NCBI GenBank assembly: GCA_023663145.1
Contig: JAMPHZ010000006.1
Location: forward strand, 1 to 64,000
DNA from: Odoribacter sp.
Lineage (GTDB): Bacteria > Bacteroidota > Bacteroidia > Bacteroidales > Muribaculaceae
Length of the DNA: 64,000 nucleotides
Direction: 5' to 3'
Shown: in pieces, positions 1 to 64,000 of the stretch
Layout of the letters: every line of letters begins with the position of its first letter
Numbering within the stretch: position 1 is the stretch's first letter
Position numbers and translations under genes: made by a program
Notes under the pieces: model-generated
What the model was told of the DNA's origin: nothing
What the model saw: the letters and a program-made list of their open reading frames with translations, nothing else
Database searches by the model: none

Positions 1-9
1 TAGATTGGT

Positions 10-60
10 AAAAAAGGCAACACGCCCCGGCTCCAAAACCACAGGAACCGGGGCGCGTTG
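10..60 (-). terminator. Rho-independent terminator of the serpin gene
   Basis: A 17-base inverted repeat (18-34 with 44-60, two mismatches) forms a GC-rich hairpin with a 9-base loop. Read on the minus strand it is followed by six T (positions 15 to 10). It lies 28 bases past the serpin stop codon, so it is the natural end of that transcript. Confidence 0.85.
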
Positions 61-87
61 TATATGAAAAAATCTGTTGTTAAGGAT

Positions 88-1290
88 TTATAGATTATTG
101 ATACGGCCGGCAAGGATTATCGCATCAGTTTTTGCCTCGCGGACAATAAATGTGAACGGGCGGTCGACCGTAAGAGACACCTTAGGATTGACAGGCGGCC
201 CACCTACACCGCCTATCAAAGTTGAAGCCGCAAGCTTAGCACCTTGCTCATCAATATCAATGCGTGCTTTCTGAATACCACTGAAAGCACTACAATGAAC
301 ATCAGGGAGCCCCATACCATCAAGACATGAAGCATCAAGGCCGAGCATAGACAAAACGTTGCCTATGGATGAGCTTGTTGACACACTGAACCTTGGCAAA
401 GAAAGCTCAATGTCATAGAGTCCAATTTTCATTCTCAATTCATTGTAAAGCTCATAAGTAAACGGTTTTTCGCTTATGATTAATTCAAAACTATAGTCAT
501 GGTCACCGAAGCGGATCAAAGCATATATATCATCACCGGCTTTCGCATAACCGCTGTTAGACTGCAAGGCGTGCATCATACTTACATCGCTGTCATATCC
601 GTTGCTGTGGAAAGTTCCTACAGTTGTGTCAGCAGGATCAAAATTATAAAACCATTCTGACCGGAAGAATATGGTGTTTGACCAATAAAAACTGTCGGAA
701 GCGCTTTCCAGTATTGACGGAATCATCCCCTGCGAAGTGTCATAAATCCAGGAGTTTATCATATCGACAGCCTCATTGGTAGAAGGGATGAATGGTGTTA
801 CCGGAGCCCCGAACACCGAGGCCATGCCAGATACAAATTCCTCAGAAGGTGTATATGAAGCGCTGTGCCATACGGCATTAGCTATGGCCAGCTCACGGGC
901 AGGCGAAGGATGAGTAAGGTAGCTTATCAACCGATGGCTCATAGAATTGAGTTGTTCAAGGCTCTCAAATCCCAAGTTGCGGGCAACAGACTGACCTCGC
1001 TCCTCAGACACACTGTTGGCAACCAAGGCTACGGCAAGATTCAGACTCAACGGCGACACACAGTAGTTTTCCGCCTTATCGTCAGGTGCAATCAGATCCA
1101 TATATTCAACACCAACCTTGTTCAGACGAGCCAACACATCCTTTTCGGCCGGGGTAACCGCAAAGACCTCCGTCGTTTCAACAGGATCCACGACATTGTA
1201 AAGAGGCGGAGGCGTCATATCCGGCTCATCACCGTGGGAGCAGCTGCTTATAAAAAGCAACAATAAAATGAAACAACCGTATTTTTTCAT
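88..1290 (-). CDS. Serpin family protease inhibitor, lipoprotein
   Basis: Predicted serine protease inhibitor anchored at the cell surface or periplasm as a lipoprotein. The N-terminus has a lysine pair, a hydrophobic stretch and a lipobox ending FISSC. The C-terminal third shows the serpin hinge of the reactive-centre loop (DEQGAKLAAST) and the closing strand DRPFTFIVREAKT...ILAGRI. Length (about 400 residues) fits serpins. The reactive-centre loop after the hinge is short and rich in Gly and Pro (LIGGVGGPPVNP), so the target protease cannot be guessed. The start is taken at the ATG before KKYGCF (1290); an ATG three codons upstream (1299) is possible. It is monocistronic on the minus strand with its own terminator. 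I see no good TAnnTTTG box upstream. In gut Bacteroidales serpins are thought to counter host or competitor proteases; that role here is inference. Confidence 0.9.
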   Translation of the reverse strand: MKKYGCFILLLLFISSCSHGDEPDMTPPPLYNVVDPVETTEVFAVTPAEKDVLARLNKVGVEYMDLIAPDDKAENYCVSPLSLNLAVALVANSVSEERGQSVARNLGFESLEQLNSMSHRLISYLTHPSPARELAIANAVWHSASYTPSEEFVSGMASVFGAPVTPFIPSTNEAVDMINSWIYDTSQGMIPSILESASDSFYWSNTIFFRSEWFYNFDPADTTVGTFHSNGYDSDVSMMHALQSNSGYAKAGDDIYALIRFGDHDYSFELIISEKPFTYELYNELRMKIGLYDIELSLPRFSVSTSSSIGNVLSMLGLDASCLDGMGLPDVHCSAFSGIQKARIDIDEQGAKLAASTLIGGVGGPPVNPKVSLTVDRPFTFIVREAKTDAIILAGRINNL

Positions 1291-1440
1291 AAGAAACATT
1301 ACAAATTAAAGATTTTTGCAAATTAAAACATTAATATTCATATTTCCAAGAAGGTAGTGTTAATTTTTGCAAATACACAGTTCACAACTAATCGCAGCCG
1401 CAGGATGATCGCAGGATTTCTCCGTTTTATTTCAGATTTT

Positions 1441-1471
1441 TTTGCACTTTAATAAAAAATCACTAATTTTG
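1441..1471 (+). promoter_or_regulatory. Bacteroidetes-type promoter for the DUF349 gene
   Basis: TTTG at 1441-1444 and TAATTTTG at 1464-1471, spaced by 19 bases, match the -33/-7 consensus of Bacteroidetes exactly. Transcription should begin near 1476-1478, which leaves almost no leader before the ATG at 1480 and argues for the ATG at 1498 as the real start. Confidence 0.85.
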
Positions 1472-1497
1472 GGGCGTGAATGCCGCAAGACATCACA

Positions 1498-3372
1498 ATG
1501 AACCCTAATAATAATATAATGGAAATGCGTGACCCTGCTTTGGCTGCTTCGCAAGCCGAAGAACAAACCCTCCCGACGGCACCAGCCACAGACGCCGCTG
1601 CCGCACCTACATCAGCTGAAATAGAAACCATAAACGGCATCGACCCCGAGGAAGCTGCCGAAGACGAAGCCACAGACGGCATAGAACAGGAAGAAAGCGA
1701 CAACACTACCGTGGCTCTAACCTCTGAAGTGCTGCTTGAGACAGCAAAAGCATTGCTTGAACGCGATGCTGCCGAGATCACAGCCGATGATATACGACGT
1801 TTGCGCCAGCAGATAAACGCATTGCGTCGCAACGCCCAGGAATCTGAAGAAAAAGAATCCGCATCTGAAGAATCCGACGAACTCAGCGACATATTCAACA
1901 GCATACGAGAGAAAAAGGCCGCTCACACAGCAGCCGTAGAGGCAGAACAGAAGGCCAACTACGAGCGCAAGCAAGCCATCGTGTCAGAAATCACCGCCCT
2001 GGCCGACGACACAGACAATGTGAACCGCACTTTCCCCCGCTACCGCGAACTACAAGACGAGTTTAATGCCATAGGTGATGTACCACCGACATTTGACACA
2101 GCCCTGTGGAAAAGCTTCCAGGAAGCCCGTGAACGATACAGCGACAGCCTTAAGGTGAACAAAGAGTTGCGCGACTATGATTTCAAGAAAAATCTTGACA
2201 GCAAGCAGCTGCTGCTTGACGAAGCCGAAGGACTGACCACCGAAGAAGATGTGATCACCGCCTACCGCCGGTTGCAGGAACTCCACAACAAGTGGCGTCG
2301 CATTGGCCCCGTGGCCAAAGAATTCCGCGAGGAAATCTGGGATAAATTCAAAGCTGCATCAGCCGAGATCAACAAGCGCTATCAGGCACATTTTGAAGCA
2401 CGTAAAGCCCGCGAGGCAGAGAACGAGGCCGGGAAGACCGCCCTCTGCCAGGAGATGGAAGGCATAGACCTTGATAGTCTTCGCTCGTTCAATGCCTGGG
2501 AAGAAGCCACCAAACGCGTGATGGAAATCCAGCAGAAGTGGCGCACATACGGGTTCGCCTCAAAGAAGATGAACAAGACTCTCTTCGCTCAGTTCCGCGA
2601 GCTGTGCGATAAATTCTTCGCAGCCAAAGCCGCCTACTTCCAGTCGACCCGCGAGGAACTCAGCGCCAACCTCGAGCGCAAGACAGCGCTGGCTGACCGG
2701 GCTGAAGCGCTCAAAGACAGCACCGATTGGAAATCAGCAGGCGATGAGTTCGTGGAGATGCAGAAAGAGTGGAAGACCATAGGCGCAGTATCAAAGAAAT
2801 ACAGCGACGCCGTGTGGAACCGTTTCCAACAGGCATGCGACCACTTCTTCGAACAAAAGAAGAAAGCCACGAGCGGTGCCCGCCGCATCGAAAACGAGAA
2901 CCTCAAAGCAAAGCGCGAGGTTATCGCGTCACTCGAAGCCATAAATGCTGACACCCCGCGCGAGGAGGCCATAGCTGCGATGCGCGCACTCCAGGACAAA
3001 TGGAAAGAAATAGGCCATGTGCCTTTCCGTGAGAAAGACAAATTATACGACGCCTACCGCAATGCTCTTGACAAACTCCGCGACGGCCTTAACCTACGCC
3101 GCAACCAGGAGCGTCGCGAGCGCTTCAGCGAGGCCGTACAGGCGATCGAAGGCGATGACAACAAGCTGATGCGCGAGCGTGAGAAGCTCGTACGCGCACT
3201 TGAAAACCGCCGTCAGGAACTGCGCACTTACGAGAACAATCTCGGATTCCTCTCAGCCAAGAGCAAGAGCGGCGACAGCCTCCTGCGTGAATTCGAACGC
3301 AAAGCCGAACGTCTGCGCGCCGACATTGCCGATCTTGAGGAAAAAATCAAGGTAGTCAACTCAAAACTTTAA
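1498..3372 (+). CDS. DUF349 repeat protein
   Basis: Cytoplasmic protein of about 624 residues made of tandem DUF349 modules, a family of unknown biochemical role common in Bacteroidetes and Actinobacteria. The first 110 residues are acidic and low in complexity (many Glu, Asp, Ala). Then come about five helical repeats of roughly 70-80 residues, each with the signature of a Trp followed by a basic residue and Gly (KWRRIGPV, KWRTYGFA, EWKTIGAV, KWKEIGHV) and then an F-rich helix. The last 80 residues look like coiled coil (REKLVRALENRRQELRTYE). An ATG at 1480 is open in frame but lies within a few bases of the predicted transcript start, so 1498 is preferred; 1519 is also possible. No signal peptide. 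Confidence 0.85.
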   Translation: MNPNNNIMEMRDPALAASQAEEQTLPTAPATDAAAAPTSAEIETINGIDPEEAAEDEATDGIEQEESDNTTVALTSEVLLETAKALLERDAAEITADDIRRLRQQINALRRNAQESEEKESASEESDELSDIFNSIREKKAAHTAAVEAEQKANYERKQAIVSEITALADDTDNVNRTFPRYRELQDEFNAIGDVPPTFDTALWKSFQEARERYSDSLKVNKELRDYDFKKNLDSKQLLLDEAEGLTTEEDVITAYRRLQELHNKWRRIGPVAKEFREEIWDKFKAASAEINKRYQAHFEARKAREAENEAGKTALCQEMEGIDLDSLRSFNAWEEATKRVMEIQQKWRTYGFASKKMNKTLFAQFRELCDKFFAAKAAYFQSTREELSANLERKTALADRAEALKDSTDWKSAGDEFVEMQKEWKTIGAVSKKYSDAVWNRFQQACDHFFEQKKKATSGARRIENENLKAKREVIASLEAINADTPREEAIAAMRALQDKWKEIGHVPFREKDKLYDAYRNALDKLRDGLNLRRNQERRERFSEAVQAIEGDDNKLMREREKLVRALENRRQELRTYENNLGFLSAKSKSGDSLLREFERKAERLRADIADLEEKIKVVNSKL

Positions 3373-3394
3373 CAAAACCAAAAGATCCACGACT

Positions 3395-3429
3395 GAGGGC
3401 AGGATGCTTCCGCAAGGCATCTTGCCCTC
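3395..3429. other. Intergenic hairpin without T-tract
   Basis: A 13-base stem (3395-3407 with 3417-3429, one G-U pair, 9-base loop) sits between the DUF349 gene and the sugar transferase gene. No run of T follows on either strand. It may be a weak terminator or an mRNA-stabilising structure. It covers the upstream in-frame ATG at 3404, supporting a start at 3440 for the next gene. Confidence 0.6.
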
Positions 3430-3439
3430 GCGCCGGGAC

Positions 3440-4861
3440 ATGTTCAAGTATCACACAAAGCGACAGGTCTTGAAAATATTAAGACGACAAAGCTACGGCA
3501 AATACCTTAAATCGGCACTCATGACTGTCGATTGGGCTCTTTGCAACCTTATTTTCCTACTGACCCTTCAGATCTACCCTTCGATTGATGACTGCACCGC
3601 CATAATGTGGAAGTTATGGATATTCGTCAATCTCGCTTTCGTACCAATCATGATAAGGGTCTCGCGACAAGGTGACAGCCTGCGCGCGATCCAGCTCGAC
3701 AAGGTTGCCATGGATACGCTGAAGGCTGTAGGGCTGCACGCGCTGTTCTTTATGTCGATGATAGCGCTGTCTGATGTAGGAAGGCTTTCTCCCCGATTCT
3801 ATCTTACGTATTACGGGTTGCTGATGACCGCCCTGGTGCTTTGGTCTCTGGTATCGCGTCGCCTTATCAAAAATTACCGGTCACGCGGTTACAACTACAA
3901 ACGCGTGGTGATCGTGGGCACGAATGCCACGGCACGTCGTATCTACGACGAGATGCTGTCAGACAATGGATTCGGCTATAAGATACTGGGGTTCTTCGAT
4001 CATGAATGGCGCCCTGACTTCGTAGGGCGTTACTGCGGATCGCTTGACACGTTGGAGAAGTTTGTAAAAGATAACAAGGTAGACCAGATATACTTCACCA
4101 TGCCGGGGCATGCAGAAGTACTGACTCACGTAGTTAAGATAGCGGACGACAATGTGGTGGATTTCTTCTACGTACCTCAGATATCACAATATATCTCGCG
4201 TGCATTCCAGATGGAGACCATAGGGCAGGTGCCTGTGCTGACCATAAGGCGCAATCCCCTCAAAAAGGCCATCAATCGCTACCTCAAGCGTGCTTTTGAC
4301 CTTGCATTCTCCTCGGTATTCCTCTGTTTCTATCCTTTGGTCTACATCCCCATAGCGATTGCGATAAAAATAACATCACCCGGACCGGTATACTTCAAAC
4401 AGTTGCGCACAGGCTACCGGGGCAAGGAATTCTACTGTTACAAATTCCGCACCATGCATGTTAACAAAGACGCCGACACCGCGCAGGCTACCCGTAACGA
4501 CCCTCGCAAGACTCGTCTGGGTGACTTTCTGCGGCGCACCTCGCTTGATGAATTGCCACAGTTCATCAATGTATGGAAAGGCGACATGTCAATAGTGGGT
4601 CCGCGGCCGCATATGCTTAAGCACACCGAAGAGTATTCAAAGCTTGTAGACCAGTATATGGTGCGCCATCTTGTAAAGCCCGGTATCACCGGATGGGCAC
4701 AGGTCAACGGTTACCGAGGTATCACCGACGAACTGTGGAAGATGGAAAAGCGTGTGCTTTACGATGTGTGGTACATCGAGAACTGGAATTTCTTCCTTGA
4801 CCTCAAGATTATAGTACGCACAGTGATGAATGCCGTAGGAGGTGAATCGAACGCATTCTGA
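3440..4861 (+). CDS. Undecaprenyl-phosphate sugar phosphotransferase (polyprenyl glycosylphosphotransferase)
   Basis: Inner-membrane enzyme that should transfer a sugar-1-phosphate from a nucleotide sugar to undecaprenyl phosphate, the first step in building a capsule, exopolysaccharide or O-antigen unit. About 473 residues: four predicted N-terminal membrane helices, a soluble Rossmann-like CoA-binding-type domain (RVVIVGTNATARRIYD), another hydrophobic segment (SVFLCFYPLVYIPIAI), then the catalytic bacterial sugar transferase domain with FKQLRTGYRGKEF, YKFRTMH, LDELPQFINVWKGDMS, VGPRPH and PGITGWAQVNG. This is the WcaJ/WbaP-type architecture. The specific sugar is not determinable. No polysaccharide gene cluster follows; the only neighbour of that kind is the GT25 pseudogene ending 6 bases downstream on the opposite strand. 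Confidence 0.93.
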   Translation: MFKYHTKRQVLKILRRQSYGKYLKSALMTVDWALCNLIFLLTLQIYPSIDDCTAIMWKLWIFVNLAFVPIMIRVSRQGDSLRAIQLDKVAMDTLKAVGLHALFFMSMIALSDVGRLSPRFYLTYYGLLMTALVLWSLVSRRLIKNYRSRGYNYKRVVIVGTNATARRIYDEMLSDNGFGYKILGFFDHEWRPDFVGRYCGSLDTLEKFVKDNKVDQIYFTMPGHAEVLTHVVKIADDNVVDFFYVPQISQYISRAFQMETIGQVPVLTIRRNPLKKAINRYLKRAFDLAFSSVFLCFYPLVYIPIAIAIKITSPGPVYFKQLRTGYRGKEFYCYKFRTMHVNKDADTAQATRNDPRKTRLGDFLRRTSLDELPQFINVWKGDMSIVGPRPHMLKHTEEYSKLVDQYMVRHLVKPGITGWAQVNGYRGITDELWKMEKRVLYDVWYIENWNFFLDLKIIVRTVMNAVGGESNAF

Positions 4862-4867
4862 CCTGAA

Positions 4868-5591
4868 CTACCTGAAGAAATAGAGTAATTTGCGGTAAGC
4901 CAGCTTCAAGCGCCACAAAGGAATAGCCAACAGGTGGTTATATGGCGACATGGAGTCAAATTTGCCGGTGAAACTGCCCTGGGTCGCCACAGTCGGGTGT
5001 GCCCACCAGTAATCAATGAGACCCTCGTCAAGCATGAGACGATGAAAAAGATCAATCGGGCGGTCAAGGTGCCTATCACGCGCATATTCAAGCACCGCCT
5101 TAGCTCCCTCGATGTTTATATAGAAACATCCCGTATACCTGTCACGGTCACCAGGGTAAATAATCCTGCCTTTTTCACGGATGCTGCGCGGAACGAATCA
5201 GAGACGGGAGTTTTCGAATGAGATTATTGCCGGACGCCCGGCACCGCGGCTCGACAACTCTTCAATGGCACGGGTCACAACGCTGCGGAAACGGCTGAAA
5301 ATAATAGCATCGTCTTCAAGAATCAGCGCTCCTGGCAGGTTGCGTTCCACAATGCAACCGGCACACAAGCAGATGCTTGAGAGAACATGAGAGCTGAGGC
5401 GTAACCTTATTCATCGGAGCGATAAAGAACTCATCAATCTGATCCTGAGTGATATCCGGCATGTCTCCGTCGAGCATATACTCAAAAGGAATGCCGGCGC
5501 TACCCAGCATGCGCTCGATGTGGGTAGCCCGCGACTCATACCTCACCTTGACATGAGGTATAATAACATGAGGGAAAGGCTTTTCCATCAT
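4868..5591 (-). pseudogene. Glycosyltransferase family 25 (LPS type), broken
   Basis: Remnant of a GT25 enzyme of about 240 residues, which would add a sugar to lipopolysaccharide or related glycans. Reading the minus strand, the N-terminus (EKPFPHVIIPHVKVRYESR..HIERMLGSAGI) is in one frame up to about 5370. One extra base near 5365-5372 then shifts the frame; the next frame carries the family core IVERNLPGALILEDDAIIF. At 5198-5200 an in-frame TGA interrupts SFENSRL/FVPRSIREKG; a single C-to-T change from CGA would explain it. The rest (YTGCFYINIEGAKAVLEYA... TQGSFTGKFDS) runs to a TAG at 4868. Two independent lesions argue for real decay, although sequencing error could create either. The start ATG overlaps the stop of the aminotransferase gene upstream as ATGA, so the two were translationally coupled. 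Confidence 0.88.
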
Positions 5592-6784
5592 TTCAATGCA
5601 GCACATGCGGCCGCTATACGGCGCATAGCCTCACGAAGATTATCGTCACCGGTTGCGTAGCTGAGACGGATGTATCCGGGAGCACCGAAAGCAGCCCCGT
5701 CGACAGTGGCAACATGACCTTCTTCAAGAAGATACATAGCCAAATCGCCCGAGGTTTCGATTCTCTTACCTGACGGAGTCACACGGCCAAGCAAAGCCGA
5801 GACCTCAGGGAAAAGGTAAAACGCACCTTGAGGCACATTGATCTTGAAACCGTCAATATCGCGTGCCATCTCCACAACAAGATCACGGCGGCGGCGGAAT
5901 GCGGTACACATGTCGGCCACGCATTGTTGCGAGCCGGTATAGGCAGCCTCGGCCGCCTTTTGCGCTATAGAGGATGCTCCCGAGGTATATTGCCCCTGCA
6001 ACTTTGACACAGCCTTGGCTATGGCCAATGGTGCCGCGCAATAACCTATGCGCCACCCCGTCATTGCATAAGCCTTTGACACACCGTTGATGATGACGAC
6101 CCTGTCGGCTATAGAGCTGAAAGATCCCATGGATGTGAAGCTTCCAGTATAGTTGATATGCTCATATATTTCGTCGGCAAGCACAAGTATTTCAGGATGC
6201 CTTTCGATCACCTTTACCAAGGCTGCAAGTTCATCGCGGGAGTATACGCTGCCGGTGGGATTAGACGGCGAGCACAGCATGATCATGCGTGTACGGGGTG
6301 TAATTGCCGCTTCAAGACGCTCAGGAGTAATTTTAAAGTCACTCTCGATACCGGAAGGTACGGTTACACTGACACCTTCGGCAAGTTTCACCATCTCGAC
6401 ATAACTGACCCAAGCGGGGGTCGGTATAATGACCTCGTCACCCGGATTTACAGTAGCGAGAATAACGTTGCACAAAGCCTGCTTGGCTCCATTCGACACC
6501 ACTATACAATCAGGTGTGAACTCCAGGTCATTCTCGCGGCGCAGTTTGTCGCACACAGCCTGCCTAAGGGAAAGAAAACCGGGAACAGGACTATAGAAAG
6601 AGAAATTCTGCTCAACGGCGCGGCAGGCGGCGTCCTTGATATGGCGGGGAGTATTGAAATCCGGCTCACCTACCGAGAGATTTATAACATCGACGCCTGA
6701 GGCGCGCAACTCACTGCTCTTCTGTGACATAGCAAGTGTCTGGGATACAGCGAGCGACTTAACACGTTGTGACAAAAAATCCAT
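5588..6784 (-). CDS. aspC: Pyridoxal-phosphate aminotransferase, aspartate type (class I)
   Basis: Cytoplasmic fold-type I aminotransferase of 398 residues, probably aspartate/2-oxoglutarate transaminase. The family landmarks are present: LSVGEPDFNTP near residue 36, SNGAKQAL near 98 for phosphate binding, SPSNPTG near 172, the D..Y pair in VLADEIYEHI, and the Schiff-base lysine K237 in NGVSKAYAMTGWRIGY. Length and motifs match the subgroup Ib aspartate aminotransferases. It is the first gene of a minus-strand unit with the GT25 pseudogene. Exact substrate range (aspartate, prephenate, other amino acids) cannot be told from sequence. Confidence 0.93.
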   Translation of the reverse strand: MDFLSQRVKSLAVSQTLAMSQKSSELRASGVDVINLSVGEPDFNTPRHIKDAACRAVEQNFSFYSPVPGFLSLRQAVCDKLRRENDLEFTPDCIVVSNGAKQALCNVILATVNPGDEVIIPTPAWVSYVEMVKLAEGVSVTVPSGIESDFKITPERLEAAITPRTRMIMLCSPSNPTGSVYSRDELAALVKVIERHPEILVLADEIYEHINYTGSFTSMGSFSSIADRVVIINGVSKAYAMTGWRIGYCAAPLAIAKAVSKLQGQYTSGASSIAQKAAEAAYTGSQQCVADMCTAFRRRRDLVVEMARDIDGFKINVPQGAFYLFPEVSALLGRVTPSGKRIETSGDLAMYLLEEGHVATVDGAAFGAPGYIRLSYATGDDNLREAMRRIAAACAALK

Positions 6785-6821
6785 AACAGGGTAATCGGTT
6801 AAAAAAAAATACTATTTTTGG

Positions 6822-6829
6822 CAAAGATA
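6822..6829 (-). promoter_or_regulatory. -7 element for the aminotransferase gene
   Basis: On the minus strand this reads TATCTTTG, a perfect TAnnTTTG. It is 37 bases upstream of the ATG. I do not see a clean TTTG at the -33 position. Confidence 0.7.
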
Positions 6830-6853
6830 CGACATTTTTCGGAAATTTTGTAC

Positions 6854-6861
6854 TAAATTTG
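6854..6861 (+). promoter_or_regulatory. -7 element for the lipoprotein/ABC operon
   Basis: TAAATTTG matches TAnnTTTG and lies 33 bases before the ATG at 6895. The -33 region (a run of T near 6835) is only a partial match. Together with the minus-strand element at 6822 this makes a compact divergent promoter region. Confidence 0.65.
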
Positions 6862-6894
6862 TCAATCAATCTCTCAACCTAAAAAATTATCAGC

Positions 6895-8292
6895 ATGAAG
6901 AAACTGTTCAGATCGGCACTCTTCGCATTGACAGCCATCATATTGGCCACAATGTCTTCGTGTACCGATAAAAAGACCACTGAGATGCTCGGTGTTGTTG
7001 GCGATGACGCCATTTGCATTGTATCGCTAAAGCCTATTGAAATCCTAAAGTCATGTGACGCAAGTATAAGCGACGGTAAGCTGGTGCTTCCTCCGGCGCT
7101 GAAGCGTAGCATAGGAAACTCCGACGAGCTTAACGAAATGCTTAAGATCAAAGGCATAAGTTATGATATGGTGATCGCAGCCATGTACGAAACGACCCCT
7201 GACGCCATCATAATCATCAAGATCAATGATGCAGATGAATTGGCCACGTCTCTTAAAAAGACCGGCTATCGCAAATCAAAAATAGACGGCCATGTGGTAT
7301 TTGCAAAAGATGAAAGTTCAACGGCTTATACCGTGTCAGACAATCTGCTCATAGGTTTCAGCTGCTGGCGTGAAAGCGACCGTGAAGAATATATAGAAAC
7401 AATCTTCGACTTTGCCTCGACTCCGCTTGCAGGATGGAAGACCGCCATGCTGTCAAAACTCAGCTCAAGCGCGGTATCAGGCCTGATAGTATCTCCTGAG
7501 CGCAAATTTGAATATTCACTGGCTTTCTCGGCCGATCTGTCCGGTTCAAAACTCTCAGGCGAGGCCCGATGGTATGACCTTGACGGCAAGGCTGTATCTT
7601 TAGCGGAAGAATGCCCTGTGGAACTCGCATATCTTGGATCTGAGATGAAATATGTGAGCGACAAAGACCTGATTGCCGGCGCCTGGGGTGGATTCAAGGA
7701 CATGTCAGTTTACAAAGCCATTGACAAATACGACCTCGGATACGCAGCCCGCAGATATACACGTGGAATTGACGATGACATTTTAAAGGCCCTCAACGGA
7801 GGATTTTTCTTCTCCCTGAATATGGAGAATCCGGCCTCCACAAAGTTTGAATCGATGAAAGACTTCCAGATCAGCTGCGGCGTGACCACATGCGACGGCA
7901 AAGGTGCCCGCATGCTAAAGGGACTTGCATCAATGGGTCGCGACATGGGTCTCAATATAAAAGGTGGCGGCGACGGATACACTGTAAAAGTACCCGGCCA
8001 GGGAACTATTGAAGTAACGGAAGCCGGCAACTGTATTGTAGTGGCCACCGCTGACAAATCACCCAACTCCCGCCTCAGCGCCTCGTCGCTTGATGATTGC
8101 TACGCGTGGTATTCGGTAAACATCCCGGCCGGATTCGGACTCTTGCGCAAGGCACATATAAACTGTGGATTCAAAGGCCAGCTCAAGATCACAGACGAAT
8201 GCGCCAAATTCAACGCAGAGTTCACTGACAACGACGGCAAAGGCTTCCTGGCCACTATTATTGAAGTATCCCAAAAACTTGAAAAGTACTAA
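6895..8292 (+). CDS. Bacteroidales lipoprotein, DUF4836-like
   Basis: A 465-residue predicted lipoprotein with a lysine-rich start, a hydrophobic stretch and lipobox MSSC (Cys near residue 22). The mature part begins with GVVGDDAICIVSLKP, the style of the Bacteroidales DUF4836 family, whose members are surface or periplasmic proteins of unknown function; assignment to that family is from memory of its pattern and is moderate. The rest is alternating strands and short helices with no catalytic motif that I recognise. It is the first gene of a unit with an ABC ATPase and permease, the ATPase reading frame starting before this gene ends, so it may be part of that transport or envelope function (inference). 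Confidence 0.65.
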   Translation: MKKLFRSALFALTAIILATMSSCTDKKTTEMLGVVGDDAICIVSLKPIEILKSCDASISDGKLVLPPALKRSIGNSDELNEMLKIKGISYDMVIAAMYETTPDAIIIIKINDADELATSLKKTGYRKSKIDGHVVFAKDESSTAYTVSDNLLIGFSCWRESDREEYIETIFDFASTPLAGWKTAMLSKLSSSAVSGLIVSPERKFEYSLAFSADLSGSKLSGEARWYDLDGKAVSLAEECPVELAYLGSEMKYVSDKDLIAGAWGGFKDMSVYKAIDKYDLGYAARRYTRGIDDDILKALNGGFFFSLNMENPASTKFESMKDFQISCGVTTCDGKGARMLKGLASMGRDMGLNIKGGGDGYTVKVPGQGTIEVTEAGNCIVVATADKSPNSRLSASSLDDCYAWYSVNIPAGFGLLRKAHINCGFKGQLKITDECAKFNAEFTDNDGKGFLATIIEVSQKLEKY

Positions 8293-8956
8293 GTTAGATA
8301 CAATAACCCTGCAGGGATTACTCCCTCGGATATTTGATAATGAAGCCGGTCGCGAACGGTTTGCCTCATCACAGGTAATGCTCGCGGCCGGACTCACACT
8401 ATCACGCGGCAATGTTTACTGCATAAACGCGTCGTCAGGCACCGGAAAGACATCGCTTTGCAGTTTCATATACGGATCGCGCCGCGACTACACAGGCCAT
8501 ATATTATTCAACGATACAGATTCACGCAGCCTCAGTGTGAAAGACTGGTGCCGGATACGCTGCCACAATCTCGCATACCTGCCACAGGAACTTGACATAT
8601 TCGGAGAACTTACGGCTTACGACAACGTGATCTTAAAAAACCGGCTCACTGGGTGCAAGAGCGACGAAGAAATCAGGCATATGTTCGAGATGCTTGAGAT
8701 TGACAACCTGACTGACCGGCCCGCTTCACACATATCAGTGGGGCAAAGACAACGCGTGGCCATCATACGCGCCTTGTGCCAACCGTTCGACTTCATACTC
8801 CTTGACGAACCGGTAAGCCACCTTGACAGCTATAACAACAGTCTGTGTGCATCGCTCATAGCCCGTGAGGCCAAAGCTAACGGAGCTGCCGTGATATTCA
8901 CGTCGGTGGGCAACGCACTTGACATGCCAGGCGCCGTAATACCCCTCACTCTATGA
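8279..8956 (+). CDS. ABC transporter ATP-binding protein
   Basis: ATPase subunit of an ABC system, about 225 residues. Walker A reads ASSGTGKTSL (residues SGTGKT, the first usual Gly replaced by Ala or Ser), the Q-loop AYLPQEL follows, the signature is HISVGQRQR in place of LSGGQ, and Walker B is FILLDEP followed by the SHLD D-loop. The open frame extends back to 8165 inside the lipoprotein gene, but the typical first strand of this family is TITLQGLLPRIF, so a TTG start at 8279, overlapping the previous stop by 14 bases, is preferred; no ATG is available before the Walker A motif except one at 8378 that would remove the first strand. It overlaps the permease start by four bases (ATGA). Confidence 0.88.
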   Translation: MKSTKLDTITLQGLLPRIFDNEAGRERFASSQVMLAAGLTLSRGNVYCINASSGTGKTSLCSFIYGSRRDYTGHILFNDTDSRSLSVKDWCRIRCHNLAYLPQELDIFGELTAYDNVILKNRLTGCKSDEEIRHMFEMLEIDNLTDRPASHISVGQRQRVAIIRALCQPFDFILLDEPVSHLDSYNNSLCASLIAREAKANGAAVIFTSVGNALDMPGAVIPLTL

Positions 8957-10143
8957 TCTGGAAGCTCCTCAAACGCAATATAAGCGCGTGGCAAATTGCA
9001 GGTTACGCCGTATCAACCCTTGTCGGTGCAATCATAGTAATGGCTGCCATACAGTTCTATGCCGACCTAGGAGGTGCCATCTCCGGCAAAAACAGCGCAG
9101 ACGGCGGCATAAGCATCACATCACCCCGCAATCTGGTAATATCAAAGCCTGTGGGGCTCACATCAACCCTGAGCGGATCCGCCCCCACATTCAGCAGCCA
9201 TGAAATCGAGGAGATCACCCAACAGCCATGGGTGAAAAGTGTATCACCGTTCCAGGCCTCGGATTACAATGTGTGGGCATCAGCATCGCTTGGTGGCCGC
9301 GGACTCTCCACCGCATTGTTTTTTGAATCAATACCTAAGCATCTTATCGACAGATCGATTGAGGATTTCACATTTGACCCGGATGATCCGTTCATTCCGA
9401 TAGTGCTTTCCAAGGACTACCTCGCGCTGTATAACTTCGGATTTGCAGCCTCGGGAAGAATGCCCGTAGTAAGCGAAAGTATCATCTCAAGTATCCCGCT
9501 TGAGGTAACATTGGGAGGCAACGGACACTATGGCACCTACCCTGCACGCATCGTCGGGTTTTCATCATGGCTCAATACCATTGCCGTACCCCAGGAATTC
9601 ATGGACTGGGCTCACGAAATATACGGCTCTGGTAAGATGGAAAGTCCGTCAAGGCTTGTAATCGAGACTTCTGACCAGGCCGACCCCTCCATAGAACCGT
9701 TCATGGAAGCTAACGGCTACGAGATAGCCGGACCCGATGACAATTCCTCACGTGCCACGCGACTGCTGCGGATCGTAACAGCCGCCACCGCAGCCGTAGG
9801 CGGTATCATATCACTGTTGGCACTTTTCATACTTATGCTAAGTTTATTCCTGCTGGTACAAAAAAACGGAAACGCGATAAGAGGATTGATTTTGTTAGGT
9901 TATCATCCCGGCAAAATAGCACTGTGCTATATACGCCTCATATGCATAGTCAACGGTGGCATTCTAATAATATCGGCAGCCACGTTGGCGGGAGTAAAAC
10001 AACTGTGGAGTGATGCCCTCGAAGCATTGGGGGGGACGCCATCACCGCTATGGGGAGCTATTGGTGCCGGAGCCGCACTTTTGGCCGTGATTACCGGAAT
10101 CAATTGCTTGACAATAAAGCGCTTGGTAAACAAGTTTTTCTGA
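8953..10143 (+). CDS. ABC transporter permease, FtsX/MacB-like topology
   Basis: Integral membrane partner of the preceding ATPase, 396 residues. One helix near residues 13-38, a large extracytoplasmic domain (about 40-265), then three helices clustered at the C-terminus (about 268-300, 320-345, 362-385). This one-plus-three arrangement is that of FtsX, LolE and MacB type proteins, which act mechanically on periplasmic partners and do not form a channel for small solutes. Translationally coupled to the ATPase. Substrate unknown; the lipoprotein at the head of the operon is the obvious candidate partner. Confidence 0.8.
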   Translation: MIWKLLKRNISAWQIAGYAVSTLVGAIIVMAAIQFYADLGGAISGKNSADGGISITSPRNLVISKPVGLTSTLSGSAPTFSSHEIEEITQQPWVKSVSPFQASDYNVWASASLGGRGLSTALFFESIPKHLIDRSIEDFTFDPDDPFIPIVLSKDYLALYNFGFAASGRMPVVSESIISSIPLEVTLGGNGHYGTYPARIVGFSSWLNTIAVPQEFMDWAHEIYGSGKMESPSRLVIETSDQADPSIEPFMEANGYEIAGPDDNSSRATRLLRIVTAATAAVGGIISLLALFILMLSLFLLVQKNGNAIRGLILLGYHPGKIALCYIRLICIVNGGILIISAATLAGVKQLWSDALEALGGTPSPLWGAIGAGAALLAVITGINCLTIKRLVNKFF

Positions 10144-10177
10144 CCGTGCCCGGCAAAGGCTTGAGTTGTCAATTCCT

Positions 10178-10209
10178 TTTGCTAATGTTGAAGATTTTTG
10201 CTACCTTTG
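10178..10209 (+). promoter_or_regulatory. Promoter of purB
   Basis: TTTG at 10178-10181 and TACCTTTG at 10202-10209 with a 20-base spacer, a full consensus match. It lies downstream of the in-frame ATG at 10198 or overlaps it, so translation must begin at the ATG at 10231. Confidence 0.88.
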
Positions 10210-10230
10210 CAGGCAAAATATCCGTCATTT

Positions 10231-11574
10231 ATGGAATTGTCAACACTTACCGCCATCTCTCCAGTCGATGGCCGCTATCGCTCAAAATGTGATGCACTTG
10301 CACCCTACTTCTCAGAATTTGGCCTCATACGCTACCGCGTGGAGGTTGAAATCAAGTATTTCATAACCTTGTGCCGCATACCGTTGCCCGCATTAGAGCA
10401 GATAGCCCCCTCGACACTTGAGAAACTGCGTGACGTATACACCGAGTTCACCGAGGCAGATGCTCTCGAAATAAAAGAAATCGAGCGCACTACAAATCAT
10501 GACGTGAAAGCCGTCGAATATTTTATCAAACGCCGTTTCGACGCTCTCGGACTTGAGAAGTACAAGGAATTCATCCATTTCGGCCTTACCTCTCAGGACA
10601 TCAACAACACATCAGTGCCCATGTCTGTAGCCGATGCGTTGCAGAAGGTGTTTTTACCTGCGGCCGACTCACTTGTAGCCACCCTTGAGCATCTTGCCTC
10701 AGAATGGAATGACATACCCATGCTTGCCCATACCCACGGACAACCGGCATCCCCCACCCGCCTCGGCAAAGAAATAATGGTATTCGCCTACAGGTTGCGC
10801 ACCCAGCTTGACGCACTTCGCCGCACACCTGTAACAGGGAAGTTCGGCGGTGCCACCGGTAATTTCAATGCCCACAACGCAGCATACCCCTGCATCGACT
10901 GGGTGTCAGTTGCCAACTCATTCCTCGAACAAGAATTAGGCATAGGTCGAGAACAGTACACCACCCAGATTTCCAATTACGACAACCTGGCGGCACTTTT
11001 CGACGCGCTGCGCCGGACAGGTACAATAATCATGGATCTTGACCGCGATATGTGGATGTACATATCGATGAACTATTTCAAGCAGAAAATCAAGGAAGGG
11101 GAGGTTGGCTCCTCGGCAATGCCCCACAAAGTCAACCCAATTGACTTTGAGAACAGCGAGGGCAATATTGGCATAGCATCGGCAATTTTAGGGCATCTGT
11201 CGTCAAAACTGCCCCTGTCGCGACTGCAACGCGACCTTACCGACTCCACCGTTCTCCGCAATGTAGGTGTGCCGATGGCTCATCTGCTCATAGCCATCGC
11301 CTCTACCCAAAAAGGTTTGGAGAAACTGCTGCTCAACCGCACAGCCATCGACGCCGATCTCAACGCCGCATGGGCTGTCGTTGCAGAGGGCATCCAGACA
11401 ATCCTGCGCCGTGAAGGTTATCCCAACCCTTACGAAACCCTGAAAAATCTCACGCGCACCAATACCGCAATCACCGCCGACACAATCGCGGAATTCATTG
11501 ATACACTTGATGTAGACAACGACGTAAAAGACGAACTGCGCGCGTTGTCACCCTCAACTTATACAGGACTATAG
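10231..11574 (+). CDS. purB: Adenylosuccinate lyase
   Basis: Cytoplasmic enzyme that releases fumarate from SAICAR and from adenylosuccinate in purine synthesis. 447 residues. The N-terminus ELSTLTAISPVDGRY and the fumarase/aspartase superfamily signature SSAMPHKVNPIDFENSEGN identify the E. coli-like PurB branch; TSQDINNTS and HTHGQPASPT carry the other active-site residues. The start is fixed by the promoter at 10178-10209, giving a leader of about 15 bases. The COG0523 gene follows after 7 bases and is probably cotranscribed. purC is also in this window, 35 kb away. Confidence 0.96.
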   Translation: MELSTLTAISPVDGRYRSKCDALAPYFSEFGLIRYRVEVEIKYFITLCRIPLPALEQIAPSTLEKLRDVYTEFTEADALEIKEIERTTNHDVKAVEYFIKRRFDALGLEKYKEFIHFGLTSQDINNTSVPMSVADALQKVFLPAADSLVATLEHLASEWNDIPMLAHTHGQPASPTRLGKEIMVFAYRLRTQLDALRRTPVTGKFGGATGNFNAHNAAYPCIDWVSVANSFLEQELGIGREQYTTQISNYDNLAALFDALRRTGTIIMDLDRDMWMYISMNYFKQKIKEGEVGSSAMPHKVNPIDFENSEGNIGIASAILGHLSSKLPLSRLQRDLTDSTVLRNVGVPMAHLLIAIASTQKGLEKLLLNRTAIDADLNAAWAVVAEGIQTILRREGYPNPYETLKNLTRTNTAITADTIAEFIDTLDVDNDVKDELRALSPSTYTGL

Positions 11575-11581
11575 AATAGAT

Positions 11582-12820
11582 ATGTCAGACCAAAACATAC
11601 CCGTGCTGCTGCTCACCGGTTATCTTGGCAGCGGCAAAACCACTCTGCTCAACCGGATTCTCAACAACCGGCGCGGAATAAAATTCGCAGTCATAGTAAA
11701 TGACATAGGTGAGGTAAACATTGACGCCGCACTTATACAGAAAGGCGGCATCGTAGGTAACGATGCTGAAGGAGATCTCGTCGCACTGCAAAACGGATGT
11801 ATATGCTGCACCCTGAAAATGGACCTGGTGAAACAATTGATGGATATCACCAAAAGCGGGAAATTCGACTATATCGTGATCGAGGCGAGCGGCATATGCG
11901 AACCCGAGCCAATAGCACGCACCATAGCCATGATACCCCAGATGGCCGCCGGTGGCGAGCATGGACCTCTGCCGGTGCTTGACTGCATAGTTACAATCAC
12001 CGACGCACTGAGGCTCAACACAGAATTTGCCGATGGCGACGCCCTGCAACGCCCCAATCTTGGCGAGGATGATATAGAGAACCTGGTGATACAGCAAATT
12101 GAATTCTGCAACATCATTTTGCTCAACAAGATAAGCGAGGTTACTGAGTATCAGGCAGGTCATATACGCAGTATAATACGCGCCATACAACCGCATGCCG
12201 AAATCATTGACTGCGACTATGCCGACGTAGATCTCGACAAACTACTCAACACACATCTGTTCAACTATGACCGTGTGGCCACATCGGCAGCATGGATTTC
12301 AGAAATAGAACGCCCCGCGAGCGAGGAAGAGGAACATGAGGCTCACGAACACCATCATGAACATGAGCACCATCATGAGGATGGACATGAACATTGTCAC
12401 CATCACCATCATCATGACCATGAGGAGGGTGAAGCTGAAGAATATGGCATAGGCACATTCGTCTACTACCGCCGGCGTCCGTTAGATCTCAACATGTTTG
12501 ACTTTTTTGTGGGCAAAAACTGGCCCACCAGTGTCATACGTGCGAAAGGTATACTTTATTTCGACCAACACCCTGACATGTCATACCTGTTCGAACAGGC
12601 CGGTGTGCAAAAGAGAGTCACCGAAGCCGGCCGTTGGTTCGCGACCGCCCCGCGTGAGGAACTGGAGGAAATGATGGCGTCAGATCCTTCCATAGCCCGT
12701 GACTGGGATCCCGTTTATGGCGACCGTATGATAAAATTAGTATTCATAGGACAAAAGATGGATCGCGAGGCTATCACAGCTGCTCTTGACAGCTGCCTCG
12801 GCACTCTCGAAACAAAATAA
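11582..12820 (+). CDS. COG0523 GTPase, zinc or other metal chaperone (CobW/ZNG1 family)
   Basis: G3E-family P-loop GTPase, 412 residues. Walker A is GYLGSGKTTLLN (K19, T20), the metal-binding CxCC motif is GCICC (C73, C75, C76), and NKISE near residue 180 is the guanine-specificity motif. Between the GTPase domain and the C-terminal CobW_C domain is a long His/Glu-rich insert (about residues 247-285) with runs of up to six His, a likely metal store or sensor. Members hand zinc or other metals to client enzymes. Cotranscribed with purB. No Zur box or partner metalloprotein paralogue is visible here, so the metal and the client are unknown. Confidence 0.9.
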   Translation: MSDQNIPVLLLTGYLGSGKTTLLNRILNNRRGIKFAVIVNDIGEVNIDAALIQKGGIVGNDAEGDLVALQNGCICCTLKMDLVKQLMDITKSGKFDYIVIEASGICEPEPIARTIAMIPQMAAGGEHGPLPVLDCIVTITDALRLNTEFADGDALQRPNLGEDDIENLVIQQIEFCNIILLNKISEVTEYQAGHIRSIIRAIQPHAEIIDCDYADVDLDKLLNTHLFNYDRVATSAAWISEIERPASEEEEHEAHEHHHEHEHHHEDGHEHCHHHHHHDHEEGEAEEYGIGTFVYYRRRPLDLNMFDFFVGKNWPTSVIRAKGILYFDQHPDMSYLFEQAGVQKRVTEAGRWFATAPREELEEMMASDPSIARDWDPVYGDRMIKLVFIGQKMDREAITAALDSCLGTLETK

Positions 12821-12833
12821 TAACCGGCGGTGT

Positions 12834-13442
12834 ATGGACATAAAGAAATCAATGCGTGAGATACTTGAACGGGAAAGCCGTGCCATCGCTTCAATTCCCG
12901 TCACCGATGCCTATGAACGAGCCGTGCAACTTATAATAGAGCACGTGCACCGCCGCGGGGGCAAACTTATTACCTCCGGGATGGGCAAAGCCGGCCAGAT
13001 AGCCATGAATATCGCCACCACATTCTCATCAACAGGAACCCCGGCGGTAAACCTTCATCCAGCCGAGGCACAGCACGGCGATCTGGGCGTGATGCAGCCC
13101 AATGACATAATGCTTCTTATTTCCAACTCAGGCAAGACAAATGAAATAGTGGAGCTTGTAAATCTTGCCCGCGGGCTTGAACCAACTGTTCCCCTGATTG
13201 TTATTACAGGAGCACCCGACAGCCCCCTTGCCTCGCTGGCCGACGTGGCTTTGTATACAGCCGATGAGCCTGAGGTTTGTCCCCTCGGACTTACCCCCAC
13301 CACCTCGACAACCATGATGACCGTTATAGGCGACATATTGGTAGTCAGCGTAATGAAAGCCATAGGTTTTACCCGCACCGATTACGCCAGGCGCCACCAC
13401 GGCGGTTATCTGGGAGAGGCCGCCCGTGGTGACAATCATTAA
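12834..13442 (+). CDS. kdsD: D-arabinose-5-phosphate isomerase, SIS domain only
   Basis: Sugar isomerase of about 202 residues that should make arabinose 5-phosphate for Kdo, a core sugar of lipopolysaccharide. The SIS domain motifs are clear: SGMGKAGQIA, HPAEAQHGDLG, ISNSGKTNEI and LGLTPTTSTT, the last typical of KdsD/GutQ. It lacks the two CBS domains present in E. coli KdsD; single-domain versions are known in Bacteroides. The open frame reaches back to 12786 inside the previous gene, but the ATG at 12834 gives the usual N-terminus. It is followed after 12 bases by a PfkB-fold gene. Confidence 0.88.
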   Translation: MDIKKSMREILERESRAIASIPVTDAYERAVQLIIEHVHRRGGKLITSGMGKAGQIAMNIATTFSSTGTPAVNLHPAEAQHGDLGVMQPNDIMLLISNSGKTNEIVELVNLARGLEPTVPLIVITGAPDSPLASLADVALYTADEPEVCPLGLTPTTSTTMMTVIGDILVVSVMKAIGFTRTDYARRHHGGYLGEAARGDNH

Positions 13443-13454
13443 ACATGATGCATC

Positions 13455-14363
13455 ATGAATAAAATCATATGTATAGGCGAGTGTGCCCTGGATATAGTAT
13501 TTGAAAACGGACAACCGGCCGGTTCAATGCCCGGCGGCCGCATAGCATTGGCCGCAGCACGGCTCGCACGGTTGGGATTACCGGTGGAAATGGCATCGGA
13601 AGCGTCACGTGACCCTGTGGGTGACATGCTCGTAGACTATCTCACCGATGCCGGCGTCAACTGCACCGGCGTTGACCGCTTCGTTGACGGCCACTCCCCG
13701 TTGTCGGTTTTCACACCCGCCCCCACTGATGGCGGCTATGAGCTTACGCGATATGAGGCTTACGGTGACGGCGGTTTCGACATAATATGGCCACGCGTCG
13801 ATGATAAAACCATTGTGGTGTTCGGCGGCTACTACGCCCTTGACGCCCGCATGCGTGACCGTCTTACAGCATTTTTGAACAACTGCAGCGAGCGTAAGGC
13901 CGTGATGGTGTATGTGCCGGGCTTCCGTGCCGACCGCGAAAGACGCATGACGCGCGTGATGCCTGCCATACTTGAAAACCTGGAGATGGCCGACATGGTA
14001 ATCGCCCGCAACAATGACCTGCAACTCATATTCGGCACACCTCAGGGAGACCGGTGCTATCGCGACCATGTTGACTTCTACTGCCGTTCGATGGTAAATG
14101 TTGACACGGCATGCCACTCCATCAACTATTTCAGTGGCAAGGAAGTGACACAGGTGGCCATACCCGCCGACGTGAGCGAGACTATCCTGTGGAACGCAGG
14201 AATCATAGCAGGCACCGTGGCTCAGATCTACAAACTCAGCCTCTCACCAGAACAACTCAATGCCCCGGCCGAAGATGTGCGCCGCGAGATACTTACAGCG
14301 GCTGCCCGCGAGGCAATCGCTGCGGCTGCTGACTTCAGCTTCCAGTGGCAAAGGAAAATTTAA
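13455..14363 (+). CDS. PfkB-family sugar kinase fold, catalytic motif lost
   Basis: A 302-residue ribokinase-fold protein. The N-terminal motif IGECALDIVFENG, the GG at SMPGGRIALAAARLARLG and the ASRDPVGDML segment are typical of PfkB kinases. At the C-terminal signature, where active members read DTxGAGD followed by AxxAG, this protein reads SETILWNAGIIAG (residues 241-253): the anion-hole Gly-Ala-Gly and the catalytic Asp (A248 here) are absent. It is therefore probably not an active kinase of the usual kind. It sits between kdsD and ribH. It could be a regulatory pseudokinase or bind a sugar without phosphorylating it. Confidence 0.75.
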   Translation: MNKIICIGECALDIVFENGQPAGSMPGGRIALAAARLARLGLPVEMASEASRDPVGDMLVDYLTDAGVNCTGVDRFVDGHSPLSVFTPAPTDGGYELTRYEAYGDGGFDIIWPRVDDKTIVVFGGYYALDARMRDRLTAFLNNCSERKAVMVYVPGFRADRERRMTRVMPAILENLEMADMVIARNNDLQLIFGTPQGDRCYRDHVDFYCRSMVNVDTACHSINYFSGKEVTQVAIPADVSETILWNAGIIAGTVAQIYKLSLSPEQLNAPAEDVRREILTAAAREAIAAAADFSFQWQRKI

Positions 14364-14386
14364 GAGCTTGAAAAATTATATCAGCA

Positions 14387-14881
14387 ATGTCATCAACCTT
14401 ACCCAACAGCATTCCCAATCCATTCAATGCCGATATTGACGGAGACGTGCGTGTGGCGATAGTAGCCGCCGAATGGAATGGACATATCACCGGCGCCCTA
14501 ACCGACAGTTGCGTCAACACACTGCATAGCCACGGACTTGGCGACGACCTTATCGACGTATACCATGTGCCCGGAGCCGTAGAACTAACCTTTGCAGCAA
14601 GCCAGCTTGTTGAATCAGGAGCCTACGACGTAATCATCACTTTCGGCTGCGTGATTCGTGGCGGCACTCCTCATTTCGACTATGTATGCCAGAGTGTAAC
14701 CCAGGGCATAACCCATCTTAACGCCGAGTGCGACATACCCGTGATATTCGGGGTGCTCACCGTAGACACCGAGCAGGATGCTCTTGACCGCACCGGAGGA
14801 CCGGCCGGTGACAAAGGAGCCGAGGCGGCCGAGGCGGCCTTAAAGATGTACACTTTTGCACAAAAGGTCAAAGATCTGTAA
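14387..14881 (+). CDS. ribH: 6,7-dimethyl-8-ribityllumazine synthase
   Basis: Penultimate enzyme of riboflavin synthesis; it condenses a ribityl uracil with dihydroxybutanone phosphate and usually assembles into 60-mer shells or pentamers. 164 residues. Landmarks: VAAEWNGHIT near residue 25, VPGAVELTFAA, FGCVIRGGTPHFDYV (with the catalytic His in HFDY), FGVLTVDTEQDALDR. The first 18 residues are a short extension. No riboflavin operon or FMN riboswitch is nearby. Confidence 0.95.
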   Translation: MSSTLPNSIPNPFNADIDGDVRVAIVAAEWNGHITGALTDSCVNTLHSHGLGDDLIDVYHVPGAVELTFAASQLVESGAYDVIITFGCVIRGGTPHFDYVCQSVTQGITHLNAECDIPVIFGVLTVDTEQDALDRTGGPAGDKGAEAAEAALKMYTFAQKVKDL

Positions 14882-14885
14882 CAGT

Positions 14886-15335
14886 ATGCATATGTTCAAG
14901 TATATAACCTGCATAATCATAGCGTTATGCGTAATTACAGGCAGCGTCTCATGCACAGGCGGCAAAGACATTGATCCAGTTGAGCGTGTTGCCGCCATGC
15001 TCAGAAGCGGAAACGCAGAGGATGCCCAACGCGACTGCGACCGGCTGCTTGCCGACACGACCGCGTTCAATGCGCTGAGCGCCGGGCAACTGTGCCGTCT
15101 CGCCCTGGTTTTCGTATCCTTCACAGGTGACCAAGAGTCAAATGACGGTGCCGCAGTGAGATGTCTCAACCGAGCCCGCTCACTGAACAATGACTCAGTG
15201 GAATCATTTCTGCTTGAACTCAATGACGTCTACGGCGGCCATCTGGTCACACTTGACCGCGTGGGCACCTACCTTGAGATACCCCGCGAGGAACTCGTGT
15301 CAGCAGAAGACGTCCAACCCGACTCACTTAACTGA
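14886..15335 (+). CDS. Small predicted lipoprotein, unknown function
   Basis: About 149 residues. After a short hydrophobic leader (YITCIIIALCVITG) there is a lipobox-like VSC with acidic and polar residues after it. The mature protein is mostly helical (RVAAMLRSGNAEDAQRDCDRLLAD, CRLALVFVSF), similar in feel to a TPR-like pair, but I do not recognise a family. Starts at 14886 or 14892 are equally good. It follows ribH by 4 bases and precedes the SUI1-like gene by 4 bases, so it lies within one transcription unit. Confidence 0.6.
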   Translation: MHMFKYITCIIIALCVITGSVSCTGGKDIDPVERVAAMLRSGNAEDAQRDCDRLLADTTAFNALSAGQLCRLALVFVSFTGDQESNDGAAVRCLNRARSLNNDSVESFLLELNDVYGGHLVTLDRVGTYLEIPREELVSAEDVQPDSLN

Positions 15336-15339
15336 TGCA

Positions 15340-15672
15340 ATGAACGACTGGCGCGATATACTTGGAAGTCTTACCGATCTTCCTGCGGGCGAAGAATCCG
15401 CACCGTCAACCGACAAAGAGACAAGTAAAGCTAAGACAAGCGCACGCCTTGATGTTATAACCGAGCGCAAAGGCCGCGCCGGCAAGGTTGCCACAATCGT
15501 AACCGGTTTCACCTGCGGCGACGATGAGGTTGCAACCGTGGCCGCGGCGCTAAAGAAACGGCTGGGTACCGGAGGCTCAGCCCGTGGCGGAGAAATACTG
15601 ATTCAGGGGAACCGTGCTGCCGACGTAACCGCAGCACTTACAGGTATGGGATACAAAGCCCGCAAGATTTAA
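15340..15672 (+). CDS. SUI1/YciH-family translation factor
   Basis: Homologue of eukaryotic eIF1 and E. coli YciH, 110 residues, cytoplasmic, thought to affect start-site selection. The SUI1 domain is in the C-terminal half: RKGRAGKVATIVTGF, a helix VATVAAALKKRLGTGGSA, then RGGEILIQGN, and the closing helix. The first 35 residues are variable and charged. The open frame extends upstream within the lipoprotein gene; the ATG at 15340 gives the family's normal length. Confidence 0.9.
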   Translation: MNDWRDILGSLTDLPAGEESAPSTDKETSKAKTSARLDVITERKGRAGKVATIVTGFTCGDDEVATVAAALKKRLGTGGSARGGEILIQGNRAADVTAALTGMGYKARKI

Positions 15673-15730
15673 ACCGTTACAACCTTAACACGTTCAGTCA
15701 TACAACTTATCACATTATTCAAGATTCAAG

Positions 15731-16456
15731 ATGTTAACCATTCAAGAAGCCATAACTCAACGGCAATCGACACGCTCGTTCACTAATGAAGCACCGCCAC
15801 CGACGCTTCTCAAAGAGGTCTGCGAAGGGTATGGAAGCCTTCAGCCACTTGAAGCCTCAGCCATAGGCACAGGCAAAGTCGGCACATATGGTGTGATTAC
15901 CGGACGTCCATCTTACATTGCCGTGATCGGAGGAGACGCCTTTAAAGCCGGCATCGAAGGAGAGAAAGCAGTTATAGAACTCACCCGACGCGGATACGCC
16001 ACCTGCTGGTTGGGCGGCACATTCAACCGGACCATTGTTGAAAGAGCCCTCAACATTCCTCAGGGTGAGCGTGTATTGGCCGTAATAGCAGTAGGACATG
16101 CCAGTGGCAAACGCAGTCTTTTGGAAAAGATATCAAGAGCTGCCGTACGCTCGACCAAACGGAAACCTCTCCCGCAACTCATCATAGCCGGCGTGCCGGC
16201 AAATTATCTCACCGAAGCATTGGAAGCTTTGAGAACGGCTCCATCGGCATGCAACCGACAGCCATGGCGCCTCGCATTCAATCCCTCAGGATCAATTGAT
16301 GTATACGGAACGCCGTCAGACTCATTCATGCGGCTTGACGTAGGAATAGCTGTAAGCCATTTTCTGCTGATGCGGCCTGATTTTCATCTCGAGACTAACA
16401 AGAACAATCATCCATCGTTAGAACCTATCATCACCCTGCACCCATCATATGTCTGA
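15731..16456 (+). CDS. Putative nitroreductase (TM1586-type, PF14512)
   Basis: Flavin-dependent oxidoreductase-like protein, 241 residues, built as two nitroreductase-like halves in one chain. Landmarks are AITQRQSTRSF at the N-terminus (FMN phosphate contacts), GYATCWLGGTFNRT in the middle and the second-half motif RTAPSACNRQPWR near residue 176, the SxxNxQPW signature of nitroreductases. LDVGIAVSHF near the end is also typical. Substrate unknown. Its last eight bases overlap the start of rnz. Confidence 0.85.
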   Translation: MLTIQEAITQRQSTRSFTNEAPPPTLLKEVCEGYGSLQPLEASAIGTGKVGTYGVITGRPSYIAVIGGDAFKAGIEGEKAVIELTRRGYATCWLGGTFNRTIVERALNIPQGERVLAVIAVGHASGKRSLLEKISRAAVRSTKRKPLPQLIIAGVPANYLTEALEALRTAPSACNRQPWRLAFNPSGSIDVYGTPSDSFMRLDVGIAVSHFLLMRPDFHLETNKNNHPSLEPIITLHPSYV

Positions 16457-17381
16457 ATTTCAAGTCAATTACCTCGGATGCGGCTCAGCCACCCCTACCG
16501 TACGCCACGTGCCTTCGTGTCAAGTAATAAACTTCCGTGGGCAACTAATGATGGTAGACTGCGGAGAAGGCTCCCAACTGCAATTCCGACGTATGAGACT
16601 GAAATTCAGCCGGCTCAACCATATATTCATCTCACACCTGCATGGCGACCATTTTCTCGGACTGCCCGGACTGCTATCTACCCTGGCTCTACATGATATA
16701 GGCGGATCTGTCGTAATACACACGTTTAAGGAAGGGGCCGACCTGCTGCAGCAGATAATGAAAGTATTCTGCCGCGAGACATCATTTAAAATCATTTACG
16801 ACATCATCGAACCCACACACGCCACAATTATCGATGATAAATCACTTACGGTAGAGACGTTTCCCCTCAAGCACCGTGTACCGACAGTAGGTTTCATATT
16901 CAAAGAAAAACCGTCGGGGCGGCATCTGATAGGAGATATGGCAAAGTTCCACAATATACCCGTGTCAATGATTCCGTCAATAAAAGCCGGCGCCGACTAT
17001 GTAACCCCTGACGGACGGGTAATCCCCAACTCCCATCTCACCACCGATCCCTCTCCTGCTCTCAGTTACGCCTATTGCTCCGACACGATATATGATCCTG
17101 ACATAGTCCGCTACATTGACGGCGTGAACACACTTTACCATGAGTCAACATATCTTGGCGACAACGCATACAAAGCTGCCCCACGCGGCCATTCGACAGC
17201 CGCACAAGCCGGAAAAATAGCGACACTGGCCAAAGCACAACGACTCGTGTTAGGCCACTATTCCCAAGCTTATGACAATGACAAGGCCTTTGCCGAAGAA
17301 GCGGCCACCACATTCTCCGGCAACGAGATCATAGCCGCCCGTGAAGGTCTTGTGCTTGATTTAGGACCTGTTAAAAAATGA
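16449..17381 (+). CDS. rnz: Ribonuclease Z
   Basis: Zinc-dependent endonuclease that trims the 3' end of tRNA precursors. 310 residues. The metallo-beta-lactamase core is evident: SHLHGDHFLGLPGLL (H63, H65, D67, H68), LKHRVPTVGFIF, SDTIYDP and HESTYLGD, with the exosite-like region between. GHYS near the end is the last metal-ligand motif. The tRNA-Asp gene in this window encodes its CCA, so for that one the enzyme would not be needed for CCA addition. Confidence 0.95.
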   Translation: MSEFQVNYLGCGSATPTVRHVPSCQVINFRGQLMMVDCGEGSQLQFRRMRLKFSRLNHIFISHLHGDHFLGLPGLLSTLALHDIGGSVVIHTFKEGADLLQQIMKVFCRETSFKIIYDIIEPTHATIIDDKSLTVETFPLKHRVPTVGFIFKEKPSGRHLIGDMAKFHNIPVSMIPSIKAGADYVTPDGRVIPNSHLTTDPSPALSYAYCSDTIYDPDIVRYIDGVNTLYHESTYLGDNAYKAAPRGHSTAAQAGKIATLAKAQRLVLGHYSQAYDNDKAFAEEAATTFSGNEIIAAREGLVLDLGPVKK

Positions 17382-17426
17382 GTCCTACATTCCAAACAAT
17401 CTCTTGAAAGACCATTGATCCATCAT

Positions 17427-17870
17427 ATGCCCGATTCGAAAGACATATATTACATGCGACAAGCCATCGGAGAGGCCCGGCGCGCCGCAGAACGCGGCGA
17501 GATACCCGTAGGGGCCGTGATTGTAGCCGGTGACCGTATCATAGGCCGCGGACATAATCTCACAGAAAGCCTTGCCGATGTGACTGCCCATGCCGAGATG
17601 CAGGCTATCACTGCCGCCGCCAATTGCCGCGGTGGCAAATATCTTGACGACGCGACTCTTTATGTCACTCTTGAGCCATGCCTTATGTGTGCCGGTGCCA
17701 TAGGATGGAGCCAGTTGCGACGCATAGTTGTCGGTGCCGAAGATACACGCCGGGGTTACCGGTCGCTCACATCAGCGACACCGTTCCACCCTAAAGCCTC
17801 TGTGGAATGGGGCGTGCTTGCCGACGAATGTGCGTCCCTCATGATTGAATTCTTTAAAAAACGACGCTGA
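17427..17870 (+). CDS. tadA: tRNA-specific adenosine deaminase
   Basis: Converts A34 to inosine in the anticodon of tRNA-Arg(ACG). 147 residues with the deaminase zinc site HAE (H55, E57) and PCLMC (C85, C88), and the FFKKRR tail common in TadA. An open TTG start lies at 17415 but the ATG at 17427 is preferred. Its TGA stop shares one base with the lpxB ATG. Confidence 0.95.
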   Translation: MPDSKDIYYMRQAIGEARRAAERGEIPVGAVIVAGDRIIGRGHNLTESLADVTAHAEMQAITAAANCRGGKYLDDATLYVTLEPCLMCAGAIGWSQLRRIVVGAEDTRRGYRSLTSATPFHPKASVEWGVLADECASLMIEFFKKRR

Positions 17871-19000
17871 TGCATTACTTTCTCATAGCCGGTGAAGCCT
17901 CAGGAGACCTTCACGGAGGAGCCTTGATGGAGGCTCTGCGATGCGCCGACCCCGACGCACAATTCACATTCCTTGGTGGCGACTGTATGGCTGCTGCCGC
18001 CGGGCACGCACCAGTCATACATTTTAAAGATATGGCTTTCATGGGATTCAGTGAAGTGCTGCGCAATTTAGGGAAGGTTAAGCACAATCTTTCGACAGCG
18101 CGCAAGGCTTTACTGCAGAGCAAGCCCTCGTGCCTCATCCTGATTGATTACCCGAGTTTCAACCTCAAGGTTGCAAAGACGGCTTTTCACGCGGGCATTC
18201 CGGTATTCTACTACATATCGCCCAAGGTGTGGGCATGGAAGAAATGGCGCGTGAAGACCATAAAACAGCTTGTTGACACAGTGCTGTGCATATTGCCGTT
18301 TGAAGAAGATTTTTACCGTACACAAGGTTACGAACGGGCAATATTTACCGGCAATCCATCGGTGGAAGAGATTGAGAAAGCCTTGGCCGGGTCACCATCG
18401 CGCGAGAAGTTTGCGGCAGATAATCATCTGCGCGCCAACCGCAAGTTCATAGCCCTGCTACCCGGCAGCCGACGCGGCGAAATAAAATGTAATCTGCCCG
18501 TGATGGATGCTGTGGCTCACCAGTTCCCCCAATACACCATCGTGGTGGCCGGTGCGCCCGGCATAGACGACGACTTTTATAGCCGTTTCACAAAATTCAA
18601 GATAGTGCGTGGTGCGACCCATCAGCTACTTGCCCACGCCCATGCAGCTATCGTGACATCAGGGACTGCCACACTTGAGGCAGCCCTCGCCGGCGTGCCA
18701 CAGGTAGTGACATACAGGTCAAACGGGTCAAAAATAGCATACAACCTCATGAAGAAGGTGTTAAACATCAGCCATGTATCTCTTCCCAACCTCATAACCG
18801 GACATACCATCATACCCGAAATGCTGCTTCATCAATGCACCCCCGAAGCTGTTGCCGACCAACTGCGTCTGATCACTCCCGACGGTTCAGCCGCGCGCGA
18901 GGCACAGCTCGAAGGTTATGCCCGGATGCGTCACATACTGGGACCGGCCGGAGCAGCCTCGCGCGCAGCAGGCATAATAGTGAAGCGCATCGGTAAATAA
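17870..19000 (+). CDS. lpxB: Lipid-A-disaccharide synthase
   Basis: Glycosyltransferase family 19 enzyme that joins UDP-diacylglucosamine and lipid X in lipid A synthesis at the inner membrane. 376 residues. Landmarks: [15 protein letters not shown] at the N-terminus, [65 protein letters not shown] and PNLITG. All usual blocks are present and the length is standard. Together with kdsD in the same region it shows that the cell makes Kdo-lipid A type LPS. Confidence 0.96.
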
Positions 19001-19074
19001 AAGCAAGCTTGCCCTTTTATACTTATTTAATATTGTTTTTTTGCGGCGGGAGCCGGCTGTAAAATTATTTTACG

Positions 19075-19082
19075 TAACTTTG
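19075..19082 (+). promoter_or_regulatory. -7 element of pfkA
   Basis: TAACTTTG, perfect TAnnTTTG; the nearest TTTG (19040-19043) is 31 bases away, too far for the usual spacing. The element is downstream of the ORF opening at 19041, so the ATG at 19122 is the start. Confidence 0.65.
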
Positions 19083-19121
19083 CCGCAAAATTATATCAAG
19101 TCAATCAGAGTCAATATAATT

Positions 19122-20102
19122 ATGGCAGAACTTAAGTGCATAGGCATACTTACCTCGGGAGGCGACGCCCCCGGCATGAACGCGGCAATCCGCGCCGTCA
19201 CACGCTCAGCGATATTCAGCGGACTGAAAGTCAAAGGTATCTACCGCGGCTACCGCGGCCTCATTTCAGATGAGATTGTAGAGTTCCGCACACAGAACGT
19301 ATCCAATATAATACAGCAGGGCGGCACTATCCTGAAGACTGCCAGGTGCAAGGAATTCACTACTCCCGAAGGCCGTCAGCTTGCCCATGACGTACTCACC
19401 CGCCACGGCATCGACGCTCTTGTAGTGATAGGAGGCGATGGCTCGCTCACGGGCGCACGAGTGTTTGCCAACGAGTTCAATTTTCCCATAATAGGACTGC
19501 CCGGCACCATTGACAATGACCTTTACGGCACCGATACCACCATAGGTTACGATACGGCACTGAATACAATAATGGAATGTGTCGACAAAATACGCGACAC
19601 AGCCACCAGCCACGAGCGTCTTTTCTTTATTGAGGTAATGGGGCGCGATGCAGGCTTTCTCGCACTCAACGGTGCCATAGCATCCGGTGCCGAAGCCGCC
19701 ATCATACCTGAGATCTCGACCGAGGTTGACCAGTTGGCCGAACTGATACAGAACGGATTCCGCAAATCAAAGAACTCATCGATAGTGCTTGTGGCCGAGT
19801 CACCCGTCACAGGGGGCGCCATGGGTCTTGCCGAACGTGTCAAGAAAGAGTTCCCCGGCTATGATGTGCGAGTATCAATCCTCGGGCACCTGCAACGCGG
19901 CGGCTCACCTACAGCACATGACCGAATACTCGCCTCACGCATGGGCGCTGCCGCCATTGACGCTCTTCTCGAGGACCAACGCAACGTAATGATCGGTATA
20001 AAGAATGACGAGATAGTATACGTTCCTTTCACCAAAGCCATCAAGAACGACAAGCCCATCAACCGCGAGTTGCTCAACACCCTGCGACGCCTGTCGATCT
20101 AA
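19122..20102 (+). CDS. pfkA: ATP-dependent 6-phosphofructokinase
   Basis: Glycolytic kinase, 326 residues, cytoplasmic tetramer in the family. Landmarks are [33 protein letters not shown] (a Gly in this motif marks ATP use, where pyrophosphate enzymes have Asp), LPGTIDNDL with the catalytic Asp, [12 protein letters not shown], and [13 protein letters not shown]. The start is set by the -7 element at 19075. Confidence 0.96.
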
Positions 20103-20145
20103 AGTGTATCCGTTTTAACTTAATGGACCCAAACACCCGCCAAGG

Positions 20146-22113
20146 ATGAGGAGCCGCCTGAGAATATTGCCTGTTGCCATTGCCATGGCTGTGCTCGGTG
20201 CCGCCTGCGCGAGCATAGGCCGCCCCGAAGGCGGCCCGCGCGACGAGAATCCTCCGGTTTTCGTGCGCTCAACCCCTATGCCCGGCCAATTGGAAGTAAA
20301 CCAGACTTCATTCTCGCTTTACTTTGACGAAAACGTACAGCTTGAAGATGCTTTCAACAAGGTTGTGGTTTCACCTGTGCAGTTGTCACCACCGAGCGTG
20401 AGCGCCAACGGACGCCGCGTCACAGTCACATTGCGTGACACACTGGTGCCCGACATGACCTATACCATTGACTTCGGCGATGCAATCAAGGATCTCAACG
20501 AAGGTAATGTAATCGATGGATTTGCCCTTGACTTCTCAACCGGCGGAAATATTGACACGCTGCGTCTGTCAGGAATCGTGCTTGATGCCTCCAACCTCGA
20601 GCCGGCTCAAGGCATATTGGTAGGCGCATATTCAAACACAGCCGACAGCGCGATACATACACTGCCGCCCGCCCGTATAGCCCGTACCAACCAACTGGGA
20701 CAATTCACCATACGTAACCTCGCGCCGGGAGCCTATCGGGTTTATGCGCTCAACGACATCAACCGCGACTACCATTGGGACCGCTCTGAAGATGTGGCAT
20801 TTCTCGACACCCTGATCACGCCCGGGGTGCAGGAAATCATGGTCGTGGATACACTGTACGACAGCAACGGCGGCGACTCACTTATCACTCGCCCCGGCCT
20901 GCGTTATGTGCCCAACGATATATTGCTTACCTGGTTCAACGAGAATTACCGTGCTCAGTATCTGAAAGATTATCGGCGCGACGACCGGAGACGCGCCTCA
21001 ATCGTACTGGGAGCACCACCTGACTCATTGCCAAAGATCAGCATTGTAGGGACTGTCCTAAACGGCATGCGGGCAGAAAACTGGGCAGTACCACAGTATA
21101 ACGCAACCCGAGACTCCCTGGTGTTATGGCTACGCGACTCGGCGGCACTGTTCAATGACTCCCTCATGCTGGCCGTATCATACCGGCGACCTGACTCGCT
21201 TGAGCAGTTGTATTGGCACACCGACACACTGCGTTTCTTCTACCGGCCACCCCAGTCCAAGAAAAAAAGCGATGGCAGCGATACAATCCCGCCAAAATAT
21301 GATCTGTTGCAGATAGGATTCGGAGGCGCCACAAGCCAGGATGTGCATCTTCCGTTAATGTTCAATTTCAACCAACCGGTTGAACACATCGACACCACCG
21401 GCATACATTTACGCATGATGGTCGATACACTGTGGGTTGACCAACCTCTACCTCCCATACAGCCCGATTCACTAACCCCTCTTCTCGGGCGGACCATAAC
21501 GCCCGTGTGGCAGCCGGGAGCCAAATATCGGTTCGAGATCGACTCGGCAGCAGTTACCGGTATATACGGTGAGCATAACCCTGCCGTAAAAAGAGAGTTC
21601 TCAGTGCGCCAACTCGAAGATTATTCCAACCTCATATTTAATCTAAACGGGGCTGACTCCACCGCCATCGTGGAACTGCTCAACGGTAGCGATGCCCCCG
21701 TGGCATCAGCCCAGGTAAAAAATGGGCGGGCCGTATTCAACTTCATGAACCCGGGTACATATTATGCCCGACTATATTTCGACATCGATGGCAACCGCAA
21801 GTGGAGTACCGGCATACTTGATTCGGTGCAACCTGAAGAGGTCGCCTACTATCCCAAGAAAATAGAACTCAAGAAGAACTGGGACGTGGAGCAGGATTGG
21901 GATATCTATGAATTACCCATTGACAAACAGAAGCCCCGCGCTATTCTCAAGAACAAGCCCAAACTTAAACGGGGAGAACAGGAGAGTCACGATGAAAATG
22001 AAGTTGATGAAGACCCGCTGTTAGGCTTTCCCGGAACCACCAATGAGGTTGACCGCCGTCGCCGGCAGAATAACCTTAACACGGGCGGTAGAAATACACA
22101 AGTGCTGAGATAA
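20146..22113 (+). CDS. Large lipoprotein with bacterial Ig-like domain (Big_5 type)
   Basis: A 655-residue predicted outer-membrane or periplasmic lipoprotein: leader, then lipobox LGAAC with Cys21, then SIGRPEGGPRDENPP, a start seen in a conserved Bacteroidetes family. An Ig-like SbsA/Big_5 domain follows (residues 35-135; FDENVQLEDAFNKVVVSP). Residues 140-230 resemble a carboxypeptidase-regulatory-like domain (GIVLDASNLEPAQGILVGAY, GQFTIRNLAPGAYRVYAL). The C-terminal part has a second set (FNLNGADSTAIVELLNG, FMNPGTYYARLYFDIDGNR) and ends in a charged tail. Family members are common in Bacteroidetes, function unknown. It is downstream of pfkA by 43 bases with no promoter that I can see. Confidence 0.8.
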   Translation: MRSRLRILPVAIAMAVLGAACASIGRPEGGPRDENPPVFVRSTPMPGQLEVNQTSFSLYFDENVQLEDAFNKVVVSPVQLSPPSVSANGRRVTVTLRDTLVPDMTYTIDFGDAIKDLNEGNVIDGFALDFSTGGNIDTLRLSGIVLDASNLEPAQGILVGAYSNTADSAIHTLPPARIARTNQLGQFTIRNLAPGAYRVYALNDINRDYHWDRSEDVAFLDTLITPGVQEIMVVDTLYDSNGGDSLITRPGLRYVPNDILLTWFNENYRAQYLKDYRRDDRRRASIVLGAPPDSLPKISIVGTVLNGMRAENWAVPQYNATRDSLVLWLRDSAALFNDSLMLAVSYRRPDSLEQLYWHTDTLRFFYRPPQSKKKSDGSDTIPPKYDLLQIGFGGATSQDVHLPLMFNFNQPVEHIDTTGIHLRMMVDTLWVDQPLPPIQPDSLTPLLGRTITPVWQPGAKYRFEIDSAAVTGIYGEHNPAVKREFSVRQLEDYSNLIFNLNGADSTAIVELLNGSDAPVASAQVKNGRAVFNFMNPGTYYARLYFDIDGNRKWSTGILDSVQPEEVAYYPKKIELKKNWDVEQDWDIYELPIDKQKPRAILKNKPKLKRGEQESHDENEVDEDPLLGFPGTTNEVDRRRRQNNLNTGGRNTQVLR

Positions 22114-22176
22114 AGGGAGAATTTATTGGCAAAAAATACTTATTTTCACAAAAACGATAAAAAAGTATCGAAAATA

Positions 22177-22208
22177 TTTGCACAGTTAAAAACTTGGTCG
22201 TAACTTTG
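22177..22208 (+). promoter_or_regulatory. Promoter of tRNA-Asp
   Basis: TTTG at 22177-22180 and TAACTTTG at 22201-22208, 20-base spacer, a full consensus. The predicted transcript has a leader of about 50 bases before the tRNA, containing a small hairpin (ATCGG/CCGAT). Confidence 0.88.
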
Positions 22209-22264
22209 CACTCGCAATCGGGAAATAACCGATGCCTCTCGCAAAAGGTTAGAGAACCAAAAAA

Positions 22265-22341
22265 GGTGCGGTAGTTCAGCTGGTTAGAATGCCGGCCTGT
22301 CACGCCGGAGGTCGCGGGTTCGAGTCCCGTCCGCACCGCCA
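22265..22341 (+). tRNA. tRNA-Asp (GTC)
   Basis: 77-base cloverleaf with encoded CCA. Acceptor GGTGCGG (22265-22271) pairs with CCGCACC (22331-22337), discriminator G, then CCA. The anticodon stem CCGGC/GCCGG encloses loop CTGTCAC with anticodon GTC at 22299-22301. The T-arm contains GGTTCGAGTCC. It has its own promoter and terminator. Confidence 0.97.
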
Positions 22342-22353
22342 GAGGAGAGAGGA

Positions 22354-22400
22354 GAATGAGAAACTGTTGAGCTTCGGCTTGCGTTTCTCATTCTTTTTTT
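22354..22400 (+). terminator. Terminator of tRNA-Asp
   Basis: Eleven-base perfect stem (22354-22364 with 22383-22393) with an 18-base loop that can itself pair (GAGC/GCTT region), followed by seven T. It starts 12 bases past the CCA. Confidence 0.9.
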
Positions 22401-22436
22401 GTGTACACCTACAAAATAAATTATCACACAACGTCA

Positions 22437-22486
22437 TAAACACACACGGGGGGTGGCGCGATCGCGCCACCCCCCGTGTGTGTTTA
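22437..22486. repeat. 50-base perfect palindrome, probable bidirectional terminator
   Basis: A perfect inverted repeat with no spacer, centred on GATC at 22460-22463, with six G on one arm and six C on the other and a GTGTG/CACAC outer section. Each strand ends with only TTTA, so any T-tract is short. It lies 7 bases beyond the stop of the minus-strand DUF2807 gene and 36 bases beyond the tRNA terminator, so it could end the DUF2807 transcript and block read-through from either side. Confidence 0.75.
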
Positions 22487-22493
22487 AAGAGAA

Positions 22494-23306
22494 TTATACA
22501 TTTACGTTCTTAATTTCGGCATTGGAGGAAGCTGAACTGACGAGACCGGCGACATTGCTGAGGATAATCGAATTACCCTGAGCCGTAGCATTACCCCCAT
22601 TGGCGGTGAGCCTGCGGCTGTCAATCGTAGCACATCCGCTTGACCGATAATCAACGGTATAGGCGTGTCCGGCAAGTTCCACCTTGGAATTTCCCTGAGC
22701 TGTCATATTAACAGTCTCGACCGATATGCCACGGCCTTCAAAATCAGAATTACCCTGAGCTGTAATTTTTATCGAATTACCGGTGATGGATCTTACTTCC
22801 ACTTCTGAATTACCCTGCAATGTACCTGTAAGACTCTCGCACATCACATTGACAAAAGTAAATTCCGAATTACCCTGAGAGGTCAGTTCAAGCCCGGTGA
22901 CAATGAGAGAGCCGATTTTAATCTCAGCATTTCCGGCTGCATGAAATTTCATTTCGCTGCCATTCAGCGTACCGGGTACTTTCACACTCGAGTTTCCTGT
23001 CGCGGTAATTGATGCCACAGCAGGTGCATCAAGATAAACCTTGGCTGTATAGTTCTGGACACTGCCGGCGTATGAGATTACCAAAGTCTGACCTTTGACG
23101 CTTATATCAAGGCCTGAAAGCACCTCGGCAGGCGCTATTGTCTTAATCCCAACCGTCGGAGCGACCGTGTAGACCACTTCTATATTTCCAGACACATCAA
23201 TTGCCGAGAATTTATCATTAACTACAAATCTCTTCGACTGATTTTTGGCCATGCACCCCACACATAAAAACAGTATGGCAACTGCGGCAAGAATAATTTT
23301 CTTCAT
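22494..23306 (-). CDS. DUF2807 (GIN domain) secreted protein or lipoprotein
   Basis: About 270 residues with a signal sequence MKKIILAAVAILFLCVGC that may be a lipobox (Cys18). The rest fits the DUF2807 head-GIN family, a right-handed beta-helix-like fold often called putative auto-transporter adhesin head. A short motif of the form T-x-QGNS (SQGNSEF, LQGNSEV, AQGNSDF, AQGNSKV, AQGNSII) recurs every 19-24 residues, with the related TGNSSV and AGNAEI before it, consistent with helix turns. The frame opens at 23348 but the ATG at 23306 gives a normal signal peptide. Single minus-strand gene; I see no consensus promoter. Its role is unknown. Confidence 0.85.
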   Translation of the reverse strand: MKKIILAAVAILFLCVGCMAKNQSKRFVVNDKFSAIDVSGNIEVVYTVAPTVGIKTIAPAEVLSGLDISVKGQTLVISYAGSVQNYTAKVYLDAPAVASITATGNSSVKVPGTLNGSEMKFHAAGNAEIKIGSLIVTGLELTSQGNSEFTFVNVMCESLTGTLQGNSEVEVRSITGNSIKITAQGNSDFEGRGISVETVNMTAQGNSKVELAGHAYTVDYRSSGCATIDSRRLTANGGNATAQGNSIILSNVAGLVSSASSNAEIKNVNV

Positions 23307-23448
23307 AAAAAGGTAAATTTTTAAGTTTCTGTAAATAAGACGCATCATCTAACCCCTTAATGACAAAGCAAGCCGATATTTAACCTTAATTAACCAAAGA
23401 CCATCACCATTGCTCCCCACATTATCAGATTATTATAAAAAATCTTGT

Positions 23449-23456
23449 TAACTTTG
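23449..23456 (+). promoter_or_regulatory. -7 element of the secreted-protein gene
   Basis: TAACTTTG, perfect match, 40 bases before the ATG at 23497. No TTTG at the -33 position; the region is very AT-rich. Confidence 0.7.
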
Positions 23457-23496
23457 CATCAATAATATACCCCTTAATTTTAACACCTACCTCTCT

Positions 23497-24108
23497 ATGA
23501 AAAAATTAATCTTAGCCATTTTAGCACTGCTACCTATAGCAGCCATGGCACAGGGCAACACCAACACCGATATTGACTCAATAGCCAAGTCGGCGACCAT
23601 CTATGACCATTACATGTCACTTCCGGGCAGCATAATCACCTGCCTTGAATACGGAATGCCCGAATTTAAGTCAACCGTCGGAGAAGGACTCAATAAAGTC
23701 AACTACAAGGCTGATGTAGCCATCGTTTCATTCAACGTGAATGATGAGACGAAATATTTTCTGCGCATGTCTTACAAACGATGGAACGGAGCCCAAATAA
23801 CCCGCTACATCCCTTATGAAAATCTTGTAGAGCTGCGCAACGCCTTTGATAATCTTGAACAGAATCTTACACGTCACCCCATAGGAGACGCCGTTGTAGC
23901 CGAAGCCGCATACTCGATCAAGGCCATAAACTGCGAAATCGGCTATAAGATCACATCGCAGGAGAAAAAAGGAGAACGTACCGACACAATCTATTGGTAT
24001 CTGAATCCTGAAAGCCGCGAAAGCATATATGCCATAAAGGCAAACGATGCCGAGACTTTCAAAGAATTCCTTGGCCAGGCTATCGCTATGATAAAACGCC
24101 ACATGTAA
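23497..24108 (+). CDS. Small secreted protein, unknown function
   Basis: 203 residues with a classical signal peptide (KKLILAILALLPIAAMAQG, cleavage after AMA). The mature part has mixed strands and helices (ADVAIVSFNVNDETKYFLRMSY; ENLVELRNAFDNLEQNL) with one conserved-looking pair of Cys (ITCLEYG and INCEIGY) that might form a disulfide. I do not recognise the family. It has its own -7 element; the GH13 gene starts 68 bases later. Confidence 0.65.
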   Translation: MKKLILAILALLPIAAMAQGNTNTDIDSIAKSATIYDHYMSLPGSIITCLEYGMPEFKSTVGEGLNKVNYKADVAIVSFNVNDETKYFLRMSYKRWNGAQITRYIPYENLVELRNAFDNLEQNLTRHPIGDAVVAEAAYSIKAINCEIGYKITSQEKKGERTDTIYWYLNPESRESIYAIKANDAETFKEFLGQAIAMIKRHM

Positions 24109-24176
24109 GCCTTCCGTAAAGCGGTCATTAAAAAGACAGTTTCGATTATATCATACAATATCTCAAAAACGAGCCC

Positions 24177-25547
24177 ATGAAAAAGATTCTGATGAGCCTG
24201 CTTTCAGCAGCGGCCTGCCTCATTGGCTGGGGCCAGACACAGACACACACAACCATCAAGCATCCTGACTGGAGCCGCAATGCCGTAATCTATGAAGTAA
24301 ACCTGCGTCAGTTCACCGACGAAGGCACCATCAACGCCTTCAGGACACATCTGCCCCGCCTGCACGATCTTGGAGTAGACATCCTGTGGCTGATGCCTGT
24401 ACATCCCATATCGGAGGATGGCCGCAAGGGACCGCTCGGGTCATATTATGCTGTAAAAGATTACAAAGCCATAAACCCGGAATTCGGTACTTTTGACGAT
24501 TTCAAGGCCATGGTCAAAGAAGCCCATGACATGGGCATGAAAGTCATCATAGACTGGGTGCCCAATCACTCGGGGCGCGACAATGCCTGGGTAAGCGAAC
24601 ACCCTGACTGGTACGCGCGAGATGAAAGAGGCGAGATGTTCGGCCCATTTGACTGGACCGATGTATATAAATTTGACTACAGCAATCCCGAGATGCGCCA
24701 TGCGATGACCGACGCCATGCAATTCTGGCTCCGCGAAGCCGATATTGACGGATTCAGATGTGATGTGGCCGGACAGGTGCCCGTTGACTTCTGGGACGAA
24801 AACCGCCCCCAGCTCGAATCAGTAAAAAGCGACATATTCATGCTTGCCGAAGCTACCGAGCCCGAGCTGATGCTGCACGCCTTTGACATGGATTACAATT
24901 GGCCGATGAAAGACCTTTACAGCCAGATCGCCGCTACCGCCGGACAATACACATTTGCCGACGCCCAAGGAAATGTGCGTACATTCGAGCCGGCACACGC
25001 CACCGACATTTTCACTCTGCTCAAAAAGCAGGAAGCTGAATACCCCGTCGACTCCTACATGATGAACATGATCACCAATCACGATCTAAATTCATGGGAG
25101 GGCACAGAATACCAACGCCTCGGCAATCTTCAGGCCGCCTTTGCCGTACTGAGCCACACCCTTCCCGGCATGCCGCTCATCTACACCGGACAGGAAGCAG
25201 GCCTCGACCGCGCACTTGAATTCTTCACCAAAGACACCCCGCCGGAATGGGACCGCAACAAAGCTGTCACAGACTTTTACCAGACACTCAACACATTGCG
25301 GCACACCAACAAAAGCCTCGCAAGCGGCACCGCAGGAGCCACTGTAGAGCCTCTTGAGAGCGCAAGTGAGGATATCATCGCTTTCCGCCGTGGCAACGTG
25401 ATCGTGATAGCAAATCTCGGCGCCGCAGAAAGTCAGATTTTCACAAATGCCCCGAACACGAGAAACATCAAAGAACTATTTACCGGAGCCTCTTCCATAC
25501 CGCCCACTCTCGCAGCCGGCGGCTACCTCGTGTATATCGAAGAGTAA
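24177..25547 (+). CDS. Secreted alpha-amylase family (GH13) glycoside hydrolase
   Basis: 456 residues with a signal peptide ending near GWGQT. The (beta/alpha)8 barrel shows the GH13 conserved regions: DWVPNH (126-131), GFRCDVAG with nucleophile D196, LAEATE with acid/base E225, and ITNHDLNSW with D303. The C-terminal domain is short (from about residue 375). Likely a periplasmic or outer-membrane alpha-glucan enzyme. Not within a polysaccharide utilisation locus: there is no SusC/SusD pair nearby. The substrate bond is uncertain. Confidence 0.92.
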   Translation: MKKILMSLLSAAACLIGWGQTQTHTTIKHPDWSRNAVIYEVNLRQFTDEGTINAFRTHLPRLHDLGVDILWLMPVHPISEDGRKGPLGSYYAVKDYKAINPEFGTFDDFKAMVKEAHDMGMKVIIDWVPNHSGRDNAWVSEHPDWYARDERGEMFGPFDWTDVYKFDYSNPEMRHAMTDAMQFWLREADIDGFRCDVAGQVPVDFWDENRPQLESVKSDIFMLAEATEPELMLHAFDMDYNWPMKDLYSQIAATAGQYTFADAQGNVRTFEPAHATDIFTLLKKQEAEYPVDSYMMNMITNHDLNSWEGTEYQRLGNLQAAFAVLSHTLPGMPLIYTGQEAGLDRALEFFTKDTPPEWDRNKAVTDFYQTLNTLRHTNKSLASGTAGATVEPLESASEDIIAFRRGNVIVIANLGAAESQIFTNAPNTRNIKELFTGASSIPPTLAAGGYLVYIEE

Positions 25548-25561
25548 CAGATTCCCAGTAC

Positions 25562-25583
25562 CATCGCCGCTAAGACGGCGATG
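25562..25583. terminator. Hairpin after the GH13 gene
   Basis: Perfect 8-base stem (25562-25569 with 25576-25583) around a 6-base loop, 15 bases after the GH13 stop, immediately followed by the larger palindrome at 25587. No T-tract follows. Confidence 0.55.
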
Positions 25584-25586
25584 ACA

Positions 25587-25650
25587 GATTATAGCTGAAG
25601 CAAGACCCGGATTTGCAATTGCAAACCCGGGTCTTGCTTCAGCTATAATC
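25587..25650. repeat. 64-base near-perfect palindrome, probable bidirectional terminator
   Basis: Inverted repeat without spacer, centred between 25618 and 25619, with a single mismatched pair (A25611 and C25626). Arms include GACCCGG/CCGGGTC and outer AT-rich GATTATAGC/GCTATAATC. It separates the GH13 gene from the dcw operon promoter. There is no long T-tract, so it is a structural stop or a protein site and not a classical terminator. Confidence 0.7.
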
Positions 25651-25729
25651 AGGACTCCCACTGCCGGCCATTCAAAATTGTGATGTCAATAACTTTTCGC
25701 CATCAGGCTATAAAAAACAACTGTTTTCA

Positions 25730-25762
25730 TTTGTAAACTGTCAACAAATTTTACTAATTTTA
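25730..25762 (+). promoter_or_regulatory. Promoter of the dcw operon
   Basis: TTTG at 25730-25733 and TAATTTTA at 25755-25762 (one mismatch from TAnnTTTG at the last base), 21-base spacer. It is 43 bases before the rsmH ATG and seems to be the only promoter of this type for the dozen genes that follow. Confidence 0.7.
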
Positions 25763-25805
25763 CATCCTCAAAATCGAGCGGCAGCTCCTAAACATACAAA
25801 ATGCT

Positions 25806-26714
25806 ATGAGTCAAGAAGTTTATCATATACCCGCCCTTTTACCCGAGACCATCGGAGCGCTTGATATCCGACCCGGCGGCGTATACGTCGACGCCACTTT
25901 CGGCGGCGGCGGTCACAGCCGCGCCATACTTGACGCACTTGACGCAGAGGGGCGCCTCCTGAGCTTTGACCAGGATGAAGACGCACTTGACGGAGCACCT
26001 GACGACCCGAGGTTCACGATGGTATATGGAAACTTCAAGTATCTCAACAACTTCCTGCGCTACTACCATGCCGACTCCGTAGACGGCATTCTGGCAGACT
26101 TAGGAGTGTCATTCCACCATTTTGACGATGCCAGCCGTGGCTTCTCATTCAGAGCCGATGCCCCACTTGACATGCGAATGAACCGCCATAGCCAGCTCAC
26201 AGCCGCACGTGTGCTTAATGAATACAGCGAGGAGCAGCTTGCCCAAATATTCAAACTTTATGGCGAGTTCCCTCAGGCCAAACGTCTTGCCAAAGCCATT
26301 GCGCGTGCACGGGTAACACGGACTGTCGCAACTATCAACGAACTACTCGACATAGCCGAACCAATGACTGACCCCCGCAAACGCAAAAAGGATCTCGCGT
26401 GCATTTTTCAGGCACTGCGCATCGAAGTCAACGGTGAACTCGATGCCCTGCGGCTATTCCTCAACAGCACAATCAAGGCACTGCGACCGGGCGGAAGACT
26501 CGTAATAATAACCTATCACTCGCTTGAAGACCGTCTCGTAAAAAACTTCATGCGATCAGGTAATTTCACCGGCTCAATAGAAACCGACATCTACGGGCAT
26601 GCCGATCTACCATTCAAGTTGCTCACATCCAAAGCCATCACCGCAAGTGAAGAAGAAGTAGAACGCAACCCGCGTAGCCGCAGCGCCAAGCTACGTGTAG
26701 CCGTCAAGCTGTAA
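25806..26714 (+). CDS. rsmH: 16S rRNA (cytosine-1402 N4)-methyltransferase
   Basis: MraW/RsmH, 302 residues, SAM-dependent methylation of C1402 in the ribosomal P site. Landmarks: HIPALLPETIGAL, YVDATFGGGGHS (SAM-binding), FDQDEDAL, GILADLGVSFHHFD, GFSFRADAPLDMRMN, and ITYHSLEDRLVKNF. It is the first gene of the division and wall cluster. mraZ, which normally precedes it, is missing; the upstream neighbour is GH13. Confidence 0.96.
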   Translation: MSQEVYHIPALLPETIGALDIRPGGVYVDATFGGGGHSRAILDALDAEGRLLSFDQDEDALDGAPDDPRFTMVYGNFKYLNNFLRYYHADSVDGILADLGVSFHHFDDASRGFSFRADAPLDMRMNRHSQLTAARVLNEYSEEQLAQIFKLYGEFPQAKRLAKAIARARVTRTVATINELLDIAEPMTDPRKRKKDLACIFQALRIEVNGELDALRLFLNSTIKALRPGGRLVIITYHSLEDRLVKNFMRSGNFTGSIETDIYGHADLPFKLLTSKAITASEEEVERNPRSRSAKLRVAVKL

Positions 26715-26766
26715 AGGCCGCCAGAAACTAAGTTTAAGATCAACCTGACCACACTCTCCACTAAAG

Positions 26767-27096
26767 ATGCGAAATATATTCAAGCTGAACAACATAAAGA
26801 AAGAACAGATCATTGAAGGCATCCCCGGCAACTGGTTCCTCAAGCACTTTGCCGCCGTGCTTATCATATTGCTCTTCTCCTTGTGCTATATATCGGTGAG
26901 GTTTGACTGCGTGACAGCGATGGAAACTGTGCAGAAACTGAGCCGACGCCTTGAGGTGACGCGCACCGACGTACAGCGCGAACGGTCGATGTACATGTCA
27001 GCCACATGTGAGTCTTCCATGCAACAGATGGTCGACTCCCTCGGCTTAGGACTGCAAATTCAAGAACGCCCACCATATAAACTCTCTCTCCGATGA
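26767..27096 (+). CDS. ftsL: FtsL-like cell division protein
   Basis: 109 residues: short cytoplasmic start, one membrane helix (FAAVLIILLFSLCYISV, residues 29-45), then a coiled-coil periplasmic part (VQKLSRRLEVTRTDVQRERS). Sequence similarity among FtsL proteins is low, but the size, topology and position between rsmH and the penicillin-binding protein fit the Bacteroidetes FtsL-like family. Its stop overlaps the next start as ATGA. Confidence 0.85.
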   Translation: MRNIFKLNNIKKEQIIEGIPGNWFLKHFAAVLIILLFSLCYISVRFDCVTAMETVQKLSRRLEVTRTDVQRERSMYMSATCESSMQQMVDSLGLGLQIQERPPYKLSLR

Positions 27097-29285
27097 ATTT
27101 CCTCAACCGCATATTCAAGCGAAAACAAGGATCTCGCAAACCCAAGACACGCCGTCTGCATATCTACGGCCGCTTCACAATCATCTCGGTTGCAATGCTG
27201 CTGGTATCGGGCCTATGTATAGTATTCCTGCTCAACACAACCGTCATACATGCCGACGAATGGAACGCAAAAGGAGACCGGACGTTAGCCGACTCCCTCA
27301 TGATAAAGCCACTTCGCGGCGATATCCTTGCAAGCGACGGTTCCATTTTGGCCACGAATCTCAATTACTACGATGTGCGCATTGACTTCAAAGCATCCCG
27401 CATCAATGAACTCAACTACATCGAAAGCCTTGATTCTCTGGCCGACAGCCTCGCTCACTATTATCCTCAACGCAACGCCGCCGAATGGCGCGACTACCTG
27501 TACAAACCCATCAAGACCGCAAAGGCAAAGCGGTCACGCTCATACCCACTGCTGAGAGGTATTCCATACAATGAAGTCGAGAGGCTGCGCAACTTCCCCT
27601 ATTTCAAACGCTCACGCAACCCCAACCGCACCGGTTTCACCTACGAGCGCGTGCTGCTTCGCCGTTATCCCTACGGCGACATGGCCCGCCTGAGCATAGG
27701 GCGCGTAGGACAGACCTACACCGATCCACAAGTGCGCGGGCGCTCAGGCCTTGAGCAGGCCCTTGACTCGCTGCTCTACGGCACTCCCGGTATAGCCAAG
27801 AAGGTGCTTTTCACTCACGGAGAATCATTCTGGACTGTAAAAGAACCTGTCAACGGTACCACCCTCACCACCACAATCGACATCACCATGCAGGACCTGC
27901 TCGAACATGAACTCGGGCAGATGCTCATCGAATGTAACGGAGAATGGGGAAGCGCTATGATCATGGAAGTGGCCACCGGCGACATCAAGGCCATATCCAA
28001 TCTTGACCGGGATACCATATCAGGCCATGGCGGTTATACAGAAGCAATGAACCACATCGTGCAGGCTTATGAGCCAGGATCGGTAATCAAAATAATATCA
28101 ATGTTGTCGGCACTCGAAGACGGCTACGTAAATCTTGACCAGGTGTTTCCCATAGGCCACAGCTACGCCTATGCCGGAGGCAAGCCCATACGCGACACCC
28201 ACTCACCCGCCTACCTGCCGGTAAACCGCTTCATTGAATACTCATCCAACATCGGCATGACCAAACTCATAGCCCCTCGCTACAACGACAACCTCAACGG
28301 ATTCCGCGAGCGACTGCGTGAGTTAGGCTTCTTTGACCGTCTCAACACCGGCATGGCAGGTGAACAACCTCCACGCTATCCCACTCTTGACCCTAAAGCC
28401 GGCGGCCATGTGTCGCTATCGCGCATGATCTTCGGTTACGCCACTATGGTGCCGCCTCTATACACATGCGCGGTGTATAACGCCATCGCCAACAACGGGA
28501 AGTTCGTCAGGCCCAGGCTTGTAAAAGCCATGCGGCTCCCCGACGGGCGCGATTCCGTCATACCGGTAAGCTATGTACGCGACTCTATATGCTCACGCCG
28601 TAACGCTGCTATCCTTAGACAGATGATGCACGAGGTTGTGTGGGGCGAAGGCGGCACAGCCAAAGGGCTGCGAAACAAGTCAGTGGAGATAGCCGGCAAA
28701 ACCGGCACAGCGGGCATTGCCCTCGAACGCCCGCGCGATGCACAAGGCCGCATAATCCACAGCGAGATACCATTCAAAGGTGGCTACCGCGAGGGAAAAC
28801 ACAACAGAGTGGCATTCTGCGGCTTCTTTCCATACGATAATCCCAAGTATACATGCATTGTAGTCATAAGTGATCCGCAGGGTCCTTATGGCCCTGCAGC
28901 CACCAGCGGGACTGTGCTACGCAATGTGGCCTTGAAGCTATATTCACGTGGCATGCTTGACAACAGCTCCGATTATACACAAAATCCGGCACCGTCAACA
29001 ACCCCGACATTATATGGGTCATTCAAGGAAGCCCGCAGCAGTCTAATACGCAAAGCCCTGAACATCAACAGAGCAGGAGTATTGAAAACATCTGCGGCAG
29101 CGGCCGCGCCGGGCACCGTGCCCGATGTGCGTGGTTTAGGCATACGCGAGGCTCTCGTTGAACTTGAAAAAGCCGGACTCGTCGTAAACTTCTCGGGCAC
29201 AGGCTATGTTACTTCATCATCGCCCGTAGCCGGAACCGCAGTAGCACCCGGCACCCGCGTAACCGTCACATTAAGTCAAAACTGA
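27093..29285 (+). CDS. ftsI: Division-specific penicillin-binding protein (transpeptidase) with PASTA domain
   Basis: Class B PBP of 730 residues that crosslinks septal peptidoglycan with FtsW. N-terminal membrane anchor (residues 28-50), dimerisation/pedestal region with RGDILASDGSILA, transpeptidase domain with PGSVIK (S330, K333), SSN in EYSSNIGMTKL and KTG (K536) in AGKTGTAGIA. A single PASTA domain fills the C-terminus from about 668 (PDVRGLGIREALVELEKAGL), as is usual in Bacteroidetes FtsI. Stop and the murE start share one base (TGATG). Confidence 0.96.
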   Translation: MNFLNRIFKRKQGSRKPKTRRLHIYGRFTIISVAMLLVSGLCIVFLLNTTVIHADEWNAKGDRTLADSLMIKPLRGDILASDGSILATNLNYYDVRIDFKASRINELNYIESLDSLADSLAHYYPQRNAAEWRDYLYKPIKTAKAKRSRSYPLLRGIPYNEVERLRNFPYFKRSRNPNRTGFTYERVLLRRYPYGDMARLSIGRVGQTYTDPQVRGRSGLEQALDSLLYGTPGIAKKVLFTHGESFWTVKEPVNGTTLTTTIDITMQDLLEHELGQMLIECNGEWGSAMIMEVATGDIKAISNLDRDTISGHGGYTEAMNHIVQAYEPGSVIKIISMLSALEDGYVNLDQVFPIGHSYAYAGGKPIRDTHSPAYLPVNRFIEYSSNIGMTKLIAPRYNDNLNGFRERLRELGFFDRLNTGMAGEQPPRYPTLDPKAGGHVSLSRMIFGYATMVPPLYTCAVYNAIANNGKFVRPRLVKAMRLPDGRDSVIPVSYVRDSICSRRNAAILRQMMHEVVWGEGGTAKGLRNKSVEIAGKTGTAGIALERPRDAQGRIIHSEIPFKGGYREGKHNRVAFCGFFPYDNPKYTCIVVISDPQGPYGPAATSGTVLRNVALKLYSRGMLDNSSDYTQNPAPSTTPTLYGSFKEARSSLIRKALNINRAGVLKTSAAAAAPGTVPDVRGLGIREALVELEKAGLVVNFSGTGYVTSSSPVAGTAVAPGTRVTVTLSQN

Positions 29286-30787
29286 TGAACACCACTGAGC
29301 AAAACAAATACCGGTGTGTGGCTCCGATACTCGAAGCCGCCAATCCGGTCTCGATACTCAACCCTTTGAACGGAGACACACCGCTCACCGCACTTACCGA
29401 CGACTCCCGTGCAGTGCAGCCCGGCGGAGTATTCGTAGCCGTACGCGGCGTGCACGTCGACGGGCATTCTTATATTGAAGCTGCCGTAAAAGCCGGAGCC
29501 GCCATGATTGTATGCGAGCGAGTGCCCGCCTCAGCCTCTCCTGAAGTAATGTGGGTCATTACCGGAAACGCAGCATCTGCCCTTGGGCGCATGGCATCGG
29601 CATGGCACGGCTATCCATCACGGCATCTGACCCTCGTGGGTGTTACAGGTACCAACGGAAAAACCACCATCGCGACCTTGCTATACGAGATGGCTCGTCT
29701 TTCAGGACACCGGGCCGGATTACTCTCGACCGTTGTCAATAAAATAGAAGAAATACCCGTACCGTCAACCCACACCACCCCCGGACCACTCGAGTTGAAC
29801 GAATTGCTTGCGCGGATGGTCAATGCCGGCTGCGATTTCGCGGCCATGGAAGTAAGCTCACACGCCGCCGCACAGCACCGTATCGACGGTCTTGATTTCG
29901 ACGGTGGCATATTCACGAACCTGACCCGCGATCATCTCGACTATCACGGTACCTTCGCCCGCTATCTCGCAGCCAAACAGTCATTCTTCGACAACTTGAA
30001 GTCAGAAGCTTTCGCCCTCACAAACATTGACGACCGCAATGGCGACATAATGCTGCAAAACACCAAAGCGCACCGCCACACCTACTCCCTGCGCAGCGAT
30101 GCAGATTTCAGAGGCCGCGTGATCGAAGACCGCATCGACGGCATGCTCATGAGCTTCAACGGCAGCGAGGTGGAGACACGTTTCGCCGGGCGGTTCAATG
30201 CCGCAAACCTCACAGCAGTATATGGTGCATCGCGCCTGTTGGGACTTGACAATGATGCTTCACTGCGCGCCTTGTCACAGCTTGAGCCGGTTGCTGGGCG
30301 CTTCCAGCCTTTCACTTCAGCCGACGGCGTCACAGCCATTGTAGATTATGCCCACACTCCTGATGCCCTCATCAATGTACTTGACACAATATCCGAAATC
30401 ACACGCGGCAGATCGACACCTGCAGGCATCACAGCCGTCATAGGCTGCGGCGGTGACCGCGATGCAGGCAAGCGCCCCATCATGGCTGCCGAGGCAGCGC
30501 GGCGCGCCACACATCTGGTGCTCACCAGCGACAATCCCCGGAGCGAGGATCCCATGGAGATAATAGCACAGATGAAAGCAGGGCTGACGCCCGAACAGCT
30601 CGAATACACCGACACCATTCCCGACCGCCACACAGCCATCGCCTTGGCAATTGCATGCGCCAGGCCGGGCGACATCGTGCTCGTGGCAGGAAAAGGACAT
30701 GAGACATATCAGATAACTGGAAACGAGACACACCACTTCGATGATCGCGAGGAGGTAGCTAAAGCTCTTCAAAAACGCAGTAAATAA
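29285..30787 (+). CDS. murE: UDP-MurNAc-L-Ala-D-Glu ligase (meso-diaminopimelate adding)
   Basis: Third cytoplasmic ligase of peptidoglycan precursor synthesis, 500 residues. ATP site GVTGTNGKTT, carbamylated-Lys region, HTTPGPLELN, SSHAAAQHRIDG and DYAHTPDAL. The motif TSDNPRSEDP contains DNPR, the signature of enzymes that add meso-diaminopimelate in place of lysine. Four bases separate it from mraY; murF is not in the cluster, as is common in Bacteroidetes. Confidence 0.96.
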   Translation: MNTTEQNKYRCVAPILEAANPVSILNPLNGDTPLTALTDDSRAVQPGGVFVAVRGVHVDGHSYIEAAVKAGAAMIVCERVPASASPEVMWVITGNAASALGRMASAWHGYPSRHLTLVGVTGTNGKTTIATLLYEMARLSGHRAGLLSTVVNKIEEIPVPSTHTTPGPLELNELLARMVNAGCDFAAMEVSSHAAAQHRIDGLDFDGGIFTNLTRDHLDYHGTFARYLAAKQSFFDNLKSEAFALTNIDDRNGDIMLQNTKAHRHTYSLRSDADFRGRVIEDRIDGMLMSFNGSEVETRFAGRFNAANLTAVYGASRLLGLDNDASLRALSQLEPVAGRFQPFTSADGVTAIVDYAHTPDALINVLDTISEITRGRSTPAGITAVIGCGGDRDAGKRPIMAAEAARRATHLVLTSDNPRSEDPMEIIAQMKAGLTPEQLEYTDTIPDRHTAIALAIACARPGDIVLVAGKGHETYQITGNETHHFDDREEVAKALQKRSK

Positions 30788-30790
30788 AAC

Positions 30791-32044
30791 ATGTTATACT
30801 CTATTTTCGATGCAATTCAGGACATGGGGGTACCAGGAGCCCGCCTGTGGACTTATATCACATTCCGCTCGGGAGTCGCTTTTGTACTCGCCCTTCTGCT
30901 CGCCATATTCGCCGGCAAGACCCTTATCCACCGGCTGCAGAAAATGCAGATAGGTGAGATAATACGCAACCTGGACCTTGAGGGACAGACTAAAAAAACA
31001 GGGACTCCCACAATGGGCGGTGTCATCATCATCCTGTCAATCATCGTGCCATGCCTGCTGGTAGGAAACCTCACCAACATATATATGCTTCTGATGCTGT
31101 TCGCCACATTATGGCTTGGCACCTTAGGCTTCCTTGACGATTACAAGAAGCTTAAAAAGCACAACAAAGACGGCATCAAGGGCAAATACAAAATAATCGG
31201 CCAACTGGGTATAGCCGTGATCCTGGCAGGTACCATGTATTTCAACCCCGACATGGTGATTGTGCAGAATCATGAGGTAATCGACGAGACAACATCCCGC
31301 GTTGAAGAAGTCGTTTACGCCTCAGAAGTTACAAAAAGTCCGGAGACCACCCTGCCGTTCGTAAAAAACAATAACTTCGACTACTCATGGCTCACCTCAT
31401 GGATGAGTGACAGCGGCAGCGAGGCCGGCGGATGGATTATCTTCCTGCTGATAGTGATGTTCCTTGTCACAGCCACCTCAAACGGTGCCAACCTCAACGA
31501 CGGGCTTGACGGCATGACAGCAGGGCTAAGCGCCATAGCGGCAGTAGCACTTGCAGTCATGGCATATCTCGGAGGCAATGTCATGTACTCATCTTACCTT
31601 AACATCATGTACATACCTGGCAGCGAGGAACTGGTAGTGTACATGGCTGCATTCATCGGTGCCCTGATTGGCTTCCTATGGTATAATTCCTACCCCGCGC
31701 AAGTGTTCATGGGTGACACCGGCTCACTGACCTTGGGCGGAATCATAGCTGTTTATGCCATTCTGATCCATAAAGAATTATTATTACCCATCCTGTGCGC
31801 GCTATTCTATATCGAAGACCTGTCAGTGATGCTCCAGGTATTATATTTCAAGAAAACAGGAGGCAAACGCATATTCAAAATGGCTCCACTGCACCATCAT
31901 TTCCAGAAACCCGGGAATGCAGGCATAGACGCTCTTATCCAACGCCCGATGGCCGCAGTGCCTGAGGCTAAGATTGTCACCCGTTTCTGGATCATAGGTA
32001 TCATCCTTGCCGTGTGTACATTTGTAACCCTTAAAATCCGTTGA
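30791..32044 (+). CDS. mraY: Phospho-MurNAc-pentapeptide transferase
   Basis: Ten-helix inner-membrane enzyme that makes lipid I, 417 residues. Landmarks: GTPTMGGVIII, FLDDYKKLKKHNKDG, SNGANLNDGLDGMTAG, GDTGSLTLGG, and the APLHHHF loop (HHH motif). The periplasmic loop between residues 148 and 212 is longer than in E. coli and is rich in charged residues, a feature of Bacteroidetes MraY proteins. Confidence 0.97.
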   Translation: MLYSIFDAIQDMGVPGARLWTYITFRSGVAFVLALLLAIFAGKTLIHRLQKMQIGEIIRNLDLEGQTKKTGTPTMGGVIIILSIIVPCLLVGNLTNIYMLLMLFATLWLGTLGFLDDYKKLKKHNKDGIKGKYKIIGQLGIAVILAGTMYFNPDMVIVQNHEVIDETTSRVEEVVYASEVTKSPETTLPFVKNNNFDYSWLTSWMSDSGSEAGGWIIFLLIVMFLVTATSNGANLNDGLDGMTAGLSAIAAVALAVMAYLGGNVMYSSYLNIMYIPGSEELVVYMAAFIGALIGFLWYNSYPAQVFMGDTGSLTLGGIIAVYAILIHKELLLPILCALFYIEDLSVMLQVLYFKKTGGKRIFKMAPLHHHFQKPGNAGIDALIQRPMAAVPEAKIVTRFWIIGIILAVCTFVTLKIR

Positions 32045-32046
32045 AA

Positions 32047-33405
32047 ATGGAAACCAAAAAGCGACTGGTAATATTAGGCGGAGGAGAAAGCGGTGTGGGT
32101 GCCGCAATCCTGGCCAAAGACCGCGGATATGATGTATTTCTGAGCGACTGCGGCTCCATAGCGCCCAAATATACAGAAATACTTGACCGCGAACAGATTC
32201 CCTACGAGCACGGGCAGCATACCGAAGAGTCTATCCTCAATGCCACCGAAGTAGTGAAGAGTCCCGGCATTCCACTTACGGCTCCACTGATTGTAAAGCT
32301 CACAGAACTCGGTATTCCGGTAATCAGCGAGATTGAATTCGCCGGCAGATATACCGATGCAAAAATGGTGTGCATCACCGGGTCAAACGGAAAGACTACC
32401 ACAACCTCGCTCATCTACCACATACTTCAGCATGCCGGCATTGACTGCGGATTAGCCGGAAACATAGGCAAATCACTGGCATTGCAGGTCGCACGTGACC
32501 CACACCCGGTGTACGTAATAGAGTTGAGCAGTTTCCAGCTTGATAACATGTACCGGTTCAAGGCCAACATAGCCGTAATGATGAATATAACGCCCGATCA
32601 TCTTGACCGTTATGAATATAAGATGCAGAACTATATCAATGCCAAGTTCCGTATATTGCAAAACATGACTCCGACCGATGCCTTCATATACTGGCAGGAT
32701 GACCCCGTCATAAAGGCCCAATTAAAGCAGATAGAGACTGAGGCCCGGCAATTTCCTTTTGCCGAACATGAAGAAGAGGAGACAGCAGCTTATATCGATG
32801 CATCTGACAACCTGATAATCAACACGCCAGGCACTACGCTTGCGATGCCACGCGCCGATCTGGCCCTGCACGGCCTGCACAACGTATACAATTCCCTGGC
32901 AGCCGGCCTGGCAGCCGGTCTGCTGCATGTACCCGGCTCCGATATACACGAAGCCCTCAGTGACTTCCCCGGCGTGGAACATCGCCTTGAGCCGGTTGAA
33001 ACCATTGATGGAGTGGAATGGATCAATGACTCGAAGGCCACTAACGTCGATTCATGCTGGTACGCCCTCGAATCTATGACGCGCCCTACAGTGTTGATTC
33101 TCGGTGGAAAGGACAAAGGCAATGACTACAGCGAGATACTCCCGCTTGTAAAGGACAAAGTCAAGGCCATTGTGACGATGGGTAAAGACAATACAAAGAT
33201 AATCGACTTTTTCAGCGCCAACAGCGATGTGCCGGTAACTGACACCCACAGCCTTGCAGATGCCATCGAGGCATGCCGGTCACTGGCAGTGGCCGGAGAC
33301 ACAGTGCTGCTCTCACCATGCTGCGCATCTTTTGACCTATTCACAAGTTACGAAGACAGAGGGCGCCGGTTCAAGGATGCCGTGCGCTCCTTGAGCAAAC
33401 ATTGA
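32047..33405 (+). CDS. murD: UDP-MurNAc-L-alanine:D-glutamate ligase
   Basis: Second ligase of the pentapeptide pathway, 452 residues. N-terminal Rossmann part LVILGGGESGVGAA, SPGIP, ATP loop GSNGKTTTTSL, ELSSFQL, NITPDHLDRY, FPGVEHRLEPV and NDSKATN all match MurD. A TTG at 32041 overlaps the mraY stop and is in frame; the ATG at 32047 is the simpler start. Confidence 0.96.
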   Translation: METKKRLVILGGGESGVGAAILAKDRGYDVFLSDCGSIAPKYTEILDREQIPYEHGQHTEESILNATEVVKSPGIPLTAPLIVKLTELGIPVISEIEFAGRYTDAKMVCITGSNGKTTTTSLIYHILQHAGIDCGLAGNIGKSLALQVARDPHPVYVIELSSFQLDNMYRFKANIAVMMNITPDHLDRYEYKMQNYINAKFRILQNMTPTDAFIYWQDDPVIKAQLKQIETEARQFPFAEHEEEETAAYIDASDNLIINTPGTTLAMPRADLALHGLHNVYNSLAAGLAAGLLHVPGSDIHEALSDFPGVEHRLEPVETIDGVEWINDSKATNVDSCWYALESMTRPTVLILGGKDKGNDYSEILPLVKDKVKAIVTMGKDNTKIIDFFSANSDVPVTDTHSLADAIEACRSLAVAGDTVLLSPCCASFDLFTSYEDRGRRFKDAVRSLSKH

Positions 33406-33449
33406 ATAACATAATATCCTACACCAACCGTTATAACTCTCTCTAAAAA

Positions 33450-34793
33450 ATGGAACAGATACAAAACACCGCCACCTTCACCGCCGCCGATGAAAAACCG
33501 ATACCGGGTGTAGCCAAACCTCGGGTAGATACCTATATCTGGGGCACATACATAGCCTTGGCATTGGTGTCGGTGATAGAGCTCTTCAGTGCATCGTCAC
33601 AGGAAGTACAGGTCGACAATATATACGGCCCCATAATTCGTCATGCCATGTTTCTTGTAACCGGTCTCCTGATGATGATAGCCATACAGCGCACCCACTT
33701 TCTCAAATTATATTACCTGATACCTATATTTGTATTGGGATCAATAGCAATGATGGCCATGGTGCTTGTTGGAGGAACTAAGATCAATGGTGTGAAGCGC
33801 GCCATAACGCTTGGCCCTGTAATGATTCTGCCGGCAGAGTTCCTCAAGCTTGCGGTAGCCCTCGGAATAGCCTGGATATTGAGTCGCTCACAGATAAAAG
33901 TCAAGGGCAAACACGATGTCACAAACGGAGGCCTCATCGCATGCACTGCTCTTGTACTGCTTAGTTCGGCCCTGTTGGTCAACCAAGGCCTCACAAACAC
34001 CTTGCTGCTGATGGGTATATCCTTGGGCATGATGCTCATAGGAGGTGTGTCGTGGCGCAAACTTTTCTATGTAGTGGCTCTATATCTGTTTCTGGGAGGA
34101 TGTCTGGCTGTATACAAAGTAGTGTCAACACACGATGTAGGCCCCACTCAGCAAGACATCGAACTGGCAAGAATAAACCAGACCGAAGTAAAATCCACAG
34201 CCAATAAAGACCGCAGTGTAACATGGAAAAAACGTCTTGAGCGGCATTTCAGCCTAAACAAGAGCGCCGACCCCATCACCGATGAGAACAAGCAGGAACA
34301 ACTCAGTTTCATAGCTCAGGCACATGGCGGGCTTACCGGTGTCGGCATCGGTAATTCGCGCGAGAACGCCCGCCTTCCACTCGCCTTTTCCGACTATATC
34401 TACGCTATAATAGTCGAAGAACTCGGAGCATTGGTAGCGATAGGTGTGTTGGCTCTGTATATGTTCCTTATGGGCCGTGCAGGCGGTCTTGCCATGAAGT
34501 TCAAGAGCACCCTGCCGTGCCTGCTGGTAATAGGCTGCGCTCTCGTGATATGCCTTCAGGCATTGTTCCACATATGCATTGTGGTAGGCGTGTTTCCGGT
34601 ATCCGGGCAGCCGCTGCCTCTTATATCAAAAGGCGGTACATCAGTAATAGCCACGTCAATAGCGCTCGGAGTGATGTTATCGGCATCGCGCTGGGCCGCC
34701 CGCACTGATGACGGAGAAGAGACATACCGCCGCGAGCTCAGCAGCCTGCCCGAAGAAATCGCCAATGCCAATCCCTCTAACATAAACAAATAA
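33450..34793 (+). CDS. ftsW: SEDS peptidoglycan polymerase FtsW
   Basis: Septal glycosyltransferase of the SEDS family, 447 residues, with about ten membrane helices. Landmarks are NGVKRAITLGPVMILPAEFLK in two blocks, an extracytoplasmic loop of about 80 residues (230-310) and the SEDS motif VSGQPLPLISKGGTS. ERNARLPLAFSDYIYAI-like text near 305-325 matches the ENA..TDFI block (here RENARLPLAFSDYIYA). Works with the FtsI encoded upstream. Confidence 0.95.
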   Translation: MEQIQNTATFTAADEKPIPGVAKPRVDTYIWGTYIALALVSVIELFSASSQEVQVDNIYGPIIRHAMFLVTGLLMMIAIQRTHFLKLYYLIPIFVLGSIAMMAMVLVGGTKINGVKRAITLGPVMILPAEFLKLAVALGIAWILSRSQIKVKGKHDVTNGGLIACTALVLLSSALLVNQGLTNTLLLMGISLGMMLIGGVSWRKLFYVVALYLFLGGCLAVYKVVSTHDVGPTQQDIELARINQTEVKSTANKDRSVTWKKRLERHFSLNKSADPITDENKQEQLSFIAQAHGGLTGVGIGNSRENARLPLAFSDYIYAIIVEELGALVAIGVLALYMFLMGRAGGLAMKFKSTLPCLLVIGCALVICLQALFHICIVVGVFPVSGQPLPLISKGGTSVIATSIALGVMLSASRWAARTDDGEETYRRELSSLPEEIANANPSNINK

Positions 34794-34799
34794 CCCAAG

Positions 34800-35909
34800 A
34801 TGTTGAACAGAGTATTAATAAGCGGCGGAGGCACCGGAGGCCACATATTTCCCGCCCTGTCAATCGCCGCAGCGATAAAGCGGCGCTATCCAAAGTGTGA
34901 GATACTGTTTGTAGGCGCACAAGGACGTATGGAAATGGAACGCGTGCCCGCCGCAGGATTCGACATCAAGGGGCTTCCCGTGGCCGGATTCGACAGGAAA
35001 CGGCCATGGCGCAATCTCGGGGTGCTCATAAAATTATGGAAGTCGCTGCGCATGGCACGCAAGATAGTAAAAGACTTCAGGCCACAGCTTGCCATAGGTG
35101 TGGGTGGATACGCATCCGGACCAACCCTGAAAGCGGCCCAGCGCGCCGGAGTACCCACCTTATTGCAGGAGCAGAATTCATATGCCGGTGTCACGAACAA
35201 ACTTCTCGCAGCGAAAGCAGGTGTGATCTGTACCGCTTACGACGGCATGGAACGCTTCTTTTCTGCCGGAAACATAATTCTTACCGGTAACCCCGTACGT
35301 GAGGCCCTACTGCAATGCACACTCTCCCCTGAACAGGCCAAAACGGCCCTGGGCTTTGACCCTGCACTGCCGCTTGTACTGGTAGTAGGCGGCTCCTTGG
35401 GCGCGCTTACTATCAATCGGGCCATGGAAGATGCTGTCGAGACTCTCACCGGTGACGGCAAGATGCAACTATTATGGCAGACAGGCCGCTCAGGCTCAGC
35501 CATTGGCGAGGAAGCGACAAAGGGACGCAAATACGTAAAAGCCACACCATTCATCTCCGACATGGCCACTGCATACCGAGCCGCTGACCTTGTGGTAGCC
35601 CGTGCAGGTGCAGGCACAATCAGCGAATTGCAACTTTTAGGCAAACCTGTGATTCTTGTTCCCTCACCAAATGTGGCTGAAGACCACCAACGCAAGAACG
35701 CCGAAGCCCTTACAGCACGCGATGCGGCCGTGATGGTGCTTGATAAAGATGCGAAAGCTGAGTTACCGCAAAAAATCAATGAACTCATCAATGACGCCGC
35801 AACGCGCGACCGTCTCAGCAATAACATTCTTAAAATGGCTCTGCGCGATTCTGACGAGAAGATTGTTGACGCTGCCGAGTCACTTGTAAACACCCATTCA
35901 ACACGATAA
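34800..35909 (+). CDS. murG: UDP-GlcNAc:lipid I N-acetylglucosaminyltransferase
   Basis: Membrane-associated GT28 enzyme that converts lipid I to lipid II, 369 residues. Landmarks: SGGGTGGHIFPAL, GAQGRMEMERVPAAG, GVGGYASGPTLKAA, LLQEQNSYAGVTNKLL, VVGGSLGALTINRAM and AGAGTISELQLLGKPVILVP. The next gene starts directly after the stop codon. Confidence 0.97.
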   Translation: MLNRVLISGGGTGGHIFPALSIAAAIKRRYPKCEILFVGAQGRMEMERVPAAGFDIKGLPVAGFDRKRPWRNLGVLIKLWKSLRMARKIVKDFRPQLAIGVGGYASGPTLKAAQRAGVPTLLQEQNSYAGVTNKLLAAKAGVICTAYDGMERFFSAGNIILTGNPVREALLQCTLSPEQAKTALGFDPALPLVLVVGGSLGALTINRAMEDAVETLTGDGKMQLLWQTGRSGSAIGEEATKGRKYVKATPFISDMATAYRAADLVVARAGAGTISELQLLGKPVILVPSPNVAEDHQRKNAEALTARDAAVMVLDKDAKAELPQKINELINDAATRDRLSNNILKMALRDSDEKIVDAAESLVNTHSTR

Positions 35910-37310
35910 ATGAAACGAGTATACTTCATTGGTGCCGGAGGAATAGGCATGGCCGCCCTCGAGCGATATTTCATCTCAAAAGGTATGACAGTGGCGGGAT
36001 ATGACCGTTTCCCTACGGCTCTTACAGATGAATTGCAACGCGAGGGCGTGAAGATATCATTCAATGACGATACCGCCACAATCCCCGAAGAGTTCCGCAC
36101 ACCGGATCCTGACACGCTTGTCGTGTACACACCCGCCGTACCTGCCGACTCCGCTATCATGAGATTCTTCACCGCAGGAGGCTTCAGTCCTGTGAAACGC
36201 TCAGTGGCATTGGGTCATATCACCGAAAATTCAAAAGCCCTGTGCTTTGCCGGCACCCATGGTAAGACCACCACATCATCAATGGCGGCACACCTGCTAC
36301 ACAACTCGGCTATAGGTTGCAACGCATTCTTAGGCGGTATATTGTTAGGATATAACAGTAATCTGATGCTGTCAGAGACTTCCCCATTCACCGTGGTGGA
36401 GGCCGATGAGTACGACCGTTCATTCCACACCCTGCGCCCATATGTAGCTGTCATAACCGCCACCGATCCTGATCATCTTGACATATACGGCACAGAAGAA
36501 GCCTACCTCGAATCTTTCGCACACTTCACCGAACTGATTCAACCGGGAGGCAAACTGCTGGTGCATACCGGTCTTAAACTCAAGCCACGCCCCGGAAAAG
36601 ACGTATCCACATTTACCTACAGCCGCTTTGAAGGAGACTACCACGCTGCCAACATACGCCGCGGCAACGGCCGCATCACCTTTGATTTCGTATATCCGGG
36701 AGGGGTGATCAACGACATTGAACCCGGCGTACCTGTCGACATCAACATTGACAACTCTATCGCCGCACTCGCTGCGATACACCTCAGCGGAGCACTTGAC
36801 CCTGATTCGGCCCGCAAGGCGATGGCTTCTTATCCGGGCGTGGAACGACGCTTTCAGGTACATATGCGGCAAAACGGAGGCCAAGGCAAAGTCGTGATAG
36901 ACGACTATGCCCACCATCCCGATGAACTGGAATCATCAATACGCTCGGTAAAGGCACTATACCCCGGGCGCCACCTTACGGTAGCTTTCCAACCACACCT
37001 CTACTCACGCACCCGTGACTTCGCACCCGACTTCGCACGCGCGCTGTCACAGGCCGACGCAGTTGTACTTGCCGACATTTATCCGGCTCGTGAGAAACCT
37101 ATCGAGGGGGTAACCTCAGAAATCATCTTTGACCGCATAAAAGTTGACGACAAAATAATGATTTCAAAGGAAGATTTTGTAAATACACTCAAAAATCGTA
37201 ACTTTGACATCTTATTGACAGCAGGAGCCGGTGACATGAGTTTCATGGTACCGGCATTGTGCCGCGCCATTGACCCGGCGGCGACAATAAACTATGTCAA
37301 TGACAAATAA
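35910..37310 (+). CDS. murC: UDP-N-acetylmuramate:L-alanine ligase
   Basis: First ligase of the pentapeptide pathway, 466 residues. Landmarks: FIGAGGIGMAALERYF, YTPAVP, AGTHGKTTTSSM, VVEADEYDRSF, ATDPDHLDIYG, YPGVERRFQ and DDYAHHPDEL. ATG follows the murG stop with no gap. All blocks intact. Confidence 0.96.
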   Translation: MKRVYFIGAGGIGMAALERYFISKGMTVAGYDRFPTALTDELQREGVKISFNDDTATIPEEFRTPDPDTLVVYTPAVPADSAIMRFFTAGGFSPVKRSVALGHITENSKALCFAGTHGKTTTSSMAAHLLHNSAIGCNAFLGGILLGYNSNLMLSETSPFTVVEADEYDRSFHTLRPYVAVITATDPDHLDIYGTEEAYLESFAHFTELIQPGGKLLVHTGLKLKPRPGKDVSTFTYSRFEGDYHAANIRRGNGRITFDFVYPGGVINDIEPGVPVDINIDNSIAALAAIHLSGALDPDSARKAMASYPGVERRFQVHMRQNGGQGKVVIDDYAHHPDELESSIRSVKALYPGRHLTVAFQPHLYSRTRDFAPDFARALSQADAVVLADIYPAREKPIEGVTSEIIFDRIKVDDKIMISKEDFVNTLKNRNFDILLTAGAGDMSFMVPALCRAIDPAATINYVNDK

Positions 37311-37331
37311 ACACCTACGCCTCGACATCAA

Positions 37332-38180
37332 GTGATAAACCGCAACCCCCTGATAGCATTTGTGCTCACTGCCATTTTGGCCGTGTACCTTGTTGTTGCA
37401 CTGAACGCAGCCTCGTCAATGGCCCGCACCGACAAATTTGCAGGTTGCCGCATAAATGTCGAAGACTCACTTGCATCGGGATTCGTGTCACAGGCCGATG
37501 TATCGGCCGAATGCGGCGGCATAATGACATGGATAGGCGAACGCGAACGCGGATCAATCGACATAGGAGAACTTGAGCGCACATTACGGAAATGCGACAA
37601 AATCGAGAAAGTAAATGTGAGCGTACTGAACAATAACATGTTGCAGATCAACGTAGTGCCTATGGTGCCCGTAGCACGCGTGTTCGACATAAATTCATCA
37701 TACTACATCAACGCAGGTGGCAAGCGGATATCAGCCGATCCACGCTATCATGTTGACGTACCGGTGGTGGTTGGTCATTTTCCGGCCTCGCGGCCTGCGG
37801 TTAGACTTCTGCCGCTTCTTGAGAAAATTGCATCAGTGCCGGAGCTTGACGCTCTGGTATCGACAGTGCGGCAGGAAGCCGACGGCGACATTATCATAGT
37901 CCCGTCAATCCGTGGCCATGTGGTTAACTTCGGTGACACATCAGATGTCGATAACAAATTCAAGCGCCTTGAGGCATTCTACCGCAATGTCATGCCGGTA
38001 CGCGGTTGGGAAACATACGACACCATAAGCGTGAAATGGCGTGGCCGTGTGGTCACCACACGTCGCAACAAAGCTCTCGGCTCATCATCTCTGGCAGCCA
38101 CGATTGAGGAATATGATGATATCGATGACACCGAGACTATGACAACCCCTCTCCACTCCGACACCACCTCAATTCAATAA
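37332..38180 (+). CDS. ftsQ: FtsQ-like cell division protein
   Basis: About 282 residues with a short cytoplasmic start, one membrane helix (LIAFVLTAILAVYLVVAL), then a periplasmic part resembling a degenerate POTRA domain (GSIDIGELERTLRKCDKIEKVNVSV) and the FtsQ beta domain (LQINVVPMVPVARVFD). Identity rests mainly on topology and place between murC and ftsA. The start is a GTG; no ATG is available before the helix. The C-terminal 45 residues are acidic and probably disordered. Confidence 0.85.
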   Translation: MINRNPLIAFVLTAILAVYLVVALNAASSMARTDKFAGCRINVEDSLASGFVSQADVSAECGGIMTWIGERERGSIDIGELERTLRKCDKIEKVNVSVLNNNMLQINVVPMVPVARVFDINSSYYINAGGKRISADPRYHVDVPVVVGHFPASRPAVRLLPLLEKIASVPELDALVSTVRQEADGDIIIVPSIRGHVVNFGDTSDVDNKFKRLEAFYRNVMPVRGWETYDTISVKWRGRVVTTRRNKALGSSSLAATIEEYDDIDDTETMTTPLHSDTTSIQ

Positions 38181-38193
38181 TTCATTCAGTACT

Positions 38194-39606
38194 ATGGAAT
38201 CCAGATATATAGCAGCAATCGAGATAGGCAGTTCCAAAATCAAGGGAATTGTGGCTTCGGTGGATCCTACGGCAGCGATTTCTGTCATCGCTATCGAAGA
38301 AACCGACACAGCCGAAAGTGTGCGCCATGGCCGCGTGCAGAATGCACGCGAGGCTGCCGAGCGAGTCAATGACATAATACGCCGCCTTGAGAACAACCCT
38401 CGCCTTGCAGGCGGTCGCCTCACTTCGGTTTATGTATCCAACGGAGGCCGGTCGGTGGACTCGCGTGCCGTCGAATCAGATGTGCGTCTCGGTGGCGATG
38501 TGGAAATAACAGCACAGGTACTTGAAAAACTTCACAATGAAGCCCGTTATAATTTGGCTACCGACCGCGATGTACTATACATAGGCGACCGCCGGTTCAT
38601 GGTCGACGGCACCGAAGTCAAACGCATAATAGGCTCGTTCGGCAATGCGATCCACGGCGAATTCACCATAGTGACCGCCTCGGTAGAGAACCGCCGGAAT
38701 CTCGACCGCGTGAAAATTGAATCACACGGCGCCGACATACCGCGGCATTACATACCCCGCCCCGTCGCCATCGCCGACATGCTCCTGAGTGACTCGGAAC
38801 GCCAGTTAGGCACCCTGCTTGTAGATCTCGGTGCCGAAACCACCACTGTAGCCATCTATAAGGCAAGCGCCCTACAGCTACTTGCGACATTGCCAATGGG
38901 CTCAGCCAATATCACTCGAGACCTCTCGCAAGGCCTCGGCATCACCGCCGAAGCGGCCGAGAATATAAAACTTACACGAGGCAGGGCTGTCGCTGACCGC
39001 GTCAAAAATGTCGAGGCAGATCCCGAGACTGCCGAAATCACAAACTACATTTCTGCACGCGCCGGCGAGATTATAGCCAATATAATAAACTACATAGACC
39101 AAAGCGGCATCAATCTCTCCGACCTCCCCGGCGGCATAGTACTCACCGGTGGTGGCTCACGGCTAAAAGGCTTTGATGAGATGCTTGAGGCACAGACCAA
39201 ACTTAAAGTGCGTCATGCTGCTATTGACGCTACCATCGGAGGCGCGCCATTCAACAATCCCGACAATGCAGATGTGATAGCATTGGTAAAATACGCCGCG
39301 GCTCACGATGGCGACAATGCCTCTTGTATCGAACTTCCCTCCACAGCAGGCACCCGGCAGGCGACCTCCACAGCAGGCGCAACAGGCCCGGCTGCCGGAC
39401 AGCGCGAACCCATTGACGAGAACGATCCACGACTGCTCTACGATGACGAACCTTTCGACCAACCCGACAACATTGTCGACGACGAACTTCCCGAACCAGG
39501 CGCCAATGCCGGCGAAACCCGGGACAACCTGCTGAAGCGCATCGCAAACTGGCTGACAAAGCCCAAAGACGCCGATCTTGACAGCGACAGTGAATCCCTT
39601 GATTAA
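38194..39606 (+). CDS. ftsA: Cell division protein FtsA
   Basis: Actin-like ATPase that tethers FtsZ to the membrane, 470 residues. Landmarks: AAIEIGSSKIKGIVA (phosphate 1), the SHS2 insertion near VYVSNGGRSV, VDLGAETTTVAIY (phosphate 2), and GGIVLTGGGSRLKG (adenosine motif). A disordered linker rich in Thr, Ala, Pro and Asp spans about 375-445, and the C-terminal amphipathic helix is RDNLLKRIANWLTK. Confidence 0.95.
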   Translation: MESRYIAAIEIGSSKIKGIVASVDPTAAISVIAIEETDTAESVRHGRVQNAREAAERVNDIIRRLENNPRLAGGRLTSVYVSNGGRSVDSRAVESDVRLGGDVEITAQVLEKLHNEARYNLATDRDVLYIGDRRFMVDGTEVKRIIGSFGNAIHGEFTIVTASVENRRNLDRVKIESHGADIPRHYIPRPVAIADMLLSDSERQLGTLLVDLGAETTTVAIYKASALQLLATLPMGSANITRDLSQGLGITAEAAENIKLTRGRAVADRVKNVEADPETAEITNYISARAGEIIANIINYIDQSGINLSDLPGGIVLTGGGSRLKGFDEMLEAQTKLKVRHAAIDATIGGAPFNNPDNADVIALVKYAAAHDGDNASCIELPSTAGTRQATSTAGATGPAAGQREPIDENDPRLLYDDEPFDQPDNIVDDELPEPGANAGETRDNLLKRIANWLTKPKDADLDSDSESLD

Positions 39607-39633
39607 ACACCACCCGTAACTACTCTATCAATT

Positions 39634-40968
39634 ATGGCTCCCGAAGACTCTCAATATCTCGATAAATATAACGTTCAACCACAGGGCGAACAGGAAGTTG
39701 ACCACATCATAGTAGTGGGTGTCGGCGGCGGCGGCAACAATGCTGTCGACCACATGTTCAAACAAGGCGTCGAACACGTGTCATTTGTTGTGGTTAACAC
39801 TGACCGTCAGGCGCTCCGCAACTCATCAGTACCCAACAAACTGCTTATCGGCCCGGGCGTGACCAACGGCCGAGGTGCCGGCAACATGCCCGATGTCGCA
39901 TTCAAAGCTGCCGAGGAAAGCGCACGCGACATAGCCGATCTTTTCAACGACGACCTCGACATGGTATTCATCACCGCCGGCATGGGTGGAGGCACTGGCA
40001 CGGGTGCAGCCCCGGTGGTAGCCCGCATAGCAAAAGAAAAAGGATTGCTCACCATAGGCATCGTGACCATTCCGTTCATGTTTGAAGGCATGCGGAAGAT
40101 CCAGAAGGCACTCAACGGAGCCGAGGAAATGAGCAAATATGTCGATGCGATCATGATCGTAAACAACGAGCGGCTGATAGAGATTTATCCTGATTTTGAA
40201 TTTGAATCAGCATTCGCCAAAGCAGATGACGTGCTGTCGACAGCAGCAAGCTCCATTGCTGAAATCATCACACGCAAGGGTTATATAAACCTTGACTTCA
40301 ACGACGTCAACACGACCCTGCGCGACGGAGGCACAGCTATAATAGCAGTCGGCTACGGAGAGGGTGAAAACAGGGTGACCAAAGCCATCGAAGACGCCCT
40401 GCATTCGCCTCTGCTCAAAAACACTGATGTGCTGTCATCAAAGAAGATTCTGTTCAACCTATACTACTCCCGCACGGCCAACGTGCGCTTCAAAGCATCA
40501 GAAGCTAAGGAACTCAACGATTTCATACGACGCGTGGAGGAAGAAGTCGACGTGATATGGGGTATAACCTACGATGAATCACTTGGCGACAAGGTAAAAT
40601 TCACCATCCTCGCGTCAGGGTTTGATGTGACCGTGAATGAAGACAAGAAGGTACAGAGTCCCAAAGCAACTGAACCGGACCAGAAACCCGATGATGTGGA
40701 CATACAGAAAATCGGAAAAGTCTACGGCACCGAGAAGGTACAGAAAATAGAACGCGAACGCGAGTCACGCAACTATATCCTGCTTTCGCCCGACACGCTC
40801 GATGATGACGCAGTGATCAATGAATTCGAGAAAGTACCGACCTTCGCACGCGCCGGCAGAGCCAAACTCACCACTACCATCAAGCCTTCGGCCCCTGAAC
40901 CGGCTACACGACCTGCCGAGCCTGAATCAGGAGCTCAACGCATAATGTTTGACCCTGAAGACGACTGA
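39634..40968 (+). CDS. ftsZ: Cell division protein FtsZ
   Basis: Tubulin-like GTPase that forms the division ring, 444 residues. Landmarks: VGVGGGGNNAVDHM, VVNTDRQAL, GMGGGTGTGAAPV (tubulin signature), NNERL, and FNDVNTTLRDGG. After residue 325 there is a linker. A VPTFAR motif near 401-406, close to the usual conserved C-terminal peptide that binds FtsA, lies about 39 residues before the end and is followed by an unusual extra tail ending in FDPEDD. Confidence 0.97.
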   Translation: MAPEDSQYLDKYNVQPQGEQEVDHIIVVGVGGGGNNAVDHMFKQGVEHVSFVVVNTDRQALRNSSVPNKLLIGPGVTNGRGAGNMPDVAFKAAEESARDIADLFNDDLDMVFITAGMGGGTGTGAAPVVARIAKEKGLLTIGIVTIPFMFEGMRKIQKALNGAEEMSKYVDAIMIVNNERLIEIYPDFEFESAFAKADDVLSTAASSIAEIITRKGYINLDFNDVNTTLRDGGTAIIAVGYGEGENRVTKAIEDALHSPLLKNTDVLSSKKILFNLYYSRTANVRFKASEAKELNDFIRRVEEEVDVIWGITYDESLGDKVKFTILASGFDVTVNEDKKVQSPKATEPDQKPDDVDIQKIGKVYGTEKVQKIERERESRNYILLSPDTLDDDAVINEFEKVPTFARAGRAKLTTTIKPSAPEPATRPAEPESGAQRIMFDPEDD

Positions 40969-40999
40969 ACATTACCCCCTCCGAGCGCGTTTTCTTAAC

Positions 41000-41698
41000 A
41001 TGAAAAAGAAACTTGTAATATCAACAGGTGCCGGGATGAGTGCCGAAAGTGGCATCTCCACTTTCCGCGATGCAGGCGGACTGTGGGAAAACTTCCCGGT
41101 GATGGACGTTGCAAGCGCCGACGGATTTGCCCGCAATCCCGCGTTGGTTCATAAATTCTACAACCAGCGCCGCCATGATCTTATTAAAGCGTCACCAAAC
41201 GCCGGTCATAAGGCCTTGGTCGAACTCGAGAAATATTATGACGTTTTCGTAATAACTCAGAACGTTGATGACCTTCACGAACGCGCCGGCTCTTCCAACG
41301 TGCTGCATCTGCACGGCGAGCTGATGAAAGTGAGGGCCGTTGATAACGAGTCAAAGGTATATACATTATCACCATCACCTGCGGCGCTTGAAACCACTCC
41401 TGACACCATGATTGACGGTCACCATGTGCGACCTCATATAGTGTTCTTTCAGGAAGCCGTGCCTAATTTCGAACCGGCCACCGAACTCGCCTCACAGGCC
41501 GATATATTCGTGATAATAGGCACATCATTGGCCGTATACCCCGCAGCTGCCTTACTCCACTATGTAAGGTCAGGAGTTCCGGTATATTATATTGATCCCC
41601 GACCTGCAGCAGTGCCGGCCGGAGTAAATGTGATCAAGGCGCCTGCCACAGAGGGCGTGCGCATACTCGCCCGCGAGTTAGGTGTAACAATTGAATAA
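41000..41698 (+). CDS. Sir2-family NAD-dependent protein deacylase without zinc cysteines
   Basis: Sirtuin of 232 residues. NAD-binding blocks are intact: STGAGMSAESGISTFRDAGG, ITQNVDDLHERAGS, and LHLHGEL with the catalytic His105, then GTSLAVYPAAAL. The zinc module that normally carries four Cys (between HGEL and RPHIV) has none here; the segment reads KVRAVDNESKVYTLSP onward. A cysteine-free version is seen in a set of short Bacteroides sirtuins, so this may be a subfamily trait. The frame opens at 40949 in ftsZ, but the ATG at 41000 is clearly the start. Confidence 0.88.
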   Translation: MKKKLVISTGAGMSAESGISTFRDAGGLWENFPVMDVASADGFARNPALVHKFYNQRRHDLIKASPNAGHKALVELEKYYDVFVITQNVDDLHERAGSSNVLHLHGELMKVRAVDNESKVYTLSPSPAALETTPDTMIDGHHVRPHIVFFQEAVPNFEPATELASQADIFVIIGTSLAVYPAAALLHYVRSGVPVYYIDPRPAAVPAGVNVIKAPATEGVRILARELGVTIE

Positions 41699-41707
41699 CA
41701 AATAATT

Positions 41708-42046
41708 ATGGAATCAACACGTCAAGCAAAAATAGCCCGTCTGCTTCAAAAAGAACTCAGCGAGATATTCCGCCGTCAGACAGCCAAGACACACGGCGTC
41801 ATCGTATCGGTGAGCACGGTGCGTGTGTCACCTGATCTATCAGTAGCAAAAGTTTACCTTTCTATATTCCCTTCAGGAAAGGGGGCAGAGTTGCTCGAAT
41901 CAATCAAGCAATCCTCAAAAACCGTGCGCTATGAACTTGCACAGCAAGTGCGTTTCCAACTGCGCAAGACACCCGAGTTGCAGTTTTATCTTGACGACTC
42001 ACTCGACTATCTCGAAAACATCGACCATCTGCTCGAACAGTCCTGA
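41708..42046 (+). CDS. rbfA: Ribosome-binding factor A
   Basis: Small KH-like factor for 30S subunit maturation, 112 residues. ARLLQKELSEIFRR, VSVSTVRVSPDLSVAKVYLSIF and LRKTPELQFYLDDSLDY are the typical RbfA blocks. Separated by 9 bases from the sirtuin gene and by 11 from the permease gene. Confidence 0.95.
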   Translation: MESTRQAKIARLLQKELSEIFRRQTAKTHGVIVSVSTVRVSPDLSVAKVYLSIFPSGKGAELLESIKQSSKTVRYELAQQVRFQLRKTPELQFYLDDSLDYLENIDHLLEQS

Positions 42047-42057
42047 GTCCGCCGGGG

Positions 42058-43293
42058 ATGCTGTCGCTGAAAATAGCCCTGCGCTACCTTCTGTCAAAGA
42101 AGTCACATGGCGCCGTGAACATCATCTCGGCCATCTCAGTGGCCGGGGTCGCTGTAGCCACGGCGGCCATTGTTGTTGTGTTATCGGTTTTCAACGGCTT
42201 TAATTCACTCGCCCGCCTGCAGTTCTCACACATTGATCCTGACCTGCTGATAACACCTGCCACCGGCAAGGTCATGGCCAACGGCGACTCACTCGCCACC
42301 GCCCTGACCGGAAGATCTGACGTGACAGCAGCCGTGGCCGCGCTCGAGGAACGCGCACTGCTCATTTCAGGTGACCGGCAAGCCGGAGTTGTCTTTACCG
42401 GTGTGGGTAAAGGTTGGGACAAGGTAATTGATACGGAGGCAATAGTTCTCGACGGAATGATAACTGACTCCCTGCCTGCCGACGCACACTTCGCCGCCGG
42501 CTCGGATCCTGTTCCGGCAGCATTGGCCGTGGGATTATGGAGCCGCATGGAAGCCGTTTCCCCAATAATGACGCTATACGTGCCCCGGCGCACAGGCCGC
42601 ATTAATCCTGCTAATCCGGCCGGCGCGTTCGAGAAGGTTGAGATTTTTCCCACAGCCCTTCTTCAGACCGACAGGCTGGAATATGACGGCGACCACATCA
42701 TAATTCCCATTGATGCTGCACGCAGGCTGTTAGCTTATACAGGTTCTGAGGCAACGGGAATTCAGGTTGCCCTTCGGGAAGGTTCCGACCCCGACCGAGC
42801 GGCAGTTGACATAGGGCGTGAAATAGGAAAAGAGTACATAGTAAGCACGAGGGAGCGCCAACAAGGCGAAAGCTTCCACATGATTGCCATTGAAAAATGG
42901 GTGACATTCATGATGCTTGTATTCATTCTGCTTATCGCAACATTCAACATAATATCAACATTGTCGCTCATGGTCATTGAGAAGCGCGATAATATGACCA
43001 CCCTGAGGTTCCTGGGGGCAACGCGAAGCACAATCCGCCGTATATTCGTATTGCAAGGCATATTAATAACACTTGCAGGTGGCATCCTGGGCACAATCAC
43101 AGGGCTTGCGTTATCACTTGCACAGCAATGGGGCGGATTCATAAAACTGAACGGCGACGCCAGCAAAATGACAATATCCGTCTATCCTGTTGAAGTCGAA
43201 CTGACAGACCTGGCGGCCGTAATAGCAATAATATTCATAATCTCCCTGATCACAGGCCAGATAACCCGAATCTTCACACGAAAATTTGATTGA
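42058..43293 (+). CDS. ABC permease of the LolC/LolE-FtsX family
   Basis: Inner-membrane protein of 411 residues with one N-terminal helix (NIISAISVAGVAVATAAIVVVLSVF split), a periplasmic domain (about 45-275) and three C-terminal helices. LKIALRYLLSKKSHGAVNIIS and the C-terminal MVIEKRDNMTTLRFLGATRSTIRRIF are the signatures of lipoprotein-releasing permeases. In Bacteroidetes this position next to rbfA is conserved. No ATPase gene is adjacent, so a LolD-like partner must be elsewhere. Confidence 0.88.
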   Translation: MLSLKIALRYLLSKKSHGAVNIISAISVAGVAVATAAIVVVLSVFNGFNSLARLQFSHIDPDLLITPATGKVMANGDSLATALTGRSDVTAAVAALEERALLISGDRQAGVVFTGVGKGWDKVIDTEAIVLDGMITDSLPADAHFAAGSDPVPAALAVGLWSRMEAVSPIMTLYVPRRTGRINPANPAGAFEKVEIFPTALLQTDRLEYDGDHIIIPIDAARRLLAYTGSEATGIQVALREGSDPDRAAVDIGREIGKEYIVSTRERQQGESFHMIAIEKWVTFMMLVFILLIATFNIISTLSLMVIEKRDNMTTLRFLGATRSTIRRIFVLQGILITLAGGILGTITGLALSLAQQWGGFIKLNGDASKMTISVYPVEVELTDLAAVIAIIFIISLITGQITRIFTRKFD

Positions 43294-43297
43294 TCAC

Positions 43298-44077
43298 ATG
43301 CAGACTGTAATGTTTCACGACACCATATTGGGTCCAATACATTCGCGCCGGCTCGGCACATCTCTCGGCATCAACCTGTCGCCACGCGACGGTAAAGTAT
43401 GCACATTCGACTGCCTGTACTGCGAAGCCGGATTCAATGCACAGGGGACGGGCACTACCGGACTGCCAAGCCGCGCACTCGTAGCCGAACTGCTCGAGAA
43501 ACGCATGCAGGAACTCAAAGCCGACGGAACAGACATTGACGTGATAACATTCTCAGGCAACGGCGAACCCACAGTACATCCTGAATTCAGCGGCGTTATT
43601 GACGACACCATAACCCTGCGTGACAGATATTTTCCGACAGCGAAAGTCAGTGTACTCAGCAATTCCACTATGCTCGCGCGCCCTGAGGTGACTGAGGCCC
43701 TGCATCACGTCGACAATTGCATATTAAAACTTGACAGTGCCATCGCAGACACTGTAACCATGCTTGACCGGCCAACCTCACCGGCCTTCGACATAGAGAG
43801 AGTGATCGGACAACTCGCATCAATGGGGGCACATGTAATCGTGCAGACCATGATTACCCGAGGCTCACACAATGGCATAACTGTAGACAACAGCACTGAC
43901 ACGGAGATCAACGCCTTGATTGACGCTTACCGGCGTATTTGTCCGCGCGAGATAATGATCTACTCTTTAGACCGCCCCACTCCCGAAGCCTCGCTGCAAC
44001 GTGTGCCACGCGAAGAACTTCTCAGCATAGCAACGCGCATCACCGACGCCACAGGCATTCCGGTGCAAGTAGCCTGA
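43298..44077 (+). CDS. Radical SAM protein (COG0731-like)
   Basis: About 259 residues. The N-terminal GPIHSRRLGTSLGINL leads into CTFDCLYCE, a CxxxCxxC iron-sulfur cluster site, then FSGNGEPTVHPEF, the GNGEPT motif of COG0731 (wyosine-related, TYW1-like group), and SNSTML. Reaction unknown. A TTG at 43286 also opens the frame and overlaps the previous stop; ATG at 43298 is preferred. Confidence 0.88.
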   Translation: MQTVMFHDTILGPIHSRRLGTSLGINLSPRDGKVCTFDCLYCEAGFNAQGTGTTGLPSRALVAELLEKRMQELKADGTDIDVITFSGNGEPTVHPEFSGVIDDTITLRDRYFPTAKVSVLSNSTMLARPEVTEALHHVDNCILKLDSAIADTVTMLDRPTSPAFDIERVIGQLASMGAHVIVQTMITRGSHNGITVDNSTDTEINALIDAYRRICPREIMIYSLDRPTPEASLQRVPREELLSIATRITDATGIPVQVA

Positions 44078-44115
44078 GAGCGAACACTCCGGCAACCGCA
44101 GTTGTTTTATTCTTG

Positions 44116-45039
44116 ATGAAAAAATTTCTGCATTGCGACAACGGTTTTATTGAACAAGATACCTGGCAACCCGATTGTTGGGTAAATATAGAAGAACCCG
44201 ACGAGACTGATCTGCTGTTTCTTGCCGACACATTAGGTGTCCCGCAATCATTCATGGAGTCACTCGCCGATGCCGACGAACGGCCACGTGTCGACAACGA
44301 AGACGGTTGGCTGCTCACAATTCTGCGGGTGCCAATGCCCGACCCCTCGGGCGAGACACCTTTCACCACCGTGCCTATAGGGGTTATGACCAACCGCGAC
44401 ATGATCGTGACCCTCTGCCATTACAAGACTGAAATCGTTGACGACTTCATATCATTCAGCCAACGCCGCGCCATTCAGGTGATACGCCAGCAAGATTTCA
44501 TCATGCGCCTCATAGTCAGTGCCACATATTGGTATCTGTCATACCTTAAAGACATCAATTCCGAGGTAAGCTCAGCCGAAAAAGCTTTACGCAAGAGCGT
44601 GCAGAACCGCGATCTTATAGCCATGCTGCGCATTCAGAAAACACTTGTATACTTCAACACGTCAATCAACGGCAACCATTCATTACTCGAGCGGCTCTGC
44701 AAAGTATATGCCGACGATTATGACACCGACTTGCTCGAAGATCTCGAAATCGAGATAAAACAAGCCGACAACACAGTCAACGTCTATTCCAACATCCTTG
44801 AAAGCACGATGGATGCATATGCGTCAGTCATATCCAACAACATCAACAACATAATGAAACGCATGACATCGATCACACTTATAATAATGGTCCCGACACT
44901 CATCGCGTCATTATACGGAATGAACGTCAACGACCTGTGGCTGGCACAGGTCAAAGGGTCTTTTTTCATGGTTTTGGGTATCGCCGTATTACTCACATTG
45001 GGCGCCTATATATGGCTCCGAAAGATAAAATGGCTCTGA
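44116..45039 (+). CDS. corA: CorA-family magnesium/cobalt transporter
   Basis: Pentameric divalent-cation channel, about 307 residues. Cytoplasmic funnel domain of 240 residues, then two C-terminal membrane helices with the YGMNV signature at the end of the first (SLYGMNVND). The upstream open frame to 43939 is antisense-like noise within the radical SAM gene; the ATG at 44116 begins the conserved MKKFLHCDNG. Confidence 0.93.
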   Translation: MKKFLHCDNGFIEQDTWQPDCWVNIEEPDETDLLFLADTLGVPQSFMESLADADERPRVDNEDGWLLTILRVPMPDPSGETPFTTVPIGVMTNRDMIVTLCHYKTEIVDDFISFSQRRAIQVIRQQDFIMRLIVSATYWYLSYLKDINSEVSSAEKALRKSVQNRDLIAMLRIQKTLVYFNTSINGNHSLLERLCKVYADDYDTDLLEDLEIEIKQADNTVNVYSNILESTMDAYASVISNNINNIMKRMTSITLIIMVPTLIASLYGMNVNDLWLAQVKGSFFMVLGIAVLLTLGAYIWLRKIKWL

Positions 45040-45116
45040 GAGCACACTCCCTTCCCCGCAACACACCTGCGACAAGCACATTGATCAACCGCCTTATGAC
45101 CGAAAGGTTGCAAATA

Positions 45117-45148
45117 TTTGCGCGGGTGAGGAAAAAGTGCTAAATTTG
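45117..45148 (+). promoter_or_regulatory. Promoter of the SDR-like gene
   Basis: TTTG at 45117-45120 and TAAATTTG at 45141-45148 with a 20-base spacer, a full consensus match. The leader to the ATG at 45164 is about 10 bases. Confidence 0.87.
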
Positions 45149-45163
45149 TGAAAATTTTCAGGA

Positions 45164-45838
45164 ATGGCCAAAACTGTATTCATCACCGGAGGAGCTACCG
45201 GCACCGGGGCTGCAGCTGTGAGAGCGTTTGCAGCGGCCGGTTGGCGAGTGACGTTTATGGACTCACGCCCTCAAGAAGCGAAAGCCCTCATAAACAGCAT
45301 TGACTCGGAAGAAGCGATATTCTTCTTCGAAGGCTCGCCGCGTAACCGCGCCGCCCTTGATGCCGCGCTCGAACTCGCGTCAGATGAAGCCGGAGGTATC
45401 AATGCTCTAATAACATGCTCCGGCTTTTACAAGCCCAACACCATCATAGATATATTGCCGGGCGAACTCGATGACATGATACAATGCAATATCACCGGTA
45501 CAGTGAACTCATTGCAGTCCGCCTTACCTTTCTTAGCCAATGCCGGCGATGATGACGCTTCAATTATCATAACCATCCCCACAGTAAGCAGTGCCGAAGA
45601 AAAAGGCGGCAGTTGCAGTGCAGGGATATGCCGCGGCGCATTACTTCAGCTTACAGGTGCCGCCGCCGGCGATCTTGAAAACCTCGGCATACGCGTAAAC
45701 GCCGCCATAATCCCCGCCCGCAGCAATACCGGAAGTGCAGAAAAGTTACTGAGTCTGACAGCCAACCACGGACTCAACGGCGCTATCGTTGACCTGAGCG
45801 AATCTGATGGCGGCGACATCGTGAACTTAAGTTTTTAA
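45164..45838 (+). CDS. SDR-fold protein lacking the catalytic Tyr/Lys
   Basis: 224-residue short-chain dehydrogenase/reductase fold. Cofactor motif ITGGATGTGAAAV near residue 8 (TGxxxGxG). CSGFYKPNTI corresponds to the NNAG strand, and NITGTVNSLQSALP to the next helix. At the active site, where family members have YxxxK before xALLQLT, this protein has SCSAGICRGALLQLT (residues 150-164): no Tyr and Arg or Cys instead of Lys. It may bind NAD(P) without being a normal reductase. First gene of a unit with phoH and purC. Confidence 0.8.
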   Translation: MAKTVFITGGATGTGAAAVRAFAAAGWRVTFMDSRPQEAKALINSIDSEEAIFFFEGSPRNRAALDAALELASDEAGGINALITCSGFYKPNTIIDILPGELDDMIQCNITGTVNSLQSALPFLANAGDDDASIIITIPTVSSAEEKGGSCSAGICRGALLQLTGAAAGDLENLGIRVNAAIIPARSNTGSAEKLLSLTANHGLNGAIVDLSESDGGDIVNLSF

Positions 45839-45881
45839 TCATTGTTAAAAATGTAAGGTCACCTTAAAAATTTCAGGAAGC

Positions 45882-46865
45882 ATGATTGAGCGCATCATAT
45901 TAATCGACAATGCAGACCCCGTGAGTTTCTACGGAGTGAACAACTCCAACATGCAACTGATACGCAATCTTTTTCCCAAACTACGCATCGCCGCCCGCGG
46001 CACAGTGATAAAGGTTATAGGCGAAGAGAACGAAACCGCCGAGTTCGAGAGCAAGATCAAGGAACTTGAAGACTACGCCTCAAGCTACAATACCTTGCCC
46101 GAAGACGTAATCCTTGACATAGTGAAAGGAGAGGCCCGCAAAGAGCTTAAAAAAGACAGCGTGATCATCTACGGTCTCAACGGCAAGCCAATCCAGGGGC
46201 GCACGCCCAACCAGCAGCTAATGGTAGAGGAGGTGCTGCACAATGACCTCACATTCGCCCTTGGTCCCGCCGGCACAGGCAAGACATACATAGCGATAGC
46301 GCTTGCAGTAAGAGCGCTTAAGAACAAAGAGGTGCGTAAGATAATACTCTCACGGCCAGCTGTGGAAGCAGGTGAGAAATTAGGATTCCTCCCCGGCGAC
46401 ATGAAAGATAAGATCGATCCTTATCTCCAACCGCTATACGACGCGCTCGAGGACATGATTCCGCCCGTGAAACTACGCGAATACATGGAGTCGAAAGTAA
46501 TACAGATAGCTCCGTTGGCATTCATGCGCGGCCGCACTCTAAATGACGCCATAATAGTGCTTGACGAGGCCCAGAACACCACCACCCATCAGATTAAGAT
46601 GTTTCTTACGCGCCTGGGTATGAACGCCAAGATGATCATCACCGGCGACGTAACACAGATTGACCTGCCGCGCTCAACCGTGTCGGGACTCACCCGGGCA
46701 TTGAAAGTGCTTGATGGCGTGCCCGGCATAGGCCGTGTTGAATTCAGCAAGAAAGATATTGTGCGGCATGCTCTTGTGCAACGCATAGTCGAGGCTTATG
46801 AAAAAGCTGAAAAAGCCGAGAAAGCCGCGGCCCCCGAAAATCACGAACACACTAATTCACTATAA
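45882..46865 (+). CDS. PhoH-like ATPase (YbeZ type)
   Basis: 327-residue P-loop protein associated with RNA metabolism in the YbeZ/YbeY context. A KH-like N-terminal part ([15 protein letters not shown]) is followed by [21 protein letters not shown], the Walker [26 protein letters not shown], and the Walker [13 protein letters not shown]-terminal 20 residues are Lys/Glu/Ala-rich. The ybeY partner is not adjacent. Confidence 0.92.
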
Positions 46866-46869
46866 CGCA

Positions 46870-47823
46870 ATGCAATCAGCTCTCACATCCACTGACTTTC
46901 ATTTTCCGCATCAGCAAGGCGTATACCACGGCAAGGTGCGCGACGTTTACAACATTGGTGACACCACACTGGTAATGGTTGCCACCGACCGCATATCTGC
47001 CTTTGACGTGGTATTACCTAAAGGGATACCCTACAAAGGACAGGTCCTGAACCAGATTGCGGCCTATTTCCTTGATGCGACCGCATCAGTCGTGCCCAAC
47101 TGGAAAATAGCCGTACCAGATCCCATGGCAACAGTAGGCGTGCGATGCGAGGGCTTCAAGGTCGAAATGATCATACGCGGCTATCTGGCCGGCAGTGCAT
47201 GGCGCGATTACGCAGCCGGAGCACGCGAGATATGCGGCGTGGCACTCCCTGACGGGCTCAAGGAGAACCAACGCCTCCCCCACCCCATAATCACGCCCAC
47301 CACCAAGGCCGATGAAGGCCATGACATGAACATATCACGCGAAGAAATCATCGCGCAAGGCTTAGTGAGCGAAAAAGATTACGAAGTAATGGAGGAATAT
47401 ACCCGCCGTCTCTTTGAAATAGGCACACGCATGGCCGCCGAAAAAGGATTGATTCTCGTTGACACAAAATATGAATTCGGCAAATTGGCCGACAAGGTTA
47501 TCCTCATCGACGAAATACATACTCCCGACTCGTCACGCTACTTCTACGCCGATGGATACGAAGAACGCCTCTCCAATGGTGAACCCCAGCGCCAGCTATC
47601 AAAAGAATTTGTACGCCAATGGCTTATCGAGAACGGATTCATGGGTCGCCCCGGTGAGAAAGTACCGGAGATGACAGATGAGATCTGCGATACCATCTCC
47701 CGCCGCTACATCGAACTGTACGAACATGTGACTGGCCGTACCTTCGTGCCGGCTGACGAGAGCCACCTTCTGCGCCGCATCGAGAACAATATCCTCGACT
47801 GTCTCGCTACCCTGGGCCGCTAA
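46870..47823 (+). CDS. purC: Phosphoribosylaminoimidazole-succinocarboxamide synthase
   Basis: SAICAR synthetase of purine synthesis, 317 residues, of the longer type. Landmarks: HHGKVRDVY-like (YHGKVRDVY), [31 protein letters not shown], and LVDTKYEFG. The frame extends back into phoH; the ATG at 46870, four bases after the phoH stop, gives the conserved start. Confidence 0.95.
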
Positions 47824-47844
47824 ATACACACCGCATAATAATCA

Positions 47845-47874
47845 GCGCAGGCACGCCACGGTGCGTACCTGCGC
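47845..47874 (+). terminator. Hairpin after purC
   Basis: Seven-base stem (47845-47851 with 47868-47874), one mismatch, then four more pairs and a six-base loop. No clear T-tract, so terminator function is uncertain. It lies between purC and menG. Confidence 0.5.
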
Positions 47875-47904
47875 ATCGTTATCACTACTTGAACGCTTGC
47901 AATC

Positions 47905-48666
47905 TTGAAACCTGAAGACATCACCCCTTACGATCACACACGTGGCAAAACCGAGCAGGTGCGCGAGATGTTTGACAACATAGCACCCGCTTATGACCGT
48001 CTCAACCGAGCCATGAGCATGGGACAGGACCGACGGTGGCGCCGAAAGGCCGTGGCTGCAGTCACCGCAGCCAATCCTGCCAAGATCATCGACATCGCCA
48101 CCGGCACCGGAGATTTCGCCATATCACTGGCCCGTGCTATCCCCACAGCACAGGTCACAGGTCTTGACCTGTCAGAAGGAATGATAATGCGCGGACGTGC
48201 CAAAGTCAGGAAAGCAGGTCTTGACAAACGCGTGACACTGGTATGCGGCGATTGCCTGAATGCACCAGAGGAAATGCGGGGGGCAGATGTAGTGACAGTG
48301 GCATTCGGAGTGCGTAACTTCGCCGATCTCGCAGCCGGCTACCGGGCTATGCATGATATGCTTACCCCCGGCGGCACATTATGCGTCATTGAACTGTCAA
48401 CGCCATCATCGCCATTGATAAAGCCGTTCTATAACCTCTATACTCGCATGATAATTCCGGCCATGGGCCGCATTGTATCAAAAGACCGCAGAGCCTATTC
48501 CTACCTACCCGAGAGCATAGCAGCCGTGCCACGAGGCAAACATATGCTTGCATTGATGGAACAGGCCGGTTTCATTGACACGCAATTCACCACATATACC
48601 TTCGGGGTGTGCTCCGTATACATGGGCCGCCGCCCCGCAACACAATCCAACACATCTGCATTATGA
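47905..48666 (+). CDS. menG: Demethylmenaquinone methyltransferase
   Basis: UbiE/MenG family, 253 residues; last step of menaquinone synthesis, using SAM. Landmarks: EMFDNIAPAYDRLN, KIIDIATGTGDFAI, GLDLSEGMI, VTVAFGVRNF and PGGTLCVIELSTP. The start is a TTG at 47905, the only codon that preserves the normal N-terminus. Its TGA overlaps the next ATG. The C-terminus (after MGRRPA) is slightly extended. Confidence 0.93.
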   Translation: MKPEDITPYDHTRGKTEQVREMFDNIAPAYDRLNRAMSMGQDRRWRRKAVAAVTAANPAKIIDIATGTGDFAISLARAIPTAQVTGLDLSEGMIMRGRAKVRKAGLDKRVTLVCGDCLNAPEEMRGADVVTVAFGVRNFADLAAGYRAMHDMLTPGGTLCVIELSTPSSPLIKPFYNLYTRMIIPAMGRIVSKDRRAYSYLPESIAAVPRGKHMLALMEQAGFIDTQFTTYTFGVCSVYMGRRPATQSNTSAL

Positions 48667-50048
48667 ACAAGACAGCCATCCTCGCCATATTTGCGGTGTT
48701 GCTGACCACCGTCGCCACTGCAGCCCAAACAGCCAACCAGACGCCCCGTACGCCCATCACGAGCACACTAACGCCCAAAGGCCTGACTGCAAAACAGATC
48801 CGGCCCGAAAGCAACGCTCCTGAGATACCCGTTGAAAGCGTGAGTGATTCACTGTTACGGGTATACGGCTCGAGACCTGACTATGATCCTTTTGATGCGC
48901 CATTATCGCTACCTCCCACATTCTTCATGCCATCGATCTATGATTCATACATCTTTGACAATCCCCTGAAGATAGGCGACGAAACCTATTCTGACGCGCC
49001 ACACATGCGATGGATTGAAGAATACGAGATACTTTCGCGACAGATACGTGACAGACGCCGCCATCTGTTCACGCAACACCCTGAAATGGTAAGATATAAC
49101 CTTTCCGACCTTCCTGAGGCACCAACTCAATACTCGGCTGTAGTAAATCCCGCCGACTTCTCAATCAATATAGGCCGCGAGCTTCCGACGCCTATCAAGG
49201 CGCCCACAATTTCAGGAGAAGAAGTCAAAAAACGCCATTGGATACGTACATTCTCCGCATCGCTGCAGTTCTCGCAAGCTTACGTGTCACCCAACTGGTA
49301 TCAGGGGGGCAACAACAACCTAAATGTGCTGGCCAATATATTCTATAATGTGAAACTTAACCAAGAGTACCACCCCAATCTACTTTTCGAGACCACGGCT
49401 CAATATAAATTGGGCATCAATAACGCTCCTGACGACTCCATACACTCTTATAACGTATCGGAAGATGTGTTTCAGGTCAACACCACTTTCGGTGTCAAGG
49501 CCGCTCACAGATGGTACTACTCATTCACCGGACAGTTTAAGACACAGATCGTGAACTCCTATAAGTCAAACAGCCACACCCTGTCATCGGCATTTCTGTC
49601 ACCCGGCGAGCTCACGGCCGGTGTCGGTATGACATACAATTATGCCAACACACCCAAGACCTTTACATTTGACGCGTCAATCGCTCCGGTCTCCTACAAC
49701 ATGGTGACAGTGATCAACCACGACGTCAACGAGACGGCCTACGGCATTGAGGAAGGGCGCACCACGAAACACAGTTTCGGTTCGTCGGTAGAACTAAAGC
49801 TCTCCTGGAAGATCTGTTATAATATACGGTTCTCATCGCGGCTGTTCGCATTCAGCGATTACGACTCTTTCCAATGTGATTGGGAGAACACTCTGGCTAT
49901 GGACATCAACCGTTTCCTCTCGACACAGATATACGTGCACGCCCGTTACGACTCCAACACGCCACGCAATCCTGATGACAATTGGCACAAGTTGCAGGTC
50001 AAGGAAATATTCTCCATAGGTTTTTCCTATAAATTTGCCTCGATCTGA
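48663..50048 (+). CDS. DUF3078 domain protein, predicted outer-membrane beta-rich
   Basis: 461 residues with a signal peptide (ATG at 48663, MNKTAILAIFAVLLTTVATAA). Residues 200-461 fit DUF3078: WIRTFSASLQFSQAYVSPN, WYQGGNNNLNVLANIFYNV, then alternating amphipathic strands (KTQIVNSYKSNSH; GVGMTYNYANTPKTF) ending SIGFSYKFASI, an outer-membrane barrel-like C-terminus. Function unknown; the DUF is confined to Bacteroidetes. Coupled to menG by ATGA. Confidence 0.85.
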   Translation: MNKTAILAIFAVLLTTVATAAQTANQTPRTPITSTLTPKGLTAKQIRPESNAPEIPVESVSDSLLRVYGSRPDYDPFDAPLSLPPTFFMPSIYDSYIFDNPLKIGDETYSDAPHMRWIEEYEILSRQIRDRRRHLFTQHPEMVRYNLSDLPEAPTQYSAVVNPADFSINIGRELPTPIKAPTISGEEVKKRHWIRTFSASLQFSQAYVSPNWYQGGNNNLNVLANIFYNVKLNQEYHPNLLFETTAQYKLGINNAPDDSIHSYNVSEDVFQVNTTFGVKAAHRWYYSFTGQFKTQIVNSYKSNSHTLSSAFLSPGELTAGVGMTYNYANTPKTFTFDASIAPVSYNMVTVINHDVNETAYGIEEGRTTKHSFGSSVELKLSWKICYNIRFSSRLFAFSDYDSFQCDWENTLAMDINRFLSTQIYVHARYDSNTPRNPDDNWHKLQVKEIFSIGFSYKFASI

Positions 50049-50545
50049 TGACATCACCCCGTCTTACAGCGATTCTAACGGCACTGACTCTTTACGCGAC
50101 TGCCGCACACGCCGCCGACCCTCTTGAGGGACTGTGGCGGGTCAATGGAGGTGGCGCGGTACTCGAATTTTCCCCTGAGCCAGGCAATTCGGGCCGGCTC
50201 ACTATCGCTTATATCGACGGACCTGATATGTCAATAATTCCCGGCACAGTTATCGGCAATGCCATTCCTGCCGGAAGTCCCGGCAAATACGACTGCCGGA
50301 TGTCAACCGACCCGCGACCCGACAGACACCATGGCCGTAATGACAACTTAGCCTTCACTATTGAGTTCTCAGACGAGAATGCTGATGCCATATCGCTCGT
50401 TTACTACCGCCACAAAGGGCGTGTATCTCTGGCGCGTTGGATCCCATATTTATTCAGGGTAACATACCGGCCCGCGCCGGAGGGTGCCGGAGCGCCTGAC
50501 GGAGCACGGCGCGAAGGTGCTCCCCCTCAGTTCATTGTGCTATGA
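50048..50545 (+). CDS. Small secreted protein, unknown
   Basis: 165 residues with signal peptide (LTALTLYATAAHAA). DPLEGLWRVNGGGAVLEFSPE resembles the lipocalin-like start seen in DUF2147-type proteins, and IEFSDENADAISLVYYRHKGRVSLARW follows, but I cannot assign a family with confidence. C-terminus is Pro/Gly/Arg-rich. Coupled to both neighbours by TGATG and ATGA overlaps, so it is part of the menG-mtnN unit. Confidence 0.6.
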   Translation: MTSPRLTAILTALTLYATAAHAADPLEGLWRVNGGGAVLEFSPEPGNSGRLTIAYIDGPDMSIIPGTVIGNAIPAGSPGKYDCRMSTDPRPDRHHGRNDNLAFTIEFSDENADAISLVYYRHKGRVSLARWIPYLFRVTYRPAPEGAGAPDGARREGAPPQFIVL

Positions 50546-51027
50546 TACGGTTGATTTCAGCAATATTATTGATAACCGCATCCATCACGGCTACAGGGCA
50601 GGATCTAAGACGTCCCTCACCGTCACAGAACCGGCGGCTCACAGCAGCGGCTCCTTCCACAGCATCCACACCTTGTGACTCGGTGATATTGCCTGCTCCC
50701 GACAGCGTGGCAGTCGCCGGATTTGAGAAATCACTTAAATCAACACGCGAGATGATGTTCGTGACCAACAATACCGTGCGTCGCATCAACTCCCTTGGTT
50801 TTGAAATCACATATACCGATATCGACGGCCACATGCTGCACAAAGTGATTCATGAGCTTGACACAGATATTCCGCCGGGCGAGACACGACGCATTGACGT
50901 AAGATCATTCGACTCCGGAGGCATTTATTACTACAAACTGTCACCGCCGGGTCCACGCACATTGCGGGCAACCCCATTTGATGTGAGAGTAAAAGTATTA
51001 TACATCACCTATCCACAACAAAACTAA
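50542..51027 (+). CDS. Small secreted protein, unknown
   Basis: 161 residues with signal peptide (RLISAILLITASITATGQ). Mature part: a low-complexity stretch of about 35 residues (Ser, Thr, Pro, Ala), then an all-beta part (VTNNTVRRINSLGFEITYTDIDGHML, PPGETRRIDVRSFDSGGIYYY) similar in layout to FxLYD-type extracellular domains, which I cannot prove. Lies one base before mtnN. Confidence 0.6.
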   Translation: MIRLISAILLITASITATGQDLRRPSPSQNRRLTAAAPSTASTPCDSVILPAPDSVAVAGFEKSLKSTREMMFVTNNTVRRINSLGFEITYTDIDGHMLHKVIHELDTDIPPGETRRIDVRSFDSGGIYYYKLSPPGPRTLRATPFDVRVKVLYITYPQQN

Positions 51028-51028
51028 G

Positions 51029-51694
51029 ATGAAAATAGCCATTATAGCCGCCATGAGCAAGGAAATGGACTTGCTCATTCCCCTTCTTGACGGACACAGC
51101 ACCGTAACGGTCAACGATATAATATACCATACCGGAACTATTGCCGGTCGAGAGATCATAGCAGTACAATCCGGCATTGGCAAGGTAAACGCCGCTATAG
51201 CCACCCTCACCCTGATCGACACATTTCACCCTGCGCTTGTAATCAATACCGGTGTAGCCGGAGGAACCGGGGCCGCCAAGGTGCTTGACGTAGTGATTCC
51301 GTCAGGGATCGGGTATCATGACGTATGGTGCGGTCCTGACACAGAATGGGGACAAGCCGCAGGCTGCCCCCGACTTTTCGAGTGTCCTCTGCCACCCGAG
51401 ATGGTCGATGCAGTCGGAGCACATAGAGGTGTGCTTGCGTCGGGCGATATCTTCGTCTCAAAACCTGCCGAAGTAGCGCACATCCTTGATCTTTATCCCG
51501 ACGCTGTAGCCGTTGACATGGAATCTGCTGCCATAGCACAGGTATGCCATCTCAAGAGTGTGCCTTTCGTAGCTATCCGGGTCATCAGTGATACACCGGG
51601 CAGCGACGACAACGTATCCCAATATAATAATTTCTGGGAGACAGCACCTGAACGCACATTCGGTACCCTCACCCACCTGCTGGCCGCAATCTGA
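51029..51694 (+). CDS. mtnN: 5'-methylthioadenosine/S-adenosylhomocysteine nucleosidase
   Basis: Removes adenine from MTA and SAH, part of methionine salvage and quorum-signal recycling. 221 residues. Landmarks: IIAAMSKEMDLL, GIGKVNAAIA, NTGVAGG, VDMESAAIAQV (the catalytic Glu-Ser pair region) and RVISDTP with the catalytic Asp. All conserved. Confidence 0.93.
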   Translation: MKIAIIAAMSKEMDLLIPLLDGHSTVTVNDIIYHTGTIAGREIIAVQSGIGKVNAAIATLTLIDTFHPALVINTGVAGGTGAAKVLDVVIPSGIGYHDVWCGPDTEWGQAAGCPRLFECPLPPEMVDAVGAHRGVLASGDIFVSKPAEVAHILDLYPDAVAVDMESAAIAQVCHLKSVPFVAIRVISDTPGSDDNVSQYNNFWETAPERTFGTLTHLLAAI

Positions 51695-51696
51695 CA

Positions 51697-52353
51697 ATGA
51701 AAGACATACCTGTAAAACGTGGGCGGCGCCTGATAGCATCGCTTGTGTCACAGGGCGAGCACGCACAGCAGGACTTCAAATACGCCATCTCCGACGCACG
51801 GAAAATAGCCCGCTCCATATCGGCCTTCGCCAATGCAGGCGGGGGGCGCCTGCTCATAGGCGTTAAGGACAACGGTGCCATAGCAGGCGTGCGCAATGAA
51901 GAAGACGTATATATGGTGGAACTCGCGGCCCACAGATACTGTGACCCCGGGCAGGAGGTTGAATTCCAAGCCTATAGCATAGACACCGGAGTAGTGGTGA
52001 TTATGGCGTCAATAGCTGCGGCGCCACGGCGCCCGGTGAGTGTAATCGAAGCCGACGGATGCCGCCGCGCATATTATCGCGTGGCAGATGAGAACATTGT
52101 AGCCCACCCGCTCATGGTAGCAGCCTGGTGCACAGAGTCTCCGGTCACTTTCAGCCTTGACCATGAAGCCTCGCGATTGCTTGACACCCTTGATGCAGCA
52201 GGCGATCAAGGCCTATCTGTAACTGATATAGCACTCGCACTTGGCATCTCGCAACGCCGGGCCGAAAGATTGATAACAAATCTCGCAGCAACCGATATCA
52301 TAACATTCGTTTACCGGGCACCCGAGTTCCGCATCACTCGTCAGTTATCGTAA
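51697..52353 (+). CDS. AlbA_2 (Schlafen-like) domain protein with C-terminal HTH
   Basis: 218 residues. The first 110 form an AlbA_2 domain: QGEHAQQDFKYAISDARKIARSISAFANAGGGRLLIGVKDNGAIAG, in pieces QDFK, AFANAGGG, LLIGVKDNG. The final 60 residues hold a winged helix (DQGLSVTDIALALGISQRRAERL). AlbA_2 proteins are predicted nucleic-acid binding regulators. Two bases after mtnN. The end converges with queC, overlapping by 13 bases. Confidence 0.82.
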   Translation: MKDIPVKRGRRLIASLVSQGEHAQQDFKYAISDARKIARSISAFANAGGGRLLIGVKDNGAIAGVRNEEDVYMVELAAHRYCDPGQEVEFQAYSIDTGVVVIMASIAAAPRRPVSVIEADGCRRAYYRVADENIVAHPLMVAAWCTESPVTFSLDHEASRLLDTLDAAGDQGLSVTDIALALGISQRRAERLITNLAATDIITFVYRAPEFRITRQLS

Positions 52354-52997
52354 ACTGTGGGGTCAGGAATTCCGGCAAGAGCAAACGCCTCGCGCCGCTC
52401 GGTGCAGGTGCCGCAGGTGCCGCAATGACGCTCACCTCCACGATAACAAGAATAAGTGTGCGCATAGTCAATGCCCAAGGCAGCACCGCGGCGTGCAATA
52501 TCTATCTTTGTCATATCCGTATAAGGCGCCAATAAATCTATACCGTCATATGTACCGGCCGATACCGCGTGCGACATAGCCCTGACGAACTCAGGGCGGC
52601 AATCCGGATATATGGCATGGTCGCCTCCGTGGTTTGCCATCATAAGGTGTTTGAGGCCATTGCTTTCGGCAATACCGGCTGCAATGGCAAGCATGATGCC
52701 ATTACGGAAAGGTACGACGGTTGACCGCATGTTATCGTCATCATAATCACCCGAAGGTATGGCATCGGCTCCGCTGAGCAGGGAGCTTTTAAACAACTCA
52801 CCGATAAACGGGAGATCAACCTCGATGAGCTTTATGCCGAGTTTGCCACAGTTATACCGCGCGCACTCTATCTCACGGGCATTATGATTAGAACCATAAT
52901 TGAATGTAACGGCAAGCGCGATGCGCGATGCATATTCATAAAGCATGGTGGTGGAATCCATGCCGCCGCTGGCTATAAGCAGTGTATCTTTTTCCAT
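52341..52997 (-). CDS. queC: 7-cyano-7-deazaguanine synthase
   Basis: ATP-dependent conversion of 7-carboxy-7-deazaguanine to preQ0 in queuosine synthesis. 218 residues. ATP PP-loop SGGMDSTTML near residue 10, FNYGSNHNAREI, RNGIMLAIAAGIAE and zinc site CYRGGERHCGTCGTCTERR. The frame extends upstream into queF; ATG at 52997 starts the family N-terminus. Coupled to queF. Confidence 0.95.
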   Translation of the reverse strand: MEKDTLLIASGGMDSTTMLYEYASRIALAVTFNYGSNHNAREIECARYNCGKLGIKLIEVDLPFIGELFKSSLLSGADAIPSGDYDDDNMRSTVVPFRNGIMLAIAAGIAESNGLKHLMMANHGGDHAIYPDCRPEFVRAMSHAVSAGTYDGIDLLAPYTDMTKIDIARRGAALGIDYAHTYSCYRGGERHCGTCGTCTERREAFALAGIPDPTVYDN

Positions 52998-52998
52998 A

Positions 52999-53466
52999 TC
53001 AACGGTTGGGGAACATTGCCAACATGCGGGCTTTGACCATATCCTGATGCTCCGCGTCGCCATAGTTGGCAAAAGGATAGATAGATATACCTCCGCGCGG
53101 TGTAAATATACCTCTCACTTCCAGATAGCGCGGATCCATGAGTTTCACAAGATCTTTCATTATAATATTCACGCAATCCTCATGAAAGTCGCCATGGTTA
53201 CGGAAGCTGAATAGATAGAGCTTCAGGCTCTTGCTCTCGACCATATTGATGCGCGGGATATACGAGATTACTATTTCCGCAAAGTCAGGCTGCCCAGTCT
53301 TAGGGCACAGCGAGGTAAACTCGGGGCAGTTGAAAGTCACGAGGTACTCATTATCAGGATGCTTATTGGGAAATGTTTCAAGAATCTCGGGGCAATACTG
53401 TGCAGGGTACTTTACACCTTGGTTGCCCAGGAGCGTGCAGTTACTTACTTCGTCGGGAGTTCTCAT
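52999..53466 (-). CDS. queF: NADPH-dependent 7-cyano-7-deazaguanine reductase
   Basis: Reduces preQ0 to preQ1, 155 residues, the short unimodular type. [21 protein letters not shown] contains the catalytic Cys and the substrate Asp in the usual order, in pieces [32 protein letters not shown] is the QueF-specific block, quoted as [14 protein letters not shown]. Starts 26 bases after the end of the SRP RNA. No preQ1 riboswitch is visible, so expression may be by read-through from the ffs promoter. Confidence 0.95.
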
Positions 53467-53479
53467 ATCTTCAATACTT

Positions 53480-53491
53480 AAAAATAAAAAA
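53480..53491 (-). terminator. T-rich end of SRP RNA
   Basis: Minus-strand TTTTTTATTTTT directly after the closing stem CTTACCC. The RNA's own terminal stem acts as the hairpin. Termination may be partial, allowing read-through into queF. Confidence 0.7.
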
Positions 53492-53587
53492 GGGTAAGCT
53501 TACTACATCGCACCGCTACGACCCGATACCCTTGCTTCGGTCAAGACCTGGGGGATTCTCGGGGAGCTGGTCGTGTAGGACTTACCC
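53492..53587 (-). ncRNA. ffs: Small SRP RNA (4.5S type)
   Basis: On the minus strand a 96-base region folds as one long hairpin. The ends GGGTAAG and CTTACCC pair, then CTACA/TGTAG, then ACC and GCT with AGC and GGT, then CCCGA/TCGGG and CCC/GGG. The top holds the SRP54-binding core: CCCAGG on the left and AGCAAGGGTA on the right, with exactly ten bases between (TCTTGACCGA), where other bacteria have GCCGGAAGGC. The apical tetraloop is therefore UGAC (URRC type) and not GGAA. A TAACTTTG element lies 6 bases upstream and a T-rich stretch follows the 3' end. Confidence 0.88.
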
Positions 53588-53592
53588 GAGTG

Positions 53593-53623
53593 CAAAGTTA
53601 CAACATTTCGCCACACCGACAAT
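53593..53623 (-). promoter_or_regulatory. Promoter of ffs
   Basis: On the minus strand TAACTTTG (53600-53593) with ATTG (53623-53620) 19 bases upstream; the -33 box has one mismatch. Transcript start is predicted within a few bases of the GGGTAAG end of the SRP RNA. Confidence 0.82.
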
Positions 53624-53705
53624 GTTAAAAACTATTAAAATAGCGTTTTCCATAGCTTAAAGTGAAAAAAATTAAAAAAACGGGGCTAAAACCGATTTTT
53701 TGCGT

Positions 53706-53713
53706 TATCTTTG
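53706..53713 (+). promoter_or_regulatory. -7 element of psd
   Basis: TATCTTTG, perfect match; no good TTTG at -33. It overlaps the opening of the ORF at 53711, so translation starts at the ATG at 53741. Confidence 0.75.
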
Positions 53714-53740
53714 CAATTGATATTGAAATATGCGGCATTA

Positions 53741-54409
53741 ATGAGAGTCAAAATACATCATGAAGGCAATGTAATACTACTGATAGGCTTGGTTGTGTTT
53801 ATCGCGATCAACCTACCGTTATGGCTGTTCGTCAAACCGGTAGCGATTCCTATCGCCGTCACTGCCGTCACTGCTACAGTATACCTGCTTGCCGTAAATT
53901 TCTTCCGCTCACCTCGCCGGCATTTCACCGGCGACCCTGCGGGAGCTGTGGTGTCAAGTGTCGACGGCAAGGTCGTGGCTCTTGAGGAAGTCTACGAACC
54001 CGACGTACTGAAATGCCGATGCCTGCAGCTTTCCGTGTTCATGAGCATATTCAATGTGCATGCCAATTGGTATCCTGTAAATGGCCGTGTAATCATGACC
54101 GACCATCAGGACGGCCGATTCATGTCGGCCTATCTTCCGAAGTCAAGCACCGACAACGAACGTTCTACAATACTTATAGAAACCCCCTGCGGACAAAAGG
54201 TACTGGTGCGCCAGATAGCCGGAGCAGTGGCACGTCGCATAGTGACTTATGCCGAAGCCGGTGATGAGGCCCGCATTGACGAACACCTCGGATTCATTAA
54301 ATTCGGATCAAGAGTTGACATTTTTCTACCCCTTGGAACTGAAACATTTGTAAAAATAGGTGACAAGACAACCGGCGGCATCACGCTGGTAGGGCGGCTG
54401 AAAACATAA
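53741..54409 (+). CDS. psd: Phosphatidylserine decarboxylase proenzyme
   Basis: Membrane enzyme making phosphatidylethanolamine, 222 residues. Two membrane helices at the N-terminus (about 10-52), then SSVDGKVV (D75), MSIFNVHANWYPVNG with His107, and the self-cleavage site HLGFIKFGSRVD, where Ser190 becomes the pyruvoyl group. The short Bacteroidetes PSD-B-like form. Forms a phospholipid operon with pssA. Confidence 0.95.
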   Translation: MRVKIHHEGNVILLIGLVVFIAINLPLWLFVKPVAIPIAVTAVTATVYLLAVNFFRSPRRHFTGDPAGAVVSSVDGKVVALEEVYEPDVLKCRCLQLSVFMSIFNVHANWYPVNGRVIMTDHQDGRFMSAYLPKSSTDNERSTILIETPCGQKVLVRQIAGAVARRIVTYAEAGDEARIDEHLGFIKFGSRVDIFLPLGTETFVKIGDKTTGGITLVGRLKT

Positions 54410-54464
54410 ACACACCCGGAGGTGTTCTGTTAACGACTACTACACAAAACACAACCCATCTGAG

Positions 54465-55160
54465 ATGCCCAACAAGATCGTATCCAATATACCCAACCTG
54501 CTTACCCTATGCAACCTCCTCGCCGGTTGCGCCGCCATATTCTTCGCATTCAACCTTGACACCCAATATGGAGCTTTACAAGCGCTGCATTGGTGTTGGA
54601 TTAGCATCGCGGCAGCTGCCGTGTTTGACTTCTGCGACGGTGCCTCGGCCCGGGGACTGAAAGCCTACTCGGCCATAGGATCGGAACTTGACTCTCTGTC
54701 AGATCTTGTAAGTTTCGGCGTAGCGCCGGCAATGATGCTGCTCAATTACATGATGCCTTTAAGCCAGCATCAGTGGCTGTGTTTCGCCGCATTCATCATA
54801 CCGGCTTGCGGAGCATATAGGTTGGCAAAATTCAATTGCGACGAATCACAGGCCACATCGTTCAAGGGGCTTCCCATACCTGCCAATGCAATTTTCTGGA
54901 TAGGCATGTGCGGATGGATCGAACGCTTCTTCTTTCCCGGCACAGCCGTGATGGTGATTCTCATGATACTTTCAGGATGGCTGATGGTGAGCAATATACC
55001 CATGTTCTCCCTCAAATTCCACAATTTCGACTTCAAGGAAAACTTCAGGCGTTACATACTTATAGCCGCGACAGCCGTGTTCTGCCTTTGCTGGCACGCC
55101 GCAGGCCTTGTGTGGGCTATCGCACTTTACGTGCTGATCTCACTTTGGGGCCGCAAATAA
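54465..55160 (+). CDS. pssA: CDP-diacylglycerol-serine O-phosphatidyltransferase
   Basis: Supplies phosphatidylserine for Psd. 231 residues, six or more membrane helices. CDP-alcohol phosphotransferase signature: D55-x2-D58-G59-x2-A62-R63-x8-G72-x3-D76-x3-D80, complete. Follows psd by 55 bases. Confidence 0.95.
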   Translation: MPNKIVSNIPNLLTLCNLLAGCAAIFFAFNLDTQYGALQALHWCWISIAAAAVFDFCDGASARGLKAYSAIGSELDSLSDLVSFGVAPAMMLLNYMMPLSQHQWLCFAAFIIPACGAYRLAKFNCDESQATSFKGLPIPANAIFWIGMCGWIERFFFPGTAVMVILMILSGWLMVSNIPMFSLKFHNFDFKENFRRYILIAATAVFCLCWHAAGLVWAIALYVLISLWGRK

Positions 55161-55175
55161 ACCCTCCTCCTTCCC

Positions 55176-55505
55176 ATGCTACAGTTTCTATTAGTACTTC
55201 TTCTTTTCTTCATAGTTGTGCCCGTTATAAAAGTAATGTGGCGCATATGGCAATTGCGTCGCGCCTACCGCAACGCACAGCAACAGATGAACGATGTATT
55301 CAACCGCGCAAGACAGGACACCCGGAATGCGGCCGAGCGCAACCACTCACGCAAAAAGAAGAAAATAGACCCTGATATAGGTGAATACGTAGCCTTTGAA
55401 GAGATAAAAACCACCGTGCACGAAGAAACTGCCGGCACAAACACCAACACCCGTATAAAGATTGACTCACAGATAGAAGACGCTTCCTGGGAAGATCTGC
55501 CGTAG
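55176..55505 (+). CDS. DUF4834 family small membrane protein
   Basis: 109 residues: one N-terminal membrane helix (LQFLLVLLLFFIVVPVIKVMW), a basic helix (RRAYRNAQQQMNDVFNRARQ), a KKKKIDPDIGEYVAFEEI block typical of Bacteroidetes DUF4834, then an acidic tail. Function unknown. Fifteen bases after pssA. Confidence 0.75.
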   Translation: MLQFLLVLLLFFIVVPVIKVMWRIWQLRRAYRNAQQQMNDVFNRARQDTRNAAERNHSRKKKKIDPDIGEYVAFEEIKTTVHEETAGTNTNTRIKIDSQIEDASWEDLP

Positions 55506-55573
55506 AGTTTCGTCAGCCAAAAGGGGCGGTTCGTCAAAAAAACAACTCGTTTCGTCAAAGACACTCATTAAAA

Positions 55574-55606
55574 TTTGGCCAAGGGCTGCCACAGGTTGTA
55601 ACTTTG
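55574..55606 (+). promoter_or_regulatory. Promoter of the acidic-membrane/FHA operon
   Basis: TTTG at 55574-55577 and TAACTTTG at 55599-55606 with a 21-base spacer, a full match. About 35 bases of leader precede the ATG at 55648. Confidence 0.87.
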
Positions 55607-55647
55607 CATTGTAAGTTAACAACCACGACAACCCAAAACAAAATAAT

Positions 55648-56574
55648 ATGAGCACAACAGACGGAACAATGCCCTTGGGCTCCTATCAGGAAAACTCGCA
55701 GGAACAACCCCGCGATCCACAAAAAAATAATACCACGGCGGCGGCAGCAGGAGTCACCGGTGTAGCCGCAGCGGGCCTCGGTGCTGCCGGCATCTACGCT
55801 TATAACGAATATAACAAAAGCGCCGACGAAGAACTCGAGATAATACTTGATGACGAGGAACTGCTTGAGGATCCAAACGATGAAGTTGAGGTTGAGATAG
55901 AACACAATCCCGCTGTATCGCATAATACAAGCGTAAACCGGACTAGCACTGGCGCCCCGCAGGAGACGACCACCACTCCTCCCTCCACACATCAGACCCA
56001 GACTCCCCCGGCCCACACTCCCGGCACTCCCGCAACCCCTATAAATCAGACCACGGAACCACCCGTCGAGCAGCCAACCACTCCCACATCTCCCACATCT
56101 CCGACCCAACCCGTGGAGCAGCCCGTAAATCCTCCCGTGGAGCAACCTGTCGAGCCTATAGATCCTGTTGTAAATCCTCAGATTGAAGTTGCCGAAGATC
56201 CAGATGACATTGCAGAAGCACTGATATCAGTGGAAGAAATAGACCCTGAGGACTTCGACGGCACACAACCTTTCGCATTCACAAGCGTCGAGACCGTCTA
56301 CGACATCGACGGCAACGCCACCACATCAGCAGAATATATTGATCAGAACGGCATGACAGGTGTGATGGTCGATCTTGACGGCGACGGCGTATTCGACATT
56401 CTCACCGAAGACACAGGAGCAATGTACACCATCGAAGACTCAGAGACATTCCTTACCGTAGGTGATGCAGAATATGATGTCGAGACCGGCTACATAGCTT
56501 ACGACGAAAATCAGGACACTATGATTGATGATGATCCTATGGATGACATCATCGACACCGAGGACTTCGCATGA
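55648..56574 (+). CDS. Membrane protein with Pro/Thr-rich linker and acidic Ca-motif tail, unknown
   Basis: 308 residues, no signal peptide. A polar N-terminus (1-29), an Ala/Gly-rich hydrophobic stretch (about 30-52), a strongly acidic segment (DDEELLEDPNDEVEVEIEHN), a Pro/Thr/Gln-rich linker with repeated PVEQP (about 100-180), then an acidic domain. In the last part DLDGDGVFDIL (near residue 247) looks like a calcium-binding DxDxDG loop, with DIDGNATTS and DENQDT as further candidates. I do not recognise the family. It shares layout and acidic phrases (DDIEVEIEEP against DEVEVEIEHN; EEIDPEDF against IDPEEIDLEDI) with the gene at 57247. Its stop overlaps the FHA gene start. Confidence 0.6.
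   Translation: MSTTDGTMPLGSYQENSQEQPRDPQKNNTTAAAAGVTGVAAAGLGAAGIYAYNEYNKSADEELEIILDDEELLEDPNDEVEVEIEHNPAVSHNTSVNRTSTGAPQETTTTPPSTHQTQTPPAHTPGTPATPINQTTEPPVEQPTTPTSPTSPTQPVEQPVNPPVEQPVEPIDPVVNPQIEVAEDPDDIAEALISVEEIDPEDFDGTQPFAFTSVETVYDIDGNATTSAEYIDQNGMTGVMVDLDGDGVFDILTEDTGAMYTIEDSETFLTVGDAEYDVETGYIAYDENQDTMIDDDPMDDIIDTEDFA
56040..56175 (+). repeat. Coding tandem repeats (PVEQP-type linker)
   Basis: Within the linker of the gene at 55648. The nine-base unit TCCCACATC occurs twice in tandem near 56085-56102, and the unit CCCGTGGAGCA (or close variants) recurs four times over about 100 bases, coding for PVEQP. Such repeats can change copy number between strains. Confidence 0.6.
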
Positions 56575-57200
56575 CGGCCATGGCACCACTACAGGCTTAC
56601 AAAGTAGCACAGTGCCCCGGCTGCGGCAAGCGGTTCAAAGTACTGCATCCCGGAGTCGAAGGTATTCGCACATATACCTGCTCGGCATGCGGCAAAAAAT
56701 TCAACGTGAAGTTCGAGGCTCTCTCCCAATCTGCGGAGTCCGCCCAGACGTCTGCTCCGGCCCAAGGGATAAAGGTTGCCACAGCCAAGAAAAACGATCT
56801 CACCCAAAAAACAATGATGATCGGAGCATTTGACCCGTCATGGAGCGTGGTCACAACCCCGGCTCAGGCAGTGCTGAGGGTAACCATGCACCGCAAGTTC
56901 CTGCCGGCTACTGTCAAGACATTCAATCTAAACGGGTACGGCTCATGGACTATAGGGCGCAGCGACTCCTCGCAACCCAGCGACATATCGATCACAGGCG
57001 ATGATTCCGTGTCACGCCGCTGCGCAGTCATTGAGACTACCATGGATCAGTCAGGCGCCGTATTTTTGCTCAAAGTAGTCAAAACACGCAACCCCATATT
57101 CATAAATGGCCGTAAAATGGCCAACGGAGAAAGCATTCAACTGCAATTCGGCGACACCATTACCATGGGCAAGACATCAATGACATTCTCCAACAGATAA
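56571..57200 (+). CDS. Zinc-ribbon plus FHA domain protein
   Basis: 209 residues, cytoplasmic. N-terminal zinc ribbon with CPGC...CSAC (C15, C18, C37, C40), a variable linker (50-100), then an FHA domain from about residue 100: WTIGRSD (G129, R130), DDSVSRRCA (S148, R149, R150), IFINGRKMANGE. The canonical His after SR is Cys151 here. FHA domains bind phosphothreonine, so this protein would read Thr phosphorylation. It lies between the two acidic membrane proteins with a four-base start overlap on the upstream side. The zinc ribbon may bind nucleic acid or a partner protein. Confidence 0.88.
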   Translation: MTAMAPLQAYKVAQCPGCGKRFKVLHPGVEGIRTYTCSACGKKFNVKFEALSQSAESAQTSAPAQGIKVATAKKNDLTQKTMMIGAFDPSWSVVTTPAQAVLRVTMHRKFLPATVKTFNLNGYGSWTIGRSDSSQPSDISITGDDSVSRRCAVIETTMDQSGAVFLLKVVKTRNPIFINGRKMANGESIQLQFGDTITMGKTSMTFSNR

Positions 57201-57246
57201 CAAGCAAACCCACCTTTCACCTCACCGACTCTAACAAAGACACGAA

Positions 57247-58017
57247 ATGGACAACAAAAATACATTGCATCCCGACAGTTCCGCTCCGGCCCGCAAGCCC
57301 GCCACCGACGAGCCCGAGATGGAAATTATCGAGGAACCCAGATCAGGTATCAACAAACGGGCAGCGGCTGTAGCCGGAGCGGTTGTAACAGCAGCCGGCG
57401 GAGCGGCATTCGCAGCACACAACTCTAATGACAGCTCCGACGAGATCACATCCATTGAATTCGATGATGACGACGATACTTACGATGACATTGAAGTCGA
57501 GATAGAAGAACCAACCACCCCGGCGTCCACACATAACCGCCGCGAAACACCTCACACTGAGACATATAACGGCGACTCCACCTCAGAAACGGTATCCACT
57601 GCAGAAGAACCCCCGCATAGCGAGACAGAATCACAGGAAACAATGACCACGGAAGAGGCCGGCGAGGGATCAGGAGAAGATATTAAATTCTCGAACGGCA
57701 ACAATTACGAGACACTTGACAGTGGCCACACCACATCTAACGAGCAAGAAGACATCGAAGTGGTAATCCCCGAAGACATCACCGGTATAGATCCTGAAGA
57801 AATTGACCTCGAAGATATTATCATTGAAGAAGACCCGGAGATAATCCTCGGTCAGGATGATCCCGAGATAATAGAAGATGATCCCTTATTGGGTGGCCTG
57901 GATGGAGAGGACCCATCAACCTGGGGCATAGACCCCACCGACCCATTAACAGACATTGAATATAATACCGGAGATGACATCGACATCGATACCGACATAG
58001 AGTACGGTGATATATAA
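57247..58017 (+). CDS. Acidic membrane protein, paralogue-like of the gene at 55648, unknown
   Basis: 256 residues. Charged N-terminus of 35 residues, Ala/Gly-rich hydrophobic segment (AAAVAGAVVTAAGGAAFAAH, about 39-58), then a long tail extremely rich in Asp, Glu, Thr and Ser (calculated very acidic), with no clear domain. Repeated phrases such as EDPEII and DIDTDIEY occur. Layout equals that of the gene at 55648 but without the Pro-rich linker and Ca-like loop. No known family. A long acidic tail could bind cations, basic proteins or be a substrate for kinases (inference). Confidence 0.6.
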   Translation: MDNKNTLHPDSSAPARKPATDEPEMEIIEEPRSGINKRAAAVAGAVVTAAGGAAFAAHNSNDSSDEITSIEFDDDDDTYDDIEVEIEEPTTPASTHNRRETPHTETYNGDSTSETVSTAEEPPHSETESQETMTTEEAGEGSGEDIKFSNGNNYETLDSGHTTSNEQEDIEVVIPEDITGIDPEEIDLEDIIIEEDPEIILGQDDPEIIEDDPLLGGLDGEDPSTWGIDPTDPLTDIEYNTGDDIDIDTDIEYGDI

Positions 58018-58047
58018 CAAACAGATAATCTGATAAAAACCTTAAAT

Positions 58048-59577
58048 ATGAAAGCAATAACCCGTCTACTGGCAGCTCTCGTTCTCCTCTCTCCCCTTGG
58101 CGCGGCGAGCATCCATGCCTCCGACCCCGTCAGCCGCGACAGTATAATGAATGTCGTACATGCGGCCGAAGCATCTAACCCCGAGGCCCTGAACATTCTT
58201 GGCACCTGGTACTACATGGGTGAGAATCTATCGCAGGACTACTCTCTCGCCGCACGTATGTGGGCAAAGGCAGCATCAATGGGTAATGTTGCCGCAATCG
58301 GCAATTTAGGCATGTGTTACCAGTACGGTCAAGGCGTTGAACGCGATTCAATAAAGGCCATGGGACTGTACACCAAGAGCTTGCGTGCAGGCAACCCGGA
58401 ACTGATGGAATCACTGCGGCATCAGGCCGACTCCGGCTCGTCATTCGAATGCGCCGCCATGGGACACTTCCTTACCGAAGGGATCGGCTGTAAACGTGAC
58501 TATCCCGCGGCAGGCAGATACTACGCAGTCCTGGCAAAACGCGGCGATGTAGAAGCAATGCGCGACGCCGGCCTCGCTTTCCTCAACGGCAAAGAGTACA
58601 AAGATGCACTGAAGTGGTTTAAGAGCGGAACAGAACAAGGCAACATCACATGCACATATTACTACGGCTCAATGCTGGTTGACGGCCTCGGCACCGAAGC
58701 CAACCCTTCCCGCGGTTTCGTCTACGCACTCAAAGCAGCTGAAGGCGGCCTCGCCAACGCACAATACCTCGTATCTCGCCTCTATCGTGAGGGACGCGGA
58801 GTGGCGGCATCGGCCACAGAAGCCGACGCATGGCTTGGAAAAGCAGCTTATAAAGGTCTTGCCAAAGCAATGTTTGAATATGGATTGCTCGCAGCATCAA
58901 AGAATGACTTCATTGTAGCATCTTACATGTTCTCATGGCTCAACAACCGTCGTTCTTTCGTGCCGCAGATGAAATCTCTTTTCACTCCCACCGACACAGC
59001 AAACATCCTTGACACTCCGTTCGCCCACTTTGCCATGGCTGTCAAGGCCATCAACGCCGGGGATTTCAAAACCGCCAGAAATGAAATAAAAGCGCTCAAA
59101 AAAGGCAAAGGTCCATACGTTGAAATACTTGAGGCACAGATACTCATGAGTCCGCTCAACGAGAAACGCGACATAAAGAAAGCCGTCAAGCAACTTACCA
59201 AACTTGCCGAGAAAGACGACTACGCCCGACTGCTGCTCGCCAGAATCTACGAACGCGGAACCGACGGCATCGATGTCGACACAGCCATAGCCCGCCAACT
59301 GCTTGAGACAGCCGCTGACAACAACTTCTACCCCGCAGTCATAGCCCTGGGCAACGACTATTACGAAGGTCTTTTCGGCATTCGCGACTACAGCCTGGCT
59401 GTCGATTGCTATCGCCGGGCATATAATGAAGGCTGGCTGCTCGCCGACGCCGCATCACGCTTTGCCACATGCCTCGATGAGGCTCAAGGCACCGTACTCA
59501 ACCCATCCCTCGCCTCCAAGATCAACAGCCAGAAGTACCCCGCCGCCCTGACGGACTTCACAGCGCTGATTCCCTGA
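58048..59577 (+). CDS. Secreted Sel1-like repeat protein
   Basis: 509 residues with a signal peptide (ATG at 58048, LLAALVLLSPLGAASIHA). The rest is a solenoid of Sel1-like TPR repeats of about 36 residues, for example LNILGTWYYMGENLSQDYSL, IGNLGMCYQYGQGVERDSIK, TCTYYYGSMLVDGLGTEA, AQYLVSRLYREGRGVAAS and YEGLFGIRDYSLAVDCYRRA. Sel1 proteins are adaptors for protein complexes, often in secretion or signalling. Last gene of the operon starting at 55648, followed by a terminator. Confidence 0.88.
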   Translation: MKAITRLLAALVLLSPLGAASIHASDPVSRDSIMNVVHAAEASNPEALNILGTWYYMGENLSQDYSLAARMWAKAASMGNVAAIGNLGMCYQYGQGVERDSIKAMGLYTKSLRAGNPELMESLRHQADSGSSFECAAMGHFLTEGIGCKRDYPAAGRYYAVLAKRGDVEAMRDAGLAFLNGKEYKDALKWFKSGTEQGNITCTYYYGSMLVDGLGTEANPSRGFVYALKAAEGGLANAQYLVSRLYREGRGVAASATEADAWLGKAAYKGLAKAMFEYGLLAASKNDFIVASYMFSWLNNRRSFVPQMKSLFTPTDTANILDTPFAHFAMAVKAINAGDFKTARNEIKALKKGKGPYVEILEAQILMSPLNEKRDIKKAVKQLTKLAEKDDYARLLLARIYERGTDGIDVDTAIARQLLETAADNNFYPAVIALGNDYYEGLFGIRDYSLAVDCYRRAYNEGWLLADAASRFATCLDEAQGTVLNPSLASKINSQKYPAALTDFTALIP

Positions 59578-59599
59578 ACGCTCGTTCTCCTCTCTTGAC

Positions 59600-59635
59600 G
59601 CCGCCATGGTTTCACATTGAAGCCGTGGCGGTTTT
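59600..59635 (+). terminator. Terminator of the FHA/Sel1 operon
   Basis: Nine-pair stem (59601-59609 with 59623-59631, one T-G pair), 13-base loop, then TTTT. It starts 23 bases past the Sel1 stop. Confidence 0.75.
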
Positions 59636-59699
59636 CCACGTCAGCCACCTCTCCGGCGAATGCTGCTTAATGTAAAAATTTTTCATTGACTGCTTAATA

Positions 59700-59731
59700 T
59701 TTGCAAATCAGCGTTAAATTATCTACCTTTG
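59700..59731 (+). promoter_or_regulatory. Promoter of the WG-repeat lipoprotein
   Basis: TTTG at 59700-59703 and TACCTTTG at 59724-59731, 20-base spacer, full match. The leader to the ATG at 59763 is about 25 bases. Confidence 0.88.
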
Positions 59732-59762
59732 TGGCATTCAATCATTAACCAAATAAATTCAC

Positions 59763-61547
59763 ATGAAAATATCAAAATGTATCCTTGCAGCAGTCATAGC
59801 TACAACAGCCCTCGCCATGGGCAGCTGCAGCTCATCAGGCGGTGACTCATTAGTTGACCGGATTGATTACCTGGCTGTGCGCGAAAGCGACAATTCTGAC
59901 TGGGGTTTCTACTCTCCCGACGGCGAGATAAAATTTGCCGACGAATTCAAAAACCGGCCGTCATCCGTTGTCGAAGGTTATTTCTCTGTAAAAGAAAACG
60001 ACGGTTATTCACTCTATAAGTTCGGCGACAAACTCGAAGTCGTTAAAGACGCCGAAGGCCTTCGCGCCGTTGGATACATGGTTGATGGCCTTATCCCTGT
60101 TACCGTTCCCAAAGAACGCATATCTGTCATTGATGGCTCAGGCAAGAAAAAGTTCACACTTGATCCCATAGGTGGCAAAGAAATAGTAAGCGCTGGCGCA
60201 GGCTTCTGCGACGGACTGCTTATGGTCAAAACCGAAGAAGGCAACTATGGTTTCGTGAATACCAAGGGTGAGGTAGCAATCAAGCCCAAGTACTCTGAGG
60301 CCAACAATTTCAACGAAGGCTACGCACTTGTAGGCACTTATAACAAAGACAAGGATGAGACAACCTTTATGGTGATTGACAAAAAAGGCGAGACCGTATT
60401 CACCCTGCGCAAAGGCATGAAACCCAACGCCGAAATGTTCAATTCAGGGTTACTTGCCGTACGCGACAGCAACGACCGGATAGTATTCCTCGACACCAAA
60501 GGTGAAGAAGTATTCAAATGCCCATCAAAAGTCAAGCATGTAAGAGATTACGACAATAAATACATCGTATTCATCGGAGATGACTATAAAGACGGAGTGA
60601 TCGACTTTGAAGGCAACACCATCATCCGTCCGAAATACGAATCAATCCAGATCATATCGACCGGCTCATTCCTCGCATCCCAGGAAGACCGCGCCGTAGT
60701 GCTGAATGCCGATGGAGAGGAGACACTGCGCATCGATGATTACGAAAGCGTGTCCTGGGTAGGCAAATTCGGCTATCTGGCAGAGGAACGTCGCACCAAG
60801 TGCTTCCTTGACAAGGAAGGCAAGCCTGTGAAGAACGCTGAGTTCTACCGGGTGAACATAGACCCGTCGGCTGATGCATTCCTGAATTCCGACTATTTCA
60901 ACACCGAAGCAGTGGTAAAAGACGTGTGCTCTCTCATTACCGACAAAGGTGTTGACAAATATGTAATAGGTGAAGGCCCCGGTGCTCATTTCTCAAATCC
61001 GACCGACTATACATACCGCTCGCAGGTACTCATAGACGATCTGTCAAAACAGGGTTACCGATATTCAATCAGCGTATATGCTGAGTTCAACATGTCAATG
61101 GCTGACTACAGCTACAACTTCAACGGCTATGACTACCAGCGCAACGACTACTGGCGCGAAGGCTGCGAACTATATTCAATGCGATTCTCCATCAGCACCG
61201 AGACCGACTGGGGCAACAGCGGCTCTGAAGCCATCGTATCGCAACTCAAAGACAATGGCTTCAAAATCGCGGCCCAGACTGAAAAGGGTACTTCCACCTA
61301 CGCAGCCCTGCTCACCAAAGGCGACCTGATCGTACTCGTAAACAGCGAGAAGGGTTCCACCACCGGCAACGTAGCCGTGGCCAAGAGCGAGCCTTCGCTG
61401 ATTGATAACATCAAGAGCAATATCGACTACGTAAACCGGACAGAAAAAGGAAGCTCAGATGAAGAAGTGGCAATTGTTGAAGACTATGATTACGCCGACT
61501 CATGCGCAGTTGAGGTTGAGGAAGTAGTTGCCGAAGATTACTACTGA
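59763..61547 (+). CDS. WG-repeat lipoprotein
   Basis: 594 residues with lipoprotein signal ending ALAMGSCSSS (Cys22). Residues 45-370 contain WG-like repeats, for example DWGFYSPDGEIKFADEF, YGFVNTKGEVAIKPKYSEA, DGVIDFEGNTIIRPKYES and GYLAEERRTKCFLDKEGK, each with a Gly-Phe turn and a Lys/Pro strand. The C-terminal 200 residues are a separate alpha/beta part without recognised family (YRYSISVYAEFNMSMADYSY) and the tail is acidic. WG proteins are surface or periplasmic beta-propeller-like binders. Own promoter; not in the FHA operon. Confidence 0.85.
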   Translation: MKISKCILAAVIATTALAMGSCSSSGGDSLVDRIDYLAVRESDNSDWGFYSPDGEIKFADEFKNRPSSVVEGYFSVKENDGYSLYKFGDKLEVVKDAEGLRAVGYMVDGLIPVTVPKERISVIDGSGKKKFTLDPIGGKEIVSAGAGFCDGLLMVKTEEGNYGFVNTKGEVAIKPKYSEANNFNEGYALVGTYNKDKDETTFMVIDKKGETVFTLRKGMKPNAEMFNSGLLAVRDSNDRIVFLDTKGEEVFKCPSKVKHVRDYDNKYIVFIGDDYKDGVIDFEGNTIIRPKYESIQIISTGSFLASQEDRAVVLNADGEETLRIDDYESVSWVGKFGYLAEERRTKCFLDKEGKPVKNAEFYRVNIDPSADAFLNSDYFNTEAVVKDVCSLITDKGVDKYVIGEGPGAHFSNPTDYTYRSQVLIDDLSKQGYRYSISVYAEFNMSMADYSYNFNGYDYQRNDYWREGCELYSMRFSISTETDWGNSGSEAIVSQLKDNGFKIAAQTEKGTSTYAALLTKGDLIVLVNSEKGSTTGNVAVAKSEPSLIDNIKSNIDYVNRTEKGSSDEEVAIVEDYDYADSCAVEVEEVVAEDYY

Positions 61548-61590
61548 TCCAGTCCTGAGCAGACGGCTGACTGACATAACAGGCCAACGA

Positions 61591-61630
61591 CATCAAGGGG
61601 CGCCCGGTTCCACATGGGCGCCCCTTGATG
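61591..61630. other. Intergenic hairpin, strong stem without T-tract
   Basis: Perfect 15-base stem (61591-61605 with 61616-61630) and 10-base loop, 43 bases after the WG gene. The following CAAGTGACAC has no T-run. It probably ends the WG transcript or protects its 3' end. Confidence 0.65.
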
Positions 61631-61649
61631 CAAGTGACACATAACCTTT

Positions 61650-61665
61650 TGGCACGGTTTTTGTT
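61650..61665 (+). promoter_or_regulatory. Candidate sigma-54 promoter of the slyD-like gene
   Basis: TGGCAC at 61650-61655, five bases, then TTGTT at 61661-61665. It matches the -24/-12 consensus TGGCAC-N5-TTGCW at all but one base (T for C at 61664), with the exact GG-N10-G spacing. Transcription would start near 61676, 13 bases before the ATG. No TAnnTTTG is visible for this gene. Confidence 0.55.
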
Positions 61666-61688
61666 ATTATTCATAAAAACAATATATT

Positions 61689-62264
61689 ATGGAAAAGATT
61701 GAACCCGGAAAATATGTAGAGATGGTCTATGACCTCTTCAAAGTAAATGATGATGGCACCGAAGAACTTGTACACCAGGTAGATGCCGAAGACCCGGAAG
61801 GCGTGATATTCGGTGTTACCCCCGGCATCGTCACACCGCTTGAAAAGGCCCTCGAAGGCCTTTCGGAAGGTGACACTTTCGATGTAGTCGCACAACCCGA
61901 GGAAGCCTACGGTCAGCGCAGCGATGAATTTCTTGTAACTCTTGAAAAAGACATATTTGAAATCGACGGCAAATTTGATCCCGAAGTTGTGAAAGTGGGT
62001 GCCGTATTGCCCATGATGACACAAGAAGGATATAAAATCAACGGCGTAGTATACAAAGTTGATGACAAAACCGTGACCATGGATTTCAACCACCCGCTTA
62101 CCGGCAAGGTAGTGCGCTTGCGCGGCAAAGTCACCACAGTGCGCGATGCCACTCCCGAAGAAATAAAACTCACAACCGAGGGAGGCTGTGGATGCGGTTG
62201 CTCAGGCAATTGCGATGATAATGAAGGATGCCAGGGCGGATGCCAAGGCGGCGGATGCTGCTGA
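61689..62264 (+). CDS. slyD: SlyD-like FKBP peptidyl-prolyl isomerase with metal-binding tail
   Basis: 191 residues, cytoplasmic. FKBP domain blocks VFGVTPGIVTPLEKAL-like (FGVTPGIVTPLEKALEGL), GDTFDVVAQPEEAYGQ, and an insert domain (EFLVTLEKDIFEIDG...GAVLPMM), then NHPLTGKVVRLRGKV. The last 25 residues are Gly and Cys rich (GGCGCGCSG..CQGGCQGGGCC), as in SlyD tails that bind nickel, copper or zinc. It acts as chaperone and prolyl isomerase. The symbol is by family likeness. Confidence 0.9.
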   Translation: MEKIEPGKYVEMVYDLFKVNDDGTEELVHQVDAEDPEGVIFGVTPGIVTPLEKALEGLSEGDTFDVVAQPEEAYGQRSDEFLVTLEKDIFEIDGKFDPEVVKVGAVLPMMTQEGYKINGVVYKVDDKTVTMDFNHPLTGKVVRLRGKVTTVRDATPEEIKLTTEGGCGCGCSGNCDDNEGCQGGCQGGGCC

Positions 62265-62290
62265 TAATCCATCTGCAAATAACCATATAA

Positions 62291-62319
62291 TGGCGTGCCG
62301 TCACAGGCGCGCCATTTTT
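62291..62319 (+). terminator. Terminator of the slyD-like gene
   Basis: Nine-pair stem (62291-62299 with 62306-62314, one T-G pair), six-base loop, then TTTTT. It overlaps the -33 region of the next promoter. Confidence 0.8.
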
Positions 62320-62351
62320 GTTGCATGATTGCGAAAAAAATCGTAACTTTG
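62320..62351 (+). promoter_or_regulatory. Promoter of the PP2C gene
   Basis: TAACTTTG at 62344-62351 is a perfect -7 element; GTTG at 62320-62323 (one mismatch) is 20 bases upstream. The leader to the ATG at 62397 is about 40 bases. Confidence 0.75.
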
Positions 62352-62396
62352 CCGTGAACTGCTCCGCGGTTTTCCAATCATTTATGCAACAGACTC

Positions 62397-64000
62397 ATGG
62401 CTGCTAAATCTATAACCCTAAGGCTTGTCGCTTTCTCAGATGCCGCAGGTAAATTTGAACCTGACGCTCCCCTCAACGGTAACGAGGACAACTTCTTCAT
62501 CGATGATGACCTGACAGATAATGTATCGGGGCCAACCCGCATGGACACCCCGGTGCCGTTGGGCGATTATGGCTGTATAATGGCCGTAGCCGACGGAATG
62601 GGAGGACAGAACGCCGGCGAAGTGGCATCGGAAATCGCCGTCGACACTATTGCCGATCTATTCTCGCGCGACCGACTGACACCTCAGATCATAGCCTCAC
62701 CTCAATCACGGGCCGAATATATAAAACAGACCATTATAGAGGCTGACCGTCGGGTGAAAGCCGGCGTTGAAGGCCACCCCGAACGAGAGGGAATGGGCTC
62801 GACAATCATCATAACATGGATCATAGGAGATGAAATTTCAGTAGGATGGTTAGGAGATTCCCGGGCCTATCGGTTCAATCCGCGATACGGACTTAAACCG
62901 ATATCCAAAGACCACACTTACGTGCAGGAGCTGGCCGACAAAGGCATTATCACTTATGATGACACCTTCGGACATCCTCAGGGAAATATAGTCACCCGAT
63001 CGCTCGGTGACCCAGGCATCGCCCCTCTCCCCGAATGCATTAACTCTAAAATATACAGTGGCGATGTGATAATGATGTGCAGCGATGGCCTAAGCGGAGT
63101 GGTCCCCGATCGGCCTATGCGCGGAATAAGCGACTCCTTAGAAGGCATAATGGCCTCAAACTATGACAACCTGTCACAGATGCGCGCCGAACTCATGGAT
63201 GCCGCCAAACGCCAGCATTGGTATGACAATGTCACAGTACTCCTCTGCCGACTTGACGGAAACCTACCCGCCCCTCCTAAAGCGAAAAAATCAACCACAG
63301 CCGCCGTTACCGGCGATGCCACAAAACCGGCAGTGCAATCTGCGCCCGGGAAAGACAACAACAAGAAAATCCTTATCGGCATAGTCGCCGCAGTGCTCGT
63401 CGCAGCGGCAGTGGCAGTAGGAATAAAATTCCTCAATACCGATACAGAACCAAAATTCTCCGAATCCGAGGAAATAGAACTGAAAGCTTCTCCACAGATT
63501 GTGGAAGGGCAAACCGTCAATCCGGCCGAGAATCCCGAGGCGCCCATGCCCAAAGCCCCGGTAAACATTCCGCATCAACAGGCCGGCCCGCCCGCACCGG
63601 CAACAACCACCACTCCTCCACCCACCGAGGAACTTGCATCGCCACAACATGAGGTTGCGACTGTAGCACAGGAAGAAGAAGCGACACCCGCCACATCGGC
63701 CATGAAAGAAGCAATAGACTGGAAAAACAATCTCGTGAAACGTCTGGTTAACTTCAGCACACAAGTACCATTATGGGAAAAGAACATTTCAGAACTCACC
63801 ACTGAAATCAACAAAGCGCCCGCCGATGCTGATGAGAAAACCAAGAACAAGTTAAGACAACGCGTCACAGCACTTGAAAACCGGCTTCCGCTATACCTCG
63901 AACTTGTGACGATGAAAGGTAAAATGAGCGACGCGTCACTCAAAAAGAAAGTCGACGAACTGCTGCCGAAACTTCCTGGCATGTCAATCGACAAGATCAA
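62397..64000 (+). CDS. PP2C-family Ser/Thr phosphatase with membrane helix, cut by window end
   Basis: At least 534 residues; the frame is open to the last base. Residues 1-288 form a PP2C domain: GNEDNFF (D31), AVADGMGGQNAGEVAS (D66, G67), GSTIII, VGWLGDSRAYRF, DHTYVQELADKGII, GNIVTRSLGD, MMCSDGLSG (D230) and WYDNVTVLL (D277); all metal-binding Asp are in place. A linker follows, then one membrane helix (about 323-346), a Pro-rich stretch (355-420), and a coiled-coil region at about 430-510. This topology puts the phosphatase in the cytoplasm with a large periplasmic part. The natural partners are Ser/Thr kinases and FHA proteins; an FHA gene lies 5.8 kb upstream. Confidence 0.92.
   Translation, partial: MAAKSITLRLVAFSDAAGKFEPDAPLNGNEDNFFIDDDLTDNVSGPTRMDTPVPLGDYGCIMAVADGMGGQNAGEVASEIAVDTIADLFSRDRLTPQIIASPQSRAEYIKQTIIEADRRVKAGVEGHPEREGMGSTIIITWIIGDEISVGWLGDSRAYRFNPRYGLKPISKDHTYVQELADKGIITYDDTFGHPQGNIVTRSLGDPGIAPLPECINSKIYSGDVIMMCSDGLSGVVPDRPMRGISDSLEGIMASNYDNLSQMRAELMDAAKRQHWYDNVTVLLCRLDGNLPAPPKAKKSTTAAVTGDATKPAVQSAPGKDNNKKILIGIVAAVLVAAAVAVGIKFLNTDTEPKFSESEEIELKASPQIVEGQTVNPAENPEAPMPKAPVNIPHQQAGPPAPATTTTPPPTEELASPQHEVATVAQEEEATPATSAMKEAIDWKNNLVKRLVNFSTQVPLWEKNISELTTEINKAPADADEKTKNKLRQRVTALENRLPLYLELVTMKGKMSDASLKKKVDELLPKLPGMSIDKI

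Follow-up and report, generated by a model that had tools for sequence, protein, structure and literature searches.

The last part of the window (the whole 64,000-nucleotide stretch that was analyzed), from position 55574 onward, raises the question of whether its genes for acidic membrane proteins, an FHA protein, Sel1 and WG proteins, and a PP2C phosphatase form a phospho-signaling system at the envelope, as had been predicted from an earlier reading of the sequence. In our best explanation, which we consider somewhat probable taken as a whole (module membership together with the mechanism proposed below), the operon at 55.6–59.6 kb belongs to an envelope signaling module that is conserved in Bacteroidota.

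Gene content and transcription units

All genes were located as the original prediction described them, by ORF coordinates and, for the FHA, Sel1, WG, and PP2C proteins, by Pfam matches (Table 1). The genes for the acidic protein ACID1 and for FHAzr overlap by 4 bp. The FKBP gave a weak Pfam match (E 0.006) that was below the Pfam cut-off, and two NCBIfam FKBP models matched it at 2.9e-14 and 4e-9, both also below cut-off. Because three Bacteroidota-type promoters are present and a terminator follows the FKBP gene, the 55574–64000 span comprises at least three transcription units rather than one. The promoter pattern TTTG-N17-23-TAnnTTTG occurs at 10 sites in the window, compared with 1.06 expected by chance.

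Table 1. Features of the 55574–64000 span and of the adjoining sequence beyond the window (positions with the prefix C38 are contig positions)
Feature	Position	Strand	Evidence
Bacteroidota-type promoter (TTTG-N21-TAnnTTTG) of acidic/FHA/Sel1 operon	55574..55606	+	Motif scan
ACID1, 308-aa acidic protein	55648..56574	+	ORF call, hydropathy, alignment, AlphaFold model of C-terminal domain
FHAzr, N-terminal zinc ribbon and C-terminal FHA domain	56571..57200	+	Pfam FHA 6.6e-11
ACID2, 256-aa acidic single-pass membrane protein	57247..58017	+	ORF call
Sel1-repeat protein, secreted	58048..59577	+	Pfam Sel1 8e-33
Bacteroidota-type promoter of WG gene	59700-59731		Motif scan
WG-repeat lipoprotein	59763..61547	+	Pfam WG 3e-16
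SlyD-like FKBP, Cys-rich tail	61689..62264	+	NCBIfam FKBP models, below cut-off
Strong terminator 3' of FKBP gene	62289-62316
Bacteroidota-type promoter of PP2C-kinase-BACON unit	62317..62351	+	Motif scan
PP2C phosphatase with transmembrane segment	62397..64000 (gene end, C38:64046)	+	Pfam PP2C_2 1e-10
Ser/Thr kinase, outside window	C38:64086-65774		Pfam Pkinase 1e-39
Secreted BACON protein, outside window	C38:65793-67415		Pfam BACON 3e-11

A recurrent gene cluster in Bacteroidota

In relatives, a gene cluster encodes a LytTR regulator, a membrane FHA protein, a secreted caspase, an acidic protein, an FHA protein, a PP2C phosphatase, one or more Ser/Thr kinases, and often a Sel1 protein. When 99 FHA genes were analyzed, an acidic protein gene was found upstream in 63 and a caspase gene in 21, while a PP2C gene was found downstream in 70 and a kinase gene in 13. 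Near 35 FHAzr loci there were genes for the acidic protein (32), PP2C (27), caspase (25), kinase (24), and Sel1 protein (19), and the neighborhoods of 75 caspases in named genomes contained FHAzr (51), PP2C (49), and kinase (54) genes. The cluster is conserved in Muribaculaceae, where Sel1 is a recurrent partner of FHAzr, with a patchy distribution (40/197 genomes by single-sequence search). It was also found in named Bacteroidales, Saprospiraceae, Ferruginibacter, Spirosoma, and an order-wide sample; it spans Bacteroidales and has a rearranged form in other Bacteroidota. The original prediction was to be abandoned if these genes were not conserved together and had no kinase nearby; instead, genes for the FHA and acidic proteins are accompanied in many genomes by those for PP2C and a kinase.

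In the genome that contains the window, the module is scattered over contigs C38, C12, and C18. LytTR, FHA, and caspase genes lie on C12 (caspase, PF00656 at 5.5e-13), and C18 carries a second acidic-FHA-PP2C trio with the acidic N-tail MKSEDTIYDP. C37 encodes a further kinase with the glycine-loop type of the module. A counterpart of ACID2 is present in the nearest relative, G058 (L013). The gene set is apparently undescribed: no description of it was found in the open-access literature, and it is not in a 2012 operon survey (PMC3501461).

The adjacent kinase belongs to a sister module

A kinase had been predicted just past position 64000 or elsewhere, and extension of the contig revealed one whose gene starts 86 bp beyond the end of the window and 40 bp after the PP2C gene. 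This kinase is catalytically intact and has a transmembrane segment; its motifs AIK, HQDIKPEN, and DFG were identified by reading, as were intact NEDN, ADGMGG, GDSR, SDGL, and DN motifs in the window PP2C. We first assumed that the kinase is a member of the FHA operon, but a neighborhood comparison placed its orthologues in a sister module in G149, G040, G181, G060, and G026. Because the orthologue neighborhoods show that module, the PP2C-kinase-BACON unit of the window, which has its own promoter, belongs to the sister module. The two gene sets, acidic/FHA/Sel1 and PP2C-kinase-BACON, are on different contigs in G058. The PP2C of the window and the adjoining kinase may, but need not, act for the acidic/FHA module.

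The FKBP gene adjoins the PP2C gene in G058 as well (L055) and is otherwise unlinked. The WG protein had been proposed as part of the system; its gene has its own promoter and is not conserved beside either module, which ruled it out as a surface component.

Predicted integrity of the module enzymes

Among the module kinases, the H-x-D-x-K motif is present in 111/116 and a membrane segment in 100/116. The PP2C proteins contain a DGMG-type motif (78/81) and a GDS motif (81/81). The caspases have the His motif (89/91), the Cys motif (90/91), an EF-hand-like loop (86/91), and a signal-peptide-like start (80/91), and the C14 domain PF00656 was matched at 8e-22 in L016. In an alignment of FHAzr proteins, C15, C18, C37, G129, R130, S148, and N174 are invariant; the ligand-binding Gly-Arg, Ser, and Asn positions are intact, and the GR...S pattern occurs in 85/87. 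Judged by these motifs, the module encodes the parts of a putative bacterial Ser/Thr kinase-PP2C-FHA signaling system, with an intact Hanks-type kinase, the PP2C metal aspartates, and the FHA phosphate-binding residues.

Architecture and topology of the acidic proteins

ACID1 has a short N-tail, an Ala/Gly-rich transmembrane segment (about residues 30–49), and then an acidic part; its conserved C-terminal domain bears the loop DLDGDGVFD (residues 242–250). The description of ACID1 and ACID2 as two similar membrane proteins applies to their architecture but not to this C-terminal domain, which is not recognizable in ACID2. In 107 proteins, the 15 residues before the membrane segment contain 410 Lys and Arg, compared with 75 after it. 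By this positive-inside pattern, and with topology and signal peptides called by hydropathy rules rather than a trained predictor, the acidic tails are probably periplasmic, with calcium-type loops.

The AlphaFold model of the ACID1 C-terminal domain has a pLDDT of about 92 over its core. Foldseek with this model returned nothing at E < 0.001, and among solved structures the match was confined to the calcium loop (E 0.015 or worse). Profile HMM searches with the 308- and 256-residue proteins, which the original prediction had proposed, assigned no family, giving weak, chance-level matches in Pfam and NCBIfam. The same prediction held that the acidic proteins are phosphorylated scaffolds or the membrane anchor for the FHA reader. 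An anchor is the best reading; the acidic tails, however, are predicted to be periplasmic, and the candidate phosphosites lie in the cytosolic N-tail.

A candidate FHA ligand in the cytosolic N-tail

The short cytosolic N-tail of the acidic protein is the likely phosphosite. The motif T-x-[FYLIV]-[DE], of the FHA +3 ligand type, is present in 29/103 acidic N-tails, with 39 sites compared with 6.6 ± 2.4 in shuffles that ignore the relatedness of the sequences. Neither the serine version (3 versus 4.9 in shuffles) nor an asparagine control version was enriched in the tails, and beyond the membrane segment the threonine motif showed no enrichment (90 versus 95). Kinase juxtamembrane stretches contain 48 sites, compared with 26 ± 5 in shuffles. 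The tails of ACID1 and ACID2 have at most the weaker T-x-x-[ILV] form (TMPL), a class that is moderately enriched (46 versus 29 ± 5). In Bacteroides caecigallinarum ET21, where FHAzr is at L123:10890-11459, the acidic-tail peptide is TEDTVYDSNEKTQFDE; EDTVYD is an example of the sequence around a candidate phosphothreonine.

Both motif classes have precedent in Rad53 FHA1, in which Arg83 reads Asp at +3 and which also binds pTxxI (PMC4037201). A bacterial precedent is Agrobacterium, where the membrane protein TssL is bound by Fha at pThr14 of its cytosolic tail (PMC3953482). Basic residues in the FHA β4–5 loop were compared with acidic +3 motifs (21/25 versus 4/34, Fisher 2e-8); the tree leaves three independent pairs, and this co-variation was downgraded as support because it fails the phylogenetic control.

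Relation to known systems

In the type VI pathway (PpkA, the PP2C PppA, and Fha; PMC3953482), as in the module, a Ser/Thr kinase, a PP2C, and an FHA reader are encoded together. There the reader was shown to dock on pThr in the N-tail that a bitopic inner-membrane protein exposes to the cytosol, whereas we infer such docking for the module, which also differs in having a secreted caspase-like peptidase, LytTR, Sel1, and an acidic calcium-loop domain. Type VI membership was rejected because VipB (PF05943) had no match in the genome, while the Escherichia coli positive control matched; PF17541 matched neither the genome nor its control.

Compared with the Stk1/PknB-Stp1-FHA system, the Stp1 model is matched by the window PP2C at 2.8e-46 and the PASTA-kinase model by the adjacent kinase at 1.3e-35, each in the catalytic domain and below cut-off. 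The module, in contrast, has no PASTA match, varied extracytoplasmic domains, and a dedicated acidic membrane partner. Its caspase shares the C14 domain, His-Cys dyad, and EF-hand-like loop of metacaspases and orthocaspases (Peptidase C14) but differs by its signal-peptide-like start and fixed association with phosphothreonine signaling. The GAP1-N2 GTPase-centric systems (Kaur et al. 2020, PMC7159879) resemble the module in having a kinase fused to a zinc ribbon or membrane helices beside a PP2C; they are actinobacterial and contain a GTPase and vWA, and the passage on them describes no caspase or acidic FHA partner. No system-specific PADLOC model matched; the FHA protein gave a weak partial match at its zinc ribbon, and the acidic, Sel1, and PP2C proteins gave none.

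Alternative explanations

There is a slightly less than even chance, in our estimate, that the window simply joins two unrelated neighbors by accident, the acidic/FHA/Sel1 operon of the caspase-type module and the PP2C-kinase-BACON unit of the sister module, with no cross-signaling. Their separate promoters, the terminator between them, the orthologue neighborhoods of the kinase, and the additional trio on C18 and kinase on C37 all argue for this. However, the operon lacks the PP2C and kinase neighbors of its relatives, so that it must depend on some kinase if it functions at all, and a kinase or PP2C can have more than one set of partners. It is rather unlikely that the T-x-x-D enrichment reflects ancestry or composition, with the acidic proteins acting in calcium buffering or adhesion unconnected with FHA binding. 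The acidic sequences are indeed related, their C-terminal part has DxDxDG loops, and the co-variation offers too few independent pairs; yet the motif is in tandem within single tails and specific to both threonine and the N-tail, and the acidic gene adjoins the FHA reader gene in most clusters.

We regard as less likely still a role of the module in anti-phage defense or programmed cell death, with a caspase executioner released by kinases. Known conflict systems do use caspases and Ser/Thr kinases as effectors (PMC7159879, PMC8195603), and the patchy distribution, the tandem kinases, and the hits to PADLOC's generic models for caspases and kinases fit such a role. The signal-peptide-like start of most module caspases, however, implies action outside the cytoplasm, PADLOC matched no system past these generic models, and no MoxR, vWA, GTPase, or STAND components were among the few proteins run against Pfam. 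That the module switches a secretion apparatus by threonine phosphorylation, as PpkA-PppA-Fha does, is very improbable: both combine a kinase, a PP2C, and an FHA protein with a membrane protein's cytosolic tail in the same logic (PMC3953482), but the genome has no VipB match and the annotated neighbors include no secretion genes.

Proposed mechanism and significance

For the envelope signaling module that we favor, docking, gating, and function are inferred as follows. Kinases with diverse extracytoplasmic domains would sense conditions at the envelope and place phosphates on threonines of the acidic protein's cytosolic N-tail, as well as on threonines of their own juxtamembrane stretches. FHA proteins would dock on the phosphothreonine, forming a phospho-dependent complex at the inner membrane that PP2C would reverse. 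Through its predicted calcium-binding periplasmic domain, the acidic protein may link the phospho-state to the caspase and the Sel1 protein in the periplasm. Transcription would be adjusted by LytTR. We propose only tentatively, as a doubtful extension, that this is a Bacteroidota-wide trans-envelope switch by which kinase domains in the cytosol control a caspase in the periplasm: FHA-read N-tail phosphorylation would alter the calcium-binding periplasmic domain and thereby license the caspase, and LytTR would provide feedback.

The searchable literature says little about Ser/Thr phospho-signaling in gut Bacteroidota. The recurrent cluster unites a writer, an eraser, and a reader with a candidate docking motif, and gene order links a secreted caspase-like protease to these components. 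If the proposal is true, it would supply a defined upstream control for prokaryotic caspases, a group with few known roles, and signaling across the inner membrane would proceed via a phosphorylated tail.

Transcription units and the gene beyond the PP2C

Gene calls over the window recovered every gene named in the original prediction at its predicted position. The gene for ACID1 (a 308-aa acidic single-pass membrane protein) overlaps that for the zinc-ribbon FHA protein, FHAzr, by 4 bases, and gaps of 46 and 30 bases precede the genes for ACID2 (a 256-aa acidic membrane protein) and the Sel1 protein, respectively. Among the window proteins, FHA, Sel1, WG, and PP2C domains gave Pfam matches well above chance, the FKBP match was under the cut-off in both Pfam and NCBIfam, and ACID1 and ACID2 belonged to no family in either. 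The Cys/Gly-rich C-terminal tail of the SlyD-like FKBP (GCGCGCSGNCDDNEGCQGGCQGGGCC) is presumably metal-binding.

Bacteroidota-type promoters were found upstream of ACID1, the WG gene, and the PP2C gene, and a strong terminator lies 3' of the FKBP gene, so the span contains at least three transcription units. The pattern TTTG-N17-23-TAnnTTTG, built on what we take to be the Bacteroidota promoter (TTTG/TAnnTTTG), occurs at 10 sites compared with 1.06 expected and is a handy promoter marker over the whole window.

The source genome comprises 2.25 Mb in 41 contigs, with the window at C38:1-64000. When the contig was extended, the kinase predicted just past position 64000 was found there. Read by eye, the kinase sequence retains its catalytic lysine together with HQDIKPEN and DFG motifs, and the metal-binding aspartates are likewise present in the PP2C.

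Features of the source genome and of one related cluster
Feature	Location	Remark
ACID1	55648-56574	window
SlyD-like FKBP	61689-62264	window
PP2C	end at C38:64046	
Ser/Thr kinase, 562 aa	C38:64086-65774	directly after PP2C
Secreted BACON protein	C38:65793-67415	after kinase
gapA		opposite strand, after BACON gene
LytTR, membrane FHA, caspase	C12, about 13044-14975	together
Second acidic-FHA-PP2C trio (L155)	C18:4599-7523	
Kinase	C37	module's glycine-rich loop type
Sister cluster on C3	L008:495-12705	zinc-ribbon FHA, kinase-FHA fusion, FHA-trypsin fusion, 287-aa unknown, PP2C, FHA membrane protein, 1239-aa kinase, BACON protein
Its zinc-ribbon FHA	L008:11776-12705	
Gene pair between acidic genes	L123:7450-8893	Bacteroides-type cluster

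A recurring gene set

A search with the FHA protein gave matches in 40 of 197 Muribaculaceae genomes, and comparison of gene order across the family upheld the association of the FHA and acidic genes with PP2C and kinase genes, with one order recurring around these matches: LytTR (125 aa), membrane FHA (215 aa, with a membrane segment and in many cases a C-terminal zinc ribbon), secreted C14 caspase (245 aa), acidic membrane protein, FHAzr, PP2C (∼305 aa), and at least one kinase, often accompanied by a Sel1 gene. A caspase-profile scan of named genomes and an order-wide sample, selected on caspase similarity without regard to neighborhood, also found the set in records from Bacteroides, Prevotella, Butyricimonas, and Muribaculaceae; it is present in rearranged order in Saprospiraceae, Ferruginibacter, and Spirosoma. 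Four loci with weaker caspase matches (L166, L167, L169, and L170) were without it.

Around 35 FHAzr loci we found the acidic protein at 32, PP2C at 27, caspase at 25, and kinase at 24. As the whole source genome has only ∼3 PP2C and ∼5 kinase genes, chance would supply about one such neighbor per 35 loci. Immediately upstream of FHAzr (n = 99) the gene was acidic in 63 cases and a caspase in 21; downstream (n = 99) it was PP2C in 70 and a kinase in 13. Active sites are largely intact: module caspases retain the His motif (89/91) and Cys motif (90/91), with an EF-hand-like loop in 86/91 and a signal-peptide-like start in 80/91, and 111 of 116 module kinases have H-x-D-x-K (membrane segment in 100/116).

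The conserved gene pair at L123 (similar in L122, L132, and L134) encodes a secreted ∼354-aa protein that by eye resembles an LRR_5 (BspA-like) repeat protein and a secreted ∼128-aa protein. Clusters L123, L132, and L109 each have multiple kinases that differ in their extracytoplasmic portions, an arrangement suggestive of multiple inputs to a single reader.

In the source genome the module is dispersed over contigs, and the acidic protein of the C18 trio carries the canonical tail motif EDTIYDP. In its nearest relative (G058), LytTR, FHA, caspase, ACID1, FHAzr, ACID2, and Sel1 form a single run (L013), and the PP2C-kinase-BACON unit lies separately, beside the FKBP gene on another contig. Orthologues of this unit occur in a cluster of zinc-ribbon FHA, kinase-FHA fusion, FHA-trypsin, PP2C, kinase, and BACON genes; the acidic/FHA and PP2C-kinase halves therefore belong to sister modules, which may or may not cooperate in the source genome. 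Contig C3 holds a complete relative of the sister cluster, larger than the window's and with RHS-like repeats in its 1239-aa kinase; it is kept in several Muribaculaceae.

Predicted topology of the acidic proteins and the threonine motif

Across 107 acidic proteins, Lys+Arg and Asp+Glu total 410 and 169, respectively, in the 15 residues preceding the Ala/Gly-rich segment, and 75 and 444 in the 15 that follow it. Hydropathy and the positive-inside rule predict a cytosolic N-tail followed by a periplasmic acidic part; the original prediction needs the opposite orientation. The C-terminal domain of ACID1 has a DxDxDGxxD loop, and some relatives have a second EF-hand-like loop; its AlphaFold model has a confident beta-rich core that Foldseek matched to no solved structure.

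The N-tails are enriched in T-x-[FYLIV]-[DE] (such as EDTVYD, EETRFE, and DETIFD; up to 4 per tail): 29 of the 103 tails carry it, at a total of 39 sites compared with 6.6 ± 2.4 in 500 shuffles (highest count, 16). Neither a serine-for-threonine control (3 sites versus 4.9) nor the sequence after the membrane segment (90 versus 95) was enriched; kinase juxtamembrane stretches were (48 versus 26 ± 5). The N-tail motif matches the FHA +3 rule: Arg83 gives Rad53 FHA1 a preference for Asp at +3, and the domain is also able to bind pTxxI (PMC4037201). Many Muribaculaceae tails instead carry T-x-x-[ILV] (TMPL in the window's ACID1), a class only moderately enriched (46 versus 29 ± 5). A basic residue 2-3 places before the conserved FHA Ser, which our alignment to Rad53 puts at or beside Arg83, occurs in 21/25 FHA proteins with the acidic motif in their cluster versus 4/34; this pairing is suggestive only, because it comprises three independent pairs on the tree. 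The zinc-ribbon FHA of the sister cluster has a T-x-Y-E stretch (GGTVYENEAF), and its class is enriched in the motif (7 sites versus 1.8).

Proposed signaling mechanism

Kinase-PP2C-FHA signaling is known in general. The combination with a caspase and an acidic protein was absent from the open-access literature searched and is provisionally undescribed; the 2012 metacaspase operon survey (PMC3501461) does not describe the gene set, nor was the combination found in the portions covered of two papers on conflict systems from 2020 and 2021 (PMC7159879 and PMC8195603). The nearest worked-out parallel to the proposed docking is type VI secretion, in which Fha binds pThr14 of TssL (PMC3953482); a VipB profile search, with a working E. 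coli control, found no such type VI gene in the source genome. We infer that the kinase would phosphorylate the N-tail of the acidic protein, on which FHA proteins would dock, and that PP2C would reset it. The periplasmic domain may couple to the caspase and Sel1 protein, with transcription under LytTR regulation.
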